Shown: positions 1 through 35,589 of the stretch, piece after piece
Position numbering within the stretch: the stretch's first letter is position 1
Layout: every line of letters begins with the position of its first letter
Source of the DNA: a virus
Reading direction: 5' to 3' (one strand)
Length of the DNA: 35,589 nt
IMG/VR virus record: IMGVR_UViG_3300048556_000301
Location: 1 to 35,589 of that record
The notes under the pieces: model-generated
The model's input: only the letters and a program-made list of their open reading frames with translations
The model's database searches: none
What the model was told of the DNA's origin: nothing
Translations under genes and position numbers: made by a program

Positions 1-32
1 GATATAAACCACATCAAGAAAAGGAATAAATT

Positions 33-131
33 ATGAGAGGCGGAAAAGGAATGAAGAAAAAACCAATGGTTCGCAAAATGGTCAAAAAGGCAGTTCCAGT
101 AAAGAAGAAAATGCCTAAAAAGAAAAAGTGA
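33..131 (+). CDS. 32-aa lysine-rich peptide
   Basis: A short ORF starts at ATG 33, preceded by AAGGAA at a plausible SD distance, and ends in a TGA that overlaps the GTG start of the next gene (GTGA, 128-131). Half of its residues are basic (14 Lys, 2 Arg) and there is no acidic residue, so it should bind nucleic acid or the capsid interior non-specifically. It heads a row of three very basic small proteins between portal (circularly) and scaffold. A DNA-condensing or packaged peptide is an inference; I recognise no family. Confidence 0.6.
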   Translation: MRGGKGMKKKPMVRKMVKKAVPVKKKMPKKKK

Positions 132-406
132 GTATTACTTACAGAGGAATAACTTTTGCCGGGTATTCCAAGCCCAAGCGAACACCCAACCATCCTAAAA
201 AATCCCATGTGGTTTTAGTTAAAGATGGTGGAAAAGATAAGATGATTCGCTTTGGTCAGCAGGGTGCAAAGACTGCCGGTAAACCAAAAAAAGGCGAGAG
301 TCAGGCGATGAAGAAAAAGCGGGCATCGTTCAAAGCTCGTCATGGCAAGAACATAGCCAAAGGTAAAACTTCGGCGGCCTATTGGGCAAACAAAGTGAAG
401 TGGTAA
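128..406 (+). CDS. Basic 92-aa protein with RARHG-type C-terminal motif
   Basis: GTG start at 128 overlaps the upstream stop by 4 bp, as expected for translational coupling. The protein is strongly basic. Its C-terminal third (about residues 63-92) contains SFKARHGKNIAKGK followed by SAAYWANKVKW. From memory, similar motifs recur at the C-terminus of small proteins in tailed phages and some large eukaryotic viruses, but I cannot give a function. The next gene starts one base after the stop. Nucleic-acid binding or a virion-internal role is inferred from charge and position only. Confidence 0.75.
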   Translation: MSITYRGITFAGYSKPKRTPNHPKKSHVVLVKDGGKDKMIRFGQQGAKTAGKPKKGESQAMKKKRASFKARHGKNIAKGKTSAAYWANKVKW

Positions 407-407
407 G

Positions 408-758
408 ATGCCCAAAGACGCTTGTTATAAAAAGGTAAAGGCTCGGGTAAAGGTATTCCCGAGTGCTCGAGCATCGCAACAGATTGCCAAGTGCCGTAAG
501 TCCAAGGGACAGGTTCGTAAGACTGCCAAGGGTACATCTTTAAAACGCTGGGGTGATGAGAAGTGGCAAGATACACGAACCGGTAAACCATGCGGACAGG
601 GCAAGTCGAATGAATATTGCCGGCCAACCAAAAGAGTCTCGAGTAAAACACCCAAGACAAAATCGGAGATGAGTAAAAGCCAACTAAAACGAAAGAAGGC
701 TGAGAAATCGAAGGTAGGAATGGGACGAAGAGTAAAACCTGTAAGAAGGAAAAAATGA
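408..758 (+). CDS. Basic 116-aa protein with CYxKVKAR / FPSARAS motif (DUF5872-like)
   Basis: Starts at ATG 408, one base after the previous stop, and overlaps the next gene by ATGA. The N-terminus reads DACYKKVKARVKVFPSARAS followed by IAKCRK. This motif is, to my recollection, characteristic of the small viral family DUF5872, found in phages and large DNA viruses; its function is unknown. The two Cys of the motif (residues 6 and 29) flank the conserved block. The C-terminal half is a Lys/Arg-rich tail ending KPVRRKK. It sits with two other basic proteins and a very acidic one (948-1151). Confidence 0.75.
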   Translation: MPKDACYKKVKARVKVFPSARASQQIAKCRKSKGQVRKTAKGTSLKRWGDEKWQDTRTGKPCGQGKSNEYCRPTKRVSSKTPKTKSEMSKSQLKRKKAEKSKVGMGRRVKPVRRKK

Positions 759-979
759 AATTAGGAGATGCAGTAGCCGGACTCGGAGAACAAACCGAGT
801 GGGTAGTGATTAAGGACTTTATTAAAGAACAGAGGGATATGTGCTTGGTGGATTTTCAGGACTATACTCATGTGGACAATCCGCAGAAGCTTGCCCGTCT
901 ATCGGGTGAGATTGCAGGACTGACTCGAATATTGGAGGCGTTGGACAATGCCGAAACTGACACCCCACCAGCAATTTAA
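755..979 (+). CDS. 74-aa helical hypothetical protein
   Basis: ATG 755 overlaps the upstream TGA by four bases. The protein has a mixed-charge, mainly helical composition (for example EWVVIKDFIKEQRD and KLARLSGEIAGLTRILEAL). It resembles short phage proteins often seen near portal and scaffold genes, but I do not recognise a family and see no catalytic motif. The next ORF begins inside its last 32 bases. Confidence 0.6.
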   Translation: MKLGDAVAGLGEQTEWVVIKDFIKEQRDMCLVDFQDYTHVDNPQKLARLSGEIAGLTRILEALDNAETDTPPAI

Positions 980-1151
980 AAACGCCCACAGGGCATTGAT
1001 TAATCGTTGGATTGAAGAATCCGACATCGCAGATACGGAGATCGCCAAGATCGCGATGGAGGATCTTGAGGAGTGGCTGGATGAGGATGTTGTCGATTTC
1101 GAGTGCGATATGGTGCTCGATGACGATGACGATGATGAAGAGGAAGGGTAA
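948..1151 (+). CDS. 67-aa highly acidic protein
   Basis: Starts at ATG 948 inside the preceding gene and ends in a run of Asp and Glu (six Asp then three Glu before a final Gly). The first half (PHQQFKNAHRALINRW) looks helical. The acidic tail is encoded by GAT/GAC repeats that also supply the start codons of the downstream nuclease in another frame. It could be a partner for the basic proteins just upstream or a DNA mimic; both are guesses. A start inside another gene and low complexity limit confidence. Confidence 0.55.
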   Translation: MPKLTPHQQFKNAHRALINRWIEESDIADTEIAKIAMEDLEEWLDEDVVDFECDMVLDDDDDDEEEG

Positions 1152-1554
1152 CCTCTACGAGCAGAAGTTTTTCTCGGAAGCCCTCGAGCATGGGCTGGAG
1201 GTCTTTGTGCCATTGGGCGATTATCTGCCACAGGACTGCCTGGTGATGAACACGGCAGGCAAGATATTTAAGATTCAGATAAAAGGGACTGAGAGTAAAT
1301 CGAAGGACAAGGCTCGGGGTGGATTGGGTCGTTATATGGTTACGACCTCGAGTGGATCGACCGGCAAAGAGTCGATAGACTGCACAAAAGTGGACATATT
1401 GGTGGCATATGTCGAAGATGAAGACATTTTTTATAACATCCCATGCATGGAATTAGACGGGGCCAAGAGGATCGGATTATATCCTCACAACCCTGAATCT
1501 AAAGCTAAGCACGAACAATTTAAGGACAACTGGAAAATTTTTCGGGTTACCTGA
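1135..1554 (+). CDS. PD-(D/E)XK endonuclease-like protein
   Basis: A 139-aa protein that looks like the small PD-(D/E)XK nuclease family exemplified by Pfam PDDEXK_5. It has E9 in GNLYEQ, PLGDYLPQDCLV with D34, and the KIQIKG strand with Q48 and K50, giving an E, D, QxK active site. The reading frame is open from 1012, but that extension is an out-of-frame shadow of the acidic gene. In-frame ATGs cluster at 1120, 1126, 1132 and 1135, all overlapping the previous stop, so the exact start is uncertain by up to five codons. The position between portal and scaffold suggests a role in DNA processing near packaging, but this is inferred. Confidence 0.8.
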   Translation: MKRKGNLYEQKFFSEALEHGLEVFVPLGDYLPQDCLVMNTAGKIFKIQIKGTESKSKDKARGGLGRYMVTTSSGSTGKESIDCTKVDILVAYVEDEDIFYNIPCMELDGAKRIGLYPHNPESKAKHEQFKDNWKIFRVT

Positions 1555-1572
1555 GAAAACTGCTTTTTAAAC

Positions 1573-1581
1573 TGCTATAAT
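1573..1581 (+). promoter_or_regulatory. Extended -10 promoter candidate for the capsid operon
   Basis: TGCTATAAT matches the extended -10 consensus TGnTATAAT exactly, about 20 bases after the nuclease stop and about 74 bases before the scaffold start. No good TTGACA lies 16-18 bp upstream, which extended -10 promoters can tolerate. Transcription would begin near 1588, immediately before a strong hairpin. Confidence 0.55.
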
Positions 1582-1589
1582 TGTCACTG

Positions 1590-1636
1590 GTGGAGCATAT
1601 CTGCTCCGCAGAGACAAGCAAGAGAGTGCGAACTCT
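1590..1636 (+). promoter_or_regulatory. 5' leader with two stem-loops before scaffold gene
   Basis: The first hairpin pairs GTGGAGCA (1590-1597) with TGCTCCGC (1602-1609) around loop TATC, eight pairs including one G-T. The second pairs AGAGT (1623-1627) with ACTCT (1632-1636) around GCGA, a GNRA tetraloop. Bases 1637-1654 before the ATG look unstructured. Stem-loops at the extreme 5' end stabilise phage late mRNAs in other systems; that role here is inferred. Confidence 0.5.
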
Positions 1637-1654
1637 ACAACAAACGCAGAAATT

Positions 1655-2689
1655 ATGGCAGAAACAGTTATTAGCGAGGCTCCGGCTGAACAATCGGGAG
1701 CAGAAAACAATCAAGTACGAGGCCCACTATCGGTGGAAGATTTGGCGGCATCCTTTGTCGAGCAGGTCGAAACGGATCAGGAGGCTCAACAGGCGGATGA
1801 GGCTAAAGCGGAAGTCACCGAGACTCCCGAAGAAGCAGAAGCATCTGCCGACCAGGAAGATGTTCTTTCACAGTCTGTAACCGAGTCTGACGAAGAGGAG
1901 GATGAGGGAGAGGATACCGAAGAGGAAGAGGTTGAAGAAGAGGTCGAGGAGGAAACTCCAAAGGCTCTCAAGAAAACTCTTAAACAGATTTCGCGTCTTA
2001 CTGCTCGAGCAAAATCAGCAGAAGAAACAGTCGAATCGCTCAAGAGTGAGATTCAAAACCTCAAGCAATCAGGAGGCAGTCAATCGCAACCGGCTCAACC
2101 CGAATTGGAGAACATTCAATCGTTTGAAGATTTGGAAAATTTAAAGCGGGAAGCACAAGCGGCCAAGAAGTTTGCACTTCAACATATAGGCAAGTCGTTC
2201 GTAGAGGTCGATGGCAAGGAATATTCGGATGATGACATTCGTAATATCCTTACCCAGGCTGACGAATACCTTACTGAAAAGATTCCTCAGAGGAGTGAGT
2301 ATCTAAGGGAAAAAAGCGAGTGGAGTAGAGATACAATCAACACCCATCCGTGGATGGATTCATCGAAAGATGATGATATATCCGAATCGCGAAGAGAAAC
2401 CTATAACCAGCTACGAGGCCAATACGGCAATGTACTGGACAACCTTCCCAATGGTGACTTTATCGCCGCAACTCTTGTCAGAGGCATTGAAGCATTGAAA
2501 AGCGAGCAATCCGCCAAGGCTCCCAAGAAGGTAGTCAAAAAGCGTAAGGCTCCACCTCCAACCGATGGAGGAGATGCATCCCCGCCAATCGAAAACTCGA
2601 CCACTCGGAAACAGAAAGAAAAGGCAAAAATCCTGGATCGTAAAGGACCACTCTCGGTTAACGATCTCGCCGCATTTCTAGCGGATTAA
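1655..2689 (+). CDS. Capsid scaffolding protein
   Basis: A 344-aa protein directly upstream of the major capsid gene. The N-terminal third is extremely acidic (Glu/Asp-rich around residues 60-105). A coiled-coil stretch follows (LKKTLKQISRLTARAKSAEE, then ETVESLKSEIQNLKQ), and a basic linker (PKKVVKKRKAPPP) lies near the C-terminus. Composition and position are those of podovirus-type scaffold or assembly proteins, which guide procapsid assembly and then exit. A nearly identical short motif occurs at both ends: GPLSVEDLAASF from residue 23 and GPLSVNDLAAFLAD at residues 331-344. No protease motif is seen. It is predicted to be co-transcribed with the capsid gene. Confidence 0.85.
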   Translation: MAETVISEAPAEQSGAENNQVRGPLSVEDLAASFVEQVETDQEAQQADEAKAEVTETPEEAEASADQEDVLSQSVTESDEEEDEGEDTEEEEVEEEVEEETPKALKKTLKQISRLTARAKSAEETVESLKSEIQNLKQSGGSQSQPAQPELENIQSFEDLENLKREAQAAKKFALQHIGKSFVEVDGKEYSDDDIRNILTQADEYLTEKIPQRSEYLREKSEWSRDTINTHPWMDSSKDDDISESRRETYNQLRGQYGNVLDNLPNGDFIAATLVRGIEALKSEQSAKAPKKVVKKRKAPPPTDGGDASPPIENSTTRKQKEKAKILDRKGPLSVNDLAAFLAD

Positions 2690-2719
2690 ATTTCTTAAAC
2701 TTCAAAATTATTTTTAAAA

Positions 2720-3754
2720 ATGCCAACTAACATTGCAACTTCCTATAATGTAACAAGTGCCAAAGGGGCCTTAGAGAATCTCGAAGGGTATCTGAAATCT
2801 GTCGAGCCAACAGAAACGCCGTTATATTCTACGCTATCACAATCAGCCGCTCCAAAGGCAACTCTCAACGAGTGGTTAGTAGACTCTCTAGCAGACCCTG
2901 AAATCGGTGGGGTAATCGACGGAAATGATCTCGATCTTTCTACTGCTCAAAACTTAATCGACACTCGTGCAAGATTACATAATCGTGTGCAGACATTCCG
3001 CGACTACTTTGCGGTATCTCGTCAAGCTGAGATGATTGATGTCGCTCCTAATGGACAGGGTGGATTATTTGCCGCTTCCAAAGCAAAATCACTTATTCAG
3101 CTTAAACGCTCTATTGAAACTGCTATCGGATCAGGAAATGATCAGAGTGCAGGTTCAGGTGTAGCCGCCTCGACCCTTTGTGGGTTAGGGATTTGGTCTG
3201 ACCCAAGTGCGACCGGAAATACATATGATACAAGTGCCAAACAAGCATTCCGTGCAGTTAGTGGATCGCGCGTATCTCTTGGTTCTTTAACTGAGTCAGC
3301 TCTTCGCGGATTACTTCAGGCAGTTTACACTGCTAGTGGTGCTAAAGGTTCCTACAAATTGTATGCTGGACCGGCTGTCATGGCGGCTATCACAGATTAC
3401 ACCCGTGCCGCAGTTACCAACAATCCTGTTTACAGTTTCACTCAAGATGTAAGTGGTAAGACATTAGTCGGATCAGTTCTTCATTATGTTTCAGACTGGG
3501 GCAGTATCGATATTATTCCTGACCTCTTTTTGGGTCGCGTGAATGGATCGGCTTCCGGTACTGACACTGTTGAAGGTACAGTAAACACGGATCGTGCTTA
3601 CTTAATTCCTGACGATGACACTGTTTCCCTCAAGTTCCTTGAAGGCATTTCCGTAGTGGATCTTCCTGACAACGGAGGTGGAAAGAGAGCATTCTCTGAG
3701 TGTATGGCTACACTTCGCGTAGGTAATCCAAGAGCTTTGGGGTCAATCGTTTAA
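2720..3754 (+). CDS. Major capsid protein (SU10/DUF5309-like)
   Basis: A 344-aa protein between scaffold and connector genes, followed by a strong terminator. The C-terminal pattern DRAYLIPDDDTVSLKFLEG, the N-terminal ETPLYSTLSQSAAPK and the overall length agree with the HK97-fold major capsid family I know as the SU10-like or DUF5309 group. The start ATG 2720 follows an AT-rich leader without an SD. It should assemble into the icosahedral head on the scaffold encoded just upstream. No decoration domain or prohead-protease cleavage site is apparent. Confidence 0.9.
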   Translation: MPTNIATSYNVTSAKGALENLEGYLKSVEPTETPLYSTLSQSAAPKATLNEWLVDSLADPEIGGVIDGNDLDLSTAQNLIDTRARLHNRVQTFRDYFAVSRQAEMIDVAPNGQGGLFAASKAKSLIQLKRSIETAIGSGNDQSAGSGVAASTLCGLGIWSDPSATGNTYDTSAKQAFRAVSGSRVSLGSLTESALRGLLQAVYTASGAKGSYKLYAGPAVMAAITDYTRAAVTNNPVYSFTQDVSGKTLVGSVLHYVSDWGSIDIIPDLFLGRVNGSASGTDTVEGTVNTDRAYLIPDDDTVSLKFLEGISVVDLPDNGGGKRAFSECMATLRVGNPRALGSIV

Positions 3755-3789
3755 AACACTTCGGGTTTATTATTGATCATGTTGTTATT

Positions 3790-3826
3790 GGGGAGCCGGT
3801 TTAGGGTTAGACCGGCTCCCCTTTTT
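3790..3826 (+). terminator. Intrinsic terminator after major capsid gene
   Basis: An 11-bp perfect stem, GGGGAGCCGGT (3790-3800) paired with ACCGGCTCCCC (3811-3821), encloses a 10-nt loop and is followed by TTTTT (3822-3826). This is the clearest rho-independent terminator in the window and closes the scaffold-capsid unit. Confidence 0.9.
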
Positions 3827-3834
3827 CCATTTAA

Positions 3835-4143
3835 ATGAGTCTAAATATCATCGTAAGGGGAGGTAAGAAAAGCAGATCGTCACAGGACGAAATCGCTTAT
3901 TATCTTCGTAAGCATAACGAGCAAGCCGCAGTCAATGAAAAGGCTGGGTATGCACAACGCCAAAAGCAGGCCCGCAAGGCCGCCAAAGCGTTTGAAGGAG
4001 GCAAAGGTGACCTCCGACTTGCTCGGGTAACAGACTTAACCACATATGTCCGCCATGAGCAGGAAAGACCTGGATGCTGGGCAGACAAAGGATTCCGTAA
4101 GGACTTCGAGAAATCAAACCCCGAGTGCAAAGTTAAACACTAA
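3835..4143 (+). CDS. 102-aa basic hypothetical protein
   Basis: ATG 3835 lies only nine bases after the terminator T-tract and has no visible SD. The protein is basic and probably helical in the middle (QRQKQARKAAKAFEGGKGD), with a conserved-looking C-terminus containing PGCWADKGFRKDF and NPECKVKH. Two Cys lie in that C-terminal part. Its position between capsid and connectors suggests a minor head or completion protein, but I recognise no family. Confidence 0.65.
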   Translation: MSLNIIVRGGKKSRSSQDEIAYYLRKHNEQAAVNEKAGYAQRQKQARKAAKAFEGGKGDLRLARVTDLTTYVRHEQERPGCWADKGFRKDFEKSNPECKVKH

Positions 4144-4155
4144 TTATTTTATATT

Positions 4156-4899
4156 ATGGCAAATTACGCGACCGCAACTTACTCTCAGTTAAAATCTAGA
4201 TTTCAGGCTTTAGCTGGACTAGAATCACTTCAAACTACTGATGCAAGTTTCCTTCGAGATTTAGTAAATCGAAGGGCTAGACTTGCTCACGAACGATATC
4301 CCTGGCCTCAGTTCACCATAATTGGTGAAAGCGTGGCAGTGGTGACTTCAGATGCAAATCGTCTTCGCGTCTACGGGACATCTAATAAATTGGATAACGA
4401 TGCCAATGTTGTTTTCCGTATTCATAAGGCTGATCCATCGTCCACCAGGTATCCTGAAGAATATACATTTTTTACAGAATTAGATTCCGGCGGATATCCA
4501 AGTGTAAAAATCATTGAACCAACAGCATTGAATGGAGTGAATGTTTTTGTCACCTATCGTAAAGATTTGCGTGGGGAGATAAATTCGGGATCAGCAACTT
4601 CAGGATACTATGGTGATGAGGCCGGAGATGAATCCGATGTACCAAACTTTCTTTTGGACTACTTGGTGCAGGGCAGTTATGCCGATTTCCTTCGTGGAGA
4701 CGGCCAGACAGAAAAGGCGATGGTAGAAGAGCAAAATGCTGAAATGATTTTGGTAAAAGAAATCGACATGGTTCGTGAACAAGGTCGGCAATTTAGAAAT
4801 GACATTCTTCAATATCGTGCTCCATCCCAATTCCGTAGACACAACATTCAGGCAGGTGGATCACCTGTAGCCGGTGCTGGTGTGGATAATGTTCAATAA
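4156..4899 (+). CDS. Head-tail connector/adaptor-like protein, copy 1
   Basis: A 247-aa protein beginning with a helical segment (TYSQLKSRFQALAGLE) and carrying VPNFLLDYLVQGSYADFLRG then DGQTEKAM from about residue 162. The same block is present in the next gene, so the two are paralogues. Position directly after the capsid gene and the helical N- and C-termini fit adaptor proteins that join portal to tail in podoviruses (compare T7 tail tubular protein A). I cannot confirm the family by sequence alone. The C-terminal 30 residues are Gly/Ala-rich and probably flexible. The start follows an AT-rich leader without SD. Confidence 0.65.
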   Translation: MANYATATYSQLKSRFQALAGLESLQTTDASFLRDLVNRRARLAHERYPWPQFTIIGESVAVVTSDANRLRVYGTSNKLDNDANVVFRIHKADPSSTRYPEEYTFFTELDSGGYPSVKIIEPTALNGVNVFVTYRKDLRGEINSGSATSGYYGDEAGDESDVPNFLLDYLVQGSYADFLRGDGQTEKAMVEEQNAEMILVKEIDMVREQGRQFRNDILQYRAPSQFRRHNIQAGGSPVAGAGVDNVQ

Positions 4900-4905
4900 T
4901 TATTG

Positions 4906-5541
4906 ATGGCAAGAACCGTTACATTTGAGTCGCTTGAAAAACGCTTTAAAATGGCGGCAGGTTTGGCGACTTTAACTGAAGTAGATGAGTTTTTCTTCAA
5001 GGAATCTTTAAACAGTCGAGCACAGACAGCCTGGCATCGTTGTAAATGGCCTGAACTGCTCAAACTGGTAGAGAAGTCAGTCGGATCGACTACTAATCCC
5101 ACAGCAGACAAGGCAGTACAGATCGACAATGATTTAAATATCATGGAGATCCACCAGGTTTATACGAAGAATCCATTCACAGACAGCACGGCGGTATTGT
5201 TAGATTTTAAACTACTGGACGGATACTTGATTCTACAGGCAAACAGTTCGGTCACATCTGTCTTTATTGTAGGGACCGCAGTTCGCCCAACTTATGGAAA
5301 GGATGCAGGAGAGGAATCGAATGTGCCTGACTTTTTAGCTAACTACCTGGTGGCCGGCGGACTCAGCGACTTTCTTCGTGGAGACGGACAGACAGAGGCC
5401 GCTATGCAGGAAGAGAATAGAGCGGAAGAATATCTCGCACTGGAAATTGATCGGGCAGAACGCCTGCAATCGCAAAACAAAATAACCTTTAACACTTATC
5501 CGAGCTACTCGTTCGGCATTTCAGTTTTAACCACATCATAA
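4906..5541 (+). CDS. Head-tail connector/adaptor-like protein, copy 2
   Basis: Paralogue of the preceding gene. The segment VPDFLANYLVAGGLSDFLRG followed by DGQTEAAMQEENRAEEYLAL (from about residue 139) aligns without gaps to the equivalent block upstream, and the N-termini share the ESLEKRFKMAAGLATL / SQLKSRFQALAGLESL pattern. A TTG at 4903 could add one codon, but ATG 4906 is preferred. The central region is divergent. Tandem duplication followed by specialisation is the simplest reading, for example two rings of a connector or an adaptor plus a tail-tube component. Confidence 0.65.
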   Translation: MARTVTFESLEKRFKMAAGLATLTEVDEFFFKESLNSRAQTAWHRCKWPELLKLVEKSVGSTTNPTADKAVQIDNDLNIMEIHQVYTKNPFTDSTAVLLDFKLLDGYLILQANSSVTSVFIVGTAVRPTYGKDAGEESNVPDFLANYLVAGGLSDFLRGDGQTEAAMQEENRAEEYLALEIDRAERLQSQNKITFNTYPSYSFGISVLTTS

Positions 5542-5542
5542 A

Positions 5543-5803
5543 ATGGGCATATCATCATTCAATATTCAGAACAGCATGGGAGCAAATGGTTGCACCTATG
5601 TTAACGGCACAGGAGCAACTACAGGCGACTTCATCGCAGTTCAGTTCACTGAGGATTCAGTGTTAGGAGCAATTACGGGACAAATGGATAATTCGTCCGA
5701 CTTGGTTGGTGATTATATTACCTTCAGCCAGGGTCAGGTTTTGTATTTACCATTCACCAGCATAACTCTTTCGAGTGGTAGTGCGATCCTCTACAAGGCT
5801 TAA
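5543..5803 (+). CDS. 86-aa beta-rich structural protein
   Basis: Begins one base after the previous stop. The protein is rich in Gly, Ser, Thr and Val with alternating hydrophobic residues (FIAVQFTEDSVLGAITGQM, then VLYLPFTSITLSSGSAIL), as in small beta-sandwich head or tail decoration proteins. I recall similar short proteins beside connector genes in other phages but cannot name the family. It has no charged patch or catalytic motif. Confidence 0.6.
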   Translation: MGISSFNIQNSMGANGCTYVNGTGATTGDFIAVQFTEDSVLGAITGQMDNSSDLVGDYITFSQGQVLYLPFTSITLSSGSAILYKA

Positions 5804-5806
5804 ATA

Positions 5807-6019
5807 ATGCCTTACTTCGGTCTAGGACTTCACATAGGTGATTATGATCCCGACTCAGTGGTCGGACCTGTCATTGATGGAGTTCTTCGAACTGAGGCTG
5901 GAGCATTTTTACAAACAGAGGCTGGAGCATTCATTCGATTTGAAATTCCACCTTATTTATCCACCGAGGCAGACGAAGTCTTACTTACCGAACTAAGCGA
6001 ACCAATCTTAACTAATTAA
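5807..6019 (+). CDS. 70-aa protein with TEAGAF repeats
   Basis: Three bases after the previous stop. The protein contains a direct repeat, LRTEAGAF then LQTEAGAF (about residues 27-42), followed by degenerate copies LSTEADEVL and LLTELSE. Each copy is about 8 residues, so it may form a small repetitive beta structure. It lies at the head of the fibre genes. Function unknown; a short fibre or decoration peptide is possible. Confidence 0.55.
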   Translation: MPYFGLGLHIGDYDPDSVVGPVIDGVLRTEAGAFLQTEAGAFIRFEIPPYLSTEADEVLLTELSEPILTN

Positions 6020-6024
6020 ATAAA

Positions 6025-6813
6025 ATGGCTAATAAAAAAATAACTGATCTCAGTGATCTTCCATCACCCGCCGGGGCAGATGTTTTACCAATCGTTGACG
6101 ATGTAAGCGGATCACCAGTAACTAAAAAAGTAACTGTAAATAATTTAATAGCACTTGCCCCCCAAGGTGACCTAATCGCAAGCAACAATCTTAGCGATGT
6201 GGCGAGTGTAGCGACTGCCCGCACCAATCTCGGTTTAGGCGATGCGGCCACTAAGACTGTTGGAACATCAAATGGTAATGTAGTAGCTTTAGATTCGACA
6301 GGATTACCCGCAGTAGATGGTAGTCAGTTAACAGGCATAACAGCGACCGATAGCACAAAATTAGCTATCGCAAGCAATCTATCAGACTTGAACAATGCAG
6401 CGACTGCCCGCGCCAATCTCGGTTTAGGTGATGTGGCTACCAAGACAGTAGGTACAGCCGACACAAATGTGATCGCGGTATCAAGCGGTACGGTTGACCT
6501 GGGCGGTAATAAGCTCGAAGACTTTGACGCATCTATTAACGAGCAGACAGGAACCACCTACACGCTAGTAGCGGGAGACAACGGAAAGGTGATTAAGTTC
6601 ACCAACGGATCTGCAATTACGCTTACCCTGCCAAGCGGATTAGGCGAAGGATTCAACTGTACAGTCATACAATACGGAGCAGGGCAGATTACCTTTTCAG
6701 GAACTTTCTATAATCAGTCATCGCACACAAAGACCGCAGGGCAGTACGCTGTGACGGGATTGATCAGTTGCGTGGCAGATTCATTCGTTCTAGCGGGCGA
6801 TACAGCTTCCTAA
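6025..6813 (+). CDS. Tail fibre protein with NLGLGD repeats
   Basis: A 262-aa protein with two copies of a fibre repeat, ATARTNLGLGDAATKTVGT from residue 63 and ATARANLGLGDVATKTVGT from residue 126, a 63-residue period. Such NLGLGDxATK repeats are typical of the shafts of trimeric phage tail fibres. The C-terminal part (from about residue 175: GTTYTLVAGDNGKVIKFT, then ITLTLP) looks like a beta-rich tip domain. It probably contributes to host attachment. The following gene encodes a lectin-like protein, so the two may form one adhesion apparatus. Confidence 0.8.
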   Translation: MANKKITDLSDLPSPAGADVLPIVDDVSGSPVTKKVTVNNLIALAPQGDLIASNNLSDVASVATARTNLGLGDAATKTVGTSNGNVVALDSTGLPAVDGSQLTGITATDSTKLAIASNLSDLNNAATARANLGLGDVATKTVGTADTNVIAVSSGTVDLGGNKLEDFDASINEQTGTTYTLVAGDNGKVIKFTNGSAITLTLPSGLGEGFNCTVIQYGAGQITFSGTFYNQSSHTKTAGQYAVTGLISCVADSFVLAGDTAS

Positions 6814-6818
6814 GTCCG

Positions 6819-7589
6819 ATGACTTTCATACTTCCAAGTTTCGGAGCCTCGGCTATATCCGCAGTACCTGGTGGTGGCGGTGGTGCTTCGTTTTCGAACG
6901 GGTATGCACTCAGCTTTGATGGGGTTGATGACTATGTAACAATGGGCGCGCCAAGTTCTTTGGATATTACAGGCGATATGACGCTTTCGATTTGGGTCAA
7001 TACTAATCAAAACACTCAGTATACAGCGTTATTCTCAAAGCGTAACGGATCGGGGAGACAGTTTTACTTTTATCTTAGAAACGATAGTGTGAATAAGAAT
7101 TTAAGTTTACAGACAGAACCTTCAGGAGGTTCATTGTCTTCGATGAATACTTCGGGTAATCCCGTTACATTGAACACATGGCATCATGTTGCCGCAGTCA
7201 TAAACTCAGGAGTAACCAATGGTACTACAATCTATGTAGATGGTAATGCGGTAGGGACAGGTACTATGACGCTAGGAAGCAATTCTACCGCACCTTTAAT
7301 TATAGGTTCTTCGACAGGAACAGGAAACTTCTTTGAGGGGCTACTTGATGAAGCTGCGATTTTTAATTCTGCACTGTCAACTTCGGATGTGGCTACTTTG
7401 TACAACAGCGGAGTACCCGGAGATATATCATCATTGAGTCCTCTCGGATGGTGGAGAATGGGCGATAACGAAAGCGGAACAGGCACAACTATTACTGACC
7501 AAGGAAGCGGAGGAAACGACGGTACGCTTACAAACGGACCTACCTACCACGATTTAAGCACAGCACCTGACAGCATCTATGTTGCGTAA
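6819..7589 (+). CDS. LamG/concanavalin A-like lectin fibre protein
   Basis: A 256-aa protein starting at ATG 6819, just after the fibre stop. The frame is open from 6768, but that extension overlaps the fibre gene. A short hydrophobic and glycine-rich N-terminus (AVPGGGGGASF) is followed by a laminin-G-like domain: YALSFDGVDDYVTMGAPSSL, MTLSIWVN, NTWHHVAAVI and GLLDEAAIFNSALS. These are hallmarks of the LamG/ConA-like jelly-roll family, which binds carbohydrate. It ends with a WWRMGD segment usual for this family. Likely role: receptor (polysaccharide) binding at the virion surface. Confidence 0.85.
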   Translation: MTFILPSFGASAISAVPGGGGGASFSNGYALSFDGVDDYVTMGAPSSLDITGDMTLSIWVNTNQNTQYTALFSKRNGSGRQFYFYLRNDSVNKNLSLQTEPSGGSLSSMNTSGNPVTLNTWHHVAAVINSGVTNGTTIYVDGNAVGTGTMTLGSNSTAPLIIGSSTGTGNFFEGLLDEAAIFNSALSTSDVATLYNSGVPGDISSLSPLGWWRMGDNESGTGTTITDQGSGGNDGTLTNGPTYHDLSTAPDSIYVA

Positions 7590-7598
7590 TTAATAATT

Positions 7599-7835
7599 AT
7601 GAGCAGAAATTATGTAATCATTGACGCATCGGAAGTAAGTTCCGTTGATTTTGACCAAATCCTAGAAACCTCGGCAGATACGCTTAGATATAATGTAAGT
7701 CCTGCGGGTACTAAGACCTTCGTAAAGTTCGAGGGTGAAACACCTTCGTTCCTAGCGGGTAAAACGCAGTACACACATTCCGAGATGCTTGAGATTCTAG
7801 CAGGCGAGGAATGGACTGCACCGATTGAGCCTTAA
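7599..7835 (+). CDS. 78-aa small conserved-type hypothetical protein
   Basis: ATG 7599 follows an AT-rich leader without SD; the stop overlaps the next ATG (TAATG). The protein begins MSRNYVIIDASEVSSVDF and includes THSEMLEILAGEEW near the end. I have seen similar short proteins next to phage fibre genes but cannot assign a function. It is moderately acidic with no membrane segment. Confidence 0.6.
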   Translation: MSRNYVIIDASEVSSVDFDQILETSADTLRYNVSPAGTKTFVKFEGETPSFLAGKTQYTHSEMLEILAGEEWTAPIEP

Positions 7836-8269
7836 TGATCTATGCACTCTTGGCACTTACTCTACTAGTTGGATGTTCGCTTCGTTCGACATATCCGACA
7901 TTAGGCGGAGTGATTGGCGGATCAGCAGGAACCCTTGTCGGTGGCCCTGTAGCAGGAGGTTTATCCGCTGGTGCCGGTGTACTCGCAGGGGAAGCCTTAA
8001 AAAATGCAGATGCACTCGTAGAGGCCGAGGAAACGATTGAGGCTTTGACTCATGGCGATGTATCTGCCCTGGTAGCCCAGGGAATGGCCGAGCATCAGAG
8101 CGGATTTGCTGAATTTACTTCCTACATAAAAAGAATCCTAATCGGAGCGGCAGTGCTTCTAGGATGTTACCTGGCAATCCCTATTTTTGTGGCGAAAAGA
8201 TGTGCCAAAACAGAAGTCACTCGATCCACCACTCGACCTCCCTTCCCTCGACCTTCCGATCAGAAATGA
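7835..8269 (+). CDS. Putative lipoprotein with glycine zipper and TM segment
   Basis: A 144-aa protein with a short signal-like N-terminus ending in the lipobox LVGC (Cys14), although it lacks the usual positive charge at the very start. A glycine-zipper segment follows (residues 24-53), then a predicted transmembrane helix at about residues 101-120 flanked by KR, and a Pro/Arg-rich tail. Two tiny membrane proteins follow with ATGA overlaps. The arrangement resembles a lysis cassette, and this protein could be spanin-like or an envelope component, but neither is shown by a family match. Confidence 0.6.
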   Translation: MIYALLALTLLVGCSLRSTYPTLGGVIGGSAGTLVGGPVAGGLSAGAGVLAGEALKNADALVEAEETIEALTHGDVSALVAQGMAEHQSGFAEFTSYIKRILIGAAVLLGCYLAIPIFVAKRCAKTEVTRSTTRPPFPRPSDQK

Positions 8270-8385
8270 AAAACTTAATTCTACTAAAAAAGAAATTCGA
8301 AACACTCCCAAAGCGAGGCAAAATGATTACTGTATTTGTAGCTTTAATAATCGGAATCATCGTACTCGACTGCCTATTTAAATGA
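8266..8385 (+). CDS. 39-aa single-pass membrane protein
   Basis: ATG 8266 overlaps the preceding stop (ATGA) and its own stop overlaps the next ATG. A basic N-terminus (LLKKKFETLPKRGK) is followed by one hydrophobic helix (VFVALIIGIIVL, about residues 23-34) and ends DCLFK. The N-in topology follows from the charge. It may be a holin accessory or spanin subunit by position. Coupled starts on both sides support it being translated. Confidence 0.55.
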   Translation: MKNLILLKKKFETLPKRGKMITVFVALIIGIIVLDCLFK

Positions 8386-8531
8386 TGATTGATCGAGTGT
8401 CAGTATTAGGAATGTCAGGCACGGCGGCCACCTTTGGTCTGTCTGCATTTGACTCGGTGATCGGAATTGCAGTGGGCTTAGTGACCTTAGTCTATATGTC
8501 GTTAAAACTGTATCAGGAGTTAAAGAAGTGA
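8382..8531 (+). CDS. 49-aa holin-like membrane protein
   Basis: Begins at ATG 8382 (or 8385) overlapping the upstream stop, and ends in TGA overlapping the GTG of the next gene. The sequence has a weak hydrophobic half and a clear membrane helix (VIGIAVGLVTLVYMSL), then a charged tail LKLYQELKK. This matches the size and layout of small phage holins with a short charged C-terminus, such as the T7-type group. Holin function is inferred; no endolysin gene is evident beside it. Confidence 0.55.
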   Translation: MMIDRVSVLGMSGTAATFGLSAFDSVIGIAVGLVTLVYMSLKLYQELKK

Positions 8532-11125
8532 GTAGATACAGATCATATGGCAAGCTAGACGATCCATTCGTGACAGAAGGGGACACTTTCTTTCTTCGGA
8601 TGAATAATCGCTTGCGACCAAATCAGTTAAAACCCGGTGAGGTAGCTCTATCGAAAAATGGTCGCATGAATGACGATGGGACTTGGCAACCACGCAAAGG
8701 TTTATCGACTCTATTCGGATCGATCACATCGGGAACAGATGCCATTCGTTTACCTTATGTCATTCTATCAGCATCCCGATCATCGGGAGTGGTAACAATC
8801 GTATTGGATGACACTCCGAGTTTATCATTTATTCCAGGCGAAAATATAACTGTGGCGGATTTAGGTTTTACTACTGATAGTCCTAATGGCACTTTCCCTT
8901 TAGAATCAGTAAATTTCACTACTAAGGTTATAACTTTTATTTCAAGCTCGTTTGTAGAACACAATGGTGTCTTTTACAAATGTTTACAGGATAATATCAG
9001 TTCAGCTAGTAATGAACCAGGAACTTCTGGAGGTTCATCTTTTTGGTCAAGCGATACAAACGCTAGTGAAGCTCCGACATGGTCAAATTCGTCAGTTTCT
9101 TACAGCGGTCCAGGCGTTAATGATACTTTCACAGCATCAGTCGGAAACACATCCGTCTGTTCCGCCGGCAATTCCATCGCAACAACTTTAAATTTTACGC
9201 TTAACGATGATGGAGTAAATGCAGTTTATGGATCAGCAGTTTACAGCGATGCCTCATCGAATAATGACGATTATATTTTTTCGGCCACCAATAATCTTGC
9301 AGTCATCATTCGTCTGAAAGACTCAGCACTTTTCAAATGCCGGTACGAAGCGGGAGGGGAAACTGTGGATGGACCCGTAGGGATGACTCAGGGATTCGAC
9401 AAGATGTTTATCTTCCGCTCCCGTAAGACCACTCTTTCAGCAAGCCCGGCACTTAATTCAATCGGTATATCATCTGCCTCCCAATCGGGTCAGACGATTA
9501 CTGTTAATACATCCACGAATCATGGACGGGTAACCGGTGACTTTGTCACGCTGACTAACCTGGGAGCTTGGACTGTAAATCCGAATGACTGCTATCAGAT
9601 TACAAGGATAAGTGGCACTCAGTTTACTGTCACAATGGCATCTTCACAGACTGCTACATTTAATGTATCAGGAGCACAGGCTGAATATTTTGAAGATTTC
9701 ACTCGGGTAGATCGTGGAACTTATACAGCACCACAGTATCTTACCGATACCACCGCCACAGCATCTAGTGGAGTGGTGACGATGGATGTGGTAAATCATG
9801 GGTTGGAGATCGGAAATGAGATCACTATTAGAAATGGATCATCTCCGTTCGATTTATTCGTAAATCAAAATGCGATTGTTACCAGCACACCCACTGCTGA
9901 CCAATTTACCTTTAATCTTGGAGTTGAGGATGGAACAGCATCCCTTACTGCCTCCCGGCAACTAGCAATCGGAAAAGGATTCATCCATATGCCGGCGGCT
10001 CCCTGGGGGCAGTTTCATCAGCGTAGGCTATGGGTTCCTTATTGGTTTACCTCGGACGCATCTCCGACTGATCGTAATAATCGTTCGGAGATTGTAGCCT
10101 CTGACATCCTTGACTCAGATACCTATGATCGAATTGGTAATCAATTTACTATAACCGCTGGTAAAAGCGATTTCCTGGTAGGCATCCAACCATTTACTCA
10201 GGACACTCTTGCGATATTTAATCGTAAATCGATCCACCTGATGACAGGCGTAAGTGGATCTCTTGCCGATGTAAAAACCAATGTGGTAACCACTGAGATC
10301 GGATCATCTGCCCGTAAGTCAATCGTTCAGGTGGCCAATCAGATTCTATTTCTTTCGGATCAAGGGATATATGCAGTTGAGTTCATGGATGAATATAATT
10401 TACGGGGAACAGGCACACCTTTATCGGAATCCATCCAACCATTAGTGGACCGAATAAATCAGGACTATGCCCACCTCTCATGTGCCGTCTATTTCGACTC
10501 GAGGTATTGGCTTGCAGTTCCATTGGATTCAGCACATGGACGGGGAGATGCCACTAAGCTCAATGCGATCATCGTATATAATTTTATCAACGGAGGATTT
10601 GAATCCATCGATCAGGTAAACTCCACTGAGTTTGCTATCCGCGATCTGATCGTTGCCCGCGAAGGAGCACAGAACGCTCTATATTTAACTACTGAAGAAG
10701 GTGGCGTTCATAAGGTGGATGGTTTTGAGGGAGGCGATGTTGTTTCCCTAACCGCCGGGCAGGCTCAATCGGAAACAATTCCAGTGGTCAGTCAGTTGAC
10801 CACCAGGCAGTACGATGCTGACTCAATGGATCGTAAAACCTTCAGCCGAGCCGAGCTTCATGTTAAATCGAATACGGGCTTTTCGACTGATGGTAATATT
10901 CAGTTTATCACCGAAGATCCAGATTCTACCACCCAATCCACAAGCATATCAACCTTGCTCGGTAGTAATCTCCCTGACTCAGAAGAGGCATCGGTAAGGC
11001 TTAGAGTTAATAAAAGAGGATTCGGAGTACAGGCAGACTTTCAACCAACCAATGGCAGACCCTATCTTCGGTCCGCCAAAGTGGACGCTAGAATTACAGA
11101 TCGATCCACCACATCAGTTTCATAG
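8528..11125 (+). CDS. Large tail hub/nozzle-like structural protein
   Basis: An 865-aa protein with GTG start overlapping the previous stop by four bases. Three copies of a beta module begin near residues 78, 311 and 405 (for example ASSGVVTMDVVNHGLEIGNE against SGQTITVNTSTNHGRVTGDF), which look like inserted Ig-like or FCCH-type domains. The stretch around residues 550-700 (DTLAIFNRKSIHLMTG, QILFLSDQGIYAVEF, LNAIIVYNFINGGFESID) has the look of a beta-propeller as in tail nozzle or stabilisation proteins of podoviruses. It is the best candidate for the tail nozzle; its size and position after the connectors agree. Confidence 0.65.
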   Translation: MSRYRSYGKLDDPFVTEGDTFFLRMNNRLRPNQLKPGEVALSKNGRMNDDGTWQPRKGLSTLFGSITSGTDAIRLPYVILSASRSSGVVTIVLDDTPSLSFIPGENITVADLGFTTDSPNGTFPLESVNFTTKVITFISSSFVEHNGVFYKCLQDNISSASNEPGTSGGSSFWSSDTNASEAPTWSNSSVSYSGPGVNDTFTASVGNTSVCSAGNSIATTLNFTLNDDGVNAVYGSAVYSDASSNNDDYIFSATNNLAVIIRLKDSALFKCRYEAGGETVDGPVGMTQGFDKMFIFRSRKTTLSASPALNSIGISSASQSGQTITVNTSTNHGRVTGDFVTLTNLGAWTVNPNDCYQITRISGTQFTVTMASSQTATFNVSGAQAEYFEDFTRVDRGTYTAPQYLTDTTATASSGVVTMDVVNHGLEIGNEITIRNGSSPFDLFVNQNAIVTSTPTADQFTFNLGVEDGTASLTASRQLAIGKGFIHMPAAPWGQFHQRRLWVPYWFTSDASPTDRNNRSEIVASDILDSDTYDRIGNQFTITAGKSDFLVGIQPFTQDTLAIFNRKSIHLMTGVSGSLADVKTNVVTTEIGSSARKSIVQVANQILFLSDQGIYAVEFMDEYNLRGTGTPLSESIQPLVDRINQDYAHLSCAVYFDSRYWLAVPLDSAHGRGDATKLNAIIVYNFINGGFESIDQVNSTEFAIRDLIVAREGAQNALYLTTEEGGVHKVDGFEGGDVVSLTAGQAQSETIPVVSQLTTRQYDADSMDRKTFSRAELHVKSNTGFSTDGNIQFITEDPDSTTQSTSISTLLGSNLPDSEEASVRLRVNKRGFGVQADFQPTNGRPYLRSAKVDARITDRSTTSVS

Positions 11126-11137
11126 GAGAAATAAATC

Positions 11138-11923
11138 ATGGCAGTATTACAAACAGGACAATCATTCTCATCAGGCGATCAGGTTACCGCAACTAAGTTG
11201 GAAGATATAGCCAACTTGGCAACCTTTCGAACAGGTGCGAATCAGACCGCAGATGATTCCACCATTCAGGTCGATGGATCGGGTGGATATTTAAAGGTTA
11301 AATCGGGAGGCATTAGTTCCAACGAACTAGCGACTGACTCAGTCATTACTGCCAAGATACAGGATGATGCTGTAACATCTGACAAGCTTGCCCACATATC
11401 AAATCTCAATGTGCTTGGTAATGTGAGTGGATCGACCGCCGCACCTGAAGGTGTAGAGATCAAAGATGAGGATGACATGATATCTGATTCACCAACTGCT
11501 CTTGCAACTCAGAAAAGCATTAAAGCTTATGTTCAGAGTGCTACTTCTAGCATTACTCAGACCTATGATTCAGGTTGGGTGAATACTGTAGGAGCAATCA
11601 GTTTGGCAAATAATGCACAGCTTACATTTAATCACAACCTTGGTGAGAATGCAGTAATTTTTAGAGTATTTGTCGCATCCAACTCAAATGGGGCAAATGC
11701 CTTTCAGGCTGATGGTATTCAATTGGATGCTAATAATAATCAGATCTTCGGATGTCAGGTGACAAGCACTACAGCAAATTCGGCTACAGTTTGGTGTAGT
11801 AATTACGGAGTTTTAGAGTGGAAAGGGGCAGCTTGGCCCGGCGATCCTTCAAGTAATGGAGCATCGATTGAAACATTTGGCTCGGGTGCGGCATCTTACA
11901 TCAGGTTTATAGCTAGTATTTAA
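11138..11923 (+). CDS. Tail fibre / appendage protein
   Basis: A 261-aa protein with a canonical AGGAG at about 10 bases before ATG 11138. Residues 50-90 contain the fibre-type repeat ISSNELATDSVITAKIQDDA followed by VTSDKLA, a pattern common in phage fibre shafts. The C-terminal 110 residues (from QTYDSGWVNTVGAISL) look like a beta-sandwich tip. It probably attaches to the large tail protein encoded just upstream. Confidence 0.75.
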   Translation: MAVLQTGQSFSSGDQVTATKLEDIANLATFRTGANQTADDSTIQVDGSGGYLKVKSGGISSNELATDSVITAKIQDDAVTSDKLAHISNLNVLGNVSGSTAAPEGVEIKDEDDMISDSPTALATQKSIKAYVQSATSSITQTYDSGWVNTVGAISLANNAQLTFNHNLGENAVIFRVFVASNSNGANAFQADGIQLDANNNQIFGCQVTSTTANSATVWCSNYGVLEWKGAAWPGDPSSNGASIETFGSGAASYIRFIASI

Positions 11924-11932
11924 GGAAAAGAT

Positions 11933-12973
11933 ATGAATAAAACAAAAGATCCATTGGCAGAGGCCGCTCGGCTTTTAAATGAGAATGCTCCCGAAGGTGA
12001 GTCACTCGCCTACATAAATTCCGCAGAAGCAGAAATGCTCAAGGATGCCGGAGGGGCGGGCGAACCTGTAAACAGTTCGGGCGTTCCATCTTATTTCTTA
12101 CAGAAGCTCTTTGGTGGAGGAAAGAAACCACCTCCCATGCCCGAGTTTAATGTCGGTAAGTCTGCTCGCGATTATGTAGATGCGATGTCCTCCCCTGAAA
12201 TTCAGGGCAAACTTTTACAGACTCGTCAACAGTACGATCCGCAATATCAGGATTTGCAGATAAGCCTCGCCCAGCGAGCCGCTGATCCGATGGCACAGCT
12301 TGCGGAATCAAATGCTATGCGAGCACAGGACTTTGGCGCACAGATGGCCGAGCGTCAGGCAGGTTCTGATATATCAATGCTCAATCGATTTGGAGCGGAT
12401 TTAAATCAGGCTTATCGCTCATCCGATCCGCTCATGCAGGCTCGCGTGGAACAGGCAAATCAGTTAGCCGACCAGGCATTTAGAGAGTCGCAGATTCAGG
12501 ACTTATCTCCTGAAATGAGAAGACGGGCGACTCAATCGGCTCGGGAGGGATTGGTGGCTCGAGGCAGGGACATGGACAATGCGGCAATCGCGGCCGAGGC
12601 GATGAGCAGGGAGGATTATTTACGGGACATCATTCGCGAGAATCGAGACGATGTGATGAAGCTTGGCGGTTATGCAATGCGAGGTAACCAGGTTACCTCT
12701 GTCGATCCAATGGCCATGCTTAGAGGTGGAAGTAATTACACCCAGCAAGGCTTTGGCGAAAGGGCGGCTTTATTCGGAATACCACAGGAGCAGTCAACCA
12801 GGATCAATCCTGATGCCGGAGTAAATATCGGATTACAGGATAACGCAAATCGTGCAAACTACCTGGCAAATACTTATGCGGCTCGTGAACAGGCGGCAAG
12901 CGGAATGGCGAGTGGATTGATGGGAGCCGCAGGTTCAATAGTAGGCGGATTCTTAGCGGGAAGGAATAATTGA
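11933..12973 (+). CDS. Internal virion protein (ejection protein) 1
   Basis: A 346-aa protein with AAGGAA upstream of ATG 11933. It is mainly helical and rich in Gln, Ala and Arg (residues 80-230), with a Gly/Ala-rich hydrophobic C-terminus (GMASGLMGAAGSIVGGFLAG) that could insert in a membrane. It is the first of three consecutive proteins of rising size before the replication genes, the same order as gp14, gp15 and gp16 of T7, which are ejected with the DNA. The analogy rests on order, size and composition. Confidence 0.6.
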   Translation: MNKTKDPLAEAARLLNENAPEGESLAYINSAEAEMLKDAGGAGEPVNSSGVPSYFLQKLFGGGKKPPPMPEFNVGKSARDYVDAMSSPEIQGKLLQTRQQYDPQYQDLQISLAQRAADPMAQLAESNAMRAQDFGAQMAERQAGSDISMLNRFGADLNQAYRSSDPLMQARVEQANQLADQAFRESQIQDLSPEMRRRATQSAREGLVARGRDMDNAAIAAEAMSREDYLRDIIRENRDDVMKLGGYAMRGNQVTSVDPMAMLRGGSNYTQQGFGERAALFGIPQEQSTRINPDAGVNIGLQDNANRANYLANTYAAREQAASGMASGLMGAAGSIVGGFLAGRNN

Positions 12974-12974
12974 T

Positions 12975-14276
12975 ATGGCAATCGGCGATACAGTACAGGC
13001 GGGCTTGGGACGGATGGACTTCTCAGCCTTTCAGACAGCAGGGGCGGCACAGGCTCGAGCGAATGAGGCATTCGGTAATGCACTCGGACAGGCGGCCACC
13101 GCATACTTTGCAGGGAAGAAGAAGAAGGAGCAGAAGAATGCTCTAAAGGAATATCTCATGCGAAATGGTGCTAATGAGGAGGATGCAAATGCGATGACCA
13201 AATCTCCCCAAGCATTAGAGATGTTTAATCAGAAGCTTGCCCGTGACCAGCAGATGGACATTGCCAAGTTACGGGTCGCCGCTCAAAGGGCAGAAGGTGG
13301 TGCGAATAGAGCACAGGTGGCGGCTAAAATGGAAGCTGAACAAAAGAAAGAACAGATAGCTACAGATTTTAAACAAAAGTTGCTATCGGAAACAGTAGAC
13401 CCAGCAGTACAAGCAAACTTTGAACAGGCACAACCAGGATTATTTGCATTGGGAGGCGATCCGACTCGGAGGAATCAATTTTTAGAGGCTCAAAGGGATC
13501 AGCAACCAAAAGTAATTGCTGGCGAACTTGGATCTTCTGATTTCGCGAGGTTTGCTCAAGACAATCAACTTGATCCCAATTTGGCCTATAATAGGTTTAT
13601 TAAGCTACAAGAGGCAGAGGCAGATTTAGCAGAGTCAAATAGAATAGACCCAAAAGATGCAATTGACCTTAAAAATAAGGAAGAGACAACAAGGCAATTA
13701 TTTGACAAGCCGTTAAACGATCTCAGTGCTAATTTCGATAAAAATAAACAAGTACAAGATTATAAAAATGTCGTTATATCTTATAATACGATAAGTTCAG
13801 CGGCAGAAAACCCGTCAGCCGCGGGTGACCTAAGTTTGATCTTTCAATACATGAAAGTTCTTGATCCTGGTAGTACAGTTAGAGAAGGAGAGTTTGCTAA
13901 CGCACAAAATGCCGCAGGAGTGCCTGATCGAATTCGTAATTTATTTAATAATTGGTCAAAAGGGCAAAGGCTTGACGAGAATCAAAGGCAAGATTTTATT
14001 ACCCAAGCTAAAAAAATAGTAGATGCTAGAGGTAAATCTATTGATCCCTTAATACGCCAAACTAGGCAAAAGTTTGACAGAACAATTAATAAGCAAAACC
14101 GAAATCTAACACCCGATCAAGCTGACTTACTTTTTGAGGAGGTAATATTCCCTGACATTAAATTACCTCAAAACGCGCAATCAAAAGGACAACCCCCTCA
14201 AAACCAAGGTTCCTCTCCACCGCCCTTTCAACCGACACAATTACCAAGTGGTGGAAGATTTACTCCCATAAGATAA
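12975..14276 (+). CDS. Internal virion protein (ejection protein) 2
   Basis: A 433-aa helical protein, starting one base after the previous stop with AAGGAATAATTGAT before the ATG. The stop overlaps the start of the next gene (TAATG). Long Ala/Gln/Lys-rich coiled-coil stretches are seen (KLRVAAQRAEGGANRAQVAA), and the C-terminal 40 residues are Pro/Gln-rich. Base composition becomes more A-rich after about 13340, giving a visible change of codon use inside the gene. By order it corresponds to the middle internal virion protein of T7-like phages. Confidence 0.6.
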   Translation: MAIGDTVQAGLGRMDFSAFQTAGAAQARANEAFGNALGQAATAYFAGKKKKEQKNALKEYLMRNGANEEDANAMTKSPQALEMFNQKLARDQQMDIAKLRVAAQRAEGGANRAQVAAKMEAEQKKEQIATDFKQKLLSETVDPAVQANFEQAQPGLFALGGDPTRRNQFLEAQRDQQPKVIAGELGSSDFARFAQDNQLDPNLAYNRFIKLQEAEADLAESNRIDPKDAIDLKNKEETTRQLFDKPLNDLSANFDKNKQVQDYKNVVISYNTISSAAENPSAAGDLSLIFQYMKVLDPGSTVREGEFANAQNAAGVPDRIRNLFNNWSKGQRLDENQRQDFITQAKKIVDARGKSIDPLIRQTRQKFDRTINKQNRNLTPDQADLLFEEVIFPDIKLPQNAQSKGQPPQNQGSSPPPFQPTQLPSGGRFTPIR

Positions 14277-17200
14277 TGGCTAAGTACGAGATTAGTCACC
14301 CCGAGCTACCACAATTGCAAGGGATATTGGAATTGGATGATGGCGTGGAACCATCGGAACAGCATTTTTGGGAAGCCGCTAAAACAGTGGTTCGGCCATA
14401 TGGTGCATCGCAATTATCAGACAACGCTAAAATCGCCGCATATAAAAATGGATTCTTCGATACACCAAGCACACCTATTCTTGATGTGGAAGATGATCCT
14501 GAGACAATTCAAAATGAAGAGCAACCTGGTATGCTTTCAAGTCTTGGAGATATGGTCAGTAAGCTCGGCACAAGAATCGATCCATTAACATCTCCCTATT
14601 CCAAAGTATTACAGTTAGACGATGAGCCTGTAGCTTACGATAAAACTGAAAACTTAGAGCAGTTCCGAGTGGCAGGGAAATATCTTTTCGGACTACTTGA
14701 TAATCAGGAAAGTTTGAGCGATCTAGGTTTTGATCCAATTAGCGAGGCATTGAAGTATACAGGGATGCCGTTTTACACCAAAAACAAAGATGCCCGAGGG
14801 CGGGTAAAAGCCGCCGCTATGGATTATGCCACCGATAATATTAAGGCATCGGCAGGTATGGGAATGGCAAGGGCATTTAAGACTCCTGAGTTTTTGCTCG
14901 AAGGGGGTGCATACCTTGCAAATAAAATTACACTGGATGAGGAGGATGACGAAGAAATCCTAGATTATGTAAACTCGGCTATCGGGTTTGATAAAGTAAA
15001 TTCAGAGTATGAAACTGCCGCTGAATTAGCGGCATGGGTAATGGATAATCCTGTCGATGCAATAAAAAGCACAGTCGGAATTGAGCCTGAAAAAATGTCA
15101 TTCAGTTCACAACTTGAGCAGGATATTCGTACAGGCTACCAGGAACCAAGTGAGGGTGTCGGTTTAGCATTTGAGATTGTCGGAGATCCTTTAAATCTTG
15201 CAGGTGCTCCTGTAGCCAAGGCCGTAACCTCTCCAATGAGAATTGGGCTTAAAGGCAGAATGCTTAAAACTCTTACAGATGTTCAGCAGAAAACAATGGA
15301 ACTTACAAAGTATCAAAACATACTTAAAAAGTTGCCGGATGATGCTTTGGTTAAGGGTAGGGTAGCACAACAGGCTGAAAGAGTTGCAGGCGAATTAGCA
15401 GAACAGCAAAAGATTTTACAGAAGTATGGTAGCAACTCGCTACACCTTCGACTTATGGGGAAAGCCTCACCCGAAACTCTCGGCAAGGTGGCGATGGAAA
15501 CATTTGACCAGTCAACCGATGCCGGAAAGATGGGTATGTCATTAGTTCAGGAGGCGACAAAGGCATCCGATCAGATGAGCAAACTCCGTAGAGTTGCGAA
15601 CACTGCGGCCAAACTCAATCCTGAGATTGCCGGTGCTACTGTAGGAGGGTTAGTGGCTGGACCTGTCGGAGCAGTTGCAGGTGCTACTATACCGACTGTC
15701 ATAAAAGTGGCGCGACTTATATCCTTCATGCCTGAAAATGTGGCAACTCGTTATATTATAACGGCCGCACAAAATGCTGGTGAGGAGATAACCGAACAGG
15801 CGGCTCGCCAAAGATACAGAAATTACAGAAATATGCTTGGCACTGCCCTGGGTCTAGGTTCTGCCGCAGGGTTTGCCATTGACTCGGATGCATTAGGTGG
15901 AGGAGCAGGTATAGCCGCACTTTCCACTTTACTTGGACCCAAAGCATTATCCCTGTTCGATAACATCGCAAGAGATGCCCGAGTAGTCGGATCAGAACTT
16001 ACTCTCGCAAGAACGGGCGATCATACACCATTCTTCCGTAGACTTTCTATGCTCCCAACTCCCGATCAAGGACTCGCTGGAGCAACGATGGATAAATTTA
16101 ATATCCTTATGAAACCTGGTCCTGAAGGATTAGTAAGTAGAGTAGGGGATGCTATTGCTCAAGGAGGTAGGGCATCAGTGAAAGAGGTAAATCCATCGGC
16201 ACAACCTTTTAGGGTAGGACCAGGTGGAGAGAAAATCGGGCAAGCCCCAACCATATCAGGTGCGACTCAAAAGGTTGCAAACTTTTTAGACAAAGCCGGA
16301 CCTTTCGGTAGAATAGGATCTCCTGTTGAGTCTATGGGCAGATTTGCCACAGGCATGGCAGTCGGTGCGGCGATACCTTCGACTATAGGCTTTGTGGCAT
16401 CAGGAGGGCAGGCAAGTGGTGCTGTGGCAGGTGCAGTCATGTCAGCACCTTTCACTGCACTCGGAACAGGTGCAGGAATGTATCAGAACTATAAGACCAA
16501 GGGCGATCTTTACGCCAAGCAGATAGGCGATATTCAATACTATCGTGAGCATTTAACTAAAAACGAAAGAGAAGAATTTGATGCCTTGCCGGCTAATATA
16601 AGAGCAAATGTTGCAGGCTACAGTTTATCCCATCCCGATGTTGTATTTAAACAGACAAGCGAAGGGGAGGGAGGATTTAATCCTGTAACGATGGAGGTAT
16701 CCTATAATCCTAATGGTACAGGATTTTTAAAGGGTACTATGGCACATGAGATTACGCACTTCATGGAAGTCCACGGACTTACTCCAATGGTTAATCGAAT
16801 ACTGTTTGGCGATCAAACGACTAAGACACCAGGTGAATTTGCGTCCTACGATAAAGATGGAAACATCGTTTACACCGATGAGTTTATGCAACTTAGAGAC
16901 ATCTATATGGATCGTCTCCGAAAGGATACATCACTAGACCCCGATGCTGTTGCCGAATACGAAGCTAATCCACAAAAAATCGGCAGAGAAATATTTGCCG
17001 ACCAGGGAGCCGATTTTCTTTTAACCGGCAAACGGGAGAAAGCACTCAACCAAGGACCAGTCGGAAAGCTGATGCAGGAAACTTTAAAAGGTATCACAGG
17101 CGTATCCTTTCTTCGAGACTTCCTATTGAAGATGAATCTCCCACTCAATGCAGATGGAAAGTTTATCACATCGACAGACCTCTTTAAAGGTAAGCTCCGA

Positions 17201-20119
17201 AAGATCCCCGAGTTACAGAATTTAATAGAAAAATATTACAAGGATGTCCGAGGATTAAAGAAGGCACAGATTGAAGGTTCAGAATACACTGATCCCTTTA
17301 CCGGCAAAACCCGCAAAGAAGAAGGCAAGAAACCAATCGATGATGAGTTTGAAACTCTGTACTCAGTGGAAGATCAGAAAAACCCCAATGTGGTCGATAA
17401 ACTAAACACTGGTGGAATATTTAAAAGTAATCCACAAACAGGAGAGATCGAAAAAGATGCACTGGGTAATCCAATTCGTATGACTAAAGGTGAGGCTGAA
17501 AAAGTTTCACAGGCCGCTGGTGATCATGCCGCAGATGTATTAAAAAGAAATGGCATAGAAGTCGAAACCAACGATAAAGGTCGGCCATTTGTTAAAGACT
17601 TACCAGCACTCAGCGAAGCAGTTATTGATCAACTCGCCAAAGGACCAATTCATCCTAGACAATTAGCCGGCCTTCGTGAAATCTCCCGAGCATTAAGAGA
17701 AGGAGACGGAGAAAGGGCAGGAATGCTTATTGGTTATTATGCCGCCACACAGGGAAGAAAAGCAAAGGCTGTACCATTTGCCATCCGTACAACCATGCCA
17801 TTCGGCTTCGAGCTTACCGCACAAGGTAACATTCTTGTCCGCCTGCATGATGTCGATCAGATACAAAAGAATTTAAAATTCCTCAAAGGCGAGAAACAAC
17901 CCAAGAAATTACCCAAAGAACTAGTCGGAATGTACGATGAACTATTTGGAAACGACAATGCCGTTTGGGACGCATTTGCTCTGTATAGACAGAATACCGC
18001 CAACGGCATTGACGGCAGGACAGGACTAGATTCCGATCCAGTCATCGCAAATAAGAAATTGAACTTTCTGAATGCATTGCATGGAGGGATCACCAAGTCT
18101 CAAGTCGCTATGAATCCTGTTCTCAATGCAATCGGATATCAGATGGCAGGCATTAATAAAAAGAACAATCCATTCGGTCCAGCCACTAAAACATTCCGAT
18201 TAGATCGAGTATTCAATGCACAACGATCAGGGAGAGCATCGCCCGTAAACGAGCAAAGAGTAATTAACTTAATGTCTCCACAAGGACAGAAACTTTATAC
18301 TCCCAAACCCGAAGCCGATGTGCAGATTACCGACAAGCTCTTCATGCCGATGTCGAAGGAGGAAACGATATTTGCAGAAGTGATGAGCGATTCTAAGTTC
18401 AAAAGTGATACAAAGAGAAGAGCGGAAATGATTAGGCGGGGAGTGCCACAGGATCGTGATTTATTAGAACTCGGTCAGGAAGTCAGAAAGAAGTTAGGTA
18501 TATCTCCCTATGAATCAATTAAGGATGCGTACAAGGAGGCAAAAAGCCAAGACAAGCTCTTCATGCCGGCCTCCGAAGCGGGTGCGGGGAAGGGGAAGCA
18601 AGCCGAGGCCGCAGATTTAGATTTTAAAATTAGCACAAGAAATCCTACCGCTAAGAATGCGACTGAAAATCCAATCGCAGAAGATTTAATAATCAATACA
18701 GCATCGATTGCAGATGATGCTACAATGTTGGAATCTCATGCTTTAGCACTTCAGGAGTACCCTGGTATAAAGAAAAACTCTAAAGTGCCAAAAAGAATTA
18801 TAGATAGGTTTGTGGACCATGTGGTAGACAATCTTTTGTACCTGCACGACCAGGTTCGGCCTGAAGTCAGAGATCGATCTAAACTTTGGTACGATGGTGC
18901 TAGAAATATTACCGAGAAGTGGAATCAACAATATGGTAATGATAAACAATCAATTGCCGCCGCATTAGCTTCCTTATCTCCACAAAAAGACTGGTTTATG
19001 AATGTAGACTTAGCCCGCAGAATGCTTGATATCTATAAAGATCAATCAGGCTTTGCGTTCGATAAAGCTATGGCTAAAAAATATATTCAGCTTTTCGAAA
19101 AAGGTATCGGTAAAAAGAAAGCAACCGAGATCGCAGAGGCTATGGTTGGTAAAACTTTAAACGAGTTGCAAAGCGATTTTGAGCAAGCCGCTTTTATTCG
19201 CTCATACGATGAAGTTTATAATCCAAGAGAGTACCAGGTTGTTTCTCCTGAAGGAGATTTTATCGGACTGGCAAAATCATTAGATGGAGTAAATAAAAAA
19301 GTAGCGTGGGGCAGTATGACGGAAATTTCCAAGGCTGTTAAAGTTTTAAGAAATCCATCTAAGGAAAGCATTTCAACTGCTTTAGGTAACGCTCATAAAA
19401 TCAGAAACTTTTATAATAATATCCTTCTTCCAAATGCAGATGAGTTTTCTGTAACGATTGATACCCATGCTATTGCCGCCGCTTTACTCAGACCATTAGC
19501 TGGTGCAGATTTAGAGGTTGCAAATAATTTCGGATCAAAGCCTAAAGGTGCAAAACGAAGTATTAAGAATAGTTCTGTAAAAGGAATTAGTGGCACATAT
19601 GGAATATATGCAGATGCATACAGGAAGGCCGCAAAAGCTCGAGGTATTTTGCCTAGAGAAATGCAAAGCATAACCTGGGAGGCAGTTAGAGGATTATATG
19701 AAGCTAAATGGAAAACAAAATCTAATAAGGCTAAAATTGACAATTTGTGGAAAAAATACGAGAATGGAGAACTAACTTTAAATGAAACAAGAGAACAAAT
19801 CCTTGAAGCCGCAGACGGAATCAGAGAACCTGAATGGGTTACAGAAAGATCCGATAGTGGAACAGATGGAGGTAATGAATCTTCCAATAAATCGGAGGAA
19901 TTATATCGGTCTGAGTTGGGGGGATCGGAATTACGAGCCAACCCCCGAGGAGGAAGAACTAATCCCCGAGGTTCTAAAGAAGTAAACTTCTTGCCGGCTG
20001 GAAACTTTTCTAGCCAACCCGCCAATCGCATTACCCGCCAAGCACCCGCTATGCCTGGTAATCGGTTCATGCTACCTGCGGCTACAGCAGGTGCTAAATC
20101 TGCCGAGCGATTTCGCTAA
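14276..20119 (+). CDS. Giant multidomain ejected virion protein: metallopeptidase motif plus DNA glycosylase-like domain
   Basis: A 1947-aa protein in the position of T7 gp16. Gly/Ala-rich hydrophobic stretches (about 450-485, 521-560, 687-735) could form a membrane channel. A zinc-peptidase motif H824-E825-I-T-H828 follows, with E905 in REIFADQGADF a possible third ligand. FMP linkers occur at D1353-KLFMP, D1426-KLFMP, NFLPAG and RFMLPAA near the C-terminus. The region of about 1480-1880 matches the core of endonuclease III: SLSPQKDW (S1566 on) with MNVDLA, HK1708IRN, and VTID1729THA against SAQ..VNKA, RKTAN and AVDTH. This layout recalls phage polyvalent proteins. No lytic transglycosylase motif was seen. 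The C-terminal 100 residues are disordered-looking. Confidence 0.75.
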   Translation: MAKYEISHPELPQLQGILELDDGVEPSEQHFWEAAKTVVRPYGASQLSDNAKIAAYKNGFFDTPSTPILDVEDDPETIQNEEQPGMLSSLGDMVSKLGTRIDPLTSPYSKVLQLDDEPVAYDKTENLEQFRVAGKYLFGLLDNQESLSDLGFDPISEALKYTGMPFYTKNKDARGRVKAAAMDYATDNIKASAGMGMARAFKTPEFLLEGGAYLANKITLDEEDDEEILDYVNSAIGFDKVNSEYETAAELAAWVMDNPVDAIKSTVGIEPEKMSFSSQLEQDIRTGYQEPSEGVGLAFEIVGDPLNLAGAPVAKAVTSPMRIGLKGRMLKTLTDVQQKTMELTKYQNILKKLPDDALVKGRVAQQAERVAGELAEQQKILQKYGSNSLHLRLMGKASPETLGKVAMETFDQSTDAGKMGMSLVQEATKASDQMSKLRRVANTAAKLNPEIAGATVGGLVAGPVGAVAGATIPTVIKVARLISFMPENVATRYIITAAQNAGEEITEQAARQRYRNYRNMLGTALGLGSAAGFAIDSDALGGGAGIAALSTLLGPKALSLFDNIARDARVVGSELTLARTGDHTPFFRRLSMLPTPDQGLAGATMDKFNILMKPGPEGLVSRVGDAIAQGGRASVKEVNPSAQPFRVGPGGEKIGQAPTISGATQKVANFLDKAGPFGRIGSPVESMGRFATGMAVGAAIPSTIGFVASGGQASGAVAGAVMSAPFTALGTGAGMYQNYKTKGDLYAKQIGDIQYYREHLTKNEREEFDALPANIRANVAGYSLSHPDVVFKQTSEGEGGFNPVTMEVSYNPNGTGFLKGTMAHEITHFMEVHGLTPMVNRILFGDQTTKTPGEFASYDKDGNIVYTDEFMQLRDIYMDRLRKDTSLDPDAVAEYEANPQKIGREIFADQGADFLLTGKREKALNQGPVGKLMQETLKGITGVSFLRDFLLKMNLPLNADGKFITSTDLFKGKLRKIPELQNLIEKYYKDVRGLKKAQIEGSEYTDPFTGKTRKEEGKKPIDDEFETLYSVEDQKNPNVVDKLNTGGIFKSNPQTGEIEKDALGNPIRMTKGEAEKVSQAAGDHAADVLKRNGIEVETNDKGRPFVKDLPALSEAVIDQLAKGPIHPRQLAGLREISRALREGDGERAGMLIGYYAATQGRKAKAVPFAIRTTMPFGFELTAQGNILVRLHDVDQIQKNLKFLKGEKQPKKLPKELVGMYDELFGNDNAVWDAFALYRQNTANGIDGRTGLDSDPVIANKKLNFLNALHGGITKSQVAMNPVLNAIGYQMAGINKKNNPFGPATKTFRLDRVFNAQRSGRASPVNEQRVINLMSPQGQKLYTPKPEADVQITDKLFMPMSKEETIFAEVMSDSKFKSDTKRRAEMIRRGVPQDRDLLELGQEVRKKLGISPYESIKDAYKEAKSQDKLFMPASEAGAGKGKQAEAADLDFKISTRNPTAKNATENPIAEDLIINTASIADDATMLESHALALQEYPGIKKNSKVPKRIIDRFVDHVVDNLLYLHDQVRPEVRDRSKLWYDGARNITEKWNQQYGNDKQSIAAALASLSPQKDWFMNVDLARRMLDIYKDQSGFAFDKAMAKKYIQLFEKGIGKKKATEIAEAMVGKTLNELQSDFEQAAFIRSYDEVYNPREYQVVSPEGDFIGLAKSLDGVNKKVAWGSMTEISKAVKVLRNPSKESISTALGNAHKIRNFYNNILLPNADEFSVTIDTHAIAAALLRPLAGADLEVANNFGSKPKGAKRSIKNSSVKGISGTYGIYADAYRKAAKARGILPREMQSITWEAVRGLYEAKWKTKSNKAKIDNLWKKYENGELTLNETREQILEAADGIREPEWVTERSDSGTDGGNESSNKSEELYRSELGGSELRANPRGGRTNPRGSKEVNFLPAGNFSSQPANRITRQAPAMPGNRFMLPAATAGAKSAERFR

Positions 20120-20156
20120 TTAGGCACTGATATCCCTCTATATCCGCAAACAAGCC

Positions 20157-20241
20157 CTTGCGTTAATTAGGTATTAATTTCTGCCAATTTCTGCCGTTTT
20201 AGGGTTGATCTTGTGAATATCTGTGCCAAAATTAACGCAAG
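20157..20241 (+). repeat. 12-bp inverted repeat flanking a tandem 10-mer
   Basis: CTTGCGTTAATT (20157-20168) and AATTAACGCAAG (20230-20241) are perfect inverted repeats 61 bp apart. Between them AATTTCTGCC is repeated back to back (20176-20185, 20186-20195). The element sits between the end of the virion genes and the first gene of the next block, so it may be an operator, a recombination site or a transcription boundary. There is no U-tract, so it is not a simple terminator. Confidence 0.7.
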
Positions 20242-20259
20242 CAGTTGCATGATATATTT

Positions 20260-20682
20260 ATGAAAAAAGGCAAGAAAAGATGGATTAACGACATGGCGTG
20301 TACCTTGTACTATCGGGGTATGACCCGTAAGTGTTTTGGTGAGGATATCGATCACTTGAAGCAACGAGTGCCATTAGCGATCCAACGCGAGTGGAAACTA
20401 CGGGCTAACATGAATACGGACTTCATGCATAAACTATCGTCAAACGAGTATAGAGGGTATACAATAGCTCTTACTGGTGAACGCATTAATTACATCATTA
20501 TCGACCGAAAAGACCTTGTTAAAGAGGCCGCCAAGCTACTCGGTCAAATTGGTGGCCAGGCAGGAACAGGTAAGAAAAAAGTTCGAGGCGATTCAAATTA
20601 TTATCGAGTTTTACGAATGAAAGGTGTAGAGAAGAAGAAACAAAAAATGCGTGAAAACATAAAAACAGATAGTTATGAATAA
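20260..20682 (+). CDS. 140-aa basic hypothetical protein
   Basis: ATG 20260 is chosen; an upstream in-frame TTG at 20245 would add five residues. There is no SD. The protein is basic (KKGKKRWINDMACTLYYRG at the start and a Lys-rich C-terminus), contains a possible structured core (YRGYTIALTGERINYIIIDR), and lies alone between two control regions. It is the first gene after the virion block, so an early or regulatory role is possible. No family recognised. Confidence 0.6.
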   Translation: MKKGKKRWINDMACTLYYRGMTRKCFGEDIDHLKQRVPLAIQREWKLRANMNTDFMHKLSSNEYRGYTIALTGERINYIIIDRKDLVKEAAKLLGQIGGQAGTGKKKVRGDSNYYRVLRMKGVEKKKQKMRENIKTDSYE

Positions 20683-20720
20683 TTTTCATGTACGAAATTG
20701 AAAGATTAATGTACTTTTTA

Positions 20721-20749
20721 TTGACAAGTTGCGTGTATGTTGATTTAAA
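20721..20749 (+). promoter_or_regulatory. Candidate sigma70-type promoter
   Basis: TTGACA (20721-20726) is a perfect -35 hexamer, with TTTAAA (20744-20749) 17 bp downstream matching four of six -10 positions. It lies in the roughly 250-bp gap before the replication genes and points towards them. The -10 is weak, so this is only a candidate. I see no convincing gene in 20683-20930. Confidence 0.35.
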
Positions 20750-20811
20750 GCGGTATAGTTTAGCAAGTGATGGGCTAAACAAGTTCTTTTACAATACATT
20801 TCATAACAATA

Positions 20812-20910
20812 ACCGGCGGATTAATTGCAGAACTGTTTCGCACAATATGCATTATCTAATTTTTTGCGACATTTCTGAGGGATAACTAAGTTTAGTTTTT
20901 TTCCGCCGGT
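20812..20910 (+). repeat. 9-bp inverted repeat with hairpin and T-tract
   Basis: ACCGGCGGA (20812-20820) and TCCGCCGGT (20902-20910) are perfect inverted repeats. Just before the second arm, AACTAAGTTTAGTT (20884-20897) is a small palindrome followed by T residues to 20902, resembling a weak AT-rich terminator. Together they may form a leader structure between the candidate promoter at 20721 and the gene at 20931. Confidence 0.45.
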
Positions 20911-20913
20911 GAC

Positions 20914-20922
20914 TTATTCACA
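20914..20922 (+). promoter_or_regulatory. DnaA-box-like site
   Basis: TTATTCACA matches the DnaA box consensus TTATnCACA in non-coding DNA nine bases before the gene at 20931. About one such match per 35 kb is expected by chance, so it matters only because the phage encodes a DnaA-domain-IV-like protein (22393-22665). Confidence 0.3.
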
Positions 20923-20930
20923 TCGGCAAC

Positions 20931-21128
20931 ATGGAAAATAACCCACTAAACAACTACCACCCAATACTTTTATCAAAGGAAGAAGTCAAAGAAATCTTCC
21001 GCTTAGGTTCTGACAGAAGTCTTAGAGACCTAAAAAACGAATACGGCCTTCGTAAGAAGGGCAGGCATTACCTGGCCAAAGATGTCCGCAGGGCAATCCA
21101 TGAAATGGAAATGGATCAGGCGGCATGA
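20931..21128 (+). CDS. 65-aa small DNA-binding-like protein
   Basis: ATG 20931 follows GGCAAC; the stop overlaps the next ATG. The layout LLSKEEVKEIFRLGSDRSLR followed by KKGRHYLAKDVRRAI is that of short winged-helix or excisionase-like helix-turn-helix proteins, in which a helix-turn-helix is followed by a wing. It is the first gene of the replication block and could regulate it. Family assignment is uncertain. Confidence 0.6.
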   Translation: MENNPLNNYHPILLSKEEVKEIFRLGSDRSLRDLKNEYGLRKKGRHYLAKDVRRAIHEMEMDQAA

Positions 21129-21583
21129 AGCTTACTATCGGAATAGACCCCGGCAAGTCAGGTGGCTACGCAATCGGTTGGGATGGATTGGCTAATATTC
21201 ATCTGCATAAGCTCGAGGAGGACTTCGAATTTGTCGAGCACATGAAGGAGCTAAAAAGGCATCCTGATGTTGAATCGATAGAGGCAGTGGTTGAATTGGT
21301 TCCTCCGTTTGCCGGCAAAATGATCCCAAGTTCAGCCAGCTTTAAGCTAGGATTTTCATGCGGATTCTTACATGGCGTTCTCCGCATGGCCGAGATTCCT
21401 TTTACCCTTATCCGACCACAGGAGTGGCAGAAGGGGCTGAGTGGGCTGAGTGGTCTGACATCGAATAAGCGTAAGAAGGTTTTAATGAATCACGCAAAAC
21501 AATTTTTCCCTACTACCAAGGGACTCACTCTCAAAACAGCCGATGCGGTTCTTATCCTTCGGCATTTTTTACTAAACACCTAA
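21125..21583 (+). CDS. RuvC-like Holliday junction resolvase
   Basis: A 152-aa RNase H-fold protein. IGIDPGKSGGYAIG carries the first catalytic Asp (D8), AVVELVPP has E57, and KTADAVLI has D140; a fourth acid usual in RuvC is replaced by Lys/Thr. This is the length and motif order of phage RuvC-like resolvases, which cut branched DNA before packaging and during recombination. A 9-bp tandem duplication (21434-21451) encodes the GLSGLSG segment. It is translationally coupled to the gene upstream (ATGA). Confidence 0.85.
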   Translation: MKLTIGIDPGKSGGYAIGWDGLANIHLHKLEEDFEFVEHMKELKRHPDVESIEAVVELVPPFAGKMIPSSASFKLGFSCGFLHGVLRMAEIPFTLIRPQEWQKGLSGLSGLTSNKRKKVLMNHAKQFFPTTKGLTLKTADAVLILRHFLLNT

Positions 21584-21608
21584 TGGGCGTTCACCCGTCA
21601 AAATGAAC
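21583..21608 (+). promoter_or_regulatory. H-type pseudoknot upstream of the SSB-like gene
   Basis: Stem 1 pairs 21583-21587 (ATGGG) with 21594-21598 (CCCGT). Its loop contributes GTTCA (21589-21593), which pairs with TGAAC (21604-21608) as stem 2. Loop lengths of 1 (21588) and 5 nt (21599-21603) are geometrically acceptable. The 17 bases from here to ATG 21626 are A-rich and unstructured. T4 gene 32 mRNA has a leader pseudoknot followed by an unstructured region that binds its own SSB; the resemblance is by analogy. Confidence 0.5.
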
Positions 21609-21625
21609 ATAGAAAGATAAATAAC

Positions 21626-22252
21626 ATGGCAATATTAACACAATCATCTAACGGAGAAGGACCGATCACAGGTTGGTCGCTCGAACCATGCAGACCAGGG
21701 CAGTACCTAGCGATCTGCTTGGAGGTAAAAGATAGCTTCGGCATACAGCGTCCTAAGTACGAAGACCCTTCTCAGATCGAAACACTCGATGTCTGCCGGT
21801 TTCTTTTCGGAACTCAGGACGGGCAATTGGTTCAAACAGGTGAGATGAAAATCTCAGCCCATGAGAAATCAAAACTGACAGGCGTACTGACATCATGGTT
21901 AGGTTCTGCTCCTGGTGCAGGATTCGACACTGAATCTTTAAGAGGTAAAGGAGCGATGATTAACATCGTGGAAAAGACTTCAATGAAGGGCAGGACCTAT
22001 TCCGATATTACATCGGTAACTCCAGTAATGGCAGGAATGGAAGCACAGGTTCCACAGGCATCGAACTTTACGATACCAGGCGGATCACCTGCTCCTGCAC
22101 AACCGGCTCCCGCTGTTGTACAGCAACCCGTACAACCTGTTCAGGCGACTCAGGCGACTACCACTGTAACAGTCGAGCAACCGCAGACAGTTCAGCCTGC
22201 ACAAACACAAATGTTTTCCCAACCTTCTTCAGGGCAGAGCGTTCCGTTCTGA
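21626..22252 (+). CDS. Single-stranded DNA-binding protein-like
   Basis: A 208-aa protein. Residues 1-135 look like an OB-fold domain of the phage SSB-like type (PCRPGQYLAICLEVKDSFG, CRFLFG, GKGAMINIVEKTSMKGRTYS). The remaining tail is disordered, rich in Pro, Gln and Val, and ends SVPF; a C-terminal Pro-Phe is the tip that SSB proteins use to bind partner proteins, although the acidic residues before it are missing. It lies among replication genes. It begins MAILTQ, as does the nuclease at 22729. The leader pseudoknot suggests autogenous translational control. Confidence 0.7.
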   Translation: MAILTQSSNGEGPITGWSLEPCRPGQYLAICLEVKDSFGIQRPKYEDPSQIETLDVCRFLFGTQDGQLVQTGEMKISAHEKSKLTGVLTSWLGSAPGAGFDTESLRGKGAMINIVEKTSMKGRTYSDITSVTPVMAGMEAQVPQASNFTIPGGSPAPAQPAPAVVQQPVQPVQATQATTTVTVEQPQTVQPAQTQMFSQPSSGQSVPF

Positions 22253-22279
22253 GTAGTGTATAGACATAATAATACCCTT

Positions 22280-22310
22280 GGGTGGCCGGTTAGTGTGTGG
22301 CCGGTCACCC
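22280..22310 (+). terminator. Stem-loop after SSB-like gene
   Basis: GGGTGGCCGG (22280-22289) pairs with CCGGTCACCC (22301-22310), ten pairs with one G-T, around an 11-nt loop. It begins 28 bases after the SSB-like stop. The next bases (TCTACCCC) are not a U-tract, so it may be a partial terminator or an mRNA 3'-end stabiliser rather than a full intrinsic terminator. Its stem echoes the GCCGG/CCGGC core of the capsid terminator. Confidence 0.5.
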
Positions 22311-22330
22311 TCTACCCCAACAACAACGAC

Positions 22331-22396
22331 ATGAATCCAATAATACTTTTAGCAATAGGGTGGCTCGCCGTAGTCATCGATATTTTTTTAACATGA
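22331..22396 (+). CDS. 21-aa hydrophobic micropeptide (possible)
   Basis: ATG 22331 begins an ORF of 21 codons that is almost entirely one membrane helix (IILLAIGWLAVVIDIFL). Its TGA overlaps the ATG of the DnaA-like gene (ATGA, 22393-22396), the same coupling seen between confirmed genes here. No SD is visible. It could be a real membrane micropeptide or just a coupling leader. Confidence 0.35.
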   Translation: MNPIILLAIGWLAVVIDIFLT

Positions 22397-22665
22397 GAGA
22401 TTTAAAGGAAATTTTTAAGGCCGTAAGGAAGGTGGGCTTTACCAAAGGAGATATACTCAGCAAGAATCGTAAACAACCTTTAGCCTTGGTTCGACAGGTG
22501 GCAGTTTGGCTTGCTCGAGAAGGCAGAACGCTCGAGGAGTTGGGCGATATATTTAATCGTAACCATGCGGCGTGTTTACATTCGGTAAGACAAGTAGATA
22601 ATCGTTTATCCTATAATGACCTAGAGGTTGCCGAATTGATGGAAAAGATGGAGGTGGCTACATGA
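22393..22665 (+). CDS. DnaA domain IV-like DNA-binding protein
   Basis: A 90-aa protein from ATG 22393; an in-frame start at 22297 would run through the hairpin region and is not preferred. The segment ILSKNRKQPLALVRQVAVWL, AREGRTLEELGDIF, NRNHAACLHSVRQV matches the DNA-binding C-terminal domain of DnaA (SK.R..., RQ.AMYL, SL..IG..F, DH.TVLHA..K). The AAA+ and N-terminal domains are absent, so it cannot unwind an origin by itself. It may bind DnaA boxes as a competitor or origin marker. It lies between SSB-like and exonuclease genes. Confidence 0.75.
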   Translation: MRDLKEIFKAVRKVGFTKGDILSKNRKQPLALVRQVAVWLAREGRTLEELGDIFNRNHAACLHSVRQVDNRLSYNDLEVAELMEKMEVAT

Positions 22666-22754
22666 TCTACATCAAGCGAACCATCCACCTGGTATATTTT
22701 TTATACCGATGTGGGAAGGAGGTAATCCGTGGCTATATTAACACAAAAGCCTAA
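22662..22754 (+). CDS. 30-aa ORF overlapping the exonuclease start (possible)
   Basis: ATG 22662 overlaps the previous stop and the ORF runs 26 bases into the next gene. The peptide is basic and partly hydrophobic (RTIHLVYFLYR). It contains the hairpin and SD of the downstream gene, so it may serve only as a coupling leader that brings ribosomes through that region. Weak evidence. Confidence 0.2.
   Translation: MIYIKRTIHLVYFLYRCGKEVIRGYINTKA
22691..22723 (+). promoter_or_regulatory. Hairpin and consensus SD for exonuclease gene
   Basis: GGTATA (22691-22696) and TATACC (22702-22707) form a 6-bp hairpin with a T5 loop. It is followed by AAGGAGGT (22716-22723), a full match to the anti-SD, five bases before GTG 22729. 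The strong SD justifies the GTG start and contrasts with the SD-less starts of most genes here. Confidence 0.6.
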
Positions 22755-23547
22755 ACGAGGAGGAGGTGGCCATTGGTACACTGCAACAGGAGAGGCTCGC
22801 CATACGATGCCCAAGGCGGACGGGAGTGGCGATAGGAATACCGATTTAAAAGATGCTAGAAAGTATCGATTGATACCTTCGGTGACAACTATACTCAGTA
22901 TGCTTGCAAAGCCTGGGCTTGATTGGTGGAAGCGGAATCAGCTTTTGAGAATAGCATATGATAATCCTCCAAAAATGGACGAATCTTTTGAACGATTTGC
23001 ATACAAGTGCTTAGAATTGCATCAACAACCTGTGGAAGATGCGGCTAGTTTTGGAACTCGGGTACATGATGCAATCGAAAAATACTTCGAGGGATATCCT
23101 ATCGATGATGATCTCCTTGAATATGTAAATCCAGCGTTCGCCTGGAAGCAGGAGAATCAATTACGATTCATTGAGCGGGAAAAGATTCTCGTCAACATGG
23201 AACATGGGTTTGCCGGTACTGTTGATATTGTGGGACTCGGGGCGAATAACGAGAAGTTCATAGTCGATTGGAAAACAAGACGAACTGAGCCTGGTAAGAA
23301 GGTAACAAGTTACGAATATCAGATTCATCAAATAGCCGCCTATGCCGCTACATACTGGGGCGAGGATCAGGTGGAGCAGATGCAGGTGCATGGAGCGAAC
23401 TGCTACATATCCTCTACGGAACCTGGTCGCTATGAGGTAATAAAATATTCCCCCGAAGAACTGAGGGATGCATGGCAGGCATTTAAGTCATTATGCCGAC
23501 TATGGCGTTCGGTTAAAGAATACGATCCTAGGAAAACATCCGACTAA
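22729..23547 (+). CDS. PD-(D/E)XK exonuclease (RecB/Cas4-like)
   Basis: A 272-aa nuclease with GTG start set by a perfect SD. The motifs run in the RecB order: FGTRVHDAIEKYF (His), GFAGTVDIVG (Asp), FIVDWKTRR (DxK) and YEYQIHQIAAYAA (QxxxY). It fits the PDDEXK_1-type exonucleases that phages use for recombination or host DNA breakdown. It lies two genes downstream of an SSB-like gene, as in many phage recombination modules. No Cys cluster for an iron-sulphur centre is visible, unlike true Cas4. Its start MAILTQ repeats that of the SSB-like protein. Confidence 0.88.
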   Translation: MAILTQKPKRGGGGHWYTATGEARHTMPKADGSGDRNTDLKDARKYRLIPSVTTILSMLAKPGLDWWKRNQLLRIAYDNPPKMDESFERFAYKCLELHQQPVEDAASFGTRVHDAIEKYFEGYPIDDDLLEYVNPAFAWKQENQLRFIEREKILVNMEHGFAGTVDIVGLGANNEKFIVDWKTRRTEPGKKVTSYEYQIHQIAAYAATYWGEDQVEQMQVHGANCYISSTEPGRYEVIKYSPEELRDAWQAFKSLCRLWRSVKEYDPRKTSD

Positions 23548-23762
23548 TGGGACCTGCTCGATATGGGAACGGACCAAGGCCAACGATTAGCTATGAGGCT
23601 TTATTTCCATCGACTGAGGAGATGCAAAGGGCATGGGCATACTTTTGGTCGCAGAACCGGCTCAGTATCGATGAGCACGGGCGGAAGTATCGGACGAATG
23701 ATCCGAGGGTGATGCCTGCATCTCGAGAGTTTGAATTTAAGAATAGGAGGAGGAGGAAATGA
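23547..23762 (+). CDS. 71-aa hypothetical protein with poly-Arg tail
   Basis: Start overlaps the previous stop by one base (TAATG). The protein is Pro/Arg-rich with a central SYEALFPSTEEMQRAWAYFW and ends FKNRRRRK. Its last codons are four consecutive AGG, which double as a very strong SD for the ORF at 23759. No family recognised; small replication accessory protein by position. Confidence 0.6.
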   Translation: MGPARYGNGPRPTISYEALFPSTEEMQRAWAYFWSQNRLSIDEHGRKYRTNDPRVMPASREFEFKNRRRRK

Positions 23763-23839
23763 CTTTTAGAGCAATCCTAGTTTTGGGCCGCAAGGCGATA
23801 GGAAAACGAGGGATACCTCCACGACACTCGGTGGGCTAG
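23759..23839 (+). CDS. 26-aa leader peptide ORF
   Basis: ATG 23759 overlaps the previous TGA and is preceded by GGAGGAGGAGGAA, one of the strongest SDs in the window. It encodes 26 residues including four Arg (FRAILVLGRKAIGKRG) and stops at TAG 23837-23839. The ORF covers almost the whole structured RNA described at 23767-23857, and its stop lies in the 3' arm of the closing stem. A ribosome translating it would disrupt that stem, as in leader-peptide attenuation. Confidence 0.45.
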   Translation: MTFRAILVLGRKAIGKRGIPPRHSVG

Positions 23840-23857
23840 GGTTGCTCTATTCTTTTT
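23767..23857 (+). ncRNA. Structured, self-terminating RNA / attenuator upstream of DNA polymerase
   Basis: Bases 23767-23780 pair with 23836-23849 in a 14-bp stem with a single G-T pair. The T-rich tract TTCTTTTT (23850-23857) follows at once. Inside are GCC-GCAA-GGC (23787-23796, GNRA loop), extendable by GTTTT/AAAAC (23780-23784 with 23803-23807), GAGG-GATA-CCTC (23808-23819), and CAC/GTG (23820-23822 with 23831-23833). The shape is cloverleaf-like but not a tRNA. I matched it to no hammerhead, twister or HDV ribozyme core. It would act as an intrinsic terminator or a structured RNA in front of 23864-25653. Confidence 0.7.
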
Positions 23858-23863
23858 AACACT

Positions 23864-24073
23864 ATGAACGAAATGGAAATTAAAATGGGACTGGGGCTAC
23901 CCCGAGGGGAGAAAATTATTATTAAGATGGGTGCGAGACAGGCGGACATTTGGCTCGACCATGAGGAGTTTGCCTGGCGGGTAAAGATCGACAGGGATCT
24001 CCCCGAGACAACTTACCCTCACCTCGAGAATGCGATCCTGTCCGCACAGACACTTCTAAGGGAGGTTACATGA
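23864..24073 (+). CDS. 69-aa hypothetical protein
   Basis: ATG 23864 (an alternative ATG is at 23873) begins seven bases after the T-tract of the structured RNA, with no SD. The protein has strands and an acidic-basic mix (GEKIIIKMGARQADIWLDHE) and a helical C-terminus. The stop overlaps the start of the polymerase gene (ATGA), implying coupled expression. No family recognised. Confidence 0.6.
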   Translation: MNEMEIKMGLGLPRGEKIIIKMGARQADIWLDHEEFAWRVKIDRDLPETTYPHLENAILSAQTLLREVT

Positions 24074-25653
24074 TTGTCGCTTTCGATCTAGAAACCTATT
24101 GGACCAAGCGTTACTCAGTCGCCAAGATCGGACTCGACCGATATGTGAAGCACCCCGACTTCCGAGTTACCCTGGTATCCATCGTAACGGAGGATGGATT
24201 TGAATGGGTAGGGGAGCCACAGAACTTGCCGGTCGAGCGATTGAATGGCCATACCCTTATCTCCCACAATGCCGAGTTTGATTCGGTCTGTGCAAGGGCG
24301 GCCATCTGCAAAGGACAGATGCCCGAGTTTATGCCTGCTGATTGGATATGCACCGCAGACATGGCATCGTATCACCAGCTACCCCGATCCCTTGCCGGTG
24401 CAGTCAAGGAACTTTTCAACGAGGAATTATCCAAAGATGCCCGCGAACATATGGCAGGCTTATCGGTTACAGAAATTCAATCCAATTCTAATTTTGTAAA
24501 CTATGCCTTGGAAGACAGCCGAGCCTGTTTGCGTGTATATCAGGAACTGGATGTCGGATTTCCCGAGAAAGAGAGATTGCTGTCATCCCTGACCCGAAGG
24601 ATCGCTTCCCGTGGATTGGCGATTGATGGTCCGCTTTGTCAGCAGTTCCTCGATAAGACAGATAAAATTTTAGAGGAAACTCCGAAACAAACAACTGAAT
24701 GGAGACAGGCTAACTTAGCCAACCAAACATTCGAGAAACTACTGATGGGTCAACGATCCGACCGGCGGGTTCCTACCCGTCTGAAATACTGCGGTGCTCC
24801 TCATACGAAACGATGGAGCGGTGGAGGTGTCATTAACTTCCAGGCGATCCCTAACGATGGAATCGGTGACATCTCCGCAAGACAATGCCTCAAGGCTCCT
24901 GCCGGTCGGGTCTTAGTATCAGCAGACTTATCACAGATCGAACCGCGCGTAATTGCGTACCTGGTAGGCGATGCCGATTTCCTCGGATTAGTCAGGGGAG
25001 GAATCGATATCTACGAGGCACATGGCCGAGCTTCCAAACTCTATAAGGAGGATGAACCGATGGCCGAGCTTGCCCCTGAGATGAGGAAGCTGTGCAAGGC
25101 GAGACTGCTGGGCTTGGGCTATGGATGCGGACCAGCAAAGTTTGTCGAGGTAGCAAAAAGCTACGGGGTGAACATGACCGAGTCACAGGCGAAAGAACAG
25201 GTGCTTCTCTACCGAGCACAGAATCCTGATGTCATGCTCGCTTGGTCCAAAATGGAGGACCAATTCCGAGAATGGATGAAGGAGACTCCTGAGTGTATTA
25301 CCTTCGAAACACGATGCGGTGTACCCGTCCGCTACTTCAATGCCCACGAAAAGGACGGGGATCTCTATGCCTCGACTACCCGAGGATATGAGCCGGTCAA
25401 AATTTACGGGGCTAGACTCTTTCAAAACATCGTGCAGGCAACCGCCCGATCCATATTCGCCGATGCCCTCATCCGAATCGAGGCCGCCGGCTTGCCCGTC
25501 TGTCTCCATGTCCACGATTCAATCTGCCTAGAGGTAGGCGTGGACGAGGGACAGGCGGCACTGGACTTACTTTTACAACTACTAACCCAAGAATCTCCGA
25601 ACTACCAGGGACTCCCCCTGGCGGCAGAAGGAGAGATCAAAAACCACTACTAA
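24070..25653 (+). CDS. polA: DNA polymerase, family A
   Basis: A 527-aa phage polymerase I. The 3'-5' exonuclease domain has FDLET (D6, E8), SHNAEFD (D71) and YALED (Y145, D149), all intact. The polymerase domain has motif A SADLSQIEPR (D286, E291), motif B RKLCKARLLGLGYG (K343, L347, Y351) and motif C HVHDSI (D483). L347 aligns with E. coli F762, the position used to group viral PolA proteins. S484 replaces the Glu that usually follows the motif C Asp. There is no 5'-3' exonuclease domain, as usual in phages. It replicates the phage genome with the primase-like and helicase proteins downstream. Confidence 0.95.
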   Translation: MIVAFDLETYWTKRYSVAKIGLDRYVKHPDFRVTLVSIVTEDGFEWVGEPQNLPVERLNGHTLISHNAEFDSVCARAAICKGQMPEFMPADWICTADMASYHQLPRSLAGAVKELFNEELSKDAREHMAGLSVTEIQSNSNFVNYALEDSRACLRVYQELDVGFPEKERLLSSLTRRIASRGLAIDGPLCQQFLDKTDKILEETPKQTTEWRQANLANQTFEKLLMGQRSDRRVPTRLKYCGAPHTKRWSGGGVINFQAIPNDGIGDISARQCLKAPAGRVLVSADLSQIEPRVIAYLVGDADFLGLVRGGIDIYEAHGRASKLYKEDEPMAELAPEMRKLCKARLLGLGYGCGPAKFVEVAKSYGVNMTESQAKEQVLLYRAQNPDVMLAWSKMEDQFREWMKETPECITFETRCGVPVRYFNAHEKDGDLYASTTRGYEPVKIYGARLFQNIVQATARSIFADALIRIEAAGLPVCLHVHDSICLEVGVDEGQAALDLLLQLLTQESPNYQGLPLAAEGEIKNHY

Positions 25654-25655
25654 AT

Positions 25656-26231
25656 ATGATACAAGAAATACAATTAACAAATGATCAGCTAATCTCACAG
25701 TTTAGAGAAGCAATAACTAATGGCATTAATGGCTTTGTACGAGCAGGAGAAATATATGTTCAAGCTATAGATCAAGATCCTGCAAATGCAGACAGAATGC
25801 AACTTGAGTTTAATGATATAGTTCCCCCAAAAGCATGGAAGCAGTTTGAAGCTATTGGCAGAAAGTGGGTGCATCCTAAGTTGATTCTCGGTGGAATGTC
25901 AGATGCCAAAAAGACTAATATCGTAAAGCGTTTACCCTACAGTTTGCAGAATCGAGTCTTTGAGGGTGAGAAGTTTGAACTACTTATTTCCGGCGGAGAT
26001 GTTCTAGAGGTCAGTGCTTTGGATGCAAGCACTGAGCAGGTTACGCAATTATTTGGAGACGGAAATTTAAGAAGTTTACGGGAACAAAAAGCATATATCG
26101 AAAATAGTAAGTTACAGGAAGATCTTAAGCCACAGGAACTACCTTATTATGTGCAGAAGGGTAAGATCATATTCCGTAAGAATACCGAACTAACAAGGGC
26201 AGAGATGAAGCAATTGCTGACTCAACTATGA
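25656..26231 (+). CDS. 191-aa hypothetical protein in replication block
   Basis: ATG 25656 lies three bases after the polymerase stop. The protein begins with a helical region (LTNDQLISQFREAITNGING), has a central IVPPKAWKQFEAIGRKWVHP segment and a long charged C-terminal helix region. Base composition is noticeably more A-rich than the polymerase gene. Its stop overlaps the next ATG. I recognise no family; regulatory or polymerase accessory roles are possible. Confidence 0.65.
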   Translation: MIQEIQLTNDQLISQFREAITNGINGFVRAGEIYVQAIDQDPANADRMQLEFNDIVPPKAWKQFEAIGRKWVHPKLILGGMSDAKKTNIVKRLPYSLQNRVFEGEKFELLISGGDVLEVSALDASTEQVTQLFGDGNLRSLREQKAYIENSKLQEDLKPQELPYYVQKGKIIFRKNTELTRAEMKQLLTQL

Positions 26232-26956
26232 GGTCAAAACGGAACAGGGATAAATGCAGGCGTAATAAAGAGTGGGATAGAAGACATCGAAAGTTCTACG
26301 GTTTTGTATATCGACTACAAAATAATTATTTAAAAAAAAGTGAGACCCTTGCTTTGGGACTAATGTTAAGATTCGATAATATTCGGAAATGCTATCACCC
26401 ATTGCGTTGGATTTCACAGGAGGAAATAGATTCGCATTACAATAATCCTGAAACATGGGAATCGAAAGAATTGGATTTTCCCTGCATTGAGGCTTGGGTC
26501 AATTATTCAGGAGCAAATCCCTATAGAGGTAGAAATGGATTTTGGCTAATATATAAACCTGGATTTTACCGAGTTGGTTTAAAGCCGGTATTAAATTCTG
26601 AAGGTCGGGTATTTAAGCATAAATATTTTATGCATTACTACAATGGAATGCCAAATTTGAAACACTGTAATGGGAGAAACTACAACAATGATGTGTCGAG
26701 AGCATTTCATAGAGTTCTGAAATATTACAGAAAAATTGAGGAGCAAATTCATGAGAGGATCATGCTTATCCAACAAACAAAAACCGAAACTTACAATCGA
26801 CTTAAAAATAAACAAATTATGCGAAAATTTATGGAACGAGAACTATCAAGAAAAAGAGCAAGAAGGGTTAGAGATGTAACACCTACTCGAGAAACAAAAT
26901 CATTTTTCCAAGCGTTAGCTATAGGATCAATATTCAAGGAGGAGGTAACCCTATGA
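26228..26956 (+). CDS. 242-aa basic hypothetical protein
   Basis: Coupled by ATGA on both sides. It is strongly basic and aromatic-rich, with an Arg/Lys N-terminus (SKRNRDKCRRNKEWDRRHRK) and a helical, Arg-rich C-terminus (RELSRKRARRVRD). The central part (WLIYKPGFYRVGLKPVL) could be a small nucleic acid-binding fold. The gene is AT-rich relative to the polymerase and helicase genes around it, hinting at separate ancestry. No family recognised. Confidence 0.6.
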   Translation: MRSKRNRDKCRRNKEWDRRHRKFYGFVYRLQNNYLKKSETLALGLMLRFDNIRKCYHPLRWISQEEIDSHYNNPETWESKELDFPCIEAWVNYSGANPYRGRNGFWLIYKPGFYRVGLKPVLNSEGRVFKHKYFMHYYNGMPNLKHCNGRNYNNDVSRAFHRVLKYYRKIEEQIHERIMLIQQTKTETYNRLKNKQIMRKFMERELSRKRARRVRDVTPTRETKSFFQALAIGSIFKEEVTL

Positions 26957-27045
26957 AATTACATCCTATCCATTACATCCTATTCGGCCTGGCGATCATC
27001 GCCTTCGCCTACACAGTTCTATCCTTTGCAGTAGCGATTCTATGA
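26953..27045 (+). CDS. 30-aa membrane micropeptide
   Basis: A consensus-like SD (AAGGAGGAGG) precedes ATG 26953, which overlaps the previous stop, and the TGA overlaps the start of the kinase gene. The peptide is a single hydrophobic helix (ILFGLAIIAFAYTVLSFAVA) with a short basic or polar N-terminus. Coupling on both sides plus a strong SD make translation likely. Membrane role unknown. Confidence 0.6.
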   Translation: MKLHPIHYILFGLAIIAFAYTVLSFAVAIL

Positions 27046-27566
27046 CTTACCCAGCACCTAAAATAATCGGCCTCTGTGGCTCCAAGGGAGTGGGTAAATC
27101 GACTTACGCCAAGTCATTCGAGGGTGCCACCATCCTGTCATTCGCCACCCCGATCAAGGAGATGCTCAAGGTAATCCTACCGCATCCCGCTTGGCTCGAG
27201 AAAAAGGAGGAACCGATACCAGGCTTCCCCGATGGAATAACTGTCAGGCGGATGCTTCAGGAGTTGGGAACCTCCTTCGGTAGGGAAACTATTTACCCAA
27301 ATCTATGGGTCGATATTGCCATGCGAAAGGCCGAGGATCACCTGGGCAGGCGACTGATCATATTTGATGACATTCGATTCCCCAACGAGGCGTGGGCGAT
27401 CAAGCGACTAGGCCACAGGCATGAAATCCTAACACAGATCATTCATATTTCAAGGAAGGGACATGAGCCCGATGAGAATGATCTCCATGTCTCCGAGGCG
27501 GGATTGCCAAAGTATTTCATCGATAAATGGGTGACTGTGGATGAAGAAGGAGAGGCGACAGAATAA
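27042..27566 (+). CDS. Deoxynucleoside monophosphate kinase
   Basis: A 174-aa P-loop kinase with Walker A GSKGVGKST (residues 13-21) and a later FDDIRFPNEA strand-loop typical of phage dNMP kinases (T4 gene 1-like), ending in a region with HEPDENDLHVSE. It would phosphorylate dNMPs from degraded host DNA to supply dNTPs for the polymerase. Length is somewhat shorter than T4's. Coupled to the micropeptide upstream. Confidence 0.85.
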   Translation: MTYPAPKIIGLCGSKGVGKSTYAKSFEGATILSFATPIKEMLKVILPHPAWLEKKEEPIPGFPDGITVRRMLQELGTSFGRETIYPNLWVDIAMRKAEDHLGRRLIIFDDIRFPNEAWAIKRLGHRHEILTQIIHISRKGHEPDENDLHVSEAGLPKYFIDKWVTVDEEGEATE

Positions 27567-27759
27567 CTCCGTCCGTAAGATGGCGACCGATGCGAGGCTC
27601 AAACAAATGCTTCGCTCGGTCCCATCCGATCATGCCGGATTTACTCAGGATGAAATCGCACGAAAAGCAGGCGTTGCCCGTGAAACCATCTCCAAGATTG
27701 AAAGAGGGGCGATGCTAAAAATCACTGAGCAGATCGCCCGACTACTCGCAGAAGAATAA
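27541..27759 (+). CDS. Sigma-region-4-like HTH protein
   Basis: A 72-aa protein from ATG 27541, overlapping the kinase gene by 26 bp; ATG 27580 is an alternative start. The helix-turn-helix FTQDEIARKAGVARETISKI then ERGAMLKI resembles sigma-70 region 4 (T.EEIA...GVSRE.I..IE..A..KL) more than a phage Cro repressor, but the XRE family is also possible. No other sigma region is present. It could remodel host RNA polymerase promoter choice. The stop overlaps the next ATG (TAATG). Confidence 0.65.
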   Translation: MKKERRQNNSVRKMATDARLKQMLRSVPSDHAGFTQDEIARKAGVARETISKIERGAMLKITEQIARLLAEE

Positions 27760-28607
27760 TGGCCACCCTCAAAGGAGATCTTCGCAGATGCCTCGAGAAT
27801 CTGCCAGCAGGTACACTGTCTCACCACGACATCATCCTGCGACTCGCCCTCGTGGTGACCAGGCATATCGATGATGCGAGTGAGGCGGAACGGGCAGTCG
27901 AGCGAGTCCTCCGAAATGTATCCCATCGACCCAACCAACCTTCCGAGGTCAGGAACGCTGTTAAGGGAGCCTACGACCGCCATCAGAATCCTCACATACC
28001 CTCCAACCCGATTAAGGTCACTCAGCCCGATCCATCCCTCAAGGAACAGAATCTAGGCGAGGCAGGGCTGTTCGAGAAATACACAATAAAATCCGACCCC
28101 ATTCCGATGAATGCCGGTGAGGCGGTCAGCAAACTCTTCGATCCATCCGAGTTTATATTTATACAGAGACAGGTGGCTGAGAAGGGCAGGCTACTATCCG
28201 CATCCGATTGGATCGCTCAACCCGATCTCGCCCAATACCAGTTCATCACCTATAACACTTTCCCCGCCCAAGCGACCAACCGATCAGAATCTCAGGTGCT
28301 CGGACGAAAATATCTGCTCCACGAAACAGATGATCCATCCCTGACCTTTGAGCAACAGCTTGGACTGATTAAACGACTCGAGAATGAGGCCGAGCTTAAG
28401 ATGATCGTAAACTCAGGAGGTAAATCCCTCCATGCATGGTTCAAATGGACTCCCGGCAATAAGAAGGCATTCCTCGAGCTATCCCAAAAACTCGGCGGAG
28501 ATCCACGATTTAAACTAATGAACCAACTTTGCCGGCTACCCTGGGGAACCCGTCGCAAAGAGGCCAGCCTGCCAGCCGCCCAGCCGATCATCTTTTGGAA
28601 GGATTGA
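27759..28607 (+). CDS. Primase-like protein (archaeo-eukaryotic primase type)
   Basis: A 282-aa protein whose C-terminal half carries YLLHETDDP (E189, D191), NSGGKSLHAWFKW (S219 to H225) and a later CRLPWGTRR. This is the spacing of the acidic motif, the S/G-x-H motif and the terminal motif of phage AEP-type primases. Residues 1-75 are a helical N-terminal domain (DIILRLALVVTRHI). It lies two genes before the RepA-like helicase, the expected partner. The acidic motif is E/D rather than the usual DxD, so activity is not certain. Confidence 0.7.
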   Translation: MATLKGDLRRCLENLPAGTLSHHDIILRLALVVTRHIDDASEAERAVERVLRNVSHRPNQPSEVRNAVKGAYDRHQNPHIPSNPIKVTQPDPSLKEQNLGEAGLFEKYTIKSDPIPMNAGEAVSKLFDPSEFIFIQRQVAEKGRLLSASDWIAQPDLAQYQFITYNTFPAQATNRSESQVLGRKYLLHETDDPSLTFEQQLGLIKRLENEAELKMIVNSGGKSLHAWFKWTPGNKKAFLELSQKLGGDPRFKLMNQLCRLPWGTRRKEASLPAAQPIIFWKD

Positions 28608-28790
28608 ATGATCCACAAGTTCTTCCTCAAAAAAATGATCGCACGACGATTTATTAATCTAGGCGTTCCCGTAAAGGAAGCCTGCCACTTTGCCGATCAG
28701 ATGGATGATGAGAAGTCCGTCCTAATCGTCCGCGATCCCGATACCTTTAAACCCGATATAATAGTTCTAATAAAAACCAAACATAAATAA
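28608..28790 (+). CDS. 60-aa hypothetical protein
   Basis: ATG 28608 immediately follows the primase-like stop. It has a basic N-terminus (HKFFLKKMIARRFINLG) and a C-terminal strand pair (VLIVRD and DIIVLIKTKHK). No family recognised. Position between primase-like and helicase genes suggests a replication accessory protein. Confidence 0.55.
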   Translation: MIHKFFLKKMIARRFINLGVPVKEACHFADQMDDEKSVLIVRDPDTFKPDIIVLIKTKHK

Positions 28791-28794
28791 CAAC

Positions 28795-29946
28795 ATGGCC
28801 AGAAGAGAAGACTACCTAACACCCGAAGTGCTCGCCGATGTGGATGAGGTGGACCGATACCTCGCCTCCAAGGGCAAGATCGATTACCCAACCCACTCCG
28901 AACAGGATTCACCGCCCACTGCTTACTCCATAGCAATCGATGATCCGCTCCCTCCACCCAAGTTCCTTTCCCTCGAGCAGATGATGACCCATAACACCGA
29001 TCCCATGCCCAAGCAGGTGATCGAGGGTGTTCTCCACAAAGGCTCCAAGATGATCATCTCAGGCTCATCCAAAGCCGGTAAAACCCTATCCCTCCTACAC
29101 CTCGGCCTAGCCGCCGCCAACGGGTCCACCTGGTTAGGCCACCGCACAGCCACCTCCAAGGTAATCTACCTCGACTTTGAACTTAAACAACGCATTGCCG
29201 CCCGCCGAATAGCCGAGATGGTCAATGCGAATGACCAGTATGACCCCAAGAATCAAAACTTTATGTACTGCTCCTTACGAGGCCAGTCCCGTACCCTAGA
29301 AGACCTCGTCCATCACATCGAAGACTTAGAAGACCACCGCCCTGACCTCGTAATTGTCGATCCCTTCTATAAACTCGCCACTGGAGCCGATGAGAACGAT
29401 GCCGGTGCTATCTCCGAAGTCGTAAACCGCATGGAGAAGTTCTCCGAAAGACTCGACTGCTCATTCGTCTATGCTCATCATTTCTCCAAAGGAAACAAGT
29501 CTGACACGGACCACATCGACCGGGCATCAGGGTCAGGCGTGTTTGCCCGTGACCCCGATGCCATCCTTACCCTGACCCCTCACGAAGAAGAGGATCACCT
29601 AGTACTCGAGGCCACCCTCCGAGACTTTCCGACTCCCTCCCCCCAAGTGGTAGAATTTTCTTGGCCGAACTTTATCCACAAGCCTGACCTCGAACCCAAA
29701 CTCCGAAAGCCAGGGCAGACGAAAGCCAAAAAAGATCGCCTGAATAAACTATCTGATGCTCTTGTCGAGTTGCTTAAAATTAATTCGATCATGGGGCTGA
29801 ATAATCTAAAAATTAAGCTCGAAGAGAAAACAGGTGAAGAAATTCATCCCGATACCATCAGAAATATTATAAAAAAGGATGAAAATATTATTGTACAAAA
29901 GAGGGGAAAAGGTCTCGAAAACATTTATAGCTATAAGCAGGATTAG
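28795..29946 (+). CDS. RepA-like replicative helicase (RecA-fold ATPase)
   Basis: A 383-aa ATPase of the AAA_25/RepA type. Walker A is ISGSSKAGKT (G90 to T97), Walker B is RPDLVIVDP (D189), and the sensor-like FVYAHHFSKG follows. A GSGVFARDPDAIL loop is typical of hexameric RepA helicases of plasmids and phages. The C-terminal 70 residues look like a winged helix (SDALVELLKINSIMGLNNLK). It probably unwinds DNA ahead of the polymerase. It borders the repeat-rich region 29947-30390, as RepA-type helicases often lie next to their origin. No SD; the leader is AATAACAAC. Confidence 0.85.
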   Translation: MARREDYLTPEVLADVDEVDRYLASKGKIDYPTHSEQDSPPTAYSIAIDDPLPPPKFLSLEQMMTHNTDPMPKQVIEGVLHKGSKMIISGSSKAGKTLSLLHLGLAAANGSTWLGHRTATSKVIYLDFELKQRIAARRIAEMVNANDQYDPKNQNFMYCSLRGQSRTLEDLVHHIEDLEDHRPDLVIVDPFYKLATGADENDAGAISEVVNRMEKFSERLDCSFVYAHHFSKGNKSDTDHIDRASGSGVFARDPDAILTLTPHEEEDHLVLEATLRDFPTPSPQVVEFSWPNFIHKPDLEPKLRKPGQTKAKKDRLNKLSDALVELLKINSIMGLNNLKIKLEEKTGEEIHPDTIRNIIKKDENIIVQKRGKGLENIYSYKQD

Positions 29947-29967
29947 TGTCTCAACTCTGTCTCAAAA

Positions 29968-30086
29968 GTAGTAGTCGTCGCCTTATATAGAAACAACGAC
30001 TACTACCCCTAAAAGGCTAGAGGTAGTAGTTGCCCGCCCTGCCGGGCACAACTACTACACTTGCCTAGCCATAAAAGCGACGACTA
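29968..30086 (+). repeat. Nested inverted repeats of a GTAGTAGTYG motif (candidate origin, part 1)
   Basis: GTAGTAGTCGT (29968-29978) is inverted at 29996-30006 (11 bp perfect). GTAGTAGTTG (30023-30032) is inverted at 30049-30058, with GGCTAG (30015-30020) and CTAGCC (30065-30070) outside it. TAGTCGTCGC (29972-29981) is also inverted at 30077-30086 (10 bp). The motif is thus present twice in each orientation and the arms can pair in alternative ways. No U-tract. It starts 22 bases after the helicase stop. Confidence 0.8.
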
Positions 30087-30096
30087 GTTAAATCGA

Positions 30097-30246
30097 ATGA
30101 AAGCATACATCGTACTACCACTTACTCGGAGGAGGAGAATAACAGGAAAGAACCCTGTGCTCGTAAAAGGCTTTGATCGGGTGAATAGGAGTCAGAAGAC
30201 TCGCTGGTGTACAAAAACGCTCTCAGCGTCCTCTACGGGGCTTTAA
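30097..30246 (+). CDS. 49-aa ORF within the repeat region (possible)
   Basis: ATG 30097 to TAA 30246, no SD. The predicted peptide is very basic (MKAYIVLPLTRRRRITGKN) and contains KGFDRVNRSQKTRW. The DNA also forms small hairpins (GAGTC/GACTC and ACGCT/AGCGT), so this may be structured non-coding DNA that happens to be open. Without homologues I cannot choose. Confidence 0.25.
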   Translation: MKAYIVLPLTRRRRITGKNPVLVKGFDRVNRSQKTRWCTKTLSASSTGL

Positions 30247-30250
30247 ACGC

Positions 30251-30290
30251 TATTCCTGTGGATTAGGCTTCATACATCTCTACAGGAATA
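30251..30290 (+). repeat. 9-bp inverted repeat
   Basis: TATTCCTGT (30251-30259) and ACAGGAATA (30282-30290) are perfect inverted repeats 22 bp apart. The interval contains TGTGGATTA (30257-30265), one mismatch from an inverted DnaA box. The element lies just before the iterons. Confidence 0.65.
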
Positions 30291-30295
30291 AATAT

Positions 30296-30367
30296 CTGTC
30301 ACAGCCAAAACTATTATCTCCTGACACAGCCAACCTGCCAACATATCTGACACAGCCAACCTGCCAA
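30296..30367 (+). repeat. Iteron array, three copies (candidate origin, part 2)
   Basis: A 21-bp unit beginning CTGACACAGCCAACC is identical at 30321-30341 and 30347-30367, with a degenerate first copy at 30296 (CTGTCACAGCCAA). Spacing is 25 and 26 bp, about two and a half helical turns. The last copy runs into CTGCCA-AGC-TGGCAG (30361-30375), a small hairpin. Regular direct repeats next to a RepA-type helicase resemble plasmid and phage replication origins. The minus-strand gene ends 24 bases beyond. Confidence 0.75.
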
Positions 30368-30390
30368 GCTGGCAGTCCAAGGATTGCAGG

Positions 30391-30912
30391 TCAGGCGGAT
30401 GTCTCTACATCCGAAACCTCAGCATCGACTACCTTCTCATCTTTCAGATTGGCAAGCTCGGCTCGGATCTCGTCCAGGCTCAAAGATTTCTTTACCTCTA
30501 TGGTTTGGGTAGGCTCGCCTTCATATTGTCTGTGCTTGTCGATTAATATGCCGGTGGCGATTGGCAGGACTCCGTTTGGTATCTCATCGTCTTGTAGCTT
30601 CGTTATGAGCTTTTCTACGGCAAGATGAGTCGCAGTGCCAATTAAGCCTCTCAAGTGCTTTTTAGAGTCCTTCAGGGCTTCCTGTTCCCTAGATTTGACT
30701 ACGGCAATCGTATGGGCTGAAACTTTACAGGCTTTAGTGATTGAGGTAATCGTTGCACCCTGTGCCAGCATTGTAACCACTTTGGCGTAGTCCTTTGGTC
30801 GCTTATCGTAAAGCTGTTGGCCAGTAAATACACCTGGGCAGACTTCTTCGGTCTTTAGGTTAGCTGGTAGATTCTCGGCATATTCTACCTTTCTTGGTCG
30901 CTTTGTAGGCAT
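30391..30912 (-). CDS. HTH regulator-like protein, the only minus-strand gene
   Basis: Reading from 30912 leftwards gives 173 aa (an upstream in-frame ATG at 30966 would add 18). After a basic N-terminus (PTKRPRKVEYAE) comes a helix-turn-helix region, YDKRPKDYAKVVTMLAQGAT then ITSITKACKVSAHTIAVVKS, followed by a helical domain and an acidic tail. Similar homeodomain-like HTH segments occur in phage regulators and small terminases. Divergent orientation and the repeats at 31058-31075 favour a transcription regulator. A displaced small terminase cannot be excluded, since no other candidate is clear beside the large subunit. Confidence 0.65.
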   Translation of the reverse strand: MPTKRPRKVEYAENLPANLKTEEVCPGVFTGQQLYDKRPKDYAKVVTMLAQGATITSITKACKVSAHTIAVVKSREQEALKDSKKHLRGLIGTATHLAVEKLITKLQDDEIPNGVLPIATGILIDKHRQYEGEPTQTIEVKKSLSLDEIRAELANLKDEKVVDAEVSDVETSA

Positions 30913-31057
30913 AAAATCAATCGGTGTAGCAATTTGAGAATGAATTATCAATAAGGTATTTGGCAAGGCTAATTAGACATAATCCTTATTATGCGTAACT
31001 CGTAAAAATCTAGTTTTGTTACGGATACATATATATATCAGTGACTTACGGAAAAAA

Positions 31058-31075
31058 CGCACTATTTCGCACTAT
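31058..31075 (+). promoter_or_regulatory. Two direct CGCACTAT sites 10 bp apart
   Basis: CGCACTAT occurs at 31058-31065 and 31068-31075, exactly one helical turn apart, in the gap between the minus-strand HTH gene and the terminase. Sites on the same face of DNA are typical of cooperative operators. The second overlaps TATAAA (31073-31078), a possible -10. Regulator binding is inferred. Confidence 0.45.
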
Positions 31076-31090
31076 AAAAAATATTATGAT

Positions 31091-31123
31091 CCTGACAAAC
31101 AGACAGGGGGGGAGGGGGTCAGG
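31091..31123 (+). repeat. Inverted repeat enclosing a G-tract upstream of terminase
   Basis: CCTGAC (31091-31096) and GTCAGG (31118-31123) flank a strand-asymmetric G-run (seven G, one A, five G, 31106-31118). CTGACAAA occurs again at 31173-31180. DNA just upstream of the large terminase gene is a common place for the packaging site, so this is a candidate cos or pac element. There is no direct evidence for cleavage here. Confidence 0.45.
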
Positions 31124-31229
31124 TTGAGCGGTCTGCCGGCCACCGCGACCGATTGTGTCCCATAAAAAAATTCTGACAAATTGCCCAACCCGATGTCCGC
31201 CCACCCGCTCTATCTGCTAACATGGACAT

Positions 31230-32834
31230 ATGCCACTCGAATGGACACCCCATCCCGCTCTCCCGCCCCTCAGCAAATCGGAACTCCTGCGGATGACCCC
31301 TGAATCGATTTTGGCGTATTGGGAGACCAGGGAGCAGGCTATTAAAGATGAAAAGGATGATCCTTACAGATGTGGCTTTGAACTGGATACCTGGAAGCGG
31401 GCAGATGAACAGTTAAAGAATCACTCGGAAATACTCGTTATGGGAGGGAACAGGGCAGGAAAGTCTGAATGGGCAGCCAAGCGGGTAGTGCAATCCCTTG
31501 TTGAGAACCCAGGAACGATCATATGGTGTCTTACGGAGACATCGGCCAACAGTATACAGTTCCAGCAGAAGCTAATATTTAAGTACCTACCAAAGGAGTT
31601 TAAATCGTTAGGTAGGGGTAAGGTCGGATATGTCATGTACAGCCTTCGTAATGGCTTTACTGCATCTAAATTCACACTGCCTAATCGCTCTGAGTGTATT
31701 TTTAGATTTTGGCAACAGGACATCAGCACAATCGAGGGAGGAGAGATCGGCTGTCCGCAGGAACCGGTCAACGGAACCCATAATATCGGCTATTGGGCAG
31801 ATGAATTGGTACCGATGAGCTGGGTAAATACACTTCGTTTTCGGACAGTTACCCGCAATTCCAAGGGAATTATCAGTTTCACGGCCGTTGATGGCTGGAA
31901 CTCGGTGGTAAAGAGTATGCTCACAGGAGCAAGAACAGTGGAATCGGCAAAAGCGGATCTTTTGGACGGTGAAGAGGTTCCCCTCGTTCAACAGCCCATC
32001 CGCAAAGCCAGCTCTGTGGTGTATTTTCATACAGCGGCCAACCCCTTTGGCGGATGGGCGGCGATGAAGAATCAATTGGAGGGGGAGAAGAGGGAGACTA
32101 TTCTCTGTCGTGCCTATGGAGTCCCTGTGAGGCAGTCTAGGGCTGTGTTCAAAAATTTGACAGACCGCAACTATGTACAGGCTGAAAATCTCCCTGATTT
32201 TACGGATGCGAATTGGGTATTATCGATTGACCCTGCTGGAGCAAAGCCCTGGACGATGGTATTATTTGCAGTCGATCCTCATGGGGTCGCCTGGGCGGTT
32301 AAGGAGTTTCCTGATTTTGACACCTGGGGTGGATGGATTGACCTGACCAAGGACAAGCTAAGTGCGGGAGAGGCGGCACAACCGAATGGGTATGGATTAA
32401 AGGATTATGCGGATGAGATTAGGCGGATGGAATCGATTTGCGGGGATAATATGGTAACTCGGATAATCGACCCGAGGTTGGGGGCGGCGAGTTATCAGAA
32501 GTCGGAGGGATCTTCCAACATCATAGACGATTTATCGGATGAAGATATCATTGTTGAGCCGGCGGAAGCACTCGACATCGAAACAGGACTCCAGGCGATT
32601 AATAATTTATTAGCATGGGATCGGAACAGGGATATGGATTTGGATAATAAGCCCCGGCTGATGTTTTCGGATGAGTGTCAGAATCTGATTAGTTGTATGC
32701 AGGCATACCAACCGACTGCCGGATTAAAATGTCCGAGTAAGGATTTCGTGGATAATGCCAGGTACTTCGCAGTGGGCAATTTTGAATACTTCGATGAGGA
32801 GGAAATGGTGGCAACAGGAGGAGGATCGTATTGA
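31230..32834 (+). CDS. Terminase large subunit
   Basis: A 534-aa packaging motor. ATPase domain: Walker A GGNRAGKS (K78), Walker B IGYWADE (D191, E192). Nuclease domain: LSIDPAG (D334), RIIDPRLG (D414) and KDFVDNARYF (D505/D508), the three-acid RNase H-like centre. ATG 31230 has no SD. The gene heads the packaging-head block and overlaps the next gene by one base (TGATG). It translocates DNA into the prohead through the portal encoded downstream. Confidence 0.95.
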   Translation: MPLEWTPHPALPPLSKSELLRMTPESILAYWETREQAIKDEKDDPYRCGFELDTWKRADEQLKNHSEILVMGGNRAGKSEWAAKRVVQSLVENPGTIIWCLTETSANSIQFQQKLIFKYLPKEFKSLGRGKVGYVMYSLRNGFTASKFTLPNRSECIFRFWQQDISTIEGGEIGCPQEPVNGTHNIGYWADELVPMSWVNTLRFRTVTRNSKGIISFTAVDGWNSVVKSMLTGARTVESAKADLLDGEEVPLVQQPIRKASSVVYFHTAANPFGGWAAMKNQLEGEKRETILCRAYGVPVRQSRAVFKNLTDRNYVQAENLPDFTDANWVLSIDPAGAKPWTMVLFAVDPHGVAWAVKEFPDFDTWGGWIDLTKDKLSAGEAAQPNGYGLKDYADEIRRMESICGDNMVTRIIDPRLGAASYQKSEGSSNIIDDLSDEDIIVEPAEALDIETGLQAINNLLAWDRNRDMDLDNKPRLMFSDECQNLISCMQAYQPTAGLKCPSKDFVDNARYFAVGNFEYFDEEEMVATGGGSY

Positions 32835-33196
32835 TGGGTAAGAAAAATGTACAGATATCAAAGGCAGTCAGGCAACAGATCGTAATGGCCAGGAACTCGG
32901 GGATGAGTTGGCCGAAGGTGGCGGAGTTGGCGGGATGTGCGAGATCGACTGTCCAGCGGATATATAAGCAGGAGAGCAAGCCGGTGGTCCCGCTCGAGGA
33001 GGTAAAGAAGACAGTGGAGATTGAGGAGGCGAGGGTATTGAAGATGGTCCCGAATGTTCGGATGATGCTTATTTACTTTGAGCACAAGGAGGGGATCGGG
33101 AGGTGTATAAAGAGGCCAAACGATAACCATCCGCCCAAGAGCATGGTATTGGTGAGAAAAGTCGAGGGGGAGGATGATCTGTATCGCAAAGCATGA
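32834..33196 (+). CDS. HTH DNA-binding protein
   Basis: A 120-aa protein from ATG 32834, overlapping the terminase TGA by one base. Residues 8-45 form a transposase/resolvase-type helix-turn-helix (AVRQQIVMARNSGMSWPKVA then ELAGCARSTVQRIYK). The C-terminal part has strands (VRMMLIYFEH and SMVLVRKVE). Placed between terminase and portal, it might be a small terminase-like DNA-recognition protein or a late regulator. I cannot decide from sequence. Confidence 0.65.
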   Translation: MGKKNVQISKAVRQQIVMARNSGMSWPKVAELAGCARSTVQRIYKQESKPVVPLEEVKKTVEIEEARVLKMVPNVRMMLIYFEHKEGIGRCIKRPNDNHPPKSMVLVRKVEGEDDLYRKA

Positions 33197-33410
33197 GACT
33201 GAGGCACAGATGCAACGGAGGATCGATCTGATGCTTCGGGAGATGGTTGTGGATGAGGCATTGGATGCGATGGAGGAAGAGCGGGAGGTAGAAAATTTCA
33301 CCTTGGAACAGATAGCTGACTTTGTGGGTGTAGGAAAGGATACGATTGATCGGATTCAGTCCAAAGCCATGAGAAATTTTAAATTAAAAATGTTAAGATT
33401 GGAAAATTAA
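33174..33410 (+). CDS. Sigma-region-4-like HTH protein, second copy type
   Basis: A 78-aa protein with a purine-rich SD (GAGGGGGAGG) directly before ATG 33174. The N-terminal half is helical and acidic. The C-terminal half (FTLEQIADFVGVGKDTIDRI then QSKAMRNFK) follows the sigma-70 region 4 pattern closely. It lies between HTH and portal genes in the late block, so it could direct late transcription by host polymerase. It is not a close duplicate of the 27541 protein; they share only the fold pattern. Confidence 0.65.
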   Translation: MICIAKHETEAQMQRRIDLMLREMVVDEALDAMEEEREVENFTLEQIADFVGVGKDTIDRIQSKAMRNFKLKMLRLEN

Positions 33411-33414
33411 AGTG

Positions 33415-35487
33415 ATGGAGAACGAAGTACAGATTTTTGAAGACAAGCCCGATGTTGATGAACTCAAGTTCGAGTTTGAGCGGGCAAAAGCGAATTTATC
33501 GACATGGATGGACCGGGCAGAAGATGCTCGGGAGGTTCGTTTCAACGAGTGGGCAGGCAAGACGGGTGACGGAAAGAAGAGTGGACCTGAAGCCTTTCCC
33601 TGGTCAGGGGCAAGTGACCTTGATCCGAATGTGATTAATCCATTGATCGATGGCGATGTTGCCACCCTGACACAGGCGTTGACCAAGGCTAACCTGGTGG
33701 CGGCACCCGTGGAAAGTGGAGATGTGGCATCGGCCAAGCTGGTTACTGAGTTTCTCCGATGGCGAATGGGTACGATGGATGAACTGATGAGGGAGTCATC
33801 GATTGGAGCGAATTATTTATTACAGAACGGGGTAACCTTCTTCGGTACTTACTGGAAGCAGGAGAAGGCGAGAAAGTTTGAACCGATCAGCCTCGAGCAG
33901 ATTGCCCAGCAATCGCCTGAACTGGCAATGGCGATAGAAGATCCTGAGATGAAGGAGGGAGTCGAGGAGATGTTTTATCCCCTCTTTCCGAAGCTCAAAA
34001 AGCGTAGGGTCAAGAAGATGCTTAACGAGTTACGGAATACAGGTGAGACCGAAATTCCGACCGAAAAAGTGGTCGTAAATCGTCCTGCGGTTAAGGCATA
34101 CGAGTTAGGCAGGGAACTGATCGTGGACAGTAATGTAATCGATTTGGAATCCGCCAGGAGCATTCACTGCATTCATTATTATTCGCCTGAAGCGTTGAAG
34201 CAGAAGGTAAATGAGGGATGGGATGAAGCGTGGATTGATGAAGCGATTGAGAAGGCGAAAGATTTTTACGAGGAGAGATACAGCGACTCGGCCATGCATT
34301 ATGACTATGGCACAAGCTATGGCAGTCAGCACTACGAGGGGCTTATTCGGGTAGTTACTACCTATCGGAAAGAACTCGATGAGGATGATGTTCCCGTGGT
34401 TACCAAGACCTGCTGGACGGATGAGATGGATGAAGCAGGTTTCCATGAGCCGGTTGGATATGATGAAGGCAGATATCCGTTCGTATGTATCACGCGAGAG
34501 CATTTAAACCATCGTTTACTGGACTCTCGCGGATACCCTGAACTGCTTAAGAGTTATGAGTTGGCGGTAAAGACAGAAGTCGATAGTCGCCGAGACCGAG
34601 CATCGATGAGCACCATGCCACCGGTGGAATATCAGATTGGCCGTAGGCCTGAGCGTTTAGGACCAGGAGCACAGCTTGGGGTACGCCGTAGGGGAGAGGT
34701 CGGATTCATGGAGATCCCCCGTTATTCGCAGGCAAGCATGGAAGTGGAGATGCAAATCCGCCAGTTGTGTAATCGTATCACAGGTCGGGCGACTGGACCT
34801 GACGATGCGGTGGAGGCCAATGTGATAAAACAGCACCTGGTCAACTGCTGGCTAAGTGGATGGAAAGAAGTTTTGAAGCGTGTATGGTGCTTGGATCGAA
34901 CTTACAGCGGACCCATGATTTGGTTTCGGGTAACAAATAATGAGCAGGGAGCACAGCTTATTTTGGATGAAACTGCTGAGTTGTATGATTTTAACATTAG
35001 CTGGAACTCGATGAACCAGGACGAATCCAAGGTGATCGAAAAGCTTGATACAGTTGGTAAGCTGATGGCTCAGTACGACCGCAGTGGTCAGGCTCGATTC
35101 GATATTTATCTTCGCAAGGTATTGGAAGCGATTGATCCTAACCTGGCATCGCAATTAATCATGCCACAACAGGAGGCTACCGATAAGGAGATTCAGGAAA
35201 CTTCTGCGGATATAGCCAAGATAGCATCGGGTCAGGTGGTCAATGTTCCACAGCAGGGAGTAAACTCTCAGCTTCGTCTGCAACAGCTTCAACAGTACAT
35301 CCATGGAACTCCCGAAATACCGGCACAGGATGTTCAACAGAGAATGCAAGAGGACGAGAATTTCGCGAAGAGGCTTCAAACATATGCGGGTCAGCTCGAG
35401 ATGATGGAAGTACAGAACCGCAATAAACTAATTGGCCAGCTAGGGACAGCCCCTGGCAATGTACCAGGTACATCGATGGCCGCTTAG
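33415..35487 (+). CDS. Portal protein
   Basis: A 690-aa protein from ATG 33415 (a GTG at 33412 would add one residue). Features typical of podovirus portals: helical N-terminus (ELKFEFERAKANLSTWMDRA), FPWSGASDLDPNVINPLID, a GVTFFGTYWKQEKAR segment and a Gln-rich, helical C-terminus (LRLQQLQQYIHGTPEIPAQD) after about residue 590. It forms the dodecameric ring at the head vertex, where terminase docks and connectors attach. The large size and Gln-rich end suit a portal with a barrel-like extension. Position directly before the head genes (read circularly) supports the call. Confidence 0.85.
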   Translation: MENEVQIFEDKPDVDELKFEFERAKANLSTWMDRAEDAREVRFNEWAGKTGDGKKSGPEAFPWSGASDLDPNVINPLIDGDVATLTQALTKANLVAAPVESGDVASAKLVTEFLRWRMGTMDELMRESSIGANYLLQNGVTFFGTYWKQEKARKFEPISLEQIAQQSPELAMAIEDPEMKEGVEEMFYPLFPKLKKRRVKKMLNELRNTGETEIPTEKVVVNRPAVKAYELGRELIVDSNVIDLESARSIHCIHYYSPEALKQKVNEGWDEAWIDEAIEKAKDFYEERYSDSAMHYDYGTSYGSQHYEGLIRVVTTYRKELDEDDVPVVTKTCWTDEMDEAGFHEPVGYDEGRYPFVCITREHLNHRLLDSRGYPELLKSYELAVKTEVDSRRDRASMSTMPPVEYQIGRRPERLGPGAQLGVRRRGEVGFMEIPRYSQASMEVEMQIRQLCNRITGRATGPDDAVEANVIKQHLVNCWLSGWKEVLKRVWCLDRTYSGPMIWFRVTNNEQGAQLILDETAELYDFNISWNSMNQDESKVIEKLDTVGKLMAQYDRSGQARFDIYLRKVLEAIDPNLASQLIMPQQEATDKEIQETSADIAKIASGQVVNVPQQGVNSQLRLQQLQQYIHGTPEIPAQDVQQRMQEDENFAKRLQTYAGQLEMMEVQNRNKLIGQLGTAPGNVPGTSMAA

Positions 35488-35489
35488 AT

Positions 35490-35589
35490 ATGAAACTCAT
35501 CAAAGATGAGATTAGGGACTGGTCAAGCAAGGTTCTAGAAGTGCCTAGCCCTACATTTAATGGGATGCCACCTTGCCCATACGCAAAAA
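35490..35589 (+). CDS. Truncated gene at window end
   Basis: ATG 35490 opens a frame that runs off the end of the window after 33 codons (KLIKDEIRDWSSKVLEVPSP then PPCPYAK). WSxxVLEVPSP followed by PPCPYAK is, from memory, a recurrent start of a phage protein family of unknown function. If the ends of the window were joined, the frame would continue nine codons and stop at 27-29, just before the gene at 33, giving only 42 residues. That is probably too short for this family, so the gene is best treated as partial. Confidence 0.6.
   Translation, partial: MKLIKDEIRDWSSKVLEVPSPTFNGMPPCPYAK

Follow-up and report, generated by a model that had tools for sequence, protein, structure and literature searches.

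A divergent HhH-GPD glycosylase-like domain in a cysteine-free phage protein predicted to be delivered by the virion

The DNA glycosylases known from viruses, T4 PDG among them, are produced once infection has begun. For the chlorovirus PDG, packaging is expressly denied (PMC7019647). The polyvalent proteins described by Iyer et al. (2017), giant multidomain late proteins with LPD, ART or zincin-type partners, were proposed to be injected together with DNA, and the main text of that paper makes no mention of a glycosylase (PMC5512222). Among ejected proteins, the N4-type RNA polymerases have been reported to lack cysteine, an absence that was tied to cell entry (PMC2784036, PMC3915230). Our search of the open literature returned no papers on ejected or virion glycosylases and none mentioning the Pfam family DUF7178; what is already known is the family itself and the glycosylase label on a few of its stand-alone members. 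A divergent glycosylase domain within cysteine-free ejection proteins appears to be undescribed in the literature searched.

The window analysed here is a whole virus record of 35,589 bases. It encodes an SU10-type major capsid protein, tail genes and a late/virion cluster whose final gene is a giant ORF (Table 1), followed on its 3' side by Holliday resolvase, exonuclease, family A DNA polymerase and helicase/primase-like genes; a dNMP kinase-like gene is also present in the genome. The best overall explanation of the giant protein, to which we assign a probability of roughly 0.6, is that it carries a virion-delivered, divergent HhH-GPD glycosylase working on DNA early in infection.

Table 1 Features of the window and of the giant protein (residue numbers refer to the giant protein)
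Feature	Coordinates	Strand	Basis or remark
SU10-type major capsid protein	2720-3754		
Late protein, 346 aa, Cys-free, putative ejection protein	11933..12973	+	Cys count
Late protein, 433 aa, Cys-free, putative ejection protein	12975..14276	+	Cys count
Giant ORF, 1947 aa, Cys-free, putative ejected polyvalent protein	14276..20119	+	
HEITH, residues 824-828, mid giant protein, zincin-type metallopeptidase motif	16745..16759	+	Motif only; no Pfam match
DUF7178 / divergent HhH-GPD glycosylase-like domain, residues ~1452-1856	18629..19843	+	Pfam, AF2, Foldseek
LSPQKDWFMN, residues 1567-1576, equivalent of EndoIII LSAQ...N	18974..19003	+	Conservation and hhalign
Insert 1, residues ~1590-1680, absent from stand-alone homologues; small beta element	19043..19315	+	Profile alignment gap
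Degenerate hairpin G1704-N-A-H and helix led by putative Schiff-base K1708	19385..19423	+	
K1708 codon	19397..19399	+	
I-D1729-T-H, putative catalytic Asp immediately ahead of helix, HhH-GPD-like	19457..19468	+	
Insert 2, residues ~1736-1772, relative to stand-alone homologues	19481..19591	+	Profile alignment
Q-S-I-T-W, residues 1797-1801, hallmark common to stand-alone DUF7178 (QAITW)	19664..19678	+	
Large terminase	31230-32834		Weak match
Portal	33412-35487		Weak match

The domain belongs to DUF7178 (PF23802, 'unknown function'), which matches the giant protein with 93.2 bits (E = 2.6e-26) against a curated threshold of 27 bits, and it also falls in PHROGs 3842 and 2878, both of function unknown. 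A preliminary description of this DNA had placed an endonuclease III-like glycosylase domain at 18590-19900; the domain is there, with slightly narrower conserved bounds (Table 1), and the motifs on which that reading relied, L1567-S-P-Q1570...N1576, G1704-N-A-H-K1708-I-R-N and T-I-D1729-T-H1731, all lie where it had put them, with the Lys-Asp spacing of 21 that it had counted. Relatives are abundant: a first viral scan returned 273 and a profile-based scan of viral contigs at least 592, while bacterial or archaeal assemblies contributed 14 loci, presumably prophage or phage contigs. In 27 homologues (85% identity cut), K1708, R1710, N1715, T1727, D1729 and H1731 show no variation. Across 54 polyprotein-borne homologues reaching 37% identity, all 54 of which match DUF7178, K1708, R1710, N1715, D1729 and H1731 never vary, and the same holds for G1704, H1707 and T1730 and for S1568, P1569, W1573 and N1576 of the LSPQ motif. 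Both proposed catalytic positions are thus kept, as had been claimed from the single sequence, and given this invariance in homologues the quoted motifs are not a chance resemblance. Measured against four close relatives, the window domain has a dN/dS ratio of 0.02-0.07 and is thus strongly constrained by purifying selection.

Structure prediction agrees with an HhH-GPD assignment. The AF2 model of residues 1447-1860 has a pLDDT of 95.2 and a pTM of 0.93, and its best Foldseek match in the PDB is Pa-AGOG, an HhH-GPD 8-oxoguanine glycosylase (probability 0.84), with no other match above 0.1. For the model of a compact stand-alone homologue (pLDDT 94.6), ranks 1-11 are all 8-oxoguanine glycosylases, namely MjOgg, Tm1821, OGG1 and Pa-AGOG, with MjOgg reaching a probability of 1.00 and a TM score of 0.53-0.57. 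The E-values are weak (0.04-0.1) despite the high probabilities; modest Foldseek E-values are usual with small all-helical folds, and the models are all-helical in the HhH-GPD manner. Within the window model, the post-hairpin helix spans model positions 261-271, a second helix at 284-291 follows D1729, and the beta element of insert 1 comprises strands at 208-210 and 216-219. We consider it very probable that residues ~1452-1856 adopt a divergent HhH-GPD fold. The preliminary description was therefore right about the superfamily, with the nearest known type being the cluster-free Ogg2/AGOG group rather than endonuclease III. A PDB sequence search with the domain or its profile returned only the L-ribulose epimerase ulaE, a similarity that we discarded at its chance-level E of 0.57-0.86, and neither the archaeal genomes covered nor the controls yielded AGOG (PF09171) sequences.

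The link to known glycosylases runs through a second branch of the family. A permissive search recovered ~200-aa phage proteins homologous to the window domain, among which S-CRES3 gp63 and Triumph gp79, both matching DUF7178, carry the depositor labels 'N-glycosylase/DNA lyase' and 'glycosylase', respectively. In 45 such stand-alone homologues, W26, Y27, N66, A98, K115, F119, D132, H134, A135, Q185, T188 and W189 are invariant. Their profile aligns with that of the polyprotein-borne copies at E = 1.7e-27, with K115 and D132 in register with K1708 and D1729, such that the Lys/Asp pair is invariant in 54 plus 45 sequences. Compared with Ogg2 by hhalign, the stand-alone profile scores 36.5, higher than any of 100 column shuffles (13.8+-2.3, maximum 22.2), while a known pair, EndoIII-type against Ogg2, scores 46.8 in the same test. 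Against EndoIII/MutY/AlkA it scores 31.0, which again none of 150 shuffles equals (maximum 23.7), and here K115 falls on the EndoIII Lys, D132 on the Asp and the LSxQ motif on the EndoIII LSAQ. In the Ogg2 alignment the Asp and the F/RN stretch match and K115 lies one residue off the Ogg2 Lys, because the stand-alone Lys-Asp spacing is 17 rather than 18. The polyprotein-borne profile by itself shows similarity to EndoIII and Ogg2 at noise level only, which makes the HhH-GPD link a transitive one, via the stand-alone homologues and the structure.

Set beside its nearest relatives, the family shows a mixture of shared and divergent features. With Ogg2 (MjOgg 3knt/3fhf, Tm1821 3n0u; NF002305), the compact homologue shares the fold (Foldseek probability 0.99-1.00, TM 0.50-0.57), a ~200-aa core, the K...F.RNI.G...(I/V)D.H pattern and the lack of an Fe-S cluster. 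Unlike Ogg2, the window domain does not match the NF002305 family model, has QSITW in place of LDL.LW and lacks the C-terminal TG..LK end; as the Ogg2 C-terminal recognition Lys is missing, we do not predict 8-oxoG to be its substrate. It departs further through its fusion to a giant, putative virion protein and its two large, unique inserts, which could mask or change the active site. With EndoIII and Pfam HhH-GPD (PF00730), it has the LSxQ, KA, K and D positions in the same order, but it has no [4Fe-4S] four-Cys cluster, no PF00730 match, a degenerate hairpin and a Lys-Asp spacing of 21 instead of 18; membership of endonuclease III was discarded on the first two of these grounds. Stand-alone members such as S-CRES3 gp63 and Triumph gp79 have the invariant residues in common with the window domain, yet they lie outside virion gene blocks.

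Could such a domain have kept the fold without the chemistry, binding DNA simply to coat the phage genome or to guide it as it comes in? The lost direct profile signal of the polyprotein branch to active families would fit this, as would the hairpin, in which the canonical L-P-G-V/I-G is replaced by L-G-N-A-H-K in the window and by L-N-G-x-K in the stand-alone proteins, with one glycine kept. That motif is variable within the HhH-GPD superfamily, however, so its degeneration lowers the closeness and does not exclude the fold. Against a purely binding role, which we regard as quite unlikely, stand the same low dN/dS and the retention of K and D in 99 diverse sequences. These residues stand where HhH-GPD enzymes have them: K1708 and K115 (54/54 and 45/45) start the post-hairpin helix, and D1729 and D132 (54/54 and 45/45) form an x-D-x-H ahead of a helix. 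HhH-GPD-like folds may also have been taken up for thymine hypermodification, and with a dNMP kinase-like gene in the genome one might propose a base-modifying, not base-removing, enzyme of glycosylase descent for phage DNA modification; retention of the classical K/D pair and the failure to recognise other modification genes within the window make this very improbable. In HhH-GPD enzymology an invariant Lys/Asp pair denotes a bifunctional glycosylase/AP lyase, and its presence here implies the same. We infer from sequence and models that the domain is probably active on DNA as a glycosylase/lyase.

The second part of the argument concerns delivery. The preliminary description had noted that an Fe-S cysteine cluster was missing, which understated the case: there is no cysteine in the entire giant protein, nor in the two genes that precede it, 2726 aa in total. 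The remaining proteins of the window average 1.0% Cys, so that zero in the giant protein has P of about 3e-9. The same division runs through the family, in which 53 of the 54 polyprotein-borne domain copies are Cys-free and 45 of 45 stand-alone copies contain cysteine (mean 2.2%). Full-length carriers of up to 3838 aa are free of it, and one of 5127 aa (L091:1095-16475) holds a single Cys. Gene context points in the same direction. In a T7-like locus (L012) the order is major capsid protein, tail tube A, tail tube B, a 316-aa and a 578-aa protein, the DUF7178 protein, a phrog_6651 protein and the tail fibre, and the Cys-free genes are exactly the four that separate tail tube B from the tail fibre (316, 578, 671 and 955 aa). 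The 955-aa gene encodes the phrog_6651 internal virion protein, which places the 671-aa DUF7178 gene inside the internal-virion-protein block. In terminase and portal, phage C75C1 is the nearest found to the window; it has no DUF7178 match, yet its giant genes of 2770, 375 and 1343 aa, at the place corresponding to the window block, are likewise Cys-free.

Homologous carriers hold ART-PolyVal, LPD38, RadC, GGDEF and methyltransferase domains, which places them among the polyvalent proteins, and the window protein resembles these in being giant, multidomain and late and in carrying a zincin-type HExxH (HEITH). It resembles the N4 virion RNA polymerase in its lack of cysteine, and differs from it in having no RNA polymerase domain. 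A reader could instead suppose a late protein that stays cytoplasmic or structural and bears a repair-like domain, since phage records gave no match to the N-terminal 1438 aa; gene position and the Cys-free ejection blocks here, in L012 and in C75C1 argue otherwise, and we judge this improbable. The earlier suggestion of an ejected virion protein is thus well supported, with the absence of cysteine read as a supporting sign, and we infer that the giant protein is most probably delivered by the virion. Entire ejection-protein blocks are Cys-free in C75C1 (L411), in L012:4684-12256 and in the window (11933-20119), in C75C1 without DUF7178, and block-wide absence of cysteine may be a general sequence marker of virion-ejected proteins.

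The proposed course of events would begin with the DUF7178 domain riding in the virion as part of the Cys-free polyvalent ejection protein, which would enter the cell alongside or slightly ahead of the phage genome and allow the domain to act on DNA prior to phage gene expression. The role of D1729 would be to activate the attack on the N-glycosidic bond, and K1708, attacking C1', would form a Schiff base, with release of the base and possibly strand nicking. The likeliest job of the domain, in the opening minutes of infection, would be to strip DNA of damaged or host-marked bases. Because a glycosylase fold and both catalytic residues occur in a probably injected protein, the virus seems to import a DNA-editing tool before expression. 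Lesions in the incoming phage genome are a plausible though tentative target, with a slight lean over host DNA; an attack on host or rival DNA is a weaker candidate. A specific form of the latter, a virion-borne base-excision weapon, would remove the bases, such as methylated or hypermodified ones, by which host or rival DNA is marked, while sparing the phage's own DNA, and the resulting abasic sites and breaks would set off breakdown of the host genome or incapacitate competitors. The ART, GGDEF and RadC company in polyvalent proteins points toward host takeover, in Streptomyces phage Triumph a stand-alone copy and an Ocr-like antirestriction gene are eight genes apart, and the packaged restriction endonucleases of chloroviruses, which act on host DNA, provide a precedent for DNA-cutting enzymes in virions (PMC7019647). 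Nothing indicates a base target, however, and the closest folds are damage-repair enzymes, which leaves this form unlikely.

A common phage family of unknown function, found on hundreds of phage contigs, gains a predicted structural and catalytic assignment from sequence and models, and, if virion-delivered catalysis is correct, a DNA glycosylase joins the enzymes that apparently travel within phage virions. The split within one family between Cys-free copies in virion blocks and Cys-containing stand-alone copies also points to an inexpensive way of recognising ejected proteins from sequence. More speculatively, a widespread class of tailed phages might inject a base-excision enzyme as a first-strike tool that breaks modified DNA of host or rival, or clears marks or lesions from the incoming genome before defence or replication, a generalization that we hold as doubtful.

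Several related proteins were observed alongside these. Mycobacterium phage TinyTim, which grows on M. smegmatis mc2 155, encodes gp105 (L184:2611-4515), a 634-aa Cys-free DUF7178 protein with GPK...VDTH, whose gene lies downstream of that for the capsid, a few genes away. With similar matches in about 170 mycobacteriophage records, it is a laboratory-tractable carrier; on virion proteomics of cluster C mycobacteriophages, nothing specific turned up among the listed titles and abstracts. Roseobacter phage CRP-738 gp40 is another candidate carrier from a cultured phage. A Pseudofulvimonas assembly, probably through a prophage, encodes a 2869-aa Cys-free protein with GGDEF, RadC and DUF7178 (L087:1194-9800). 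On the conjugative Bradyrhizobium barranii plasmids NZ_CP088101.1 and NZ_CP121645.1, a partial match to the C-terminal part of the domain (123 residues, 37%) is possibly a truncated or polyvalent copy. Virus Rctr197k_173 encodes a 2039-aa protein (L185:668-6787) that contains 7 Cys and combines pyrophosphatase and 2'-5' RNA ligase-like domains with what look like two DUF7178-like copies, marked by GPKV at residues 1211 and 1568. Within the window, the 122-aa product of positions 22297-22665 has the C-terminal DNA-binding domain of DnaA (PF08299) and may be a replication initiator of the phage.
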